This document shows, in pieces, positions 1-64,000 of a stretch of 64,000 nt of DNA (within the stretch, counting starts at the first letter, position 1; each line of letters begins with the position of its first letter). The stretch is from Alphaproteobacteria bacterium (GTDB taxonomy: Bacteria; Pseudomonadota; Alphaproteobacteria; Reyranellales; Reyranellaceae). A model generated the notes under the pieces. That model ran no database searches and was not told where the DNA came from. It saw nothing but the letters and a program-made list of their open reading frames with translations. A program made the translations under genes and the position numbers. Where the stretch lies: NCBI GenBank assembly GCA_019235415.1, contig JAFAKN010000006.1, positions 1-64,000 of the forward strand, written 5' to 3'.

Positions 1-1
1 G

Positions 2-1195
2 CACCTGGTGCGCAACCTGACGCGGCTCGAGGACCAGGAAGCGTTCAGCCGCATCCTGTTCGGCAATGCCCGCGACCTGATGGACGAGTTCGAGCTGGCG
101 CCGCAGACGCAGGCACTGATTGCCCCGCTCGCCGTGGTCGGCGGCCAAGTCGCGCCCTCGACGCCCGGCACGCCGTTCAACCTCATGATGCGGCCATTGT
201 CGCTCGCCTCGTTGCGCGACGGTGGCTCGCAGGATCCCCGCCTGCTGCCGTTGCGCGGCTCGACCGGCCTGCCGGTCGGCGGCATGGGCGCCATCACCGA
301 CGCGCTGGGCGCCAGCCTGCGCGCGCACGACGGCGAGGTCCTGCTCGGCCAGCCGGTCACGAACATCCGAACGACGGGCGGCCGCGTGCGCGGCGTCGTC
401 ACCGCACGCGGCGATGAGTACGACGCGCCGATCGTCGTCTCCGCCCTCAGCCCCTACACCACCGTGACGTCGCTGGTCGCCGAGGCGCCGGAATGGCGCG
501 AGCTTTTGGCCAAGATGAAACGCAAGCCGATGCGCGGCCGGGCCTTCAAGGTGGTTCTAGCGCTCGACGGCATGCCGCGCTTCGCCGCTGCGTCCTCCGG
601 CGAGGAGGCCGCACGGCTGGCGTCGGCCCAGTTCCGCATCGCGCCCTCGCTCGACTACATCGAGGAGGCGCACACCGACATGCTGCTCGGCCGCCTGTCG
701 CAGAAGCCGGTGATCTGGGGCCTATGTCCTTCGATGACATCGCCCACGCTGGCGCCAACCGGCAAGCACGTGCTCAGCCTGAACGTCGGCAATGCGCCCT
801 ACCGGCTGCGCGAAGGCACCTGGCAGGAGCAGCGCGAGGTCTTCGCCGAGCGTGTCGTGATCAAGCTTGCCGAGTACATGCCGGGGCTAACGAGCCTGAT
901 CCGAGATTGGCGCATCCTCGATCCGACCGACTTCGAGCGCGAGTTCGGGCTGGTCGAAGCCAACATCACGCACGGCGACAGCCTGCCGTTCGGCTCGTTC
1001 TGGATGCGCCCCCTGCCCGGCCTGCACGACTACCGCACGCCGACCGCCGGCCTCTATCTCAGCGGCAACGGCACCTGGCCGGGCAACTACATCTCGGGCA
1101 TCTGCGGTCACAACGCGAGCCAGGCGGTGCTCCGCGACCTGCGCGAGGCCGGCAGCACGCTCGCCCTGGCCAGCAAGGCAGGTCGTTCATGGTGA
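2..1195 (+). CDS. FAD-dependent oxidoreductase, phytoene-dehydrogenase-like (C-terminal part, 5' truncated by window)
   Basis: The frame is open from the first bases of the window, so the listed GTG at 8 is probably internal and the true start lies outside. The product resembles the C-terminal two thirds of amine-oxidase/phytoene-desaturase-type flavoproteins. It has a substrate-side segment (LPVGGMGAITDAL), a beta strand rich in VVSALSP typical of the FAD/substrate domain, and a C-terminal LYLSGNGTWPGNYISG stretch like the final FAD-contacting motif of the family. The N-terminal dinucleotide-binding GxGxxG is not in the window. The stop overlaps the start of the LacI gene by 7 bases, so the two are probably co-transcribed. 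The substrate is unknown. Confidence 0.8.
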   Translation, partial: HLVRNLTRLEDQEAFSRILFGNARDLMDEFELAPQTQALIAPLAVVGGQVAPSTPGTPFNLMMRPLSLASLRDGGSQDPRLLPLRGSTGLPVGGMGAITDALGASLRAHDGEVLLGQPVTNIRTTGGRVRGVVTARGDEYDAPIVVSALSPYTTVTSLVAEAPEWRELLAKMKRKPMRGRAFKVVLALDGMPRFAAASSGEEAARLASAQFRIAPSLDYIEEAHTDMLLGRLSQKPVIWGLCPSMTSPTLAPTGKHVLSLNVGNAPYRLREGTWQEQREVFAERVVIKLAEYMPGLTSLIRDWRILDPTDFEREFGLVEANITHGDSLPFGSFWMRPLPGLHDYRTPTAGLYLSGNGTWPGNYISGICGHNASQAVLRDLREAGSTLALASKAGRSW

Positions 1196-2193
1196 GCGTG
1201 GTCGCCGTGGCCAAGCGCGCCGGCGTGTCGCCGGCCACGGTGTCGCGCGTGCTGGGCGGGCAGGTGCGCGTTTCCGCCGAGACGCGGGCGCGCGTGCTGC
1301 AGGCGATCGAGGAGCTGGGCTATCGGCCCAACGAGGTGGCGCGCAGCCTGCGCGCCGGCCGCGGCCGTGCCGTCGCGCTGGTGACCGGCGACATCGAGCA
1401 GGGCATCAACGCGGCCCTGGCCAAGAACGTGCAGAGCGAGCTCGAGGCGCTCGGGCTCGACCTCTTGCTGTTCAACATGGAGCACCGCGAGGAGCGCCTG
1501 CGCCATTTCCTCGAGCGCGCGCCCTCCCTCGCCCTGCGCGGCGTGCTGCTGAGCGCGCCGCACGTCATGGACATGCCCACGCTGCTGCCGGTGATCCAGG
1601 CGGCGATCAGGAGCGGCGTGGCGATCGTCTCGCTCGGCCAGGATTTCAGCGCCGAGGGCATTCCCTCGATCGTGAACGACAATGCCGGCGGCGCCGCCGC
1701 AGCCGTCGCGCATCTCATCGCCAGCGGCCGCACGCCGGTGGCGTTCGTCGGACGCATCGAAACGTCGGTGGTCGGCCGCGCCCGATTCGACGGCTATCGC
1801 GCCTCGCTTTTGGCGAATGGCGAGGACGTCGACGCCGGCCTGGTCTGGGAGATCTCCGAAGGCTACCGCGCCGATGCCGGCTACCAGGCGACGCGCGCCG
1901 CGCTCAAGAGGAACGTGCATTTCGGGGCGGTCTTCGCCGCCAGCGACGAGCTGGCGCTGGGCGGCATGGCGGCGGCGGCCGATCACGGCCTCGCCGTGCC
2001 CGACGAGGTGGCCTTCATGGGCTTCGGAGGCTTGAGCTGGGGCGCGTTCTCGCGGCCATCGCTCAGCACCGTGGCGATCGACGCCCCCGCCGCGGCACGC
2101 GCCGTCGGCGAGGTCTTCAAGGCGGACGGCCCGCCCGGTGCGGCGGGCCTCACCACCATTCCTACCAAACTCGTCCTGCGCCAGTCGGCGTAG
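1189..2193 (+). CDS. LacI-family transcriptional regulator
   Basis: 334 aa. The N-terminus carries the LacI helix-turn-helix (VAKRAGVSPATVSRVLGG) and hinge (ELGYRPNEVARSLR), followed by a periplasmic-binding-protein-like sensor domain, as usual for the family. I chose the ATG at 1189 because the HTH begins at once; the ORF track extends far upstream in a shadow frame. It overlaps the preceding oxidoreductase by 7 bases and precedes a dipeptidase and an amidohydrolase on the same strand, so it may control this small catabolic operon. The effector is unknown. Confidence 0.93.
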   Translation: MVSVVAVAKRAGVSPATVSRVLGGQVRVSAETRARVLQAIEELGYRPNEVARSLRAGRGRAVALVTGDIEQGINAALAKNVQSELEALGLDLLLFNMEHREERLRHFLERAPSLALRGVLLSAPHVMDMPTLLPVIQAAIRSGVAIVSLGQDFSAEGIPSIVNDNAGGAAAAVAHLIASGRTPVAFVGRIETSVVGRARFDGYRASLLANGEDVDAGLVWEISEGYRADAGYQATRAALKRNVHFGAVFAASDELALGGMAAAADHGLAVPDEVAFMGFGGLSWGAFSRPSLSTVAIDAPAAARAVGEVFKADGPPGAAGLTTIPTKLVLRQSA

Positions 2194-2213
2194 GCGGATC
2201 CGGAGTAGAGCGT

Positions 2214-3266
2214 ATGTTGATCGACGGCCTGCAGTGCGGACATTTTACACGCGACACCTTCACCGATCTGCGCAAGGCCGACGTCGGCGCCGTGACGGTG
2301 ACCTGCGGCTTCTGGGAAGGCACGGTGGAATCGCTCGATTCGATCGCGCGCTGGCGCGACCTGGTCAACGCCAACGCCGATCTCGTGGCCATCGCACACA
2401 CGGCGGCCGAGATCGAGGCGATCGCCGCTTCCGGGCGCACGGCGATCCTGCTCGGCTTCCAGAACTCCAACCTGCTGGAAGGCCGCATCCGCTTCGTCGA
2501 GCTGTTCGCCGAGCTCGGCGTGCGCGCCATCCAGCTCACCTACAACAACCAGAACGAGCTCGGCGGCAGCTGCTACGAGGCGGAGGACTCGGGCCTGTCG
2601 CGCACCGGCAAGGAGATGGTGCGCGAGATGAACCGTTGCGGCGTGCTGGTCGACCTCAGCCATGTCGGCAACGGCACTACCCGGGACGCCATCCTGTGCT
2701 CGGAAAAGCCGGTGGCGGTGACCCACGCCAATCCCGATAGCCTGTTCCCGCACAAGCGCAACAAGACCGACGACGTCCTGAGGGCGCTGGCCGAGCGTGG
2801 CGGCGTGCTGGGCTGTGCCACCTACCGCAACATCACCGGCGACCACTACTGCAGCTCGCTTCGGAACTGGTGCGAGATGGTGGCCAAGTCGGTCGACATC
2901 ATGGGCATCGACCATGTCGGCATCGGCACCGACCGCAGCCACAACTTCACCAAGCCCGACTACGACTGGATGCGCATGGGACGCTGGACACGCGGCGTCG
3001 ACTACGGCGCGGCCTCCGCCGCGCGGCCGGGCAAGGCGCCGCCGCCGGCGTGGTTCACCGAGGTGCACCATCTCGGCCTGCTGCCAGGTGGCCTGAAGGA
3101 CGTCGGGTTCTCGGCCGTCGAGGTCGACAAGATCACCAGCGGCAACTGGCTGAGACTCTATCGCGCGGTGTTCGGCGACGGACAGCCCGTTGCGGTCGCG
3201 ACACCCCGCTTCGTGCAAAGCGATCCGGTGCTGGCCACGACGCCGCGCCTGTCGGCCGCCTCGTGA
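2214..3266 (+). CDS. membrane dipeptidase (peptidase family M19)
   Basis: 350 aa, the usual length for M19 renal-dipeptidase-like metallopeptidases. Family landmarks visible are QLTYNNQNELGG, VDLSHVGNGTTRDAI, VAVTHANPDS and a late GIDHVGIGTDRSHNF segment. The N-terminal metal motif is atypical: the family usually has DGHND, here the corresponding stretch reads IDGLQCGHF, so substrate range or metal content may differ. A GGAG Shine-Dalgarno lies 8 bases before the ATG. The stop overlaps the GTG start of the next amidohydrolase (GTGA), indicating translational coupling. No signal peptide is evident, so a cytoplasmic location is likely. Confidence 0.88.
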   Translation: MLIDGLQCGHFTRDTFTDLRKADVGAVTVTCGFWEGTVESLDSIARWRDLVNANADLVAIAHTAAEIEAIAASGRTAILLGFQNSNLLEGRIRFVELFAELGVRAIQLTYNNQNELGGSCYEAEDSGLSRTGKEMVREMNRCGVLVDLSHVGNGTTRDAILCSEKPVAVTHANPDSLFPHKRNKTDDVLRALAERGGVLGCATYRNITGDHYCSSLRNWCEMVAKSVDIMGIDHVGIGTDRSHNFTKPDYDWMRMGRWTRGVDYGAASAARPGKAPPPAWFTEVHHLGLLPGGLKDVGFSAVEVDKITSGNWLRLYRAVFGDGQPVAVATPRFVQSDPVLATTPRLSAAS

Positions 3267-4240
3267 GCGTCGCCGGCGTGGAGCGCATCGCGCTCGACGT
3301 CCATGCACATCTGGCGCCGGTGCTCAGGGATCGGCTGGCGAGCATCGCGGGCGTCACCTGGGACGACGCGGCCGGCGCGCTCACGATCGACGGCTACACG
3401 TTGGCCGCCAAGTCGGTCTATCGGCCCGAGGCGCTGGTCGCCTGGATGGACGAGCAGCGGGTCGAGCGCGCCTGGATCTCGATCCCGCCGCCGCTCTATC
3501 GCCTCGACCTTGACTTGGCGGCGATGCGCGACTGGGTGCACTACGCCAACGATGGCCTCGACGTCATGGCGTCGCGCTTTCCCGATCGCCTGTCGCCGCT
3601 CTATCACCTGCCCGTCACGCACCCGGCCTTGGCGGCCGAAGTCGCCACCGAGCGCGCCCGCACCAGCAAGGCGCGCTTCGCCATGCCGGCCGGATCGCAG
3701 GACCACAAGACCGTTCTCTCCGACCCTGACTTCGCGCCGCTCTGGTCGACGCTCGACCAGGTGCGCGGCTTTCTGTTCCTGCACCCGTGCAAGGGCTGCG
3801 ACCCGCGCTTCGAGCCGTTCTACCTGCACAACCTTTTGGGCAGCCCGATGGAGACGGCGCTCGCCGCCGCGCACCTCGCGATGTCCGGCGTGCTCGAGCG
3901 CCATCCCAACATGACGGTCTGCCTGGCGCACGGTGGCGGCGCCGCGGCCGCCATCGCCGGCCGCCTGGAACGCGGCCAGGTGACGGGGCGCCCCGGGGCC
4001 GATACCGGCGCGGAAAAGCCGCGCATCTCGTTCCGCCGCTTCTGCGTCGACTGCATCACCCACGATGCGGCGACGCTCGCGCTCGCCGCCGCCCGCCACG
4101 GCGAGGACCACGTCGTGTTCGGTTCCGACTGGCCCTTCTCCATGGGCCTGCCGGAACCGCACAGGCAACTCGCCGACCTCGACCCGAAGCTGCGCCAGCG
4201 CATCTTCCAGCACAATGCAAAGGCGCTCGGGCTGCTCTGA
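3263..4240 (+). CDS. amidohydrolase family protein (ACMSD/Amidohydro_2 type)
   Basis: 325 aa. It starts at a GTG overlapping the upstream stop by 4 bases. The N-terminal metal motif is LDVHAHL (HxH), and the C-terminal metal Asp is in VVFGSDWPFSMG, both typical of the Amidohydro_2 family that includes aminocarboxymuconate-semialdehyde decarboxylase and related hydrolases. A conserved CLAHGGGAA segment supplies a further His. The coupled arrangement with an M19 dipeptidase and a LacI regulator suggests a small catabolic operon for an amide or carboxylated ring substrate. The exact reaction cannot be read from sequence. Confidence 0.85.
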   Translation: MSVAGVERIALDVHAHLAPVLRDRLASIAGVTWDDAAGALTIDGYTLAAKSVYRPEALVAWMDEQRVERAWISIPPPLYRLDLDLAAMRDWVHYANDGLDVMASRFPDRLSPLYHLPVTHPALAAEVATERARTSKARFAMPAGSQDHKTVLSDPDFAPLWSTLDQVRGFLFLHPCKGCDPRFEPFYLHNLLGSPMETALAAAHLAMSGVLERHPNMTVCLAHGGGAAAAIAGRLERGQVTGRPGADTGAEKPRISFRRFCVDCITHDAATLALAAARHGEDHVVFGSDWPFSMGLPEPHRQLADLDPKLRQRIFQHNAKALGLL

Positions 4241-4247
4241 AGCGTGG

Positions 4248-4457
4248 TTACCGATCCGGGTCGAGTTCCGGGTATTGCCGATAGACGCGAAATATCAGAT
4301 GTCGGGCGACGATGCCGATGACGTCGGCAAGTGCGCCACGGCATTCATCCTTCTCTTCGCCTTCAGGCAGTTCACTGATGATGCCGTCGAGCGCGCCGAG
4401 CGGGCCATCCAAAGCAAGTGCGGCCGCCACGAGACGCGTCGCGATGTCCATCTGCAT
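4248..4457 (-). CDS. small hypothetical protein (69 aa)
   Basis: A compact acidic/helical small protein in the 437-base gap between the amidohydrolase and the EF-G-like gene, on the opposite strand. The composition is protein-like (DIATRLVAAALALDGPLG, then a charged loop, then VIGIVARHLIFRVYR), unlike the Arg/Ser-rich shadows around it. The frame stays open upstream of the ATG with plausible residues but shows no ATG, GTG or TTG there, so the start at 4457 is the simplest choice. I do not recognise a family. It might be an annotated small protein or a remnant. Confidence 0.45.
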   Translation of the reverse strand: MQMDIATRLVAAALALDGPLGALDGIISELPEGEEKDECRGALADVIGIVARHLIFRVYRQYPELDPDR

Positions 4458-4677
4458 GATGCCGATATTGCTCCCGGCATCGTCTTTAACCCAGCGATCA
4501 TCGGTTGAAGCCGCACTGCACGTCGGCCTGCAAGAATCTTCCCCCGGGCCCGCATTGACTCGCCGTCATCGGAGTGAAACGATTTCTTCGACAAGGCTTC
4601 GCTCCGGACCAGTTCGGCAGCGACCAGCGTCCGGAGCTTTTGCCGCGAAGCGCACGCGCGAAAGGGAGGACGCTGAC

Positions 4678-6750
4678 ATGAACGACATCAAATCCGAGAC
4701 CATCCCTGGAGGCAGACCAGGCAGCGGCGCGCATCGTGTGGTGGCGCTGTGCGGGCCGTACCTCTCGGGCAAGACCAGCCTGCTCGAGAGCATCCTCTAC
4801 GCCACGGGGGCCATCGGCCGGCGCGGGTCGACGCGCGCCGGCACCTCGATCGGCGACGGCGCGCCGGAGGCGCGCAAGCGCGGCATGGGCACCGAGCTCA
4901 ACGTCGCCTCGGTCGACTATCTCGGCGACCAGTGGACCTTCGTCGACGTGCCGGGCTCGATCGAGTTCCAGCACGACGCCTTCGCCGCCCTGGCCGTGTG
5001 CGACGCCGCCGTCGTGGTCTGCGAGCCCGCCCCCGAGCGTGTCGTGGTCCTGGCGCCGCTCCTGAAATACATCGAAGACAACCGCATCCCGCACATCCTG
5101 TTCGTCAACAAGATCGATTCGGCCGAGGTCCGCGTGCGCGACATGATGGCCGCGCTGCAGACGATCTCGACGCGCAAGCTGGTGCTGCGCCAGGTGCCGA
5201 TCCGCCGTGCCGCCGCCAACGGCGCCGACGAGACGGTGGGCTATGTCGACCTCGTGAGCGAGCGCGCCTACCGCTACAAGTCGAGCGGCGCCTCCGACCT
5301 GATCGAGATGCCGGCCGAGCTGCTGCCGCGCGAAAACGAGGCGCGCCGCGAGATGCTGGAAACCCTGTCGGAGTTCGACGACACCCTGCTCGAGCAGCTG
5401 ATCGAGGACATCGCGCCGGAGAAGTCGCTGATCTACCGCGACCTGCACGACGAGTTCGGCGCCGACCAGATCGCGCCCGTGCTGCTCGGCGCCGGCGACC
5501 GCGAGAACGGCGTGCGGCGGCTGTTGAAGGCGCTGCGCCACGACACGCCGTTCGTCGCCAGGACCGCCGAACGCCGCGCCCTGCCGTCGAACGGCGTGGC
5601 GATGCTCGAATGCTTCAAGGTCCTGCACCAGAGCCACGCCGGCAAGCTCTCCCTCTGCCGCGTCTGGTCCGGGACGCTGAGCGAGGGGCAGACCCTGGGC
5701 GGGCAGCGCATCGGCACCTTGCTGCGGCCGTTCGGCCAGCGGCTGGACAAGATCGCCGAGGCCAAGGCGGGCGAGATCGTGGCGCTGGCCAAGGTCGACG
5801 CCCTGTCGGCCGGCCAGACGCTGAGTGCCGCCGGCATCGTCGCCACGGAGGATTTCCCGGCCGCCGAGCCGCCGGTGTTCGGGCTGTCGCTCTCGGCCAA
5901 GAACCGCAACGACGAGGTCAAGCTCACCGCGGCGCTGCAGAAGATCATCGAGGAAGACCCGTCACTCAGCTACGAGCAGCGGGCCGAGACGCACGAGCTC
6001 CTGCTCAAGGGCCAGGGCGAGATGCATCTGAAGGTGGCGATCGACAAGCTTGCCGCCCGCTACAACGTCGCCGTCGAGACGCAGACGCCGCGTGTCGCGT
6101 ATCGCGAGACCATCCAGCTCGGCACGCAGCAGCACGCGCGCTACAAGCGGCAGACCGGCGGCCATGGCCAGTTCGCCGACATCAAGATCGAGATCAAGCC
6201 CCTGCCGCGCGGCTCGGGCTTCCGCTTCGTCGACAAGATCGTAGGCGGCGTGGTGCCGCGCAACTTCATCCCGGCGGTCGAGGAAGGCCTGGGCGAGAAC
6301 CTCAAGGAAGGCCCGCTCGGCCAGCCCGTGGTCGACCTCGAAGTGACGCTGTTCGACGGCCAGTACCATTCGGTCGACAGCTCGGAAATGTCGTTCAAGA
6401 TGGCCGCCCGCATCGCGCTCAGCGAGGGCCTGCCCAAGTGCAAGCCGGTGCTGCTCGAGCCGATCCTCAAGGTGACCGTGGCCGCGCCCAGCGAAGCAAC
6501 GCCGCGCATCCAGCGGCTGATCTCGGGCCGCCGAGGCCAGCTTCTGGGCTATGACGCGCGCGCGGGGTGGAGCGGCTGGGACGAGGTTTCGGCCCTGATG
6601 CCCGAGGCCGAGATCGCCGACATGATCGTCGAGATCCGCTCGGTCACGCAGGGCGTCGGCACCTTCCGCACCGAGTTCGACCATCTGCAGGAGCTGGTCG
6701 GACGCACCGCCGACCGCATCGTCGAGGAGAGCAAGAAGCGGGCTGCCTGA
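4678..6750 (+). CDS. elongation factor G-like translational GTPase (second EF-G type)
   Basis: 690 aa with the layout of EF-G: a G domain, a beta-barrel domain, then domains III to V. The P-loop is GPYLSGKT (residues 26-33) instead of the usual GHxDxGKT, the G3 motif is DVPG rather than DTPGH, and the G4 motif is NKID. Domain IV and V segments such as RQTGGHGQFADIKIEIKPL are clear. These departures put it with the divergent EF-G paralogues of alphaproteobacteria rather than the canonical FusA of the str operon. A strong AAAGGGAGGA precedes the ATG. Its role, for example in recycling or stress translation, is not evident. Confidence 0.88.
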   Translation: MNDIKSETIPGGRPGSGAHRVVALCGPYLSGKTSLLESILYATGAIGRRGSTRAGTSIGDGAPEARKRGMGTELNVASVDYLGDQWTFVDVPGSIEFQHDAFAALAVCDAAVVVCEPAPERVVVLAPLLKYIEDNRIPHILFVNKIDSAEVRVRDMMAALQTISTRKLVLRQVPIRRAAANGADETVGYVDLVSERAYRYKSSGASDLIEMPAELLPRENEARREMLETLSEFDDTLLEQLIEDIAPEKSLIYRDLHDEFGADQIAPVLLGAGDRENGVRRLLKALRHDTPFVARTAERRALPSNGVAMLECFKVLHQSHAGKLSLCRVWSGTLSEGQTLGGQRIGTLLRPFGQRLDKIAEAKAGEIVALAKVDALSAGQTLSAAGIVATEDFPAAEPPVFGLSLSAKNRNDEVKLTAALQKIIEEDPSLSYEQRAETHELLLKGQGEMHLKVAIDKLAARYNVAVETQTPRVAYRETIQLGTQQHARYKRQTGGHGQFADIKIEIKPLPRGSGFRFVDKIVGGVVPRNFIPAVEEGLGENLKEGPLGQPVVDLEVTLFDGQYHSVDSSEMSFKMAARIALSEGLPKCKPVLLEPILKVTVAAPSEATPRIQRLISGRRGQLLGYDARAGWSGWDEVSALMPEAEIADMIVEIRSVTQGVGTFRTEFDHLQELVGRTADRIVEESKKRAA

Positions 6751-6767
6751 CGCTGCTTCACAAGCCG

Positions 6768-6794
6768 GTGAGAGGGCGCTGCGGCGCCTTCTCC
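6768..6794 (+). terminator. hairpin after the EF-G-like gene, possible terminator
   Basis: A 10-pair stem (GAGAGGGCGC paired to GCGCCTTCTC with one G-T) around a 4-base loop lies about 20 bases after the stop. No T-run follows, so intrinsic termination is uncertain. It could equally be a processing site between this gene and the downstream thioredoxin-like gene. Confidence 0.35.
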
Positions 6795-6853
6795 TGGTGC
6801 AGTGCGCTATTCATACTGCTCCCGTGGAACATGTCCCAAGGGAGACCCATCGC

Positions 6854-7300
6854 ATGATCAAGAGAAGGTCCATGGTGATGGCCGGCCTGGCGATGGCCGG
6901 CGCAGCATCATCGACCCGCATCGCGCTCGCCCAGACCGACAAGGGGTCGGGCAAGCCGATGCTGGTGTTCGTCGGCCACGAGCTTTGAGGCGGATGCAAG
7001 ATCTGGCGTGCCCAGTCCGAACCCGCTTTCGTCGCCTCTGACGCCTGCAAGAAGCTCGACTACCGCATCGTCCATCCGGCCAACCAGTCGCTGGTCCTGG
7101 ACGAGGAATATTGGCCGGCCGACGCCAAATGGGTGCGGACCGCCTTCCTCGACAGCGACGAGGGCAAGGCGCGGCCCGACGCCACTCCCCGCTTCATCCT
7201 GGCCCAGAACGGCAAGATCATCCTCGCCGTGACCGGCAATGCCGGCTGGAAAGACCAGATGTGGCCCAAGATCCTGGCGGTCACCGGGACATCGGCTTGA
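6854..7300 (+). CDS. exported thioredoxin-fold protein with in-frame TGA at the first CxxC position (candidate selenoprotein)
   Basis: If TGA at 6986-6988 is read as selenocysteine the product is 148 residues: a Tat-like signal (KRRSMVMAG, cleavage near ALAQ), strand MLVFVG, the redox motif U45-G-G-C48 at the start of helix 1, then a long helix, strands, and a TP cis-proline motif (P112) before the strand RFILAQNGKIILAV. This is the standard thioredoxin order, and the TGA is exactly where the nucleophilic Cys belongs. There is no other stop or frameshift, and codons after the TGA keep the high-GC third positions of a real gene. An AAGGGAGA site lies 8 bases before the ATG. msrP follows 106 bases downstream, suggesting a periplasmic thiol/methionine redox role. 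The alternative is a Cys (TGC) or Trp (TGG) to TGA nonsense mutation. Confidence 0.7.
6989..7018 (+). promoter_or_regulatory. candidate bacterial SECIS-like hairpin just after the in-frame TGA
   Basis: CTGG (7003-7006) pairs with CCAG (7012-7015) around the 5-base loop CGTGC. A further GGA (6992-6994) can pair with TCC (7016-7018) across a bulge. The apical loop begins 18 bases after the TGA and contains G among its first two bases. Both properties fit what I recall of bacterial SECIS elements, which lie within the coding region immediately after the UGA. The stem is short and was found by eye only. Confidence 0.4.
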
Positions 7301-7406
7301 GGGGCGACGCGAGCAGGCGGCGTCAGCGCCGTCACGCCGCGTTGAGCAGGATTGACTTGGCAAGCGACCGGCGGCGCGCCAAGTGGGGCCGCAAAGGAGG
7401 CTTTAC

Positions 7407-8363
<957 letters not shown>

Positions 8364-8527
8364 TCGGGGCTTTGCCTCGCCTCGCCGGCCCGCGCTAAAA
8401 GCAGAAGGAGCGCGGCCCCTCGTCCTGAGAGAAGTCCAAGGATCTGGTCCGCCTCGTGAGCTTTGAGCGGACTCGGTCGGGGTGACCCCCGACCTGAGGA
8501 GGTCCGCGGTCCAGGGAGGAGTTGGCG

Positions 8528-9493
8528 TTGAAGACGACGAGGCGCTCGGCGCTGGCGGGCATGGCAGCCCTTGCGGCCGCGCCGCGGGCATTTGCCGAGG
8601 CGGCATTCCCGGACAAGCCGATCAAGATCGTCGTTCCGTTCGCGCCCGGCAGCGCCACCGACATCACCGCCCGGGGCCTCGGCGGCAAGCTGCAGGAGAT
8701 CCTGAAGCAGCCGATCATCGTCGACGACAAGCCGGGCGCCTCAGGCCAGCTCGGCGCCTCGGCGGTCGCGACCGCGGCGGGCGACGGCTACACGCTGTTG
8801 ATGGGCACCAATTCGACCAACGCGGCCAACACCGCCCTCTTCAAGAAGCTCTCGTACGATCCCGACAAGGATTTCGCGCCGATCATGCGCTGCATCACCG
8901 GCGTGAATGCGCTCGTCGTGAACAACGACCTGCCGATCAAGACGGTCGCCGAGCTGATCGACTACGCCAAGACGAACCCCGGCAAGCTCAACTATTCCGA
9001 AGCCAGCGCCAGCCAGCGCGTCTCGGCAGAGATGTTCAACCAGCTGGCCGGCGTGAAGATCGAGCGCGTGCCCTACAAGGCGAGCCCGCAGGCGCTGGGC
9101 GACGTCGCCTCCGGCCAGGTCCAGGTGATGTTCCCGGACCTGCCGCAGGCGCTCAGCCAGATCGAGGCCGGCCGCGTGCGCGGGCTGGGAGTGACGGGGC
9201 CCACGCGCACGCCGGTGGCGCCCGACCTCCCGGCAATCGCCGAGACCGTGCCGGGCTACTCCCTGGTTTACTGGCTGGCGGTGTTCGCGCCGGCCAACAC
9301 GCCCCAGCCCATCCAGAAGGCGCTGGCCGACGCCATCGGCGAGGCGATGAAGGATCCCGCGACTGCCAAGGCGATGACGCAAGGGCGCATGGACATCGCG
9401 CCGCTCGCGCTCACCGAGTTTGCGGCGTACGTCAAGAAGGAAACCGATTGGTGGGCCAGGGCGATCCAGGCCGCCGGGATCGAACCGGAGTGA
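8528..9493 (+). CDS. Bug-family tripartite tricarboxylate transporter substrate-binding protein
   Basis: About 321 aa, standard for TctC/Bug periplasmic binding proteins. The N-terminus has a signal with twin Arg (KTTRRSALAG, ending RAFAEA), then the family motif FPDKPIKIVVPFAPGSATDITAR in two adjoining pieces, and later VPYKASPQALGDVASGQVQ. The initiation codon is TTG: TTG at 8528 is 7 bases after AGGGAGGA, whereas the track's TTG at 8522 is only one base from it. It is followed 4 bases later by enoyl-CoA hydratase, so the ligand may be a carboxylate feeding the CoA-ester genes downstream. Orphan Bug proteins without tctAB are common in this type of genome. Confidence 0.9.
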   Translation: MKTTRRSALAGMAALAAAPRAFAEAAFPDKPIKIVVPFAPGSATDITARGLGGKLQEILKQPIIVDDKPGASGQLGASAVATAAGDGYTLLMGTNSTNAANTALFKKLSYDPDKDFAPIMRCITGVNALVVNNDLPIKTVAELIDYAKTNPGKLNYSEASASQRVSAEMFNQLAGVKIERVPYKASPQALGDVASGQVQVMFPDLPQALSQIEAGRVRGLGVTGPTRTPVAPDLPAIAETVPGYSLVYWLAVFAPANTPQPIQKALADAIGEAMKDPATAKAMTQGRMDIAPLALTEFAAYVKKETDWWARAIQAAGIEPE

Positions 9494-9497
9494 CAGC

Positions 9498-10259
9498 ATG
9501 AACAAAGTCATCGTCGAGAAGGACGGACCGGTCAAAACCGTCTGGATGAACCGGCCTGAGAAGCGCAACGCGCTCGACAGCGAGCTCTTGCACGAGATGA
9601 TCGAAGCCCTGCAGGCGCCGGTCGCCCCTGACGATCGGGTCGTGGTGATCCGCGGCAAGGGCAACGTGTTCTGCGCCGGGCTCGACATGGCCGAACGCGG
9701 CAGGTCGGCCGGCGCCGGCAAGGCAAGCGGCATCGAGGTGATGCTGCGCGCGATCGAGCTCTGCCCGCTGCCCGTCGTCGCCGTCGTGCAGGGCGACGCC
9801 ATCGCCGGCGGCAACGAGCTTGCGCTGCACTGCGACCTGGTGGTCGCTTCCGACAAGGCGCGCTTCGGCATGTCGCTCGCCCAGGTCGGCCTGGCGCCCA
9901 ACTGGTTCCTGGCCAAGAAGCTCATGGAACTGCTGGGACCGGTGACGACGCGCGAGATGCTGTTGCTGGGCGATCCGCTGCCCGCGACCAAGCTCCATGG
10001 GCTGGGCCTGATCGCGCGCTGCGTGCCGGCGGCCGAGCTCGAGGCCGAAGCCAAGAAGGTGATCGACCGGCTGGCGGCCAATGCGCCGCTGTCGCTCAAG
10101 GCCATGAAGGCCCTAACCGTGCGGCAGCTCGAGTTCCGCGACGGCATCAAGCACGATGACGTCGACGCGCTGGTCGTCGCCGCGATGCAGAGCCAGGACG
10201 CGCAGGAGGGCATGAAAGCCCGCCTGGAGAAGCGCACCGCCAAATTCCAGGGCCGCTAG
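9498..10259 (+). CDS. enoyl-CoA hydratase/isomerase family (crotonase) protein
   Basis: 253 aa crotonase-fold protein. The N-terminal WMNRPEKRNALDSEL, the oxyanion-hole segments (VFCAGLDMAE and DAIAGGNELALHCD) and SLAQVGLAPNWF are typical. The start ATG at 9498 comes 4 bases after the Bug stop, with the track's longer frame running through the Bug gene. It probably hydrates or isomerises an acyl-CoA in the pathway encoded with the acyl-CoA dehydrogenase and CaiB transferase just downstream. Exact chain or substrate preference is not visible. Confidence 0.92.
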   Translation: MNKVIVEKDGPVKTVWMNRPEKRNALDSELLHEMIEALQAPVAPDDRVVVIRGKGNVFCAGLDMAERGRSAGAGKASGIEVMLRAIELCPLPVVAVVQGDAIAGGNELALHCDLVVASDKARFGMSLAQVGLAPNWFLAKKLMELLGPVTTREMLLLGDPLPATKLHGLGLIARCVPAAELEAEAKKVIDRLAANAPLSLKAMKALTVRQLEFRDGIKHDDVDALVVAAMQSQDAQEGMKARLEKRTAKFQGR

Positions 10260-10261
10260 CC

Positions 10262-10603
10262 ATGGCACTGCGTCTGCGCCTCGACAAGCCATGGCGGCCG
10301 CTCACGGCGGAAGAAGCCACGCGCCTGCCGGGGCAGCTCGGCGTCTACCAAGTCGCCGACTCGGTTGGCACGATCGTCTTCATCGGCGAGGCCGGCGCGC
10401 GCTCGCCATTCGGCCTGCGCAGCGAGCTGCAGCGCGAGGCGCGTGAACGCAGACCGGGCCACCAGTTCCGCGTCGAGGTGAACCAGCAGTATCGCACCCG
10501 CTGGTTCGAGCTTCTGATGGTGCACAAGGCCGACCACGGCAGCCTGCCCGCCGACAACGCCAAGAACCCGCCGCCCAGCCTCGGGCGGCTGAGCCCGTCG
10601 TGA
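10262..10603 (+). CDS. hypothetical protein, possible degenerate GIY-YIG-like fold
   Basis: 113 aa, starting 2 bases after the enoyl-CoA hydratase stop, so it is co-translated. The segment LPGQLGVYQVAD followed by GTIVFIGEAGARSPFGLRSEL looks like the beginning of a GIY-YIG domain (GVYxL...YIGxA...LxxRL), and RTRWFELLMVHKA follows. The catalytic Tyr/Arg/Glu set is not complete, so nuclease activity is doubtful. A link with the neighbouring acyl-CoA genes is only positional. Confidence 0.65.
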   Translation: MALRLRLDKPWRPLTAEEATRLPGQLGVYQVADSVGTIVFIGEAGARSPFGLRSELQREARERRPGHQFRVEVNQQYRTRWFELLMVHKADHGSLPADNAKNPPPSLGRLSPS

Positions 10604-10618
10604 TCGTTCGTTCAATTG

Positions 10619-10742
10619 CCTCCCCCGTCTTCCGGGGGAGGTGCCCCCGACAGGGGGCGGAGGGGGAAAGCCACAACGATGTTCCGTGTGGCTTTCCCCC
10701 TCCGGCCCTGCGGGCCACCTCCCCCGTATGAACGAGGGAGGG
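10619..10742. repeat. palindromic intergenic repeat, family A copy 1
   Basis: A multi-hairpin element: CCTCCCCC/GGGGGAGG hairpin, GTGCCCCCGACAGGGGGC, then the long inverted pair GGAGGGGGAAAGCCACA ... TGTGGCTTTCCCCCTCC, a GGCCCTGCGGGCC hairpin and a closing CCTCCCCC...GAGGGAGG hairpin. The same order of stems recurs near 21.7 kb and 54.5 kb with different stem sequences. It sits directly before the acyl-CoA dehydrogenase Shine-Dalgarno. Confidence 0.85.
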
Positions 10743-10754
10743 AAGGAGAGAAGT

Positions 10755-11921
10755 ATGGATTTCGAGCCGAGCTCCGAACAGCAGATGCTGATCGACCAGG
10801 TGCGCCGCTATGTGCGCGAGGAGATCATTCCGCTCGAGGCCAAGCTCGATCCCGACGCCGCCGAGCTCGACCCGGCCGATCAGGCGCGGCTGGTCGAGAA
10901 GACCAAGGCGATGGGCCTCTACGGCATCGACATCCCCAGGGAGTTCGGTGGGCCCGACATCGACATCGTGACGCGCGTGCTGCTCGCCATCGAGATGGCG
11001 CAGCACCGCGCCGGCCTCTACGTGCCGTGCTACGGCACGTTCGGCGGCGCCGGCCTGGCGCAGATCTTCGAAGCGAACGAGGACCAGAAGGAACGTTACC
11101 TCTATCCGACCTTGCGCGGCGAGAAGAAGCCATTCTTCGGGCTGACCGAGCCGTCCGGCGGCAGCGACCCGGCGCGCGCCATCCAGACCAAGGCCGAGCG
11201 CAAGGACAACGGCTGGGTGCTGAACGGGGCCAAGATCTTCATCTCCGGCGCCGACCGCGCGCAGTACGGCATCGTGTTCGCCCGGACCGACGCCTCAAAA
11301 GGCCGCGCCGGCATCACCTGCTTCATCATCGACGCCGACACACCCGGCTTCCACGTGCGGCGCGTGGTCCACACCTTGCGCTCCTCGAGCTACGCCACCG
11401 AGCTCGAGTTCAAGGATTGCTGGGTGTCCGATCACCAGGTGCTGGGCGAGGTCAACAAGGGCTTCGCCGTCGCCAACGACCGCCTGACGCGCCAGCGCAT
11501 ACCCTATGCCGCCGGCTGCATCGGCATCGCCATCGCGGCCCACGAGATGGCGGTCGAATGGGCGAAAATGCGCTCTACCTTCGGCGAGAAGCTCGCCAAC
11601 CGCCAGGCCATCCAGTGGATGCTGGTCGACAACGAAATCGACATCCGCACGGCGCGGCATTTCACGCTCGAAGCGGCCGAGAAGGCGCGCCGCGGCCTGC
11701 CCTTCCGCACCGAGGCGGCGATCGCCAAGCTCACGGCCTCGGAAGGCGGCGGCCGCGTCGTCGACCGCGCCATGCAGATCCATGGCGGCATGGGCATGAC
11801 CAAGGATCTGCCGCTCGAACGCTGGTATCGCGAGATGCGTATCCGCCGGGTTGGCGAGGGGCCGAGCGAGGTGCAGCGCATGGTGATCGCCCGCGAGATT
11901 CTCGGCAGCAATCTCAGATGA
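10755..11921 (+). CDS. acyl-CoA dehydrogenase family protein
   Basis: 388 aa, full length for the family. Landmarks are the FAD/substrate segment FFGLTEPSGGSDPARA, NGAKIFISGADRAQYG, and the C-terminal QIHGGMGMTKDLPLERWYRE followed by RRVGEGPSEVQRMV, where the catalytic base is usually found in related enzymes. It oxidises an acyl-CoA to the 2-enoyl-CoA and passes electrons to ETF. A GGAAGGAGAG site precedes the ATG at 10755; the track's earlier start runs through the palindromic repeat. The stop overlaps the CaiB start by 4 bases (ATGA). Confidence 0.94.
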   Translation: MDFEPSSEQQMLIDQVRRYVREEIIPLEAKLDPDAAELDPADQARLVEKTKAMGLYGIDIPREFGGPDIDIVTRVLLAIEMAQHRAGLYVPCYGTFGGAGLAQIFEANEDQKERYLYPTLRGEKKPFFGLTEPSGGSDPARAIQTKAERKDNGWVLNGAKIFISGADRAQYGIVFARTDASKGRAGITCFIIDADTPGFHVRRVVHTLRSSSYATELEFKDCWVSDHQVLGEVNKGFAVANDRLTRQRIPYAAGCIGIAIAAHEMAVEWAKMRSTFGEKLANRQAIQWMLVDNEIDIRTARHFTLEAAEKARRGLPFRTEAAIAKLTASEGGGRVVDRAMQIHGGMGMTKDLPLERWYREMRIRRVGEGPSEVQRMVIAREILGSNLR

Positions 11922-13081
11922 CCAAGCCGCAGCCAGGTCCATTGGCAGGTCCATTGGCATGTCCATCGGCTGGTCCATTGGCGGGCATCAAGGTCGTCGA
12001 GTTCGGCCAGAACCTGGCCGGCCCCTATTGCGGACAGATCCTGGCCTTCCTCGGCGCCGATGTCGTGAAGGTCGAGCGGCCGGAGGGCGACGATGCGCGC
12101 AAGTGGGGGCCGCCGTTCATCGACGACGATTCGCTGGGCTTCATCGCGCTCAATCGCGGCAAGCAGTCGATCACCTGCGATCTCGCCGACAAGAGCGAGC
12201 GCGAGGCGCTGATCGCGCGCATCGGCCAGGCCGACATCTTCATCCACAATCTGCGTGCCGACGTGCCGGCCAAGTTCGGCATCGACGGCACCGCTCTCAC
12301 CAAGCGCTTCCCGCGGCTAATCTACGCCGACCTCGGCGCCTTCGGTCACCTCGGCCCGTGGAAGGACCGGCCGGGCTACGAGCCGATCATCCAGGCGGTC
12401 GCGGGCCTGATTTCGCTGAACGGCGACCCTTCGGGCCCCGCGGCGCGCATCGGCGTGTCGATCATCGATCTGTCGACCGGCATGTGGACGGCGATCGGCG
12501 TGCTCGCAGCCCTCGCCCGGCGCGCCGCGACGGGGCAAGGGTGCCTGGTCAACACCTCGCTGTTCGAGAGCGGCCTGATGTGGGCCTCCAACCACATCGC
12601 CGGCTACTCCGCGACCGGCCGCATGCCGCCGCGCCAAGGGACCGGCCATCCGTCGCTGACGCCCTACCAGGCGTTCGACTGCAGCGACGGGCCGCTCATG
12701 GTCTGCCCCGGCAACGACCGCCTGTGGAGAAAATTCGCCGAGGCGCTCGGCCATCCCGAATTGCCCGACGAGCCGCGCTTCAAGACCAATGTCGAGCGCC
12801 TGCAGCATCGCGAGGCGCTGCTGGGCATGATCGCGGGCATCATGAAAGGCAAGAGCCGCGACTACTGGTCGGGCAAGCTCGACGCACTCGGCGTGCCCAA
12901 CGGGCCGATCAACACCGTGCCGCAGGTGCTGGCGCTAACCCAAGTCGCCGCGCTGGGTATGCTGGCCAAGCCCTATGCAGGGTCGGAGGCGCTGTTCCAC
13001 GGCCTGCCGGTGAGCTTCGACGGAACACGAGCCGGTGGCGCCGAGCGCGCGCCCAAGATCGGCGAGCACAACGAGAGGTAG
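11918..13081 (+). CDS. CaiB/BaiF family (class III) CoA-transferase
   Basis: 387 aa class III CoA-transferase. GIKVVEFGQNLAGPYCGQIL, ADVVKVERPEGDDARKWGPP and TGHPSLTPYQAFDCSDG match the family, and the catalytic Asp is expected in the region after residue 160. The start overlaps the acyl-CoA dehydrogenase stop. The very N-terminus is unusual: the normal opening GPLAGIKVVEF is preceded by extra GPLA-like units encoded by a 12-base tandem repeat (11936-11983). It probably activates the acid that the neighbouring dehydrogenase and hydratase degrade. Confidence 0.92.
   Translation: MTKPQPGPLAGPLACPSAGPLAGIKVVEFGQNLAGPYCGQILAFLGADVVKVERPEGDDARKWGPPFIDDDSLGFIALNRGKQSITCDLADKSEREALIARIGQADIFIHNLRADVPAKFGIDGTALTKRFPRLIYADLGAFGHLGPWKDRPGYEPIIQAVAGLISLNGDPSGPAARIGVSIIDLSTGMWTAIGVLAALARRAATGQGCLVNTSLFESGLMWASNHIAGYSATGRMPPRQGTGHPSLTPYQAFDCSDGPLMVCPGNDRLWRKFAEALGHPELPDEPRFKTNVERLQHREALLGMIAGIMKGKSRDYWSGKLDALGVPNGPINTVPQVLALTQVAALGMLAKPYAGSEALFHGLPVSFDGTRAGGAERAPKIGEHNER
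11936..11983 (+). repeat. 12-base tandem repeat (4 units) in the CaiB coding sequence
   Basis: Units GGTCCATTGGCA, GGTCCATTGGCA, TGTCCATCGGCT and GGTCCATTGGCG encode GPLA, GPLA, CPSA, GPLA. The last unit is the native start of the CaiB domain, so the others look like in-frame slippage copies. Confidence 0.9.
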
Positions 13082-13085
13082 GCCG

Positions 13086-13178
13086 CTCTGTCATCCCGAG
13101 CGCAGCGAGGGACCTTTAGGTCGCAGGAAGGATCCCTCGCTTCGCTCGGGATGACAGAGACTTCGCTCGGGATGACAG
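13086..13178. repeat. palindromic intergenic repeat, family C (TGTCATCCCGAG...CTCGGGATGACA)
   Basis: CTCTGTCATCCCGAGCG at the left is the reverse complement of CGCTCGGGATGACAGAG at the right, with GAGGGACCTTTAGG between. A second partial right arm (TTCGCTCGGGATGACAG) follows directly. The element lies between the convergent CaiB and glycosyltransferase-like genes. A related copy is at 17.7 kb. Confidence 0.9.
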
Positions 13179-13188
13179 CTGGGGGACG

Positions 13189-14109
13189 TCAGCTCGCGAA
13201 GCTCAGGCAGTATTCGCGCACTCGCTCGAGCGGGATGCGGGCGTGGCTTTGCACGATGATGAACTTGCCGCCGGGATCGGTGCCGTTGGGCAGCTTGACC
13301 AGGCGCTCGAAGTCGTCGGCGCCCCAGACGCAGGAATGCTCGGAGAACAGGTGCACGTTGGCGGCGTAGCAGTCGTTCCAGTCGACATGATAGTCGAACA
13401 GGTTGCCCTTGAGCTCGGCGACGCTGGTGTAGAGCGAGTACTCGGTCCAGGCGACACTGATCGGCCGGCGCGCCTTCCACATCAGCAGTGCAGCACTCGG
13501 ATCGCCCCCGCCGTTGCCGACATGCTCCAATGTCTGGGCCGCAAGCTTGCCGTGCAGCAGGTTGGGCGTGACCGAAAGCCCGTAACCCTTGGAATCGTAG
13601 CTCGAGCCCACGACCTCGGCAGCGTTGCGCCACCATTCATGGTGCAGCTTGGGCTCCCAGCGCGACAAGGCACGACCGTCATCCACAAAGGTCGTGGCGT
13701 CGAAGTCGCCGACGCAACAGACGTCCGAATCCAGCGTCAGATAGCCTTCGAAGCCCAGCAGGGCGGGCACCTTGAGCTTGATGATCTGCTGCCGGTACCA
13801 GCCTGTCAGCATGTAGAACGGGCTGAGCAAGGGGAAGAAATCGCTCTCCGGCCGCACCGAGACGTTGATCTTGGGAAACCGCGGCAGGCTGGAGCGCAGC
13901 AGCCGGGTGTCCGCCGTGGGCGCCACGATCAGGAGCTCGAACGGCTTGGAATCCCGCCAATGCTTGGCCAGCGATTCGATCAGCAGCCCTGCGCGCTCCA
14001 AGTCGCCCCGGCGCTTAATCTTGCGCAGAGCCAGGGGCAGAACGGCTTGGCGGACCTCGGAAAACATCGTCTTGATTGGCTCCGAAAATACATGTGGCCC
14101 CAAACGCAT
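13189..14109 (-). CDS. DUF6492-type putative glycosyltransferase
   Basis: 306 aa. A central LTLDSDVCCVGDF contains a DxD-like motif expected of a nucleotide-sugar transferase, preceded by FYMLTGWYRQQIIKL, which I associate with the DUF6492 family. The C-terminal part carries many aromatic residues (SLYTSVAELKGNLFDYHVDW). It has no signal peptide. An internal ATG 14 codons on (MFSEVRQ) is an alternative start. It stands alone and convergent to the CaiB gene. The donor and acceptor are unknown; the family name is from recall. Confidence 0.75.
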   Translation of the reverse strand: MRLGPHVFSEPIKTMFSEVRQAVLPLALRKIKRRGDLERAGLLIESLAKHWRDSKPFELLIVAPTADTRLLRSSLPRFPKINVSVRPESDFFPLLSPFYMLTGWYRQQIIKLKVPALLGFEGYLTLDSDVCCVGDFDATTFVDDGRALSRWEPKLHHEWWRNAAEVVGSSYDSKGYGLSVTPNLLHGKLAAQTLEHVGNGGGDPSAALLMWKARRPISVAWTEYSLYTSVAELKGNLFDYHVDWNDCYAANVHLFSEHSCVWGADDFERLVKLPNGTDPGGKFIIVQSHARIPLERVREYCLSFAS

Positions 14110-14199
14110 TCCACATCAATCGCTGGAGGGGACTGCACCTGTGACCTACCAGCGGCAGAACGTCCCACGGCAAATTAAACAAGGCAAAAAAGCCGGGCC

Positions 14200-14228
14200 A
14201 AAAAAATAGCCGGGCACTGGGCCCGGCT
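14200..14228 (-). terminator. intrinsic terminator of the trxB-lysR transcript
   Basis: On the minus strand an 8-pair perfect stem (AGCCGGGC/GCCCGGCT) with a 5-base loop is followed by TATTTTTTT. It lies about 200 bases after the LysR stop. The rest of 14110-14431 has no coding frame that looks real. Confidence 0.8.
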
Positions 14229-14431
14229 AAGTCAAACAGGGAGGCTTCACGTCTGGGAGACGTGGGATCATGAGGATCCCGAGTTTCAACGCGATCAGCC
14301 GAAACCGTTCGTGTCGAAGACCTGAACCGAACCTAATCGCCGTTCGCTGCATTGCCAGAGGGGAATTGCGAAAACTGGCATGCGGAGAGCGCATGCCTTT
14401 CATTGGCTATGCACTCCTGCACATCTCAGCG

Positions 14432-15322
14432 CTAAAAACGAGTCTCTGCGACTTTGCGCAACAGGAAGTCGCGAAACACCGCGATGCGCTTGGAGTGACG
14501 CAGCTCTTCGGGATACGTGAAGTACACATCCGTCGTACGGGCATTAAGGTCGGGCAGCACGATCTCGATCTTGTTCGATTCGCGCGCCAGGTAGTCAGGC
14601 AGCGACGCGATGCCCAGACCTGACTCCACGGCGCGGAAGATGCCGTAGGTGTTGTTGACGCGCAGCACGACCACGCGTTCCTCTTGGTCGACGTTGCCTT
14701 CGCGCAGCAGCCAGTTCACGTCCTGCACGGGCGCGCGTGCGTCCTCGCCGAAGATGATCAGGCGGTGCTGGCCGAGCTCCTCGATGCCCTTGGGCTTGCC
14801 GTACTTCTGGATGTAGCCGTGCGAGGCATAGACATGGCTGCGCACCGTGAGGAGATGGCGCTGCACCAGGCCGGGCTGCCGCGGCATCATCATGCGGATG
14901 GCGACGTCGGCTTCGCGCATGCCGAGGTCGAGCTCGTTGTCGGACAGCACCAGGCTGACGTCGATCTCCGGGTAGGCGGTGATGAACTCGTGCATCTGCG
15001 CGGTGAGCCAGGTCGAGCCGAAGCCGACGGTGGCATGGATCTTGAGCCGCCCGGCCGGCTTGTCCTGGTTGGCGCGCAACAGCGCCTCGGCGGTGTTGAC
15101 CTTGGCCGCCATGTCGCGCGCGGTGCGGTAGAGCAGCTCACCCTGCTCGGTCAGGATGAGCCCGCGAGCGTGGCGATGGAAGAGCATGACGCCCAGCTGC
15201 TCCTCGAGCGCGCCGATCTGGCGCGAGATCGCCGACTGGCTGAGCTTCAGCGCGTCGCCCGCATGCGTGAAGCTGCCGGCATCTGCCACGGCTTGGAAGA
15301 TCCGCAGCTTGTCCCAATCCAT
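14432..15322 (-). CDS. LysR-family transcriptional regulator
   Basis: 296 aa. The winged HTH (MDWDKLRIFQAVADAGSF, then LKLSQSAISRQIGALEEQLG) is followed by a substrate-binding domain. The track fuses it to a shadow of trxB; the ATG at 15322 gives the canonical LysR N-terminus. It lies 29 bases downstream of trxB in the same direction and they probably share a transcript ending at the terminator near 14.2 kb. The regulated genes are not evident; LysR proteins usually act on a divergent neighbour, which is missing here. Confidence 0.94.
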   Translation of the reverse strand: MDWDKLRIFQAVADAGSFTHAGDALKLSQSAISRQIGALEEQLGVMLFHRHARGLILTEQGELLYRTARDMAAKVNTAEALLRANQDKPAGRLKIHATVGFGSTWLTAQMHEFITAYPEIDVSLVLSDNELDLGMREADVAIRMMMPRQPGLVQRHLLTVRSHVYASHGYIQKYGKPKGIEELGQHRLIIFGEDARAPVQDVNWLLREGNVDQEERVVVLRVNNTYGIFRAVESGLGIASLPDYLARESNKIEIVLPDLNARTTDVYFTYPEELRHSKRIAVFRDFLLRKVAETRF

Positions 15323-15351
15323 GACGTCGCCTCCAAACGGCGCTGCCGCGC

Positions 15352-16323
15352 TTACTCCGCAGCTTGCGCCAGGCGGGCCTCCAGGCCTGCCAACCATTTC
15401 TCCGCCTCGAGCGCTGCCATGCAGCCGGTGCCGGCGGCAGTCACCGCTTGGCGGAAGATCTTGTCCTGCACGTCGCCCGCCGCCCACACGCCGTCGACAT
15501 CGGTCGCCGTCGAATCGGGCTTGGTGATGAGGTAGCCCTCGCCGTCCATGGCGAGCTTGCCGCGGAACAGCTCGGTGTTGGGCGAGTGACCAATGGCGAT
15601 GAACACGCCGTCGGTCGCAAGCCGCTGCTCGACACCCGTCTTGACGTTGCGCACGCGCACGCCCTGGACCAGCGGCGCGGGCTTGGTCTCGCCCAGGATC
15701 TCCTGCAGCGTGTGATCCCACAGCACCGTGACCTTGGGATTCTTGAACAGCCGATCCTGCAGGATCTTCTCGGCGCGAAAGCTGTCGCGGCGATGGACGA
15801 GGGTGACCTTGGAGGCGTGGTGCGTGAGATAGAGCGCCTCCTCGACGGCCGTGTTGCCGCCGCCCACCACCACCACCTCCTTGCCGCGGAAGAAGAAGCC
15901 GTCGCAGGTGGCGCAGGCCGAGACGCCGCCGCCGCGAAACGCCTCCTCGCTCGGCAGGCCAAGCCATCTGGCCGTGGCGCCGGTGGCGATGATCAGCGCA
16001 TCGGCTTCGTAGCGGTCGCCCGAATCGCCGGTGCACACGAATGGCCGCCGGCCGAGATCGACCTCGACCACGGTGTCGAAGAACAGCTGCGTGCCAACGT
16101 GTTCGGCCTGCCTCTGCATCTGCTCCATGAGCCACGGCCCCTGGATCACGTCGGCAAAACCCGGGTAGTTTTCCACATCCGTGGTGATGGTGAGCTGGCC
16201 ACCGGGCTGGATACCCTGCACCAGCATCGGCTTGAGGCTGGCGCGGGCCGCATAGATCGCTGCTGTGTAGCCGGCCGGGCCCGACCCGAGGATCAGTACT
16301 TTGCTGCGATGAGTGGCTGTCAT
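15352..16323 (-). CDS. trxB: thioredoxin-disulfide reductase
   Basis: 323 aa. The FAD-binding LGSGPAGYTAAIYAARA, the redox-active pair CATC (C137, C140) and the NADPH-binding GGGNTAVEEALYL are all present, followed by the final GDVQDKIFRQAVTAAGTGC segment. It reduces thioredoxin with NADPH in the cytoplasm. I chose the ATG at 16323, which gives the usual N-terminus; the track's GTG at 16359 is possible. It is divergent from the Lrp regulator, with about 176 bases of shared upstream sequence. Confidence 0.97.
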   Translation of the reverse strand: MTATHRSKVLILGSGPAGYTAAIYAARASLKPMLVQGIQPGGQLTITTDVENYPGFADVIQGPWLMEQMQRQAEHVGTQLFFDTVVEVDLGRRPFVCTGDSGDRYEADALIIATGATARWLGLPSEEAFRGGGVSACATCDGFFFRGKEVVVVGGGNTAVEEALYLTHHASKVTLVHRRDSFRAEKILQDRLFKNPKVTVLWDHTLQEILGETKPAPLVQGVRVRNVKTGVEQRLATDGVFIAIGHSPNTELFRGKLAMDGEGYLITKPDSTATDVDGVWAAGDVQDKIFRQAVTAAGTGCMAALEAEKWLAGLEARLAQAAE

Positions 16324-16499
16324 GTCCTCCGGTGTCCCACGGGCCGCATAACTGGCCACATATATGCAAACCTCTTGTGCAATGCACGGCCGTTCTGTGC
16401 GTCAAGAGCAATTGTTCGCAGCGATCAAAGGGGTTTTCGCAACTTTATTGCGCGCATGGCATGGTTCTGGCATAGACCGCGGCCAGCGGAGGAAATCGG

Positions 16500-16976
16500 A
16501 TGGCTCGCGCAAAGCTCGATCGAATCGACCGGCGCATACTCAATGACCTGCAAGGCAACGGCCGCATGACCAACGTGGAGCTGGCCGAGCGGGCCGGCAT
16601 ATCGGCGCCGCCTTGCCTTCGTCGGGTGCGGGCGCTGGAGCGGGCCGGCATCATCAAGGGCTACCACGCCGAGCTCAGCGCCGAGGCGCTGGGATACACG
16701 GTGTCGGTGTTCGCCCTGGTCGGCCTCAACAGCCAGGCCGAGACCGACCTCAAGGCGTTCGAGGAGCTGATGGGCAAGTGGCCCGAGGTGCGCGAATGCC
16801 ACATGCTGGCAGGCGAGGCCGACTTCCTGCTCAAGATCGTGGCCGAGACCTGGGACGAGTATCAGAAGTTCCTGACGACCCGGCTGACATCCGCCCCCAA
16901 CGTCAGCCATGTCAAATCGATGATGGTCTTCCGCACCGCCAAGCAGCTGCCGGGCGTGCCGATTTCGACCGACTGA
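16500..16976 (+). CDS. Lrp/AsnC-family transcriptional regulator
   Basis: 158 aa: an HTH (LDRIDRRILNDLQGNGRMTNVELAERAG in two parts, then SAPPCLRRVRALERAGII) and a C-terminal RAM/ligand domain (VRECHMLAGEADFLLKIVA). GGAGG lies 7 bases before the ATG. These regulators form dimers or octamers and sense amino acids. It is divergent from trxB and precedes a membrane protein gene; its target is unknown. Confidence 0.94.
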   Translation: MARAKLDRIDRRILNDLQGNGRMTNVELAERAGISAPPCLRRVRALERAGIIKGYHAELSAEALGYTVSVFALVGLNSQAETDLKAFEELMGKWPEVRECHMLAGEADFLLKIVAETWDEYQKFLTTRLTSAPNVSHVKSMMVFRTAKQLPGVPISTD

Positions 16977-17064
16977 AAAGAGTTGCGGGATACGGTGTGA
17001 ATTGATAGCCTAATTTTGAATACACAGCGTTACCGTTTAACACAGTCTTCGTGCGGAGCGCGCC

Positions 17065-17634
17065 ATGAACAATCTGCTTCGATCGGCTCGGCTGCTCGTC
17101 TCGGATCTCGCCTCGACGATCCTGTTCCTCGCCGTGCTGCTGGTCACCAAGAACCTGATCCTGGCAGTGGCGCTGGGCGTGAGCCTGGGTGTGTTGCAGA
17201 TCGGCTGGCTGATGGCTCGCCGCCAGCGGATCGACACGATGCAATGGCTGAGCATCGGCTTGGTGGTCGCCTCGGGCGTAGCCACGATGCTGACCAACGA
17301 TGCGCGCTTCGTGATGCTGAAGCCGACGGTGATCTACTGCATCGTCGGTGCCTACATGCTGCGGCCCGGCTGGATGAACCGCTACCTGCCTCCGATCGCC
17401 ATCCAGACCGTGCCCGACCTCGCCTACATCTTCGGCTTCGCCTGGGCCGGCCTGATGTTCCTTTCGGCGGCGCTCAACGTCGTGCTGGCCCTGTCGCTCG
17501 ATCCGGTGACGTGGTCGGCCACGATGTCGACCTGGGGCATCGCGAGCAAGATCGGCCTGTTCCTGGTGCAGTACGCCACGATGCGGCTGATCGGCAGACG
17601 CCGCGCACTGGCGGCGGCTGCGGCGGCGGGCTGA
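17065..17634 (+). CDS. YciB/IspZ-like inner-membrane septation protein homologue
   Basis: 189 aa with about five hydrophobic helices. The pattern VLLVTKNLILAVALGVSLG, VVASGVATMLTNDARFVMLKPT and a C-terminal helix followed by RRRALAAA resembles intracellular septation protein A (YciB), notably the segment around 'FxMLKPTVIY'. GGAG lies 8 bases before the ATG. It would sit in the inner membrane and is thought to help envelope or septum integrity. Sequence divergence leaves some doubt about the family. Confidence 0.75.
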   Translation: MNNLLRSARLLVSDLASTILFLAVLLVTKNLILAVALGVSLGVLQIGWLMARRQRIDTMQWLSIGLVVASGVATMLTNDARFVMLKPTVIYCIVGAYMLRPGWMNRYLPPIAIQTVPDLAYIFGFAWAGLMFLSAALNVVLALSLDPVTWSATMSTWGIASKIGLFLVQYATMRLIGRRRALAAAAAAG

Positions 17635-17665
17635 TTGGAGCAAGGACTAGCCGGGCCGCACTTCG

Positions 17666-17740
17666 TGTCATCCCGAGGCCGAAGGCCGAGGGACCTTTCC
17701 GGTTGCCTAAAGGTCCCTCGCTACGCTCGGGATGACAGAG
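17666..17740. repeat. palindromic intergenic repeat, family C copy 2
   Basis: TGTCATCCCGAG ... CTCGGGATGACA arms enclose GAGGGACCTTTCC and AAAGGTCCCTCG, forming a long two-tier hairpin. It lies between the convergent septation-like gene and greA and might terminate both. Confidence 0.9.
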
Positions 17741-17765
17741 CTGCTGGCTTGTAGGTCTCGCAGTC

Positions 17766-18239
17766 CTACTTGAACTGGACGCCCACGACCTCGTAGGAGC
17801 GTGCGCCGCGTGGGGTCTGGACTTCGACGGTGTCGCCCACGGTCTTGCCGATCAGGGCCCTGCCGATCGGCGAGGTGACGGAGATGCGGCCCTTGGCGAG
17901 ATCGGCCTCGTAGGGCCCGACGATCTGGTACTTCACCTTCTCGTCGGTGTCCTCGTCGGCGAGCTTCACCGTCGCACCGAATTTCACGACCTTGCCCGAC
18001 AGCTTGCTGAAGTCGATCACCTCGGCGCGCGAGATGATGTCCTCGATCTCCGCGATGCGGCCTTCGATGAAGCCTTGCCGTTCGCGCGCAGAGGTGTACT
18101 CGGCGTTCTCCGACAGGTCGCCGTGCTCGCGCGCCGCCGCGATCGCCTTGATGATGGCGGGGCGCTCAACACTCTTCAGCTGCTTCAACTCGTCCTCGAG
18201 GCCCTTCAGCCCCTCGGCCGTCATCGGAATGCGTTCCAT
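17766..18239 (-). CDS. greA: transcription elongation factor GreA
   Basis: 157 aa, full length. The N-terminal coiled coil ([35 protein letters not shown] with the conserved acidic tip) and the C-terminal globular domain ([25 protein letters not shown] in parts) are typical. GreA rescues backtracked RNA polymerase by stimulating transcript cleavage. It lies downstream of carA-carB on the same strand, a common alphaproteobacterial order. An AAGGA-like site lies upstream of the ATG. Confidence 0.97.
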
Positions 18240-18325
18240 CAGTCAATGGTCCTTAATGATCGCGGCGGCGTCAACGCCCAACGCACCACCCGGAGCGCGG
18301 GTGGCATTGGCATGGGCTTTGCGAA

Positions 18326-18346
18326 GACCTCCTTCAGAAGGAGGTC
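18326..18346. repeat. perfect hairpin GACCTCCTT-CAG-AAGGAGGTC
   Basis: A 9-pair perfect stem with a 3-base loop between carB and greA. It is a near copy of the hairpin at 18354-18374; the single difference in each arm is compensatory (T-A here, G-C there). Confidence 0.85.
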
Positions 18347-18361
18347 TTGCGCAGACCGCCT

Positions 18362-21607
<3,246 letters not shown>

Positions 21608-21622
21608 GGAATCGCTCACGCA

Positions 21623-21805
21623 CCTCCCCTTCGCGGATTCCGCGAAGGGGAGGGGACCCGAAGGGCCGGAGGGGTCAGGCTCATTGGAGCGCGGACCTCC
21701 TGGTCCGCTCGGGGCCGCATGAATGCGGACCGGGAGGTCCGCGCTCCATGATCCCTCCGGCCGCTGCGCGGCCACCTCCCCTTCGCGGGTTCCGCGAAGG
21801 GGAGG
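21623..21805. repeat. palindromic repeat family A copy 2, interrupted by a family B element
   Basis: The outer parts (CCTCCCCTTCGCGGATTCCGCGAAGGGGAGG ... in two hairpins, GGCCGGAGGGGTCA, and CCTCCGGCCGCTGCGCGGCCACCTCCCC) follow the family A architecture. The middle arm is interrupted at about 21683-21750 by a different inverted repeat, so one element appears to have inserted into another. The composite fills the 223-base carA-carB spacer. Confidence 0.85.
21685..21748. repeat. palindromic repeat family B nested in family A
   Basis: GGAGCGCGGACCTCC ... GGAGGTCCGCGCTCC arms with internal GGTCCGC / GCGGACC pairs. Related elements occur at 23.7 kb and 53.3 kb. Confidence 0.8.
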
Positions 21806-21830
21806 AACGCTCGAGCTTCGCTCCGCACGC

Positions 21831-23018
21831 TCATTTTTCCTTCTTGCTCTTGTCGATCATCGCAACGAAGCGATCGAACAGGTAGTGGCTGTCGGTCGGC
21901 CCGGGCGAGGCTTCGGGATGGTATTGCACCGAGAAGGCCGGCTTGTCGGTGCAGCGCAAGCCTTCGTTGGTGCCGTCGAACAGCGACACGTGCGTCACCT
22001 CGACGTCGTCGGGCAGCGACTCGGGGACAACGCAGAAGCCGTGGTTCTGCGAGGTGATCTCGACCTTCCCCGTGGTGAGGTCCTTGACCGGCTGGTTGGC
22101 GCCGCGATGCCCGCGCTCCATCTTGCGTGTCTTGCCGCCGAGCGTCAGCGCCAGGATCTGATGGCCGAGGCAGATGCCGAACAACGGGACCTTGCTGTCG
22201 AGCACGGCCTGCACCGCCGGCACGGAATAGTGCGCCGTCGCCGCGGGATCGCCCGGACCGTTGGACAGGAAGACGCCGTCCGGCTTGTGGCGCAGGATGT
22301 CCTCGGCCGTGGCGGTGGCCGGCACGACCGTCACCTTGCAGCCAGTGTTCGCAAGACAGCGCAGGATGTTGCGTTTGGCCCCGTAATCGACGGCGACGAC
22401 ATGGTATCTCGGCTTGTCGAGCTTGCCGTAGCCCTTGCCCAGCGCCCACTTGGTCTCGTTCCAGCTGTAGGTCTGCTTGGTCGTGACCTCGATCGCGAGG
22501 TCCATGCCGTCGAGGCCCGGCCATTCCTCGGCCATGCGGCGCAGCTTCGGGATGTCGAACTTGCCGTCGGGCGAATGGACCACGACGCCGTTGGGCGGTC
22601 CGCCGTCGCGGATGCGGCGCGTGATGGCGCGCGTGTCGACCCCGCAGACACCGGGGAGCTTGTGGCTGCGCAGCCAGTCGTCGAGCGGCTTGGCGGCGCG
22701 CCAGTTGGCCGGCTCGGTGATGTCGCCCCGCAGCACGACGCCGCGCGCCGCCGGGTTGATGCTCTCGATGTCCTCGGCGTTGGTGCCGACGTTGCCGATG
22801 TGCGGGAAGGTGAAGCTGATGATCTGACCGGCATAGGATGGGTCGGTGACGATCTCCTGGTAGCCCGTCATCGAGGTGTTGAAGCAGACCTCGCCCACGG
22901 CATGGCGCGGTGCGCCCACGCCTTTTCCCCAAAAGACCGCCCCATCGGCCAGGACCAGGGCGGCCGTGGCCCAACGCGGCGCGGCGTCAATCGCGCCGGC
23001 GGTCTCAGGAGAAGTCAT
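21831..23018 (-). CDS. carA: carbamoyl-phosphate synthase small (glutaminase) subunit
   Basis: 395 aa. The N-terminal domain has [20 protein letters not shown] and [18 protein letters not shown]. The class I glutamine amidotransferase domain has the nucleophile in [13 protein letters not shown] and the His in [12 protein letters not shown]. It hydrolyses glutamine and channels ammonia to CarB. It lies upstream of carB on the same strand and is divergent from yqeY, so 23019-23207 should carry promoters in both directions. Confidence 0.98.
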
Positions 23019-23127
23019 GTTGAATTCCGTTCGTGCGGCACCGGCGGCGCCCGGAAGGCGAGCCTTGCGAGCCGCGCCGGGTTGTAACCAAGCAGTCGCA
23101 CAGGGTCAAGCCGAAGCCTCACAGGAA

Positions 23128-23155
23128 TTGATGAACAATTTCAATAACTTATTTG
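23128..23155 (+). promoter_or_regulatory. possible sigma-70-type promoter for yqeY
   Basis: TTGATG and TATTTG are separated by 16 bases in a locally AT-rich patch (AACAATTTCAATAACTT) within the carA-yqeY divergent spacer, roughly 50-60 bases before the yqeY start. Matches are partial and only by eye. Confidence 0.3.
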
Positions 23156-23207
23156 CTTTGCCAAGGGCCATCCAAGAGATTACTTTCCGCCCTCCGATCG
23201 AACCGGG

Positions 23208-23675
23208 ATGCAAACAATGCTGCGCGACAAGTTGAACGAGGCGCTGAAGGACGCCATGCGCGCCCGCGACATGGGCTCCGTAAGCGCAATTCGCCTCATC
23301 CTGGCCAAGCTCAAGGAGGTCGACATTGCAGCTCGCACCGAGACCAGCCGCGAGGGCGTGGCCGACGAGCGCATCCTTTCCATGCTCCAGGGCATGATCA
23401 AGCAGCGCAACGAATCGGTGGCGCTGTACGAGAAGGGCAACCGACCTGACCTCGCGGACAAGGAGAAGGCCGAGATCGTCGTCATCGAGCGATTCCTGCC
23501 GCAGCAGATGGACGAAGCGGCGGTCCAGGCGGCCATCGCCGACGCCATCGCCTCCGCCGGCGCGAAGTCCGTCAAGGACATGGGCGGCGTGATGGCGGCA
23601 TTGAAGGCCAAGCATGCCGGGCAGATGGACTTCGCCAAGGCCTCGGCCGCGGTGAAGAAGGCCCTGTCGTCATAG
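23208..23675 (+). CDS. GatB/YqeY domain-containing protein
   Basis: 155 aa, the usual size. MLRDKLNEALKDAMRARD, then SAIRLILAKLKEVDI and VVIERFLPQQMDEAAVQAA are hallmarks. The YqeY domain resembles the tRNA-binding tail of the GatB amidotransferase subunit; its own role is poorly defined. A second ATG three codons in may be the real start. It precedes dnaG and rpoD in the same direction, an order often seen in alphaproteobacteria. Confidence 0.94.
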   Translation: MQTMLRDKLNEALKDAMRARDMGSVSAIRLILAKLKEVDIAARTETSREGVADERILSMLQGMIKQRNESVALYEKGNRPDLADKEKAEIVVIERFLPQQMDEAAVQAAIADAIASAGAKSVKDMGGVMAALKAKHAGQMDFAKASAAVKKALSS

Positions 23676-23704
23676 GACCTTGGCCGTTTCGGCCTCATGC
23701 TCTT

Positions 23705-23766
23705 TGGGACCGCGAGCCTCCGGCTCGCTCTTCATCATGAGCGCGCGAGACGCGCGCGGTCCAAAA
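23705..23766. repeat. palindromic repeat family B between yqeY and dnaG
   Basis: GGGACCGCGAGCCTCCGGCTCGC ... GAGCGCGCGAGACGCGCGCGGTCC around a TCTTCATCATGA-like centre, which resembles the ATTCACGATCATGA centre at 53.3 kb. It lies just before the dnaG start. Confidence 0.7.
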
Positions 23767-23813
23767 GACGGTTTTCCCCCGCCGCTGCGCGCGGCTTCCC
23801 GCTATCATGCGGC

Positions 23814-25700
23814 ATGGCCTTTCCCCCGGGCTTTCTCGATGAGCTGCGTGCACGGCTCACCCTCAGCGACATCGTCGGCCGCAAGGTCGCGCTGAAGCGG
23901 CGCTCGGGAGCGGAATACGCAGCCCTTTGCCCGTTTCACAACGAGAAGACGCCGTCCTTCACGGTTAACGACAAGAAGGGCATCTTCCATTGCTTCGGCT
24001 GCGGCACACATGGCGACGCCATCGGCTTCATCATGAAGACCGAGGGCCTTTCCTTTCCCGAGTCGGTCGAGAAGCTGGCACGCGAGGTCGGTTTGCCGGT
24101 GCCGCGCGCGACGCCCGCGGAGCGCGAGCGGGCCGAGCGAGCCGCGAGCCTGCAGCAGGTCGTCGAGATGGCAGCCGCCTGGTTCGAAAAGCAGCTTCGC
24201 CTGCCGACCGGCCGACAGGCGCTCGATTACCTGCGCGGCCGCGGACTCGAGGAGCGCACGATCGGGGATTTTCGCCTGGGGTTCGCACCGGATACGCGCG
24301 ATGGCCTGCTCGCGAGCCTGAAGCGTGAAGGCGTGCCCATCGAGAAGATCGTCGAAGCGGGCCTGGCCGTCCAGCCCGAGGGCGAGCGCAATCCGTACGA
24401 CCGATTCCGCGGCCGTGCCATGTTCCCGATCAACGATCGGCGCGGCCGCGTGATCGCTTTCGGCGGCCGCGTCATGGGACCGGGCGAGCCGAAGTACCTC
24501 AATTCGCCGGAGACGCCCCTGTTCCACAAAGGGGCCAACCTTTATTGCCTGGACCGCGCCCGCGAGGCCGCTGCGCGCAATGAGCCGGTGATCGTAGCCG
24601 AGGGCTACATGGACGTGATCGCGCTGCATGGCGCGGGGTTTGTCGGAGCGGTGGCGCCGCTCGGCACGGCGCTGACGGAAGGCCAGCTCGGCGAACTATG
24701 GCGGCTAGCCGACGAGCCCTACCTCTGCTTCGACGGCGACAATGCCGGCCGGCGCGCTGCGGCACGCGCCGCCGAGCGCTCCCTGCCGCTGTTGCGGCCC
24801 GGCAAGAGCCTGCGCTTCCTCGCCCTGCCGGCGGGCGAGGACCCCGATAGCCTGGTTCGGGCGCGCGGGGCTGAGGCATTTCGCCGTGTCCTCAACCTGG
24901 CGAGGCCCTTGTCGGACGTGGTGTGGGAGGTAGAGAGCGAGGCACGCCCGATCGATACGCCGGAGCGCCGGGCGAACCTGCAAAAGGCGATCGAGCGGCG
25001 GGTAGGCGAAATTGCCGATCCCGTGGTGCGGGAGTTCTACCGTACCGAGATGCGCGGCCGGCTGGCCCGCCTGCGCCGGCAGGACCGACCGGCGTGGCAA
25101 CCGGGCGCCAAACAAGCTTTCCGCCAGGCAGGGAACGAACCGGCACCCTTTGCCCCGGGCGCGGCGGCGCGGCGGGCTGGTATCGATCCTGAGGGGTCGC
25201 GGCAGGAGCGTGCGCTCCTCGGGGCCCTGATCGAACGGCCGGCCTTGCTTCACATCCTGGCCGAGGATGTCGCAGCGTTGCCCATCGCCCACCCGGAGCT
25301 GGTCCGCCTGCGCAGCGCGTTGCTCGACGCGCTGGCCCTGATGCCGGCAGGCTTGGACCCCGCGGCCGAGGAGGCGCTGGCGGCGGCGGGCCCTCAGGAC
25401 ATTCCCCTTGAAGCACGTCTGGTGCAGGAGCATTTACAGCGCCTCGGGCTGAGCCGCGTCGCCGACATGGCGCAGGTGAAGGCTCGAGAAATGTTTCGCG
25501 GTGCGGGATTGGCCGAAGACGACTGGGTCAGCCAGTGGCGCCGCGCCGCGCGCCACCTCAGCCAGCTGAGTTTCGACCCCGAGGAGCTGCGCCGCGCCGA
25601 GCAGGCCTTGGCCGAGGACATGAACGAGGAGAACCTGCGCCGCCTTCAGGCTATTCTCGACCGCATGCGACGAGACGCCCTGGAAGCCGGCGCGACTTAG
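23814..25700 (+). CDS. dnaG: DNA primase DnaG
   Basis: 628 aa. The CHC2 zinc ribbon (C39, H42, C60, C63 in LCPFHNEKTPSF and FHCFGCGTHGD), the catalytic core, the TOPRIM motifs (VAEGYMDVIALH and CFDGDNAGRRAA) and a C-terminal DnaB-interaction region are in order. It synthesises RNA primers at the replication fork. The track's longer start passes through the palindromic repeat, so I take the ATG at 23814 (MAFPPGFLDELRARL). No clear Shine-Dalgarno is present. rpoD follows, the core of the macromolecular-synthesis arrangement. Confidence 0.97.
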   Translation: MAFPPGFLDELRARLTLSDIVGRKVALKRRSGAEYAALCPFHNEKTPSFTVNDKKGIFHCFGCGTHGDAIGFIMKTEGLSFPESVEKLAREVGLPVPRATPAERERAERAASLQQVVEMAAAWFEKQLRLPTGRQALDYLRGRGLEERTIGDFRLGFAPDTRDGLLASLKREGVPIEKIVEAGLAVQPEGERNPYDRFRGRAMFPINDRRGRVIAFGGRVMGPGEPKYLNSPETPLFHKGANLYCLDRAREAAARNEPVIVAEGYMDVIALHGAGFVGAVAPLGTALTEGQLGELWRLADEPYLCFDGDNAGRRAAARAAERSLPLLRPGKSLRFLALPAGEDPDSLVRARGAEAFRRVLNLARPLSDVVWEVESEARPIDTPERRANLQKAIERRVGEIADPVVREFYRTEMRGRLARLRRQDRPAWQPGAKQAFRQAGNEPAPFAPGAAARRAGIDPEGSRQERALLGALIERPALLHILAEDVAALPIAHPELVRLRSALLDALALMPAGLDPAAEEALAAAGPQDIPLEARLVQEHLQRLGLSRVADMAQVKAREMFRGAGLAEDDWVSQWRRAARHLSQLSFDPEELRRAEQALAEDMNEENLRRLQAILDRMRRDALEAGAT

Positions 25701-25866
25701 CCGCAGAGGACCGCAGATTCGATGCTTAGCCCCCTATCGCCGCTTGAACTTAACCCCCATATAGTAGAAGGGTAGTGTTCGGAGTTGCCCTCTCCGCCTC
25801 CCCTTCTTGCAGCCTATCCCACGGCCCCGCGGCCGTTTTGTTCGTTTGTGCACCCAAGGATAAAGA

Positions 25867-27882
<2,016 letters not shown>

Positions 27883-27909
27883 GCCTCGGCCCGTTGACAG
27901 CGATACGAT

Positions 27910-27939
27910 AAGGCCAGGAGAGTGACCCTGGCCTTTTTT
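27910..27939 (+). terminator. intrinsic terminator of rpoD
   Basis: AGGCCAGG and CCTGGCCT form an 8-pair stem around an 8-base loop, followed at once by TTTTTT, 28 bases after the rpoD stop. Confidence 0.92.
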
Positions 27940-28107
27940 CTGGCCGCTGCCGATTCGCAGCGCTGCTGAATTGCAGTGGTCAAAACGGCCGCAGCCCGGC
28001 AACCATCCTCTGCTGGCGGCCGTTTAGGCGTTCGGGACGGGGCTGTGTCGCGATCCAGCCGCGAGGCGATGCACGAACCTGGATTTCGACACGTATGGAA
28101 GAACGGT

Positions 28108-28665
28108 ATGACGACCAGAGCGATCCTGACGTTTGCCATGGGCGTCGCGCTGTCGGTTTCGGCGGGTTGTCAGACGGTCCGTACAATGGGGGATGATTAT
28201 TCCCGTGCCCTGTCCTCGCAGCCCACCTCCCAGAACCGAAGCTACGCCGCGGCCAGGCCCGCGCAGGCGCCGAGCACCCGGCCGCCGGCGGTTTCCGCCG
28301 CGAAACCCAAACCGGGTGTATCGTCTTCGACACCCGCATCGCCTGATTCTTCTGCGGCAACCGACGCAACCGACAATCTGCCGGCCCCGCCCCCCGCACC
28401 GGGACCTGCAGTGCAGCTCGCCGGAAAGAGCGAGAACGAGCTCCGGGCTTTGCTCGGCTCCCCCACCAACGAGGAGGATAGGCCGCCAGGCAAGCGCTGG
28501 CGGTATCGAGACGGGCAATGCACCCTGGATGTCCAGCTCTATCCGGACGTCCGGACCAAGCAGTTCGGAACTCTTGCGTACGAGGTAAAGAGCGATGACA
28601 ACACCGATGAAGGAAGACGTCACTGCCTGGCCCAGCTCCAGTCCCGGGTTCAGGCCAGACGCTGA
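28108..28665 (+). CDS. putative lipoprotein with C-terminal conserved domain
   Basis: 185 aa. A signal with lipobox LSVSAGC (Cys about residue 20) is followed by a Pro/Ala/Ser-rich linker and a compact C-terminal domain ([37 protein letters not shown]) that resembles small outer-membrane assembly-type lipoproteins of the SmpA/OmlA kind. I chose the ATG at 28108 because the signal peptide begins there. Its 3' end overlaps the response-regulator gene by 71 bases in another frame. Function unknown; it may be an envelope sensor for the two-component pair. Confidence 0.7.
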
Positions 28666-29404
28666 GGGCGAGGCGCAACGAAAGATCCGTGTCGCCTTCG
28701 TCGAGGACGACGACGACTACCGCGAGGCTGTCAGCGGCGAGCTGGGCGATTACGGCTTCGAGGTGACCTCGTTCTGCGACGGGTCTGCGCTCCTGGCGGC
28801 CTTCGACGATGGCGCGGAAACCGATCTCGTCCTGCTCGACTGGAGCCTGCCCAGCGTCTCGGGCATCGACCTGCTGCCGCGCCTGCGGCGCACCGGCATC
28901 ACGGTTCCCGTGGTGTTCCTGACCGGCCGCACGCTGCCGGCCTACGAGAAGCTCGCGTTCGACCGCGGCGCGCTGGACTTCGTCGACAAGGCGCGCGGCG
29001 TGCCGATCCTGGCACATCGCTTGCGGCTGATCGCCGATTCGGTCAAGACGCCGGCGAGAAAGCCCAGCGAGCCGGAGCAGGACGACAACTTCCATTGCGG
29101 CCGCCTGCTGCTAAAGCCGCGGGTCAGCCGCGCCTTCTGGGACGACGTGGACGTCGGTCTCACGCTCACCGAGTTCAAGATCGTGCATCTGCTGGCGTCG
29201 AACGTCGGCAGCTACGTCACCTACCGCGCTGTGTACGACTGCATGCACTATGTCGGCTTCATCGCGGGGAGCGGAGAAAATGGCTACCGAACGAACGTCC
29301 GCTCTTGCATCAAGCGGATTAGAAACAAGTTCCGAGCAATCGACGCTTCCTTCGCCGAAATCGACAACTATCAGTCCTTCGGCTACCGCTGGGGAAAGAC
29401 CTAG
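28595..29404 (+). CDS. two-component response regulator, OmpR/ChvI type
   Basis: 269 aa: a receiver domain (acidic VAFVEDDDDYRE, phospho-acceptor D82 in LVLLDWSLPS, conserved Thr/Lys in VVFLTGRT and DFVDKA) and a winged-helix DNA-binding domain ending NYQSFGYRWGKT. GAGG lies 9 bases before the ATG. After the ATG at 28607 there is no further in-frame start before the receiver, so overlap with the lipoprotein gene (59-71 bases) is real. The kinase gene begins inside its 3' end. ChvI-type regulators govern exopolysaccharide genes in rhizobia; the EPS locus lies directly downstream. Confidence 0.93.
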   Translation: MTTPMKEDVTAWPSSSPGFRPDAEGEAQRKIRVAFVEDDDDYREAVSGELGDYGFEVTSFCDGSALLAAFDDGAETDLVLLDWSLPSVSGIDLLPRLRRTGITVPVVFLTGRTLPAYEKLAFDRGALDFVDKARGVPILAHRLRLIADSVKTPARKPSEPEQDDNFHCGRLLLKPRVSRAFWDDVDVGLTLTEFKIVHLLASNVGSYVTYRAVYDCMHYVGFIAGSGENGYRTNVRSCIKRIRNKFRAIDASFAEIDNYQSFGYRWGKT

Positions 29405-30935
29405 CCGACCTTCGCACGCGGCAATCGGCTGGCGAACGCGGGTTCGCCGTCTTGCCGCGTCGCTCACTCTCAAGCTCATCATCCTGGTCGGCATCTTCGT
29501 TGCCCTGCCGATCGTGCTCTACGGACAGTTCGAAAGCGCCGACCGCCAGATGCGCCAGCTGGTCTCCCGGGCAATCGAGGACCGCAGCCAGCTGATCGCC
29601 GATGCCCTGAAGCCCGCCCTGCAGGACGTCGATCCCACGCGCCAGGTCGGCCTCGCGGCCGACCTCGGCCGCCATGCCAGCGACGGCACCGTGCTGAAGC
29701 TCATGTTCCACCCGTCGGGCGAGCCCGATCCCGACCGCTTCTACTTCGTGGCGTCCGGCCCGAGCTTGCAGTCGGCCGACGTGGCCGCCGAGATCGATCA
29801 GCTGCGCCATCGCGGGGTGCTGCAGCGGCTGTCGGAAGCGTGCATCTGGGATGTCAGCAACCAGATCCGCTATCGCCAACCCGACGGGAGCACCGAGCTC
29901 CTCACCTCGGTCATTCCGATCAAGACTCCCGCCGGATGCTGGGTTCTCACCTCGACTCACACCACGTCCGAGTTCCTCAACACCTCGATCGGCCGGCCCT
30001 ATTGGGAGACGCGCGAAATCCGCTTCGCCGCCGCGATCTACGTGGTGTTGGCCCTCATGGCGCTGCTGGTGGCGATCAGCATCCGTCTCAGCCTGCAGCG
30101 CTTTCGCGACGTGGCCGCGGACATCAGCCAGGGCCGCATCGGCGACTACGCCTTCACCCAACGCAACGTCGTGCCGGAGCTGTCGAGCGTGGCCCGCGAT
30201 TTCGACAAGCTCGTGCTCGAGCTGGCGCGCGTCTCGCAGCAGATCCGCCAGTCGGCCGAGGACAAGGCACATTCCTTCAAGACGCCGCTGGCGGCGATTC
30301 GGTCGGCGCTCGAACCCGTGCGTCGTGCCGTGCCGCTCGACAACATGCGCGCGCGGCGCGCGTTGGAAATCGTCGATTCCTCGGTCGGCCGCCTGCTCGA
30401 TCTGGTGATCGCCGCGCAACGTCTCGACATCAGCACGGCCGAACTGATCGACGCGCCGCGCCTGCCGACCGACTTCACCCAGCTCGTCGCCGATGCCGCG
30501 CTGCACTTCCGCGAGATCCTGGCGGCGAAGGACGTCCGGCTGATCCGCCGGCTCGACGAGGACGCCATCGTGCGCGCCGGTCGCGGCATGCTCGAAGTGG
30601 TTCTGCAGAACATCCTGGAGAACGCCATCAGCTTCGCACCCAAGGGCAGCACGATCGTGGTCAGCCTGATGGCCGCGGGCGGTACCGTCGAGCTGCAGGT
30701 CGACGACGAGGGACCCGGCGTGCCGCCGGACAAGCTCGAGCACATGTTCGAGCGCTATTTCTCGTCGCGCCCGCGCGACGTCGCCGATACGAGCGCGCAC
30801 GCCTCCGGCCATGCCGGCCTCGGCCTGTGGATCGTGAAGCGCAACGTCGAGGCATTGGGCGGAAAAGTTGCCGCGGCCAATCGCATCGGTGGTGGCCTCT
30901 GCGTGACCATCACGCTGCCGCGCAACCGTGCGTGA
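29280..30935 (+). CDS. sensor histidine kinase, ChvG-like
   Basis: 551 aa: TM1 about residues 62-83 (LKLIILVGIFVALPIVLYG), an extracytoplasmic sensor region, TM2 about 249-272, HAMP, the H-box HSFKTPLAAI (H331), and ATPase motifs N (QNILENAISFA), G1 (VDDEGPGVPP) and G2 (GHAGLGLWIVKRN). Its start overlaps the regulator by 125 bases: between 29280 and TM1 there is no other ATG, GTG or TTG, so the long overlap cannot be avoided. GGAG lies shortly before the ATG. It probably senses envelope state and phosphorylates the upstream regulator. Confidence 0.92.
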   Translation: MATERTSALASSGLETSSEQSTLPSPKSTTISPSATAGERPSRPSHAAIGWRTRVRRLAASLTLKLIILVGIFVALPIVLYGQFESADRQMRQLVSRAIEDRSQLIADALKPALQDVDPTRQVGLAADLGRHASDGTVLKLMFHPSGEPDPDRFYFVASGPSLQSADVAAEIDQLRHRGVLQRLSEACIWDVSNQIRYRQPDGSTELLTSVIPIKTPAGCWVLTSTHTTSEFLNTSIGRPYWETREIRFAAAIYVVLALMALLVAISIRLSLQRFRDVAADISQGRIGDYAFTQRNVVPELSSVARDFDKLVLELARVSQQIRQSAEDKAHSFKTPLAAIRSALEPVRRAVPLDNMRARRALEIVDSSVGRLLDLVIAAQRLDISTAELIDAPRLPTDFTQLVADAALHFREILAAKDVRLIRRLDEDAIVRAGRGMLEVVLQNILENAISFAPKGSTIVVSLMAAGGTVELQVDDEGPGVPPDKLEHMFERYFSSRPRDVADTSAHASGHAGLGLWIVKRNVEALGGKVAAANRIGGGLCVTITLPRNRA

Positions 30936-31046
30936 AGGCACGATTTCGGACCACAGCTTGATCACTGGGCCGGCTGTCAAGAGTTGCATAGCCTGCTGCG
31001 AGCGCATCATTGGCGCGCATCACAGGCGGCGGAGCGCACGCACCTC

Positions 31047-32510
31047 ATGGACACACTCACCACCCTGTCGAAGCTGCAGCAAGCAGGCTCTTCGCAGATC
31101 CATCCCGTCATCCTGTCGGGTGGCGCCGGCACGCGCCTGTGGCCGCTGTCACGCGCCTCGTACCCCAAGCAGCTGCTGAAGCTCGCCTCGAACCGGACGA
31201 TGCTGCAGGAGACGGCGGCGCGCGGACTGACCGACGTCGGGTTCGCACAGCCGCTCTTGGTGTGCAACGACGATCATCGCTTCCTGGTCGAGGAGCAGCT
31301 GCAGGAGATCGGGCTCAAGCCGCAGGCCATCCTGCTCGAGCCGATGGCGCGCAACACCGGCCCGGCGATCGCGGCGGCCGCCTTGTGGCTGCTGTCGCGC
31401 GACCCGGACGCCATGCTGCTCGTGCAGCCGTCCGATCACGTGATCGCCTCCCCGGACGCTTTCCACAATGCCGTCATGCGCGGCCTCGGCGCGGCCCAGG
31501 ACGGTCGCCTCGTCACCTTCGGCATCAAGCCCAGTCGCGCCGACTCCGGTTACGGCTACATCCAGAGCGGCGATGCGCTCAAGGGCGTGGCCGGCGCCTT
31601 CGCCGTCGACCGGTTCGTCGAGAAGCCGGACCGTGCGACGGCCCAGCGCTTCGTCGACAGCGGCGCATTCTTCTGGAACAGCGGCATCTTCCTCTTGAGC
31701 GCCCGCGCCTTCCTCGGCGAACTCTCGCGCGTCAATCCGGCGATGCTCGCGGCCTGCGAGCGCGCCGTCCAGGAGGGCAAGGAGGACCTGACTTTCTTCC
31801 GCCTGTCTGCCGACGCATTCGCCGAGGCGCCCAGCCTGTCCATCGACCATGCGGTCATGGAGCACACGAGCGCCGCAGCCGTGGTCCCGGTCGACATGGA
31901 GTGGAGCGACGTCGGCTCGTGGCCGGCGCTGCGCGCCGTGGGCGCCCTCGATGCCAACGGCAACCTGCTGCACGGCGACGTGCTGGCCGACCGCGTGCGC
32001 AACTCCTACATCCGCAGCGAAAGCCAGCTGGTGGCCGCCGTCGGGCTCGACAACGTCGTGGTCGTCGCCACCGACGACGCCGTGCTGGTCGCCGATGCCG
32101 ATTCGGCCGGCGAGGTCTCGCGCATCGTGGCCACGCTGCGCGAGAGCAATCGTCCGGAATCGCATCAGCACGTCACCTGCCACCGTCCATGGGGCAACTA
32201 CCGCACGGTCGACGCCGGCGAACGCTTCCAAGTCAAGCGCATCACCGTCAAGCCGGGCGGCAAGCTCAGCCTGCAGAAGCACTATCATCGGGCCGAGCAT
32301 TGGGTCGTCGTGCGCGGCACGGCGATCGTGCAGCGCGGCGACGAACGCACGATCGTGCGCGAGAACGAGTCGGTCTACATCCCGATCGGCACAGAGCATC
32401 GCCTGGAGAACCCGGGCAAGCTGCCGCTGCAGCTGATCGAGGTGCAGTCCGGCCCCTACCTCGGCGAAGACGACATCGTGCGCGTTTCAGACAACTACGG
32501 CCGGGTGTGA
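31047..32510 (+). CDS. manC: mannose-1-phosphate guanylyltransferase/mannose-6-phosphate isomerase (bifunctional)
   Basis: 487 aa. The N-terminal nucleotidyltransferase has the pyrophosphorylase signature LSGGAGTRLWPLSRASYPKQ and FVEKPDRATAQRF; the C-terminal cupin has GGKLSLQKHYHRAEHWVVV. It makes GDP-mannose, which gmd and fcl in this locus convert to GDP-fucose. The first gene of the polysaccharide locus, 111 bases after the kinase. I took the ATG at 31047, which gives a standard N-terminus. Confidence 0.96.
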   Translation: MDTLTTLSKLQQAGSSQIHPVILSGGAGTRLWPLSRASYPKQLLKLASNRTMLQETAARGLTDVGFAQPLLVCNDDHRFLVEEQLQEIGLKPQAILLEPMARNTGPAIAAAALWLLSRDPDAMLLVQPSDHVIASPDAFHNAVMRGLGAAQDGRLVTFGIKPSRADSGYGYIQSGDALKGVAGAFAVDRFVEKPDRATAQRFVDSGAFFWNSGIFLLSARAFLGELSRVNPAMLAACERAVQEGKEDLTFFRLSADAFAEAPSLSIDHAVMEHTSAAAVVPVDMEWSDVGSWPALRAVGALDANGNLLHGDVLADRVRNSYIRSESQLVAAVGLDNVVVVATDDAVLVADADSAGEVSRIVATLRESNRPESHQHVTCHRPWGNYRTVDAGERFQVKRITVKPGGKLSLQKHYHRAEHWVVVRGTAIVQRGDERTIVRENESVYIPIGTEHRLENPGKLPLQLIEVQSGPYLGEDDIVRVSDNYGRV

Positions 32511-32601
32511 CGCGAGCACGGTCACAACCATGTTTCATGACCTCGAGCGCCCCGGCGAACGTTATGCGGGAGCTCGACTTCTCTCACCCAGGGGTGGAAC
32601 C

Positions 32602-33240
32602 ATGTCAGCGCCAGAACCAATGTCCTTCCTGCGTCGTCGCGGCTTCTTCGTGGCGATGCTCGCCCTCGCCGCCTGCGACAGCGACGACACGCCGGTCGTC
32701 CAGGATACCGCGGCCGGGCAAAGCCTCAACCTTGCGCCGACCAACGGCCCTGGCGGGCGCTCCGGCGCGACGCGCGATCCCGGCTACAGGCTCGGACCGA
32801 ACGACCGGGTGCGCATCATCGTGTTCGGGCAGCCCACGCTCACCGGCGAGTTCACGGTCGACGGCAACGGCGTGCTGTCCTATCCGCTGATCGGCAACAT
32901 CCCGGCCGGCGGCATGACGACGGCCGAGCTGCAGCAGACCATCACGAAGAAGCTCGAGCCCGACTACCTGGTCAATCCCAGCGTCAGCGCCGAGGTCGTC
33001 ACGCGCCGGCCGTTCTACGTCATCGGCGAGGTCCAGAAGCCCGGCAACTATCCGTACGTCACCGACATGACCGTGCTGAACGCCGTGGCCATGGCCGGCG
33101 GCTTCACCTACCGCGCCCGCAAGAACGACTACTACATCAAGCGGCTCGACAGGAGCGGCAAGATGGTCCGCGTCATGGCCAGCTCGGGCACGGTGCTGCA
33201 GCCGGGCGACACGCTCGAAGTTCGCGAACGGTACTTCTGA
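32602..33240 (+). CDS. Wza-like polysaccharide export lipoprotein
   Basis: 212 aa with a lipoprotein signal (LALAACDSDD, lipidated Cys about residue 22), a Poly_export domain (YRLGPNDRVRIIVFGQPTLTGEFTV in parts) and an SLBB-type repeat (PFYVIGEVQKPGNYPYV). It forms the outer-membrane side of the export channel. This is a short version, lacking the long periplasmic repeats of E. coli Wza. The stop overlaps the next gene's start (TGATG), coupling it to the Wzc-like protein. Confidence 0.93.
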   Translation: MSAPEPMSFLRRRGFFVAMLALAACDSDDTPVVQDTAAGQSLNLAPTNGPGGRSGATRDPGYRLGPNDRVRIIVFGQPTLTGEFTVDGNGVLSYPLIGNIPAGGMTTAELQQTITKKLEPDYLVNPSVSAEVVTRRPFYVIGEVQKPGNYPYVTDMTVLNAVAMAGGFTYRARKNDYYIKRLDRSGKMVRVMASSGTVLQPGDTLEVRERYF

Positions 33241-35546
33241 TGACTTATGCATCGGACCATTTCTCTCCCCTGGTACGACGTCGCACCGCCCTCCGGGCGG
33301 TGCCCCCGCCATCCAGCTACCTCTCGGCCGAAGCGGTGCCGCGATACGCGGCGCCGGCGGACGAGGAGAGCTTCGTCGAGACGCTGCGCAAGCTGTGGCG
33401 CCAGCGCGGGCTCATCGTGCTCTGCACGGTGGTGCTGGGCGGAGCGGCGGTCGGCACAGCTTGGCTGCTGCCTTCCTACTACGTGTCGGAGGCCCGGGTC
33501 CTGGTCGGCGTGCCCAACCCGCGACTGCCCAATGTCGATTCGATTCTCGCCGAGGTGAGCCCCGACGCCGAGCGCGTGCAGAACGAGGGCTTCATCCTCC
33601 AGTCGCGCAGCATCGCCAAGCAGGTGATCGACTCGCTGAACCTGCGCGACGATCCGGAGTTCAACTGGGAGCTGCGCAAGCCCTCCTTCTGGTCGCGTCT
33701 CGAGCTGCGCCGCCTGATCCCCGCTGGCGTCGAATCGTGGCTGGCGCAGTGGTTCCCGGCGAAATCAGGCCCACCGGCCAGCCCGGCAGCCGGCCCCTCG
33801 CTCGACGATCGGCTGATCGACACCCTGCTGTCGCGTGTCGACGTCTCGACGCTCGGCCGCTCGCACGTGCTGAGCGTGAAGGCCTCGTCGCAGAACCCGC
33901 AGACCGCATCCGCCATCGCCAACACCCTGGCCGACCGCTATCTCGACTACCAGCGGCGCGACAAGGTCGAATCGATGGATCGGGTCGACAAGTTCATGCT
34001 CGGCCGCATCGCCGAGCTGCGCCAGCAGGTCGCCAAGTCGGACCAGGCGGTCGAGGACTACCGGCGCAAGCACGGTCTCTACAAGAGCGGCACCACCAGC
34101 GTCACGACGCAGCAGCTCAGCGAGCTCAATTCGCAGCTCCTGGCCGCCCAGACCGCCAAAGCCGAGGCGGATTCGAAGCTGAAGGAGGCGCAGGCCCTGG
34201 GCGGCGGCGCAGTCAGCAGCGAAAGCGTCCCGGACGTCCTGAAGTCGCCGCTGGTGATGGGCCTGAAGCAGCAGCTGGCCGAATCCGAACGCAAGGCCGC
34301 CGAGATGAGCGCCTCGTACGGCGCACGGCATCCGCTGCTGCTGAATGCCCGCGCCGAGGCCGGTACCATCCGCGCCCGCGTCAACGCCGAGGTCGGCCGG
34401 ATCGTCGAAGGCCTCGCGCGCGAGGCGCGCACCGCCAATGCCCACTACGACGCCCTGGCCGCCAACTTCGAAAGCCTGAAGCAGCAGATGGGCAAGGTGA
34501 ACGACGACTCGATCCAGCTCGAGTCGCTGGAGCGCGACGCGACGGTCAACCGCAACCTGCTCGAGGCCATGCTGCTGCGCGCCAAGCAGAGCACCGGCGC
34601 CGAGGCAATCCTGCAGGCCAACGCCAAGCTCGTGTCGCCTGCGGCGCCGTCGAGCGCGCCGACCTACCCGCCCAAGGCGCTGATCGCCTTCCTGGGCGTT
34701 GCCGGCGGCTTGATGGTGGGCGCGGCCGTCGCGCTGCTGCGCGAAGGCGGTGACCATACCTTCCGCCGCGCCGAGCAGATCGAATCGGCCACCGGATTGC
34801 CGGTCATGGCGATGGTCCCGCAAGTGGCCGGCCGCACGCCGCCTGCCATGCAGGTCCTGCGTCAGCCGACCTCTTCCTACAGCGAGGCGCTGCGGCGCCT
34901 GCACATCGGCGTCGAGCTCTCCGAGGCCTCAGCGTCGCCCAAGACGGTGCTGCTGAGCTCGGCCACGCCGTCGGAGGGCAAGTCAGTGATGGTGGCGTCG
35001 CTCGGTCGCCTGCTGGCGAGCAACGGCAAGCGCGTCCTGTTGGTCGACTGCGACTGGCGCAGCCCGCGGCTGCACCAGATCTTCCGCATCAGCAACAAGG
35101 ATGGGCTGGCCAACGTGTTGATGGACAAGGAGGTCCGCCTCGAGGACGTGGTTCATCACGATGCGCTGTCCGGCGTCGACGTGATGCCGTCCGGACCGTG
35201 GAGCCCGCGCTCGGCTCATCTGCTCGGCTCCGATCGCATGCGTCACCTCTTGGAAGCGCTGGAGCCGCACTACGAGTTCATCATCCTCGACACGGCGCCT
35301 GCCCTGGTCAGCGCCGACGTGCTGGCTCTGTCGCGCATGGTCGAGAAAGTGGTGTTCGTGGTTCGCTGGGGCCACACCCGGCAGGAGGCCGTGCTCGAGG
35401 CGCTGAAACAGATCATCGACGCCCAAGGCGACGTCGCCGGCGTGGTGATGTCGCGCGTCCTGTCCAAGCAGTACCGCCAGTACTCGTACGGCGATCCGTT
35501 CTTCGAGAGCAGCCGTGCGGCAGCCACCGCGCGTCATCTCTCCTGA
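33240..35546 (+). CDS. Wzc-like polysaccharide co-polymerase / tyrosine autokinase
   Basis: 768 aa. Wzz-type N-terminal domain with TM1 about residues 52-73, a long periplasmic coiled-coil region (about 250-440), TM2 near 480-500, and a C-terminal BY-kinase with Walker A ATPSEGKS (about 575-582), VDCDWRSPRLHQ (Walker A') and FIILDTAPAL (Walker B). The C-terminal tail has few tyrosines (KQYRQYSYG), fewer than E. coli Wzc. It controls chain length and export together with the Wza-like lipoprotein. Translationally coupled to that gene. Confidence 0.95.
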   Translation: MTYASDHFSPLVRRRTALRAVPPPSSYLSAEAVPRYAAPADEESFVETLRKLWRQRGLIVLCTVVLGGAAVGTAWLLPSYYVSEARVLVGVPNPRLPNVDSILAEVSPDAERVQNEGFILQSRSIAKQVIDSLNLRDDPEFNWELRKPSFWSRLELRRLIPAGVESWLAQWFPAKSGPPASPAAGPSLDDRLIDTLLSRVDVSTLGRSHVLSVKASSQNPQTASAIANTLADRYLDYQRRDKVESMDRVDKFMLGRIAELRQQVAKSDQAVEDYRRKHGLYKSGTTSVTTQQLSELNSQLLAAQTAKAEADSKLKEAQALGGGAVSSESVPDVLKSPLVMGLKQQLAESERKAAEMSASYGARHPLLLNARAEAGTIRARVNAEVGRIVEGLAREARTANAHYDALAANFESLKQQMGKVNDDSIQLESLERDATVNRNLLEAMLLRAKQSTGAEAILQANAKLVSPAAPSSAPTYPPKALIAFLGVAGGLMVGAAVALLREGGDHTFRRAEQIESATGLPVMAMVPQVAGRTPPAMQVLRQPTSSYSEALRRLHIGVELSEASASPKTVLLSSATPSEGKSVMVASLGRLLASNGKRVLLVDCDWRSPRLHQIFRISNKDGLANVLMDKEVRLEDVVHHDALSGVDVMPSGPWSPRSAHLLGSDRMRHLLEALEPHYEFIILDTAPALVSADVLALSRMVEKVVFVVRWGHTRQEAVLEALKQIIDAQGDVAGVVMSRVLSKQYRQYSYGDPFFESSRAAATARHLS

Positions 35547-35553
35547 GCGGCCG

Positions 35554-36771
35554 ATGCGCGATCCGTCCCGCGTCCTGTTCGTCACGCGCTACTACTGGCC
35601 GGAGCTGATCGGATCGGCGCCGTTCAGCACCGACATCGCCGAATGGCTCGCCGCCCATGGCCGCCGGACGACGGTCGTGAGCGGCTTGCCGCACTATCCC
35701 GGCACCACGGTCTTTCCCGCCTATCTCCACGGCAGGCGATGCGAGACCGTGTGCGGGGTGGAGTTGGAGCGCCTGGAATGCGGTCCGCCGCGCAGCCCCT
35801 CGACGCTGTCCCGCATCCTGAACGAGGCGGAGTTCCTGATGCGCGGGCTGGGCGCCCTGGCCACCGGGCGCCTGCGCCGCCACGAGGTGGTGCTGGCCCT
35901 CTGCCCTTCCATTCTCTGCGTGGCGCTCGCCGTGGCGGCGCGGCGACGACGCGGCGTGTGCATCGCCATCGTGCACGACATCCAGTCGGGCCTGGCCGAG
36001 AAGCTCGGCATGGTGGCCGGCGGGCGCCTGTCGGCGGTGATGCGCTTCTGCGAGCGCCTGGTGTTGAACCGGACGGACCTCGTGGTCGTCCTGTCGGCCG
36101 AGATGAAGCATCAGCTGCGCCGCATCGGGGTCACCACGCCGATCGAGATCGTGCCGCTGTGGGTCGATACCGAGCACCTCCAGCCGGCGCCGGCGGTCGA
36201 CGGGCCGCCCATCCGGGTGCTCTACAGCGGCAATCTCGGTCGCAAGCAGGGGCTGGAACAGGTCATCGAGCTGGCGCGCGAGCTCGCCACCCGGCGGTCC
36301 GACATCGAGGTCGTGGTGCGCGGCAACGGCAGCCGTGCGGCCGAGCTGTCGGCGGAGATCGCGCGGCTTGGCCTCACCAACATCCGCATGGTCGACCTGC
36401 AGCCGAGCGAGGCGCTCGGCACCGCACTGGCCGCAGGCGACATCCATCTGGTGCCGCAACGGCCCGACGCCGCCGATTTCGCCGTCCCGTCGAAGGTGTT
36501 CAACATCATGGCGGTCGGCCGCCCGTTCGTGGCCACGGCGCTGCCCGACAGCGTGCTGTGGCGTCTGCAGCGCCAGAGCGGCGCTTTCCTCTGCGTGCCG
36601 CCCGATGATCCGCCTACTTTCGCCGAGGCGGTGATCAAGCTGGCCGACGACAGCCGGCTGCGCCACGAGCTGGGGCGGCGCGGCCGCGAGTTCGTCGAGT
36701 TGCACTATGCCAAGCCGCTGATCCTCGGCCATCTCATGAGCCGCCTCGATGCCTTCGCGCTCGCCGCCTGA
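35554..36771 (+). CDS. glycosyltransferase family 4 (WcaI-like)
   Basis: 405 aa GT-B fold: N-terminal LFVTRYYWPELIGSAPF and VVSGLPHYPGTTVFP, C-terminal VLYSGNLGRKQGLEQVIELA and DIHLVPQRPDAADFAVPSK. The pattern resembles WcaI of colanic-acid synthesis, which adds fucose or glucose-type sugars. The ATG at 35554 lies 7 bases after the Wzc stop; the track's start at 35515 would overlap that gene. It adds one sugar of the repeat unit on the cytoplasmic face. Confidence 0.9.
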   Translation: MRDPSRVLFVTRYYWPELIGSAPFSTDIAEWLAAHGRRTTVVSGLPHYPGTTVFPAYLHGRRCETVCGVELERLECGPPRSPSTLSRILNEAEFLMRGLGALATGRLRRHEVVLALCPSILCVALAVAARRRRGVCIAIVHDIQSGLAEKLGMVAGGRLSAVMRFCERLVLNRTDLVVVLSAEMKHQLRRIGVTTPIEIVPLWVDTEHLQPAPAVDGPPIRVLYSGNLGRKQGLEQVIELARELATRRSDIEVVVRGNGSRAAELSAEIARLGLTNIRMVDLQPSEALGTALAAGDIHLVPQRPDAADFAVPSKVFNIMAVGRPFVATALPDSVLWRLQRQSGAFLCVPPDDPPTFAEAVIKLADDSRLRHELGRRGREFVELHYAKPLILGHLMSRLDAFALAA

Positions 36772-37996
36772 GCGTCGGCCTCGACGCATTCTGATCCTCG
36801 AACCCGATGCCGAAGGCCATTCCCTGGAATGGCTGCAGCATCTCGTTGCGTTCACGACCGCCGACAAGAGCGCCGCTTCACTGTGTATCGCCGCGCCGGC
36901 GGAGCTGTGCGACACTCTCGCACGGTCGACGCCGCCACAGCTCGATCACCGCATCGGCCTGCTGCGGCTGCTGCCGCGCGAACAAGAGCGCTGCACGCAG
37001 CGCTCGCTCGTGGTCGCGTCGTTTGCACGGTGGTCTGTAATGCGCCGCTACCTGCGGCTCAGCGGCGCCGATGCCGGCTTCTTCCTGTCGATCGACCTCT
37101 TGTCGTTGCCGCTCGCCCTGGGGTTGGGGCTCGACGGCCGCCCGGTCTCCGGCATCCTGTTCCGACCCTCCATCCACTACCGCACGCTGGGAAACTACCG
37201 GCCGAGCCTCAAGGAGAAGCTGCGCGACCTGCGCAAGGACCTGCTGTATCGCCTCATGCTGCGCAACCGTCACGTCCGTACGGTGCTGTCGCTCGATCCG
37301 TTCTTCCCGCGCCACGCCGCCTCCCATTATGCCGGCGGCGGCAAGGTCCTTGCCCTTCCCGATCCGGCATTCCCCTTGGCGGCGTCGCCGTGCAAGGGCG
37401 CCGGCATCGCCGATTTCCCGCCGGCGGGCCGCACAGGCATGCTGCTGTTCGGCTACCTCACCGAGCGCAAGGGGCCGCTCGTGGTGCTCGATGCACTGAG
37501 GCTGCTGCCTTCCAAGGTGGCCGAGCGCGTCGCCGTGCTGTTCGCCGGCCGCACGGATCCCGAGATCCGCGCCGCTCTCGAAGCGCGTCGGTCGAGCTTG
37601 CAGCGTGAGCAGCCGCAGCTGTGGTTCCAAATCGAAGACCGACGGCTCGAACGCGACGAGCTCGAGGCCCTGGTTGCGCAAAGCGACGTCGTGCTCGCCC
37701 CCTATCAGCGCTTCGTCGGATCGAGCGGCGTGCTGTTGTGGGCGGCGCGCGCGGGCCGGCCGGTCCTGGCCCAGGACTTCGGATTGGTTGGTCGGTTGAT
37801 CCGCGACCATCGGCTCGGCGCCGTTGCCGACGCCAGCGACCCCGCGGCACTTGCACACGCCATCGAGCGGATGGTGGTCGAAGGACCGCAGAGCTTCATC
37901 GACACGTCTTCGGCAAAGCGCTTCGCCGCGGCACGCACCCCCGACCACTTCGCAGCTGCTGTGCTGTCGAGCCTCAGCAGCGCCATGGCCTCGTGA
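36749..37996 (+). CDS. glycosyltransferase (GT-B type)
   Basis: 415 aa, overlapping the preceding glycosyltransferase by 23 bases. The C-terminal half has GMLLFGYLTERKGPLVVLDAL, SDVVLAPYQRFVGSSGVLLWAA and GLVGRLIRDHRLG, the GT4-like donor-binding pattern. The N-terminal LILEPDAEGHSLEWLQHL is a GT-B acceptor-domain start. The acceptor and sugar are unknown. Part of the exopolysaccharide operon. Confidence 0.85.
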   Translation: MPSRSPPERRPRRILILEPDAEGHSLEWLQHLVAFTTADKSAASLCIAAPAELCDTLARSTPPQLDHRIGLLRLLPREQERCTQRSLVVASFARWSVMRRYLRLSGADAGFFLSIDLLSLPLALGLGLDGRPVSGILFRPSIHYRTLGNYRPSLKEKLRDLRKDLLYRLMLRNRHVRTVLSLDPFFPRHAASHYAGGGKVLALPDPAFPLAASPCKGAGIADFPPAGRTGMLLFGYLTERKGPLVVLDALRLLPSKVAERVAVLFAGRTDPEIRAALEARRSSLQREQPQLWFQIEDRRLERDELEALVAQSDVVLAPYQRFVGSSGVLLWAARAGRPVLAQDFGLVGRLIRDHRLGAVADASDPAALAHAIERMVVEGPQSFIDTSSAKRFAAARTPDHFAAAVLSSLSSAMAS

Positions 37997-38135
37997 ATGT
38001 CCTGCCGCAGATCGCCGATGCGGGAGCCGGTTGCGACCCCGACATGATCACAACATCAAGGGCTTGGGACGTGGAGAATCGCGCCATGTCGTCCATCGAC
38101 GAATGCATCGCGGGGTCGTCCGCGAGGGAAGTCCG

Positions 38136-39686
<1,551 letters not shown>

Positions 39687-39699
39687 GCGTTCAGCGGGC

Positions 39700-40881
39700 G
39701 TGCGGGTCCTGTGGCTCACGCTCGCGGATCCCGAGCCACGCCATAACGGCCAGTTCATCTATTCGGGCGGGCTGATCGACTCGGTTGCCCAAGCCGGAGG
39801 CGCGATCGAGGTGCTGGGTCTCGGCCGATCCGATTCGGCTGGCGCCAACCAACGCGGCGGGAACGTGGTTTGGTGCCTGCCCGACGACCCGCCCTTTTCG
39901 CACTGGCGCAGCCTCGCCTCCTGGCTGCCGCACACCGCCAACCGCTGCCGCACCACCGGCATGCGCCGCTGCCTCGACGAGCTTCTGGCGCGGAACGCCT
40001 GGGACGGCATCGTGTTCGACGGCATCTCGACCGGTTGGGCCCTGTCGCGCGTTCTGGCGCACTATCCCGGCCCTCGTCGCAGGCCGAAGCTGGTCTACAT
40101 CTCGCACAATCACGAGGAGAGCCTGCGCGCGCAGATTGCCGACAGCCAGCCGGTGTTCCTCAAGCGCCAGGCGGTGCGCCTCGACGCGTTCAAGGTCTCG
40201 CGCCTCGAGCGGGCCATGGTCGACGCCGTCGATTTCGTGACGGCGATCACCCAGGAAGACAGCGAGCTGTACCGTGCGCGCTGCCGCGACAAGCCCGTCG
40301 ACGTGCTGACGCCGGGATACTGCGGAAGACGGCTCGCCGCTCGGCGCCTGTCCGACGACCTGCCGCGCCGCGCCGTCATCGTCGGCAGCTTCGACTGGAT
40401 CGCCAAGCGCATGAACCTGGCCGAGTTCGTCGAGATCGCCGACCCGTTGTTCGCCGAAGCCGGTGCCGAGCTGCAGGCCGTCGGCAGCGCCGACGAGGCG
40501 TTTCTGCAGCAGCTGCGGCAGAAAACGACAGCGACGCACTTCACCGGCACGGTGCCCGACATCGAGCCCTACCTCGACCAGGCGCGCATCGCCATCGTTC
40601 CCGAGCGCAACGGCGGCGGCTTCAAGCTCAAGGTGCTGGAGTATGTCTTCAACCGCGTGCCGGTGTTCGCGCTGAACGGCTCGTTCGCCGGCGTGCCGCT
40701 GAGACACGCCGAGAGCGCCATGCTCTACCGCGACCATGCTGCCCTGGCGCGCGGCGTCCTCGAAGCGATCGACGATGTCGCGCGGCTGAACCGGCTGCAG
40801 GAACAGGCGCTCTCCGCCTGCAACGGGCAATTCGACTGGTCGAGCCGCGGCCGCCAGCTGGTGGCGGCCGTCGCGCCATGA
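39700..40881 (+). CDS. glycosyltransferase (GT4-like, exopolysaccharide locus)
   Basis: 393 aa, starting at a GTG 13 bases after the priming transferase stop (VRVLWLTLADPEPRHNGQ). The track's ATG at 39580 lies inside the previous gene. C-terminal motifs RRAVIVGSFDWIAKRMNL, THFTGTVPDIEPYLDQARIA and ERNGGGFKLKVLEYVF are those of GT-B glycosyltransferases. It overlaps the polymerase gene by 4 bases (ATGA). Sugar specificity unknown. Confidence 0.86.
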   Translation: MRVLWLTLADPEPRHNGQFIYSGGLIDSVAQAGGAIEVLGLGRSDSAGANQRGGNVVWCLPDDPPFSHWRSLASWLPHTANRCRTTGMRRCLDELLARNAWDGIVFDGISTGWALSRVLAHYPGPRRRPKLVYISHNHEESLRAQIADSQPVFLKRQAVRLDAFKVSRLERAMVDAVDFVTAITQEDSELYRARCRDKPVDVLTPGYCGRRLAARRLSDDLPRRAVIVGSFDWIAKRMNLAEFVEIADPLFAEAGAELQAVGSADEAFLQQLRQKTTATHFTGTVPDIEPYLDQARIAIVPERNGGGFKLKVLEYVFNRVPVFALNGSFAGVPLRHAESAMLYRDHAALARGVLEAIDDVARLNRLQEQALSACNGQFDWSSRGRQLVAAVAP

Positions 40882-42239
40882 TCGGCGCGATGCAACCGAG
40901 CTACCCGGCGCGCAAGCTGGACGGACTCGACATCACGCTCGTCGCGGTCTTCCTGCTCGGCCTCTATCTTGGCGTATCGCTGCAGATCAGCGAAAAGGTG
41001 CCGCTCACTTGCGCGCCGTCCGGCTTCGCGGGGCTGATCATGCTGTGGCGCCGCCGCGACCAGGTCCAGCCGCGTCACCTGGCCGGCCTGCTCGGCGTGG
41101 TGTGCGTCTATCTCGGCTCGATCCTGGCGGCGTCCGATTATGAGTTCCTGGGCAAGCGTTTCACAGGATTGCTGCAGCTCACCTACTCGCTGGCCATCGG
41201 CTATGCGATGTTTCTCACGCTGGTGCACGGCGAACGTCGGCAGATCGCCAATCTCCTGCTCACCTTCTGCCTGGTCATCATCGTCGGTTGCCTGCTCGAG
41301 ACCTATGCCGGCCTGAGGCCGCTGAGCGACGCGGTGCGCGAGCGCATCTACGCATCGAGCAACGTCTACGATGCGGATCTGCGCGACCAGCTGCTGTACG
41401 GCCGGATCCGGCCCAAGCTCTTCACCTCGGAGCCCTCGGCAGTCACCTTCGCCTATACGCACTACAGCTCCGTCTGGCTGGTCGTCAGCCCGTGGCGCTG
41501 GAAACTGCCGGTCTATTTCGGCCTGATGGCCCTCGCCCTGTTCGTGCTGCCGGGGCCGACCCTCATGCTCATGCTGCTGCTGACGGTGCCCTATCTGGTG
41601 TTTCTGGCAGGCGCGCGCGCCGGCGGACGGCCCTCCACGACGCGGCTCGTCGGATCGCTTGCACTGTCCCTCGTGCTGGTAGGGTTGGCGATCGTGCTTG
41701 GCCGCGTCTTCTTCGCCGAGCGGCTGAACGACCTCGCGACCGGCAAGGATGCCAGCTTCTTCTTCCGCTTCACCGGCCCCATGCTGGTCGCCTTCGACTT
41801 GCTGCGCGACCATCCCTGGGCGGGCGCCGGGCTGACCGGCGAGCCCTACATCGCCGATCGGGTGATCGACATCTTCATGAACTCGCCGTCCTTCGAGGCC
41901 GCCTGGCAGGTCGGCAAGGTCTCCGACACCCTCACCAACTTTTTCTGGCTGCACTGGATCTATCTCGGCCTGGTGTGGGGCGTCATCTGCCTGGTCGCGG
42001 TGTCGATCTGGCTGCGCATGCTGGGAACGCCGAGCGTGCTCTATTGCTGGGCCGTCTGGATCATCCTGGGCCAGGCCTCGGGCTCGTATGTCGGGCCGAA
42101 GACATGGGCGGTGCTGCTGATCGCGGCGGCCGTGGCGATTCTCACGGCTGGTGCCCGCCAGCCGCGCAGCAGTCCGCGGCCGCTGCCACGCGTACACCTG
42201 CAGCCCCACCTCCTCGACTCTTCGGGATATCTCCGATGA
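40878..42239 (+). CDS. O-antigen/exopolysaccharide polymerase-like membrane protein (Wzy role)
   Basis: 453 aa with about ten hydrophobic helices and a large central loop (about residues 140-190), the layout of Wzy/O-antigen ligase proteins. The segment FDLLRDHPWAGAGLTGE resembles the conserved 'HPxxGxG' stretch of that superfamily. Wzy-type proteins are poorly conserved, so the call rests on topology, this motif and the locus. Overlaps the GT upstream and the beta-helix protein downstream by 4 bases each. Confidence 0.8.
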   Translation: MIGAMQPSYPARKLDGLDITLVAVFLLGLYLGVSLQISEKVPLTCAPSGFAGLIMLWRRRDQVQPRHLAGLLGVVCVYLGSILAASDYEFLGKRFTGLLQLTYSLAIGYAMFLTLVHGERRQIANLLLTFCLVIIVGCLLETYAGLRPLSDAVRERIYASSNVYDADLRDQLLYGRIRPKLFTSEPSAVTFAYTHYSSVWLVVSPWRWKLPVYFGLMALALFVLPGPTLMLMLLLTVPYLVFLAGARAGGRPSTTRLVGSLALSLVLVGLAIVLGRVFFAERLNDLATGKDASFFFRFTGPMLVAFDLLRDHPWAGAGLTGEPYIADRVIDIFMNSPSFEAAWQVGKVSDTLTNFFWLHWIYLGLVWGVICLVAVSIWLRMLGTPSVLYCWAVWIILGQASGSYVGPKTWAVLLIAAAVAILTAGARQPRSSPRPLPRVHLQPHLLDSSGYLR

Positions 42240-43510
42240 GCATTCCTGCCGGTGGCGGCCGGCGTAGCGTCCTCGCCGCAAGTGGCGCAGCCCTCGCCGC
42301 CGTACCGACGCTGGCCGCCGCTCAGCCAGCGACCCCGCGCAAGCCCGAGGCCGGCAGCATGCTGTCGGCGGCTGCGTTCGGCGCACGCGGCGACGGGACG
42401 GCCGACGACACCAACGCCCTGCAAGCCGCGCTCGCGGCCGCGGTCAGTCCGACCGGGCCTGGCTTCGTCCTCATTCCGCCGGGCACCTACAAGGTGACGC
42501 GGCCGCTGCGCCTGGTCACGGCGGACGGCGAAGCGGGCAATGTCACGCGGCCGCACGGCATCCTCGCCCATGGCGCGCGGCTCGTTTCGTCGATCGGAGA
42601 CGGGAGCAACGTCCTGGAGTTCGCGAGCCGCTCCACCGTGCGCTTCCTGCTCATCGAAGGCCTCGACATCCTTGGCAGCGGGCACGAAGGCCACGGCCTC
42701 GCGCTTTCCTGCGAGTACGGCGACCGCTACCTGTACAATTTCTGCCTGCGCGACGTCACGGTGCAGGGCTGTGGCGGCGACGGCTGCCGCCTCATGGGCA
42801 ACGTGTTCGAAGGCCAGATCGTCAACACGTACTTGCGCGACAACAAGAAGAACGGCCTGACATTGGGCCACGGCAGCAAGGCCGGCATCCTGTCGGCGAT
42901 CCACGCCTTCGGCTGCGTGTTCGGCCAGAACGGCCAATACGGCGTCGAGATGGTGAATGGCTGCTACGACGCGGCGTTTCACGGCTGCTACTTCCTGCTG
43001 AACGGCAAGCACGGCCTCGCTGCGCTGAACGGCTGCACCCTGCTCAACAACTGCGGCTTCGAGAACAACCACGAGGCGGCCGGCAGCTTCGACAAAGGCG
43101 CCGGCGGCATTTTCCTGCAGAACTTCGCCACGCTGGTCGCCTGCACGGCCTACTCGATGTTCAACCAGAAGCGGCTGATCGACGCCTATGTCGTGAGCCA
43201 GCTCGTCATGATCGGCTGCACCGGCAGCGGCGACGCTCGCGCCAAGGATGCCGGATTGGCCCGCATCGACGGCGAGAAGCGCGGGCGCGCCACCATTGTC
43301 GGGTCGCAGGGTGCGATTGAATACGTCAAAGACTTCGAGGGGCTGGAGATCTCGGGCAAGGACGGCACTCTGCGGTTGGGCTCCGACTGGCAGAGCCGCA
43401 ACCTGGTGCAGCTAGGGAACTATCGCCTGTGGATCGATGGCCGCGGCCGGCTGCGCCTCAAGAACGGCGTCCCCACGTCCGACGAGGACGGGACACCGGT
43501 CGGGGCGTAG
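42236..43510 (+). CDS. exported right-handed beta-helix protein (pectate-lyase-3-like)
   Basis: 424 aa. A Tat-like signal (GGRRSVLAASG ... LAAAQ) is followed by SAAAFGARGDGTADDTNALQ, the classic opening of Pectate_lyase_3/GH28-like beta-helices, and many short turn-rich repeats (for example GCYDAAFHGCYFLLNGKHG). Catalytic residues cannot be named. Translationally coupled to the polymerase, it may trim, modify or depolymerise the exopolysaccharide in the periplasm or outside the cell. Confidence 0.85.
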   Translation: MSIPAGGGRRSVLAASGAALAAVPTLAAAQPATPRKPEAGSMLSAAAFGARGDGTADDTNALQAALAAAVSPTGPGFVLIPPGTYKVTRPLRLVTADGEAGNVTRPHGILAHGARLVSSIGDGSNVLEFASRSTVRFLLIEGLDILGSGHEGHGLALSCEYGDRYLYNFCLRDVTVQGCGGDGCRLMGNVFEGQIVNTYLRDNKKNGLTLGHGSKAGILSAIHAFGCVFGQNGQYGVEMVNGCYDAAFHGCYFLLNGKHGLAALNGCTLLNNCGFENNHEAAGSFDKGAGGIFLQNFATLVACTAYSMFNQKRLIDAYVVSQLVMIGCTGSGDARAKDAGLARIDGEKRGRATIVGSQGAIEYVKDFEGLEISGKDGTLRLGSDWQSRNLVQLGNYRLWIDGRGRLRLKNGVPTSDEDGTPVGA

Positions 43511-43512
43511 CT

Positions 43513-43548
43513 TTTCGGGACCGCGGGCGTCCCGCCGGCCGCTCAGAG
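43513..43548. repeat. partial palindromic repeat, family B-like
   Basis: GGGACCGCGGGCGTCCCGCCGGCCGC shares the GGGACCGCG opening of the family B copy at 23.7 kb but lacks the right arm. It lies between the convergent beta-helix and flippase genes. Confidence 0.45.
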
Positions 43549-45043
43549 CGGCGCACTGCGGGCAATGAAGCGAGTGCTCACGAAGCGCGCGATCTGCGCG
43601 ATGTCGCGCCGGACGTCGGACCAGGCGAGCGCCACGAGCAGCATGACGCCGCCCGCCGTCATGCCGACCGTCACTATCGCGGCTGGTGTCGGCTGGCTGG
43701 TCGGAACTGCGAAGCGGTGCAACAGGAACGCAGCGGCTGCGCCAGCTGCACCGGCCGAAATCGCCGGCGCGATCGCGCCGAGGACATTGCCGAGCGATAC
43801 CGGTCCACGCCGGGTCGCGAGCCAGAAGCCGAGGGGAAGGCGGATCACCACTCCGACGGCGGCGATCGAGGCAGCGACTCCGACAACGCCCCACGGCAGC
43901 CCGGCCACGATGGCGCCAATCGTGAGCGTGCCGTCGATCAGGGTCGCGCGCACCATCTCGCCGGTTCGGCCCTGCGTCATGAAGAGCAGGCCGGCGGTCA
44001 GCAGGACCGGCAAGTAGGCGGCGGTGACGCTGAACAGCGCAACCAAGGGCGCCGCCTCCAGCCAGGCCGGCCCGAACAGGATGTAGACCACCCAGTCCGC
44101 CAACATGGCCGCCAGCGCGAACACCGGCATGGTCAAAAGCGCGAGCTTCTGCATGATCTGCCGAAACATCGAGCGGTAGCGCTCCGGCTGGTCGATGAGG
44201 CGGCTGAGCGCCGGCATGCCGGCGGCGTAAACCGGTGCGTTGATATTGTTGACGGGCAGCAGGACCAACCGCGTCGTGCGCTCGTAGAGTCCCAGGATTG
44301 CCGGCCCCCAGAGCCAGCCGATCAGCACTTGATCGACGCTGCGGGCAAGCGCTGCCATGAGCCCGCTCGCCGTGATCGAGCCGCCATAGCGCAGCAGCGC
44401 CGGAAGATCCGGTGCACCGGCCGGACGCGCCGGGCGCCAGCGGCAGATCGCCCAACTGCCGACCAGCAGGAAGCCCGGCATCACCAGCCGTTGCGCCACC
44501 AAGGCCCAGTAGCCGGCACCCCCCAGCGCGAGCCCGATGGCAACGGCGAAGGCGGCGAGATCGGCCGCCGTCTCGAGGCCGGCGATGGCGGCAAAGCGCA
44601 TCTGCCGGCGCAGCAGCGCCCAGTGTTGCACCGTGAGCCCGCTCATCAGGAATCCCAGTGCCAGACAGCGCGCCACCGCCTCGAGATCGGGCTGGGCATA
44701 GAAAGCGGCCAGCGCCGGGGCGCCTGCGAACAGGCCGGCGGCCAGCAGCACGCCCACGCCGGCATTGATCCAGAACAGCGCCGAGACCTGGGCGTGCGAG
44801 ATGTCCTGCCGCTGGATGGTCGCGGCCGACAGCCCGAACTCCTTGACGAGATCGAGCATCACGCCGAGCGAGCCGACCATGGCCAGCAGGCCGAAGGTGG
44901 ACGGCGACAGCAGGCGCACCAGCACGACCATGGTCAGGAGCTGCGCCGCCACGCGCACGCCCTGGGAGACCAGCAGAATCGTGCCGCCGCGACGGGACCT
45001 TTGTCCGATGTCGGAGATCAGATGATCGGTCGCGAGCGCCGCC

Positions 45044-48253
<3,210 letters not shown>

Positions 48254-48384
48254 GGAACCATCGCTCACGAGATCGCTTCCAGTGATCAAGGTGTGACTGC
48301 TTTTTGCGGCGCACAACGCCACAGATTGATCACGTTTGCTCGCCGCGGGCCTCGTCGATACTCCACCCCGGGAGACGAAACCGC

Positions 48385-49638
48385 ATGCACGGGTCGATCA
48401 ACGCACGCGTCGAAGATATCGCCGGCACCACTGTCGAGCCGAGTGCCGACATCGCGCCGACTCCTCGCGCGGTGAATGGCGCACTCATGTACTTCGGTCC
48501 GGACGTGACCGACGCCAGCACCATCAAGCGCGTGCAGCAGTTCATCGACCATGGCTATCGCGTCACCGTCTTCGCCTTCCGCCGCCGCCGCTACAGCAGC
48601 GACCACCAGCCGCCCTGGCCCAACGTGCCGCTGGGCTTCACGAGCGACGGGCGCTACCTGCACCGTCTGTGGGCAATGCTGCGTGCCATTCCCGCGCTCC
48701 TGGCGCACCGGCATGAGGCCTCGCGGGCGGCGGTGTTCTATGCCCGCAACATCGATCAGCTCATCCTCGCCCTGCTGGTCCGTCTGCTGGCCGGCTCGCG
48801 CGCGCCCGTCGCCTACGAGGTGCTCGACATTCCACCGATCCTGATGAGGCGCAGCGTGGCCGCCATGCTGGTGCGCGGCGTCGAGCGGCTGTGCCTGCGT
48901 CCCGTCGACGTCCTCGTGGTTTCCTCGCCGGCTTTTCACCGCAACTATTTCGCCGCGGTCCAGAACTACCGCGGCCGGTGGTTCCTGCTCGAGAATAAGC
49001 TCCATCCCTCGATCGCGACGATGCCGACACCGATGCCGATGCCGGCGCGGCGGCGGACGGCATCGGGACGGCCATGGATTGTCGGCTATTTCGGCATGAT
49101 CCGCGGACAAGAGACCGTCGCGTTGATCGCCCGCCTGGCCGAGCGACTGCGCGGCACGGTGTCGTTCAAGTTCCGCGGTGTCCTGACGACCGTCGACCAG
49201 GCCACGTTCGAGGACATGGTGAGCCGCAGTCCCAACATCGTGTACGGCGGGCCCTATGCACCGCATCGCGACCTCGCCGAACTGTACGGCGGCGTCGATT
49301 TCGCCTGGGCGCTCGATCTCGAGCATGTCGATCACAACTCGCGCTGGCTGATGCCCTGTCGTTTCTACGAGGCGGGCTATTTCGGCGTTCCCTGCCTCGC
49401 GGTGCAGGATTTCGAGGTCGGCCGCGCAATCGAGACGCACCGCATCGGATGGACGTTCGACGAGCCGCTGGAGGACGCCCTCGTGCAGTTCTTCGAAAGG
49501 TTGACGTCGGCGGATTACGAGCGCGTCCGCTCGCGCCTGCAAGCCGCACCTCGCAGCATGTTCGTCGCCGGCGAGGACGTGCGCGGTCTCTGCCGCCTGT
49601 TCGAGACGAGGAGCGCTGCGGTCCGGTCCAATTCCTAG
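48385..49638 (+). CDS. glycosyltransferase-like protein of the exopolysaccharide locus
   Basis: 417 aa from the ATG at 48385, which has GGGAG 10 bases upstream. ALMYFGPDVTDASTIKRVQQF and WIVGYFGMIRGQETVALIARL are GT-B-like, as is GVDFAWALDLEHVDHNSRW. A short MPTPMPMP tract splits the two domains. It is divergent from the GT at 47.1-48.3 kb, so the spacer likely holds two promoters. Sugar unknown. Confidence 0.78.
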   Translation: MHGSINARVEDIAGTTVEPSADIAPTPRAVNGALMYFGPDVTDASTIKRVQQFIDHGYRVTVFAFRRRRYSSDHQPPWPNVPLGFTSDGRYLHRLWAMLRAIPALLAHRHEASRAAVFYARNIDQLILALLVRLLAGSRAPVAYEVLDIPPILMRRSVAAMLVRGVERLCLRPVDVLVVSSPAFHRNYFAAVQNYRGRWFLLENKLHPSIATMPTPMPMPARRRTASGRPWIVGYFGMIRGQETVALIARLAERLRGTVSFKFRGVLTTVDQATFEDMVSRSPNIVYGGPYAPHRDLAELYGGVDFAWALDLEHVDHNSRWLMPCRFYEAGYFGVPCLAVQDFEVGRAIETHRIGWTFDEPLEDALVQFFERLTSADYERVRSRLQAAPRSMFVAGEDVRGLCRLFETRSAAVRSNS

Positions 49639-50399
49639 AGGGCAGGGTCGAGCGTCGCCGCGCGATTGATCATCACGCAGTCGAACTCGACCAGCCGCAT
49701 CGTCCGGTCGCGGCTGACGGGGTAGATGCCAGTGATGTCGAAGCCCCGTTCGTCGAGGTACCTGATCGTCTCCATGTACTGCGGCATGCCCTTGTAGATG
49801 CCGATCACCGACGCCTCGGTCTGCAGCGCCTTCATTTGTGGCAGGCTGTGGCTCGCGCCGCGCAGCACCTCGATGTCGAAGCCCTGTGTGTCGATCTTGA
49901 GGTAGGGCCGCTTGAAGCCGATACGCTGCTGCAGGGTCGGCAGGATCGCATCGAGCGTGCGCACGCTCACGGTCTCGCTGTGACAGGGCGTGTTGAGCTG
50001 AGCGAAGTCGCTGACAGCGGCGGGCTCGGGCTCGAGGAACGAGCTGAACTGGTCGGACACCATGACGTTGATCGGCTGCGCGCCTTCACGGCTGCCGAGC
50101 GCATAGCCCTCGACATGCCAGTCGCGATCCCAGCGGCTGCGCGCGCGCAGGGTCTCGACATGGCGCGAGACCGGCTCGAAAGAGACGATGACGCCGTCGT
50201 AAAATACCTTGTTGCGCAGGAAGTCCCGGTACTGGCCGACGTTGGCGCCGACATCGAGCACACAGTCGACCTCGAGGCGACGCAGGAGCTCGCTGAGATG
50301 CAGCGCCAAGTCGCGCTCCTTCATGTCGCGCAAAGGCACGATATCGTATCCCAGAGAGCGACTGACTCTCAGCACCGACTGCTTGACAATCTTGAGCAT
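49635..50399 (-). CDS. FkbM-family methyltransferase
   Basis: 254 aa. VDCVLDVGANVGQYRDFLR is the SAM-binding glycine-rich motif, and FKRPYLKIDTQGFDIEVLRGA is the family's second hallmark. GGGAGAGG lies just before the ATG. Such enzymes often O-methylate sugars of exopolysaccharides or glycolipids. It is convergent with the glycosyltransferase (4-base overlap of stops) and divergent from galE. Confidence 0.93.
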   Translation of the reverse strand: MLKIVKQSVLRVSRSLGYDIVPLRDMKERDLALHLSELLRRLEVDCVLDVGANVGQYRDFLRNKVFYDGVIVSFEPVSRHVETLRARSRWDRDWHVEGYALGSREGAQPINVMVSDQFSSFLEPEPAAVSDFAQLNTPCHSETVSVRTLDAILPTLQQRIGFKRPYLKIDTQGFDIEVLRGASHSLPQMKALQTEASVIGIYKGMPQYMETIRYLDERGFDITGIYPVSRDRTMRLVEFDCVMINRAATLDPAL

Positions 50400-50557
50400 C
50401 CGCCTCTCCCAACGCCCGTGGTGGCCATATGGTGCAGAGATGCTCGAACGGCGTGGTGACCAGTTGGTGATCAGCCTCGTGGTCGCTTGAGCACTGCCGG
50501 CGTAACGCTACCTAACGCCGCGGAGCGTGCGCAGCGGGGCAGGGAGGTATTCTTCAC

Positions 50558-51556
50558 ATGGTGTTTGCTATTCCGAAGCCGGTGCTGGTGACCGGCGGAG
50601 CGGGCTATATCGGCAGTCACGTCTGCAAGGCCCTGGCCGAGGCCGGTGCCCAACCCGTGTGCCTCGATACGCTGGAGAAGGGCCACGACTGGGCCGTCCG
50701 CTGGGGCGCGCTCGAGCGCGGCGACGTCGGCGATGCGGCGTTCATCGACGAGGTCTTCCGCCGCCACAGGCCGCGCGTCGTGATCCACCTCGCGGGCTAC
50801 ATCGAAGTGGGCGAATCGGTCGCGCAGCCGGAGCGTTACCTGCACAACAACGCCGCCAAGAGCCGCATCCTGATCGAGGCTGCCGTCCGCAATCGAGTCG
50901 AAGCGTTCGTGTTCTCCAGCACCTGCGCCGTCTACGGCTTGCCGCAGTCCGAGCGGTTGAGCGAGGAGCACGACATTGCGCCCATCAACCCCTATGCCGC
51001 GTCCAAAGCCAGCGTCGAGCGCGCCCTCGATGCCGCTGCGACCCGCGGCCTGCGCTCGGCCTCGCTGCGCTACTTCAATGCCACGGGCGCCGACGCAGAG
51101 GGCGAGATCGGCGAGGCGCACGATCCCGAGACGCATCTGCTGCCGCTCGCGGTCGACGCTGCCTTGGGCCTGCGCGAACCTCTGGTGGTGCACGGCTGCG
51201 ACTATCCGACGCCGGACGGGTCCTGCGTGCGCGACTTCGTGCACGTCACCGACCTGGCCGATGCCCATCTGCGCGCGGTACGCTGGCTGCTGCACCGGAA
51301 CAGCCTGGTCGGCTGCCACCAGGCGTTCAACCTGGGATCGGGAACAGGCTACAGCGTGCGCGAGGTGATCGCCGCGATCGGCCGTATCGCCGGTCAGCCC
51401 GTGCCCCACAACAGCGGTCCGCGCCGACCCGGCGATTCGCCGCAGCTGGTGGGCTGCATCACCAAGGCGCAGCGCGAGCTCGACTGGCTGCCGTCGCGCG
51501 GCCTGGAGACGCAGATCGAGGACACACTGCGCTGGCGCCGCAGCATGCAGCGCTGA
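50558..51556 (+). CDS. galE: UDP-glucose 4-epimerase
   Basis: 332 aa. VTGGAGYIGSHVCKALAEAG binds NAD, VFSSTCAVYGLPQSERL and NPYAASKASVERAL hold the catalytic Ser/Tyr/Lys, and YFNATGADAEGEIGE is typical of GalE. It interconverts UDP-glucose and UDP-galactose, supplying galactose for the polymer. GGGAGG lies 11 bases before the ATG. A 15-base tandem repeat begins at its stop codon. Confidence 0.95.
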   Translation: MVFAIPKPVLVTGGAGYIGSHVCKALAEAGAQPVCLDTLEKGHDWAVRWGALERGDVGDAAFIDEVFRRHRPRVVIHLAGYIEVGESVAQPERYLHNNAAKSRILIEAAVRNRVEAFVFSSTCAVYGLPQSERLSEEHDIAPINPYAASKASVERALDAAATRGLRSASLRYFNATGADAEGEIGEAHDPETHLLPLAVDAALGLREPLVVHGCDYPTPDGSCVRDFVHVTDLADAHLRAVRWLLHRNSLVGCHQAFNLGSGTGYSVREVIAAIGRIAGQPVPHNSGPRRPGDSPQLVGCITKAQRELDWLPSRGLETQIEDTLRWRRSMQR

Positions 51557-51599
51557 CGGGGGCAGCGCGGACGGGGGCAGCGCGGACGGGGGCAGCGCC
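51555..51599. repeat. 15-base tandem repeat (3 units) after galE
   Basis: Three units GACGGGGGCAGCGCG (last base C in the third) start within the galE stop codon and end 9 bases before the MscS stop on the other strand. Confidence 0.9.
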
Positions 51600-51608
51600 G
51601 ATGACGTT

Positions 51609-52724
51609 TCAGGCGGCATCGCGCTTGTCCGACCGACCCGACAGCCTGCGAAAGTCGATCAGCTCGGCGCGCTGCTTGGGCAGTGCCGCCGGGTACTCGG
51701 ACTGCAGGAAGACGATCAGTTTCTCGCGTACCTCGCAGCGCAGGTCCCAGGCATCGTCGGACGTGCGGGCGCTGACCAACGCACGCAGCTGCACCGCCCG
51801 CTCGCTGCTGTCGACCACCTGCAGGTTGACGACGCCGGCGTCCCACAGCCTGCTCTCGCGCACGATCTCCTCCAGGCGCGCGCGCACTCGCGCCACCGGC
51901 ACGCTGTAGTCGACCCACAGCAGCACGGTGCCGATCAGGTCGGTCGATTGCCGGGTCCAGTTCTGGAACGGCTTTTCGAGGAAGTAGGATAAGGGGACCA
52001 CCATGCGCCGCCGGTCCCACAGCTTCACGACGACGTAGGTGCCGGTGATCTCCTCGACCACGCCGTATTCGCCTTCCAGGACCACCACGTCGTCGATGCG
52101 GATCGGCTGGCTGACCGCGATCTGGATGCCGGCGAACAGGTTGGCGAGCAGCGGACGGGCCGCCAGGCCCACCACCAGGCCGGCTGCACCCGCCGAGGCG
52201 ATCAGGCTGACGCCGTACTGGCGCACCGAATCGAACGTCATCAGCGCCGCCGCCGCCGTGACGATGACGACGAGGGTGCCCGCCACGCGACGCAGCACGC
52301 GGACTTGCGTCACGTGCTTGCGCGCCAGCACGTCGTAGCCCTGCACGACGCTGGAGCGGCGCAAGTAGAAGTCCGACGCCATCCCGATCGTGGCTGTCGC
52401 GCTCCAGCCCAGCAGCAGGATGAAGGCGACCACGAGGCCGTGTGCAACCGCCATTCGTGCGGCGGCAGGCATTGGCGTCACCGGAAGCACAACGGCCACC
52501 GCCACGATCACGAGCCCGAGGCGAATCAGCCCGTCCGCCGCCGCGATCAGCGACTGCAGGAATTCGCGGTGCGGCGGGACCAGCTGTCGCACCCAGCGGA
52601 CAGCCGTTCGGTGGACGAGCAGAGCGGCCACCGCCGGCGCGATCAGTATCGCCGCCGAAATGAGCCAGTCGGGAAGCCAGCCGAGATCGGCCTGCAAGAG
52701 ATCGAGCGCGTCACGAACGGACAT
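51609..52724 (-). CDS. MscS-family mechanosensitive ion channel
   Basis: 371 aa: four hydrophobic helices in the N-terminal half, the pore helix (SLIASAGAAGLVVGLAARPLLANLF in parts), then the MscS beta domain (ISQPIRIDDVVVLEGEYGVVEEI-like) and the alpha-beta tail with LQVVDSSERAVQLRALV. It releases solutes on hypo-osmotic shock from the inner membrane. It is convergent with galE and divergent from the NUDIX gene. Longer than the small E. coli MscS because of an extra N-terminal membrane part. Confidence 0.93.
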   Translation of the reverse strand: MSVRDALDLLQADLGWLPDWLISAAILIAPAVAALLVHRTAVRWVRQLVPPHREFLQSLIAAADGLIRLGLVIVAVAVVLPVTPMPAAARMAVAHGLVVAFILLLGWSATATIGMASDFYLRRSSVVQGYDVLARKHVTQVRVLRRVAGTLVVIVTAAAALMTFDSVRQYGVSLIASAGAAGLVVGLAARPLLANLFAGIQIAVSQPIRIDDVVVLEGEYGVVEEITGTYVVVKLWDRRRMVVPLSYFLEKPFQNWTRQSTDLIGTVLLWVDYSVPVARVRARLEEIVRESRLWDAGVVNLQVVDSSERAVQLRALVSARTSDDAWDLRCEVREKLIVFLQSEYPAALPKQRAELIDFRRLSGRSDKRDAA

Positions 52725-52806
52725 GGCGAGCCAACGGTAGTCGCGGATCGCACGTTGCGGCTTTCATGGACGTGTCATGAAAGTCGGGCGCAGGTAGGAT
52801 GCGCGC

Positions 52807-53304
52807 ATGCCTTCGGAGAGTGCCGGCGTTCTCATGTTCCGGCGCATGGGCGGCCAGTTGCAGGTGCTGCTGGTCCACCCAGGCGGCCCGTTCTGGCGGC
52901 GCAAGGATCTCGGCGCATGGACCATCCCCAAAGGCGAGCGCATGGCAGGTGAAGATCCCGAAGCGACGGCACGTCGCGAGTTCGCCGAAGAGACGGGCCG
53001 CACGCTCGATGGAGCGTTGCTGGGACTTGGCCGGATCAAGCAACGAGGCGGCAAGCAGGTCGAGGCCTTCGCAATCGAAGGCGACTTCGATCCCGCACGC
53101 CTCGTCTGCAACAGCTTCGAGATCGAGTGGCCACCGCGCAGTGGCAAGCGGCAGTCGTTTGCCGAGGTCGACAAGGCCGCGTGGTTCACGCTCGAGGAGG
53201 CCCGCGCGAAGATAAATGGTGCCCAGATCGAACTGCTCGAGCGACTTGAAGCACTGATCCTCTCGCCGGACCGCGGGCCTCCAGGCCCGCATTCACGATC
53301 ATGA
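52807..53304 (+). CDS. NUDIX hydrolase
   Basis: 165 aa. The Nudix box is complete: GEDPEATARREFAEETGRTL fits the last part of Gx5Ex7REUxEExGU, with the first Gly in PKGERMAGE. MFRRMGGQLQVLLVHPGGPFW opens the fold. AGGA lies before the ATG. The last about 13 residues ([13 protein letters not shown]) are encoded by a palindromic family B repeat, so the original C-terminus was probably shorter. The substrate, a nucleoside diphosphate derivative, is unknown. Confidence 0.93.
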   Translation: MPSESAGVLMFRRMGGQLQVLLVHPGGPFWRRKDLGAWTIPKGERMAGEDPEATARREFAEETGRTLDGALLGLGRIKQRGGKQVEAFAIEGDFDPARLVCNSFEIEWPPRSGKRQSFAEVDKAAWFTLEEARAKINGAQIELLERLEALILSPDRGPPGPHSRS

Positions 53305-53330
53305 GCGGGCCTGGAGGCCCGCGGTCCGGC
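53265..53330. repeat. palindromic repeat family B, perfect 26-base arms, overlapping the NUDIX 3' end
   Basis: GCCGGACCGCGGGCCTCC...GGCCCGC (53265-53290) is the exact reverse complement of 53305-53330, around a 14-base centre ATTCACGATCATGA that holds the NUDIX stop codon. It separates the NUDIX gene from the convergent luciferase-like gene and could act as a bidirectional terminator. Confidence 0.92.
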
Positions 53331-53340
53331 AGGATCAAGG

Positions 53341-54471
53341 TCAGCTGAACTTGGGCATCACCTTGGTGGCCATGAGATCGAGCGACGTCAGGATCTGGCT
53401 ACGCTCGTGCAGGCCCTGCGGGATCAGCAGGATCACCTCGTCCTGGTCTGGGATCACGTGCCGCACCTGCTCGAGCCGGCGGCAGATCGTATCGGGAGAG
53501 CCGACCAGCAGCTCGGGCACACCCTGGCCGAACGGTGTCGCCCAGCTGTGCCAGAACCACATCATGTCCTTCAGCCATTCGTGCGCCTGGGCGTCGGTCG
53601 GTGCGCAGACGAATACGCCTCCCCAGCCGGCCTGCTCGCCGTGCTCGACCTTGCGACCGTGCTTCGCCGCCTCTGCCGTATAAGCGTGGCAGAGCTGGTC
53701 GAAGAAGCTGAGGTTGTCGGTGAGGACGATCGGCTTGCCGCCGTAGCGTGCCCAGAACAGCGCGGTGCGCATCGAGGCGGCGAAGCCGCCGTAGAGCGGC
53801 GGATGCGGCGTCTGCAAGGGTCGCGGCGCGATGCCGATCTCCTCGACCTGCATGGCGGCCGAGACGCCGTGGCCGTATCTCACGTAGACCGGATGCTCGT
53901 GCGGATTGACCATGCCGGTTGGCGGGAAGTTCCAATACTTGCCGTGGTGGCTGAAGGTCTCGTGGGAGAGCGCCTTGACCACGACGTCGACGAACTCGGC
54001 AAAGTACTCGCGGTTGGCGGCATCGGCCGGCGAATCCTTGTTCCACGGGCCGACCGCATTCAGCTCGTCGCGCACCTTGAAGTTCTCGACCCAACGCGCC
54101 TGGTAGCCGCGCACCAGGCCCACCCCGAACCGGCCGCCCAGCATGTGATCCATCGTGGCGATGTCCTCGGCGACGCGCAGCGGGTTGTGCGTCGTCGACA
54201 CGAAGCCGCAGGTGATGACGCGCAGCCGCTTGGAGTGCTTGCCCAGCCACATCGACATCAGCCGCGGATCGTTGGAGATCTCGAAACCTTCGATCTGTAG
54301 ATGGTGCTCGGGATGGCCGAACCCGAAATAGCCCGCGTCGTCGGCGAAGCGCACATATTCGGCGATCTCGTCCAGCATGCGCTGGTAGAGCTCGGGCTTG
54401 CGGCCCGCCATGCCGGCCTCGAGCTCGGCGCGCCGGCCCACGGTGCAGTACATGAACAGGCTGAAGCGCAT
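53341..54471 (-). CDS. LLM-class flavin-dependent oxidoreductase (luciferase-like monooxygenase)
   Basis: 376 aa. MRFSLFMYCTVGRRAEL begins the TIM-barrel; WLGKHSKRLRVITCGFVST, DHMLGGRFGVGLVRGYQARW and LLVGSPDTICRRLEQVRH are typical of bacterial luciferase-like enzymes. GAGAGG lies just before the ATG at 54471. It uses reduced flavin to oxidise an organic substrate. A family A repeat lies between it and the amidohydrolase upstream; both are on the minus strand and may form one operon. Confidence 0.93.
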   Translation of the reverse strand: MRFSLFMYCTVGRRAELEAGMAGRKPELYQRMLDEIAEYVRFADDAGYFGFGHPEHHLQIEGFEISNDPRLMSMWLGKHSKRLRVITCGFVSTTHNPLRVAEDIATMDHMLGGRFGVGLVRGYQARWVENFKVRDELNAVGPWNKDSPADAANREYFAEFVDVVVKALSHETFSHHGKYWNFPPTGMVNPHEHPVYVRYGHGVSAAMQVEEIGIAPRPLQTPHPPLYGGFAASMRTALFWARYGGKPIVLTDNLSFFDQLCHAYTAEAAKHGRKVEHGEQAGWGGVFVCAPTDAQAHEWLKDMMWFWHSWATPFGQGVPELLVGSPDTICRRLEQVRHVIPDQDEVILLIPQGLHERSQILTSLDLMATKVMPKFS

Positions 54472-54486
54472 GGTTCCTCTCAGTTG

Positions 54487-54610
54487 CCTCCCCATCGTGC
54501 AACGATGGGGAGGTGGCCCGAATGGCCGGAGGGGTCAAGCGCTCTTCGTTGCTGCCCCTTGACCCCTCCGTCCGCTGCGCGGACACCTCCCCGAGCTTCG
54601 CTCAGGGAGG
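54487..54610. repeat. palindromic repeat family A copy 3
   Basis: Same stem order as the copies at 10.6 and 21.7 kb: CCTCCCC/GGGGAGG hairpin, GGCCCGAATGGCC, the long pair GGAGGGGTCAAG ... CTTGACCCCTCC, GTCCGCTGCGCGGAC and a closing CCTCCC...GGGAGG. Uninterrupted. Confidence 0.88.
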
Positions 54611-54616
54611 ACAACT

Positions 54617-55720
54617 TCAAGCCGCGAGCTTGTACAGCTCGGCGACGTTATCGTGCAGGATGCGCTTCCTGAGCTCGGGCGACAGATGCGCCGTCTGCTC
54701 GGCGATCACCTGCTGGCTCGACGGCCAGGTCGAATCGCTGTGCGGGAAGTCGGACGCCCACATGAGCTGATGCGGTCCCATCTGCTCGGCGAACTGGAAG
54801 GCTGTCCAGTCGTCCTGGAAGGTGAGCGCGATGTTCTCGCGGAAATACTCCGAGGGCAGGCGGGCGAGTTCCTGGCCCTTCATCCAGTAGCGATGGCGCT
54901 TGTAGGCGTGGTCCATGCGATACATGAAGTGCGGCGCCCAGCCGGCGTCGGCTTCGACGCAGACGACGCGCAGCTTGGGATGGCGCTCGAAGACGCCGGA
55001 GTAGACCAGCAGGCCCATGATGTCCTGGCAGCCGCGGATGATCGACAGGAACGAGTTGATCTTGGGTCCGCGCGGCTTGACCATGGTGTTGTCGCCGCTC
55101 GATGTCAGGATGTGGAAGGCGAGCGGCAGCTCGAGCGCCACGGCGGTCTCCCAGAACGGATCGTAGATCGGGTCGTCGTAGTCCTTCTCGGCGGGGTTGC
55201 CCGGCATCATGACGCCGCGAAAGCCCATCGCCTTGATGCGCTCGAGATCGGCGATGCCTTCCTCGACCGTGCGCATGGCCGTCTGGCCCATCCCGATCAG
55301 CCGGTCGGGCGCATGCGCACAATAGGACTCGAGCCAGCGATTGTAGGCATCGAAGCAGGCCTTCTTGTAGTCGAAGTCGGGGTGGTTGCAGAGCAGCATG
55401 CCGACCGTCGGGTAGATGATCTCGGCGCCGACGCCGTCTTTGTCCTGGTCGGCGAGCCGCACCGTGGGGTCCCAGCCGCCCCGGTGGAGGTCCTCGAACT
55501 TGGCGCCGCCGATCCGGATGTCCTGGGGCGCGACGCCGGCCGCGGCGATCAGGCCCATGGGCACCGGTGTCTTCATGCCCTCGACCACGTAGATGTCGCC
55601 CATGCCCTCCTTGTGGACGACGTGCGGCGCCTTCTCTCGCCAAGCCGGCTCAATGTTCTCGACATAGCAGAGCGGCGGCTCGGTGATGTGCGAATCGGCG
55701 GAAATCGGGCGCCAGTCCAT
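54617..55720 (-). CDS. amidohydrolase family protein (Amidohydro_2)
   Basis: 367 aa. RPISADSHITEPP carries the N-terminal metal motif (D-S-H rather than H-x-H), and LMWASDFPHSDSTWPSS the C-terminal Asp with 'DFPHSDS', a pattern frequent in the Amidohydro_2 proteins of soil alphaproteobacteria, often found beside luciferase-like monooxygenases as here. ATG at 55720 follows a CGGAGG-type site (GGAGGAACGAGA). Probably degrades a product of the adjacent monooxygenase; the substrate is unknown. Confidence 0.9.
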   Translation of the reverse strand: MDWRPISADSHITEPPLCYVENIEPAWREKAPHVVHKEGMGDIYVVEGMKTPVPMGLIAAAGVAPQDIRIGGAKFEDLHRGGWDPTVRLADQDKDGVGAEIIYPTVGMLLCNHPDFDYKKACFDAYNRWLESYCAHAPDRLIGMGQTAMRTVEEGIADLERIKAMGFRGVMMPGNPAEKDYDDPIYDPFWETAVALELPLAFHILTSSGDNTMVKPRGPKINSFLSIIRGCQDIMGLLVYSGVFERHPKLRVVCVEADAGWAPHFMYRMDHAYKRHRYWMKGQELARLPSEYFRENIALTFQDDWTAFQFAEQMGPHQLMWASDFPHSDSTWPSSQQVIAEQTAHLSPELRKRILHDNVAELYKLAA

Positions 55721-55868
55721 TCTCGTTCCTCCGGAGGGGATTTATGGGCAAAATGGTAGGCAGAGCCCCTGCGGCGCGGCAAGCTGCCGGGCGGCCCCCG
55801 TTTCGGCGAGCGGCAGCGGTTGAACGCCCCCTTCCCCTGTGGCATACCCGCGCCCGCCCGCGTCCGGC

Positions 55869-55943
<75 letters not shown>

Positions 55944-56369
55944 GCCGGCCGCTGCCATTAAATGCAAGCGGGCCAACGTTTTATCGACGTTGACTCGCTT
56001 GCTTTTCCCTGTGGATGGCGGCCAGTCTTGCCCAGCAAATAACCGCAACGGACCGCGAACAGCCGAAAAAAACACTGGGCAACTCACTGGGCAAACGTTC
56101 TCTGCCTGTTCAAGCTCTGATGATGACGCACCTACGGTCGCCGCCTACCTTCTCGAGCCATGATCGAGGTCGGCTTGAGCGCGAGCGACGCGCCTTTCGC
56201 GGGCTCGATCGGCACCGACGAACCGTCGAGTTGATCGTTGACGGAGGCCATGGCCTTCACCATTGCCTCCTGCGCCGAGGGGCCTTCGATGTCTGAGGCT
56301 GCGAGGTGGCTATCCTTGTCATAGACGACGGCGTCACCAGGTGTGGCCAAGCTTCAGCACAACGAAGAG
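55944..56369. other. gene-poor stretch after tRNA-Thr
   Basis: No confident gene. An inverted pair just after the tRNA (GCAAGCGGGCCAACG ... CGTTGACTCGCTTGC) could form a hairpin near 55964-56003. A 72-aa minus-strand frame (56132-56350, MATPGDAVVYDKDSHLAA...) has protein-like composition but no family I recognise. Confidence 0.5.
56132..56350 (-). CDS. possible small hypothetical protein or remnant (72 aa)
   Basis: The frame reads plausibly (DIEGPSAQEAMVKAMASV, then SSVPIEPAKGASLALKPT), unlike the Arg/Pro-rich shadows nearby. It lies between tRNA-Thr and the tRNA-Pro fragment. It may be the end of a former island gene. No Shine-Dalgarno is obvious. Confidence 0.3.
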   Translation of the reverse strand: MATPGDAVVYDKDSHLAASDIEGPSAQEAMVKAMASVNDQLDGSSVPIEPAKGASLALKPTSIMAREGRRRP

Positions 56370-56433
56370 AGCCTGGTAGAGCATTAGCTTCGGAAGCTAG
56401 GGGCCGGAGGTTCGAATCCTCTCACTCCGACCA
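56370..56433 (+). pseudogene. 3' fragment of a tRNA-Pro (anticodon CGG), probable attachment-site remnant
   Basis: From the D loop onward the sequence is a good tRNA: D-loop AGCCTGGTAGAGC, anticodon arm TTAGC-TTCGGAA-GCTAG (anticodon CGG), T arm GGAGG-TTCGAAT-CCTCT, acceptor strand CACTCCG, then A and CCA. The expected 5' part (CGGAGTG and the first D-stem strand) is absent: the bases before it (AACGAAGAG) do not pair. Such 3' tRNA pieces are what tyrosine integrases leave at island ends. Confidence 0.75.
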
Positions 56434-57465
56434 ATCGGTGAAGGGTTTTGGGGGCTTTCCGGAAGGAGGGCCCCCAAGCTTTCAGGGACATTTTTCAAAG
56501 ACTCCGTTCTCTTCTCTTTCTCGCGGCAGGGCAATCCATTCCGCGTCGGGTTTGTGGTGACGTTGGTCCACACCCGGCATCGCCGGTCCAGCCGCATAAT
56601 CACGATGCCGATGGCCAGGGCGGCCACCCGGATCGCCGCATGCCGTGGAGAAGTCATGAACGCACCCGTCAATCGCAAGTCACTACACTTGCTTCGTCTT
56701 GAAATGGCACCGGCTTGATCTGCGCCGCCCGGCGCTACCGGGCGCAATGCTTGTAGAGCGCGACCAAGCGACCAAGCCCATCTAAACCACAAGTTCTTTC
56801 AGGGTGGACGGCCACATCATCGAGATTGACGTGCGCGGCCGTGTCGCCGTCTCCGAGGCTGAGGCCCCATGCAGGACATCGGCATCGTGCGTCTGATGAA
56901 CTGACGCTCGCCTAGGCGGTTCGCGACGGCGCCCTGGCCCTGCTCCGGCGCCTTCGCGTCCGACGAGCTGCCACCACGGCCGAGCGCGGCCGCACCGCCT
57001 TAGAGTTCGGTCACTTTGCCCTGTAATGTAAGTCGCGGCCAGCATGCCGTCAGGTTGCGTCACGTCCTTGAAGGGCGCGGCGTGATCGAGCCAGCTCGCC
57101 ATCAGGTTGCCGAGCATGGCACGAGGATCGGCAATTCAGGCCGCGTACGGATCGAAAACGAAGGGAAGCACCAGTTCTCGCCATGCCTGACATCGAACGA
57201 GGCGTTTTTCGAGCAGAACGCGCGAACCGTAGCCTATGCCCGGCCCTACACGCTGAAGACGATGGCCGAGTCAGTCCCGGCGCAACTGTTCATCGCACTC
57301 TGGACCGTTTGAAGGGATGACCGGATCTAGATCAGCGCCCGATACCTGCACTGCCGGTACTTGACGCCACCGGATGGCCGCTTCTTTTCAACGTCCACAG
57401 ATTTTCACGACCCGACCATCAGGTCTGTCTTCCATCAACGTGCTGGCTCCTGTGCGAGCGTCTGC
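56434..57465. other. about 1 kb without a convincing gene
   Basis: Many short frames on both strands but none with a family signature. Two fragments look more protein-like than the rest: a minus-strand piece (57117 downwards, MLGNLMASWLDHAAPFKDV) and a plus-strand piece near 57160-57312 (EAFFEQNARTVAYARPYTL). They lie in overlapping sequence, so at most one is real. The stretch is probably decayed island DNA. Confidence 0.5.
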
Positions 57466-57891
57466 CTAGCCAGCTGGCCTGTTGTCGCGCTGCAGCGCTT
57501 GCACCTTCTTCCCCCAGACTTGATACAAGGTCGGCATGATCCACAGCAGCAAGCCACCGAACGCAATGCCCACTGCGCTGAAAGCTAGATCTGCGACGGA
57601 GGCATGACGACCAGGAGAATAGATCTGCCCAACTTCCAGGATCGCTGCATACGACGCCAGAAGGATGCACTGAACGCCCAGACGAACACGCCCCCGAAGA
57701 GCCAGTCCCATCACTATTGTTGTACCAAGGTAGGCCAGAACGTGTTCCGCGTGACCCACCAAGTGAGATAGGGACGACCGGCCCATTCCAAGGGGCGTCC
57801 GCATCAGCTCGTCGCCGGGAAGCCATGCAAGGACGCAAAGAGCAACGATGCAGAAAATGAATGCGACGCGAAGGAACGGAACCAGCGACAT
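57466..57891 (-). CDS. VanZ-like family membrane protein
   Basis: 141 aa with four hydrophobic helices: FLRVAFIFCIVALCVLAWLP, HVLAYLGTTIVMGLAL, VQCILLASYAAILEVGQIY and VADLAFSAVGIAFGGLLLW. The combination 'H...HVLAYxG', 'ILEVGQ...PGRHASVADL.FSAVG' is the VanZ pattern. The role of such small VanZ proteins is unclear; glycopeptide resistance should not be assumed. No adjacent partner. Confidence 0.85.
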   Translation of the reverse strand: MSLVPFLRVAFIFCIVALCVLAWLPGDELMRTPLGMGRSSLSHLVGHAEHVLAYLGTTIVMGLALRGRVRLGVQCILLASYAAILEVGQIYSPGRHASVADLAFSAVGIAFGGLLLWIMPTLYQVWGKKVQALQRDNRPAG

Positions 57892-58311
57892 CAGATCTGA
57901 AGCCTATCACAGCGTATGCCTATGGCGCTGGACAAAAGCTGTGCGAAAACTGGATGCGAGAGCCACCAGATCAAGTGGCGGCGATGCCGCACTCGGGCGA
58001 GATCGGCATGTGGGCGGTGCAGCCGGATGTCCGCAACTGCCCGGAGCTGACGGAGAAAAATCGAGCCGATGCCTGTCAGCTAGCGCAGGCAATGCCAGCA
58101 CCAATTCGCGCTCGACGCTCGGGGCGGAACGGCTGTCCGCCTCGTGGGCAGTCGGCGGCCCCTATGATCGGGTTGCCGGTAAACCTCGAGGTCATAGTGC
58201 GCGGGCCGCGAGCGCGCCGACACCTGCAGAGAAGGGCGCCCCTCGATCAAACGGGTGGTTTATTCGCGTTCAATGAAGGTGCTATAGTTTGATATCGCAA
58301 GAGCGACATGC
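57892..58311. other. intergenic, no supported gene
   Basis: Divergent spacer between the VanZ-like gene and a receiver-domain gene. The 143-aa plus-strand frame at 57861-58292 overlaps the VanZ N-terminus and has no recognisable domain, so I do not call it. Confidence 0.5.
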
Positions 58312-58725
58312 ATGCCCCAACCGAAAGAAGAGCGAATCTCGAGGCAACGGCGACTTCTGATCGTCGAAGATGAGGTCGTTGTCGCGTGGGAGCATGTCCT
58401 GACCGTGCACGAGCTGGGCTGGGAAGTGTGCGCAACGGTCGCGACGGAGCAAGCCGCGGTCGAAGCGGCATTGCATTTAAAGCCGGACGCCATCTTGATG
58501 GACTACCGACTTGCCCAGGGAGGCGATGGCTTTCTCGCCGCCCGTCTTATTCGCGAAACGAGCGATGCGCCGATCATCTTCTGCACGGCCTACGGGGCCT
58601 CTCTGAGGAATCAGCTCCTGTCGCTACGGCGTACCCAAATTATGAGGAAACCGGTGCTGCCGTCCTCCTTGCAGAAGGCACTGCAAGCGGCCCTGGAGGT
58701 CGAAACTCGGGTAGATGGACAATGA
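58312..58725 (+). CDS. single-domain response regulator (receiver only)
   Basis: 137 aa receiver: LLIVEDEVVVAWE (acidic pocket), phospho-acceptor D64 in AILMDYRLAQGGDG, Thr in IIFCTAYG and Lys in IMRKPVLPSSLQ. There is no output domain. Such CheY-like proteins with 'DYRLAxGxDG' often act with hybrid kinases in alphaproteobacteria. Convergent with the FixJ-like gene; no kinase lies nearby in the window. Confidence 0.92.
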   Translation: MPQPKEERISRQRRLLIVEDEVVVAWEHVLTVHELGWEVCATVATEQAAVEAALHLKPDAILMDYRLAQGGDGFLAARLIRETSDAPIIFCTAYGASLRNQLLSLRRTQIMRKPVLPSSLQKALQAALEVETRVDGQ

Positions 58726-58762
58726 ACGCCCTCCTTGCGCTCGTTGCGCTTGTTGCCGCTGC

Positions 58763-59422
58763 TCAAACCTCCCGATCGTTCGACAGTACCATTCGCACCA
58801 GATGCGATAGATTTTCCGCCTGCATCTTGTCCATCATGCTGGCGCGATAGCCTTCGACCATTCGGAAGCTGAGACTGAGATCATAAGCGATGATCTTGTT
58901 CGACTTGCCGGCAACAAGGCCCGCCAGTACCTGTCGTTCCCGCTCTGACAGCAGCTGCATTCGCCTACGGCATTCGGCCGATCGGAACGCGCGCTCACGC
59001 TCATTGCGCTGAGTAGCCAACGCGGCCTTCACCGCCCTCACCAGCACCCGGTTGTCGAATGGCTTCTCCAACAAGTCGAACGCACCGGCCTTCATTGCCT
59101 CGACGGCGAGTGCCACATCGGCATCCCCTGTCATCATAATCACCGGCACGCGGACTTGCTGCGCGACGAGGCGGCGTTGCAGTTCCAGCCCGTCAATGCC
59201 TGGTATTCGGATGTCGGCGACGACGCATCCAGCTGTGTGGCGTAAACCTCCTTGCAGAAAGGAAGTCGCTGATTCGTGCACTTGGACCGAGAATCCCGAG
59301 GTTTCGAGCAGGAATGCCAATGCCTCCAGAACATCGTTATCGTCGTCTATTACGTGTACGATCTGGCGCGCCAAATTTCGTTCCCCATGCTTGTTCCAGG
59401 AGCAATGGGTCGCCAACCACAT
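58763..59422 (-). CDS. FixJ-like response regulator (receiver + LuxR HTH)
   Basis: 219 aa. Receiver: VHVIDDDNDVLEALAFLLE, D70 in VVADIRIPGIDGLEL, VPVIMMTGDADV and DLLEKPFDNRVLV. HTH about residues 155-215: LSERERQVLAGLVAGKSNKII and MVEGYRASMMDKMQAENL. This matches the FixJ/NarL-type regulators used in redox or oxygen responses. The likely cognate kinase is not in the window. ATG at 59422; a start at the MW... codon is the only one in frame before the receiver. Confidence 0.93.
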   Translation of the reverse strand: MWLATHCSWNKHGERNLARQIVHVIDDDNDVLEALAFLLETSGFSVQVHESATSFLQGGLRHTAGCVVADIRIPGIDGLELQRRLVAQQVRVPVIMMTGDADVALAVEAMKAGAFDLLEKPFDNRVLVRAVKAALATQRNERERAFRSAECRRRMQLLSERERQVLAGLVAGKSNKIIAYDLSLSFRMVEGYRASMMDKMQAENLSHLVRMVLSNDREV

Positions 59423-60672
59423 TGACCATGATGATGAAGCGTCTCACGACCGCTCGAACGACGATCCAACACGAATCACCTTCGCGCCGACGCGCGGCGC
59501 TCCACTCACTCTGGTACCGCCCTGAGCCTGATCCCGCCTCATAGCCGTACCCTCGTGCTCGAAATCCTACTTCGCCGCCAATGTCGACGAAATCAACGTG
59601 CATGCATATTTGACTGCCCATGCGCGCACCTGAACCGCAATCAGGGTTCATAAGCTGATTAGCGAGAATCGGCACATTTGCAAGCTTGACGCTCGCACCG
59701 ACGAGCGAGCGGTTGCGGTGACGCGGTGAGACGGACAAACAAGCCGACTCGAGCCTCGAGGGGATGCTACTGTGCCGCCGGAATACTCATCGGCATTGCC
59801 TGTGCCGCATCGGCCGTGCACCGCCTTTCCAGCGGTATCGTTCCCGTCATGACGACAGACGCTCCGACCCTGCTGGTGCGAATAGCGCCTCATGTGCACC
59901 ACCCTGGCGAAGCAGCGACCGCGCAAGCAGCAAGAGCGCAATGATCGTCTCCTTAGAGCTCAGCGAACGCGCAAAGCACCCCAGCCCCCGCGCCCGCGTT
60001 GATCCCATAGGCTTGTGCTTCGAGCCAACGCCTAATGATCTCGGGAGTTCGGCCAGACCATGAGCAATGCCGCGCAGACCCCGACCGTGCCCGGTCCCAG
60101 TCGTCCGGCCTAATCATCAACTGCGCGATACGCCCATCCAATGGAACGGAAGGCGGCGGTCTGACATTGGGTGGCGCCGCCGGTTTGCGCAGTTCGGCGT
60201 CGTGTGATCCATGTCACGCGGGGCTCTGCTCACCCGATGGTTCGACTTGCAGGGTTCACTTTCGCAACTGCCATTGCGAAGGAGCGGCGGACAAGTCGAG
60301 CCCCTCACTCGAAAAGCTAGCGCGAGCCGCCACGATCTGTCCTTGCAATACCGCTTGCAAAGACGATCCAGCAAAAGAAGGCAGAAAAGTGATGTGAAAG
60401 AAGCACGCGCCATCCGCCGGCGCCTAGCAGTTACGTTCTCTGGCGCGCAAGATCTCGAAGCTTTCGCGTTTTCTGCAGAGACGGTCTCAGTCACCCTTAC
60501 AACGGCGGATTGATCAGCAAGTCGATTCTCGCAGGCCAGGGCCAGTGCTTCGCGTTCCGCACATGCGATCCACTTGCAGTGAGTTGGCCTATCAGGTGCA
60601 CGCATAGAATGTTGATCGGATCTGGCCTTTTTCACATTTCTGTAGTAGAGATGAAAAGACTGGAGGTGGGCT
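59423..60672. other. 1.25 kb without a confident gene
   Basis: Only short frames. The most protein-like is a minus-strand frame at 59953-60141 (listed separately). A plus-strand 72-aa frame (59726-59944) has a hydrophobic N-terminal segment (GILIGIACAASAVHRL) but no family. The composition is lower in GC than the chromosome to the left, as seen by eye, fitting accessory DNA. Confidence 0.5.
59953..60141 (-). CDS. possible small protein or gene remnant (62 aa)
   Basis: The frame reads DGRIAQLMIRPDDWDRARSG, then RTPEIIRRWLEAQAYGIN, more protein-like than its neighbours, and stays open for about 25 further codons upstream (RKPAAPPNVRPPPSVPLDG) without an ATG or GTG. The start taken is a TTG. 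It could be the 3' end of a lost gene. Confidence 0.3.
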   Translation of the reverse strand: MDGRIAQLMIRPDDWDRARSGSARHCSWSGRTPEIIRRWLEAQAYGINAGAGAGVLCAFAEL

Positions 60673-61422
60673 ATGGCTCGCAAACGCCCGTCTCAACATA
60701 GCGCAGACCAGTTTGCTCTCTTTGTCGCGAAAATCAGGGATACCTTGGACGGAGAGGCAGGCGCAAAATTCGACGAAGCGGTGAGCAAGCTCGTCCGCAG
60801 TAACACTGATCGTCAATGGGCACTTGGTAAATCCCCGGTCGGCGCCGGACGTTTTCAACCGGCCCTCCCGGAAAAGCCAGAGTTCGACCAGATCGAACGC
60901 GAGGCGCGAGAGACCGCCGACAGTAGAAATACCTTGCTCCTGTGGATCGGCCGATTGGTCTTCAACTGGTCGAACAACGAGAGCTTGCTTGTCTATGTCC
61001 TGATGCTTTTACTCGGCACTGATGAACGATCTGCGGCGGTCGTATTCGCGACACTCAATACGACCCGCGCTCGACTCGGGTTGGTGCACCGCCTCATGCT
61101 CCTCAAGGTCCGAGACCCTGCAGTTCAACGCGCACTCGCGGCCGTCATCGATCGCTTCAACGAGGCCGGTCGAGTACGAAACGACTTGTTGCATGCTATG
61201 TACTCCGTGAACGAGCGCGGAGAGATCACGCACACCCAGGCGATGCGCTTCGCGGAAAAGCGGGGCCACTTCTCATTTGGCGATCGTCAGCCAGTCGACG
61301 AAGAGCGTTTGGCCGAGCTCAAGCGCGTGGCGGATGAATTGATATCCTTAAATCGCGACCTCTGGGATCTGTTGCCCCGTCTGCGCACTGCCGTCGAACA
61401 AGCGACTGCCTCGGACGGCTGA
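60673..61422 (+). CDS. hypothetical protein with RNxxxH motif (HEPN-like)
   Basis: 249 aa, mostly helical. Around residue 169 it reads GRVRNDLLHAMYSV: R169-N-D-L-L-H174 fits the Rx4H (RNxxxH) signature of HEPN-superfamily ribonucleases, with helices before (LVFNWSNNESLLVYVLMLLLG) and after. HEPN proteins are toxins and antiviral effectors, but also housekeeping. GGAGG lies 6 bases before the ATG. It is alone in accessory DNA next to a transposase remnant. The remaining domain structure is not recognised. Confidence 0.75.
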   Translation: MARKRPSQHSADQFALFVAKIRDTLDGEAGAKFDEAVSKLVRSNTDRQWALGKSPVGAGRFQPALPEKPEFDQIEREARETADSRNTLLLWIGRLVFNWSNNESLLVYVLMLLLGTDERSAAVVFATLNTTRARLGLVHRLMLLKVRDPAVQRALAAVIDRFNEAGRVRNDLLHAMYSVNERGEITHTQAMRFAEKRGHFSFGDRQPVDEERLAELKRVADELISLNRDLWDLLPRLRTAVEQATASDG

Positions 61423-61430
61423 CGCATTCT

Positions 61431-61940
61431 TCAGCAGCAATATGAATAAGACTCCCTAATCCAAGCCGAGCTGCCATCACCATCGCCCAGAAAGCTGTCG
61501 CCTTTGTCGTTGCCTGCGGCGGACAATATTGCGCTCTCCTCGGCCCTCGCCGCCTCGTGCAGCTTGCGCAACATTACCAATGCGGTCCTGAAGGAGACGT
61601 TCAAGATCCGCTGAAGGTGGTGGGGCCGTATCGATTTCGTTCCCCCGTCCGTCAAGTAGATCGCCTGAAGCCATTTATGCAGGGGCACATGGCTGGCGCT
61701 GAAGATAGTGCCGTAGGTGACCGAAAATGTTCGTCGACACGCATAGCACTTGTACGTACCAAGTCGCGTCGAGTTCCCGTTGAGCTTGCCGACCCTGCCT
61801 TGGACCCCGCAGCGTGGGCAAACTGGGCCGTTAGGCCACAGTATGCGCTCGAAGTACTCGTGTGCGCTCATCTCATCCGCGAAGCGCGCGAGGCTTGCTC
61901 GCGATATCGCGCAGTCAGAGTGGTTCATAGCCTGCCCCAA
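61431..61940 (-). pseudogene. truncated IS1595-family transposase (zinc-ribbon N-terminal part)
   Basis: 169 aa. CPRCG ... YKCYACRRTFSVTYGTIF is the zf-IS1595 ribbon, preceded by YFERILWPNGP and followed by HKWLQAIYLTDGG and LNVSFRTALVMLRKLHEA, as in IS1595 transposases. The DDE (ISXO2-like) catalytic domain that should follow after about residue 130 is missing, replaced by an unrelated short tail ending CC. It cannot transpose by itself. Inverted ends were not found by eye. Confidence 0.8.
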
Positions 61941-62572
61941 CAGCTAGCCTGCATCCGCTTCCCACGGCGAGATGCAGTAGCGCCTTTAACTGTGCCTACT
62001 TGGTCGAGTTCGTGCAACTTAATATTTTCAGGGTCACTCATCTCCAATTTGTGATTGGCGTCACTAACAAAATTTCGCGCCGACTCTTTGATGCAGAAAG
62101 ACTAGGCACGGCCGACGACGCCCTCGGCCGACTCTGTGGGTACGAACCTGCGGCGTGGGCCTAAAAAAGATGGCGGGCCTCAGGACGCGTCTCCAGCTCT
62201 GGCAATCCATTCCTTCAAATGCGTGCTCGCAACTGTGGGACTTTGGCGACTTCAAGTTGGCGTTGCCAAGTCGCAGTTCGCCGATTGAGCGCCCTTTGCG
62301 GATCGGGAAGATGGGCCCGGTCGGAGAGAAGGTCGAGTCATCAATCTGATCTCGGATCGTGCGGTCACGAAGCCGCACCCAGTGGAGCCGTGGTTGCGGG
62401 CTCAAACTGAGGGAGGCCGCCATGTAACAGCTTGCTCAGATCGTCGGCCTGATGGGCCCGCGATCTCCACCACGCGGCGCATCGAACTGGCCCTGCCTCG
62501 CACACAGATGGATAGCGGACATGGCTTGGTCGAGCGCCAAATTGCAAAGAGTTTATGTCAGGAGACTAAGTC
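61941..62572. other. 632-base stretch without a supported gene
   Basis: A 119-aa minus-strand frame (62064-62423) is the longest but has no family and reads like a shadow. The region upstream of the Q/G/N-repeat gene should hold its promoter; I could not choose one. Confidence 0.5.
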
Positions 62573-63469
62573 ATGTCTAAGCAGAACCAGGGACAAGGCC
62601 AGGGCCAACTTCAGGGTCAAGCGAACCTCCAGGGCCAAGGCCAGCTTCAGGGCCAAGCGAACCTCCAGGGCCAGGGCCAGGGCCAGGGTCAGGGCCAAAG
62701 CCAGTCTGAAGCTCAGCTGGCAGCCCAGGGTGTGGCGCAGTTCGCCGATTCCAACAACGAGAACGGCAATCTGAACGGCAACGGCAACCTGAACGGCAAC
62801 GGAAACGGCAACGCCAATTTCGATGCCAATGGGAACCTGAACGGCAATGGCAATCTGAACGGCAATGAGAACTCCAACGAGAGCGCGAACTCGTTGCAGA
62901 ACGATCTGACGAACACTGCCAAGAACGAAGTCACAAATGAGGTCGACAACCAGGTCAAGACGAGCGTCGACGTCAAGGTGAACATCGACTTGAGCGGCCT
63001 CGACCTGAAGCCCCAACTCGACGCCTCTATTCACGTCGATCACAACGACGGCATCGCCTTCTCGATGCCGGACTCGGTGACTCAGACTCTCTCCGGCGGC
63101 GGTACGAATACCGCCTTCAACCTCGACCAGATCAACAACCTGGTCAGCAACGGCCATCTGGGGAGTCCGGAGGTCAGCTTCGCCGCTGGCGCCGGAGTCC
63201 TCGACTCGGAAGGCCACTTGTCTCCAGCGGTCTTCACCCAGACGGCAACCGCAACGGGCGGCGAATCCTCGGCCGATCACGCGCAGTCGATCGGGCACGA
63301 CACCAGCCCGGCGTCGATCGCCTCGAATGCCGAGGCGGCGATCACCCAGACCGCATTCACCCAGAGCATCGTGATGGGGGCGAACATCCAGTTCAACTCC
63401 GCTACCTTCAACGTGGTCGGTCATGACACGATCACCGCGGACGGCAGTGCCGCGATGGGCCACCACTAA
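62573..63469 (+). CDS. Q/G/N-rich repeat protein of unknown function
   Basis: 298 aa. Residues 1-45 are QGQ/LQGQ/ANLQGQ repeats, about 60-105 are NGNGNLNGNGN repeats, then a non-repetitive part with DVKVNIDLSGLDLKPQLDAS, HVDHNDGIAFSMPDSV and a C-terminus with many T, S, A and N (ending MGHH). There is no signal peptide; export, if any, would be by a C-terminal or type I route. AGGAG lies 9 bases before the ATG. A further frame begins 120 bases downstream. I recall similar QGQ proteins in Bradyrhizobium-like genomes, annotated as hypothetical. Confidence 0.85.
   Translation: MSKQNQGQGQGQLQGQANLQGQGQLQGQANLQGQGQGQGQGQSQSEAQLAAQGVAQFADSNNENGNLNGNGNLNGNGNGNANFDANGNLNGNGNLNGNENSNESANSLQNDLTNTAKNEVTNEVDNQVKTSVDVKVNIDLSGLDLKPQLDASIHVDHNDGIAFSMPDSVTQTLSGGGTNTAFNLDQINNLVSNGHLGSPEVSFAAGAGVLDSEGHLSPAVFTQTATATGGESSADHAQSIGHDTSPASIASNAEAAITQTAFTQSIVMGANIQFNSATFNVVGHDTITADGSAAMGHH
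62590..62900 (+). repeat. coding low-complexity repeats (CAGGGCCAAGG- and AACGGCAA-type)
   Basis: CAGGGCCAAGGCCAGCTTCAGGGCCAAGCGAACCTC-like units of about 36 bases (two copies of QLQGQANLQGQG), followed by runs of CAGGGC and later GGCAACGGCAACCTGAAC units. They are in frame with the protein and not a CRISPR array: no constant spacer. Confidence 0.85.
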
Positions 63470-63494
63470 ACGAAGCGCTGTGCTTAGGCGTAAA

Positions 63495-63524
63495 GGCTCC
63501 GCCCGGCTTTGGACGGGCGGAGCC
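63495..63524 (+). terminator. strong hairpin after the Q/G/N-repeat gene
   Basis: GGCTCCGCCCG and CGGGCGGAGCC form an 11-pair perfect stem with an 8-base loop, 26 bases after the stop. Followed by CTCTCTC rather than a pure T-run, so termination is likely but not certain. Confidence 0.65.
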
Positions 63525-63588
63525 CTCTCTCAGGCTGCCGAGTAGCTAGCCAGCTGGCCTAGGTGTGGGAACTGGGGTGGAGACCATC

Positions 63589-64000
63589 ATGCAGCTTGAC
63601 GGCAAGGGCTTCATTTCGCGTTTCATCGGCGCGCTGCATATTCCCTTCGATATCGCCGGCCGCACAGTCGACTATGACCCCGATGAGGGCACCCGGCGAC
63701 CGGAGGCGGTCGATCCGGCCAAGCCCCTGCATCCCCAGAAAGGTCCCGAGTTCGACGACCTCGAAACGCATCGATCGCCGACGCCCCCTTCTGTCCCTCA
63801 GGATCCGTGGGAGATAGGCAGCATACGGCCAATCCACTGGCCTAGCGCGCCACCTGCACCTCACGTAGGCGGCCATCCTCCGCCCCCGCATCTCCCTGAT
63901 CCCCCCTCGTCTTCCATTGGTGGCGGCGGAGGAGGCGGAGACGCCATCGGGACGAAGCAAGTGGTGGTCGTCAACATCGACTTGCAAATCGACGTCGACT
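63589..64000 (+). CDS. hypothetical protein, 3' truncated by the window
   Basis: The frame from ATG 63589 (MQLDGKGFISRFIGALHIPF) is open to the last base, so it is not in the ORF track. GGAG lies 8 bases before the ATG. About 137 residues are visible: an N-terminal part, then a Pro/His-rich linker (SAPPAPHVGGHPPPPHLPDP), a poly-Gly run and the start of a strand VVVVNIDLQIDVD. Function is unknown. Its position directly after the Q/G/N-repeat protein and the shared 'VNIDL' wording suggest that the two act together. Confidence 0.75.
   Translation, partial: MQLDGKGFISRFIGALHIPFDIAGRTVDYDPDEGTRRPEAVDPAKPLHPQKGPEFDDLETHRSPTPPSVPQDPWEIGSIRPIHWPSAPPAPHVGGHPPPPHLPDPPSSSIGGGGGGGDAIGTKQVVVVNIDLQIDVD

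Follow-up and report, generated by a model that had tools for sequence, protein, structure and literature searches.

The window analysed here, bases 1-64000 (64,000 nucleotides) of the 140,578-base (140.6 kb) contig C190, holds the left part of what is evidently a 68.8-kb genomic island (measured core to core, in a draft assembly) inserted into a tRNA-Thr(GGT) gene, and this island very likely carries, just inside its left end, the fossil end of a second element, of a type that targets tRNA-Pro(CGG). The source assembly is a draft genome of 7.6 Mb in 768 contigs, with an estimated contamination of 4.55%, that probably belongs to Reyranella, an assignment made from named records within the same genome group and not from phylogeny. 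The literature that we searched yielded nothing relevant on islands of Reyranella. The island itself is an ordinary tRNA-gene genomic island, an element of a known kind, and the finding has no bearing on any long-standing open question; what it provides are fixed borders for a 69-kb island only part of which falls within the window, and traces of exchange between the Thr- and Pro-targeting elements of Reyranella.

The case for insertion into tRNA-Thr is made by a perfect repeat, by arm sites that match between the two ends and by empty sites in relatives. The insertion gene is the intact tRNA-Thr(GGT) at 55869-55943 on the plus strand (called by ARAGORN; 72.8 bits in Rfam), the last 53 bases of which, forming the attL core at 55891-55943 (plus strand), recur as a direct repeat, identical at 53 of 53 positions, at C190:124647-124699, outside the window. 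This second copy, the attR core, sits where the low-GC DNA ends and GC returns to the core level: the values are ~0.58-0.64 between the Thr copies (~0.57-0.64 in the window after 56 kb) and ~0.65-0.70 outside, in agreement with the GC drop that had been noted at this point. Just inside each repeat lies a pair of putative arm sites. The left pair, CTGGGCAACTCACTGGGCAA at 56075-56094 (plus strand), follows the attL core by 131 bp, and the right pair starts 50 bp before the attR core; a search of the contig for the motif CTGGGCAR-N4-CTGGGCAR found only these two instances in 140.6 kb (starts 56075 and 124597), and shuffled contigs contained 0.0 strict pairs per contig. Furthermore, the segment at 55944-56100 (plus strand), apparently the left-end arm of Thr-type elements, resembles the sequence that follows the CCA of tRNA-Thr in Reyranella islands of four genomes (G022, G009, G004 and G011), and a pair of CTGGGCAA-like sites is part of that resemblance.

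The relatives complete the picture. The amidohydrolase gene at 54617-55720 (minus strand) is a core left flank that is conserved beside tRNA-Thr, and in at least three genomes without the island (G014, G041 and G033) it again adjoins tRNA-Thr on the left, with the gene of the right flank, for an ABC-transporter binding protein, 160-853 bp further on, both Thr flanks being joined with nothing of the island between them. Repeat, arm sites and empty sites thus bear out the original prediction that an island starts here, and also that it continues to the right: from its share of the window, 55944-64000, it runs on to C190:124699. Beyond attR, our contig still has the native right flank of tRNA-Thr, a fact that effectively refutes the notion that a chromosomal deletion or rearrangement put tRNA-Pro beside tRNA-Thr. 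Such an event would be in keeping with the location of the two tRNA genes 33-105 kb apart and in the same orientation in seven genomes (G016, G022, G024, G036, G043, G045 and G058), but on another contig, C182, tRNA-Pro is still intact, native left flank included, and of all the readings considered here this one is the least credible.

So what is the tRNA-Pro sequence that lies next to tRNA-Thr? The 64 bases at 56370-56433 (plus strand) correspond to positions 14-77, including the CCA, of tRNA-Pro(CGG), and positions 1-13 are absent. The search for an intact counterpart that had been proposed succeeded: a BLAST comparison with the own genome gives 97% identity (62/64, E ~1e-24) to the intact gene at 4262-4338 of contig C182, the two differences being C28T and G38A in the linear numbering of the 77-base gene. 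The fragment is therefore real, as predicted, and its distance of 426 bases downstream of the intact tRNA-Thr was given correctly, which places it 426 bp inside the left end of the island. The Rfam tRNA match at 56363-56430 scores 30.9 bits, barely above the threshold of 29, with several pairs broken, and ARAGORN does not call the fragment as a tRNA, its sole call here being tRNA-Thr; on these grounds, the fragment is a pseudogene.

The original prediction had taken this fragment for a probable island boundary; it would then be the attR of an element that had tRNA-Pro(CGG) as its target. The coincidence of the fragment with the GC change speaks for such an interpretation, as does the fact that tRNA-Pro(CGG) is a genuine integration site in the genus; however, the low-GC DNA is bracketed by the pair of tRNA-Thr repeats, island-type arm sequence intervenes between tRNA-Thr and the fragment, the intact tRNA-Pro is located on another contig, C182, and contig C86 of the same genome has a better attR, one with an integrase. 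With the 53-bp Thr repeat, the arm sites and the empty sites all putting the border at tRNA-Thr(GGT), the fragment was wrongly cast as the boundary, and a tRNA-Pro attR at this position is highly improbable. A tRNA fragment close to a GC change, then, need not be an island border.

The DNA that follows the fragment suggests a different origin. The sequence at 56434-56529 (plus strand), which consists of a terminator-like hairpin and CAGGGAC repeats, is probably the flank at the left end of an element of Pro type. Together with ~100 bases of this 3' flank, the fragment matches an intact tRNA-Pro and its flank in G047 (the MAG Dino_bin47, labelled Rhodospirillales) at 93% over 160 bp, G002 at 91% over 120 bp, and a fragment on contig C164 of R. 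soli at 85% over 227 bp, the last match reaching ~56609. To the left of tRNA-Pro, G047 hardly differs from G012 (R. soli NBRC 108950) and G014, two genomes whose native right flank is different, and for this reason the right flank in G047 probably represents a Pro-type element's left end; a partial tyrosine integrase, cut by the contig end, lies 4.4 kb downstream of the tRNA-Pro. The fragment and flank in the window are, on present sequence comparisons, best read as the fossil left end of an element of the same tRNA-Pro type. In a survey of 65 genomes of the genus, R. soli C164 was the single other place where the truncated tRNA-Pro and this 3' flank occurred together, and the relic there probably resides in mobile DNA because that contig has ArdC-like and relaxase genes. 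The same survey, in which the fragment and its flanks were sought in relatives, found it beside tRNA-Thr in the arrangement of the window in 0 of 65 genomes. The link of the fragment to mobile DNA had been rightly proposed, and this comparison does not refute it.

Alternatively, the fragment and flank could be a piece of a donor's native tRNA-Pro locus, captured via imprecise excision or illegitimate recombination, instead of an element end. The fragment does extend upstream beyond the region where crossover usually takes place, and the flank contains a terminator-like hairpin, like native flanks, but the commonest flank in the genus (ATCGGGACAAACGGCGCGCAGC) differs, and the G047 flank, beyond which an integrase lies, has no counterpart among the native right flanks examined. 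We consider a captured donor locus unlikely, though deserving of some weight. As candidate sources, a native Pro flank for the sequence from 56434 onward was rejected, there being no match among the native flanks examined, and so was the derivation of the left end from a plasmid, where the matches covered essentially the tRNA part only. Several facts count against the reading as a Pro-type element end that we prefer, among them the truncation of the G047 element by a contig end and the lack of recognisable conjugation or excision genes among the proteins scanned. The fragment starts at position 14, whereas the 3' fragments of tRNA-Pro(CGG) elsewhere, present in ~10 of the 61 genomes in which they were counted, mostly start at position 29-31, so that it is not a plain core; moreover, there is one Pro copy only on the contig, the far end of the Pro element being missing.

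More generally, both tRNA-Thr(GGT) and tRNA-Pro(CGG) have repeatedly served as integration targets in Reyranella. Tyrosine integrases are found directly upstream of Pro 3' fragments on C86 of the source genome and in G014, G037 and G039, and G011 and G028 have Thr-type integrases beside 3' fragments of tRNA-Thr. On C86, an integrase and a 47-bp Pro 3' fragment occupy 5138-6371, and a stretch farther on corresponds to G022's native right flank; the own tRNA-Pro gene at C182:4262-4338 has an unusual right flank, and its site seems to be occupied by a different element. The minus strand of contig C173 of G039 (3292-3364 and 4337-4375) shows the converse of the arrangement in the window: a Pro-type integrase with a frameshift and a Pro 3' fragment are followed, ~1 kb further downstream, by a copy of tRNA-Thr (95%, one small deletion). 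Internal pieces of tRNA-Pro and tRNA-Thr are fused almost directly, next to repeat-like hairpin sequence, on the minus strand of G021 C91 (5056-5145) and G051 C106 (5224-5299). It could be envisaged, by analogy with tripartite integrative and conjugative elements (ICEs), that the island is one state of a two-site element in which the Thr and Pro att sites were both once functional, so that islands at the two linked tRNA genes of Reyranella could have joined and split; the G039 contig can be cited as the converse case, but we regard such an element as exceedingly improbable.

The original prediction that the window is free of an integrase was confirmed, and the proposed search beyond 64 kb detected none either: there is no PF00589 match, hence no recognisable tyrosine integrase, over the 140.6 kb of C190. 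Searches of the island by tblastn and HMMs with integrases from the own genome and from relatives gave chance-level matches only, and upstream of 56370 there is no integrase, only frames with stops; the stretch separating tRNA-Thr from the Pro fragment was likewise dismissed as a coding remnant, its frames being short and interrupted by stops. Genomic islands without an integrase are common, and the absence of an own integrase is read as decay; the element does look decayed, as had been surmised, and with no integrase detected on the contig it appears to be immobilised, such that excision would require an integrase acting in trans. Among the island proteins scanned with Pfam (a subset of the open reading frames), no relaxase, conjugation or excision genes were recognised. 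The identifiable cargo comprises glycosyltransferases, a Wzz chain-length protein (its nearest relatives being those of G016, with 73% protein identity, and G003, with 69%) and an O-antigen ligase-like protein; an ABC exporter, an HlyD-type adaptor, two-component regulators and GNAT proteins; and a GMC oxidoreductase, Ig-like repeat proteins and remnants of IS1595 and Mutator transposases. The predicted transposase remnant is present within the window as the zinc-ribbon part (PF12760) of a truncated IS1595-family transposase at 61431-61940 (minus strand), and the region exists in two diverged inverted copies (76%) within the island, at 61546-61913 and C190:69170-69537. A low-complexity Q/N/G-rich protein is encoded at 62573-63469 and, from 63565, a 666-aa protein without a Pfam match, then the exporter and adaptor; four more Reyranella genomes (G061, G005, G012 and G022) share this exporter block, at 72-75% DNA identity and at other places. 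Elsewhere in the window, 14202-14268 on the minus strand matches the SorX sRNA of Rfam (48.4 bits, the gathering score being 46.6).

The history that we favour would run as follows. A 68.8-kb integrative element inserted itself at the 3' end of tRNA-Thr(GGT), presumably via tyrosine-integrase recombination, thereby giving rise to attL and attR, and would later have lost its own integrase. The insertion at Thr, the matching ends, the empty sites and the likeness of fragment and flank to DNA at an intact tRNA-Pro in another Reyranella are direct observations; the nature of that DNA as an element end, the sequence of events and the recombination step are interpretation. It would carry the Pro core together with the left flank of the second element, from 56434 to ~56530, and this Pro end was probably acquired either through recombination between two islands or through exchange of an integration module, with a switch of target from Pro to Thr.

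Like the ICEs, integrative and mobilizable elements (IMEs) and islands that target tRNA genes by means of tyrosine integrases, the Reyranella island combines insertion at a tRNA 3' end and direct-repeat att cores with paired arm-like sites, atypical GC and mixed cargo; it differs in that no integrase is found on the contig, no conjugation genes were recognised among the proteins scanned, and the attachment fossil of a second tRNA is held within. The tripartite ICEs of Mesorhizobium (PMC5882170, PMC8627217) are comparable in having several att types per element and a large part devoid of an integrase, but both outer ends here are Thr/Thr and neither a second or third part nor conjugation genes were identified; a tripartite ICE, the parts of which are bounded by different att types, was accordingly rejected for an island with two Thr-type ends. 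The ICEs and IMEs of Mesorhizobium use tRNA-Pro and tRNA-Thr among other sites, and frequent switching of integration mechanisms, with replacement of recombination systems, has been inferred for the ICEs (PMC8627217). Site switching and module exchange of this kind could leave behind just such a relic; in Reyranella we see the relic and infer the switch.
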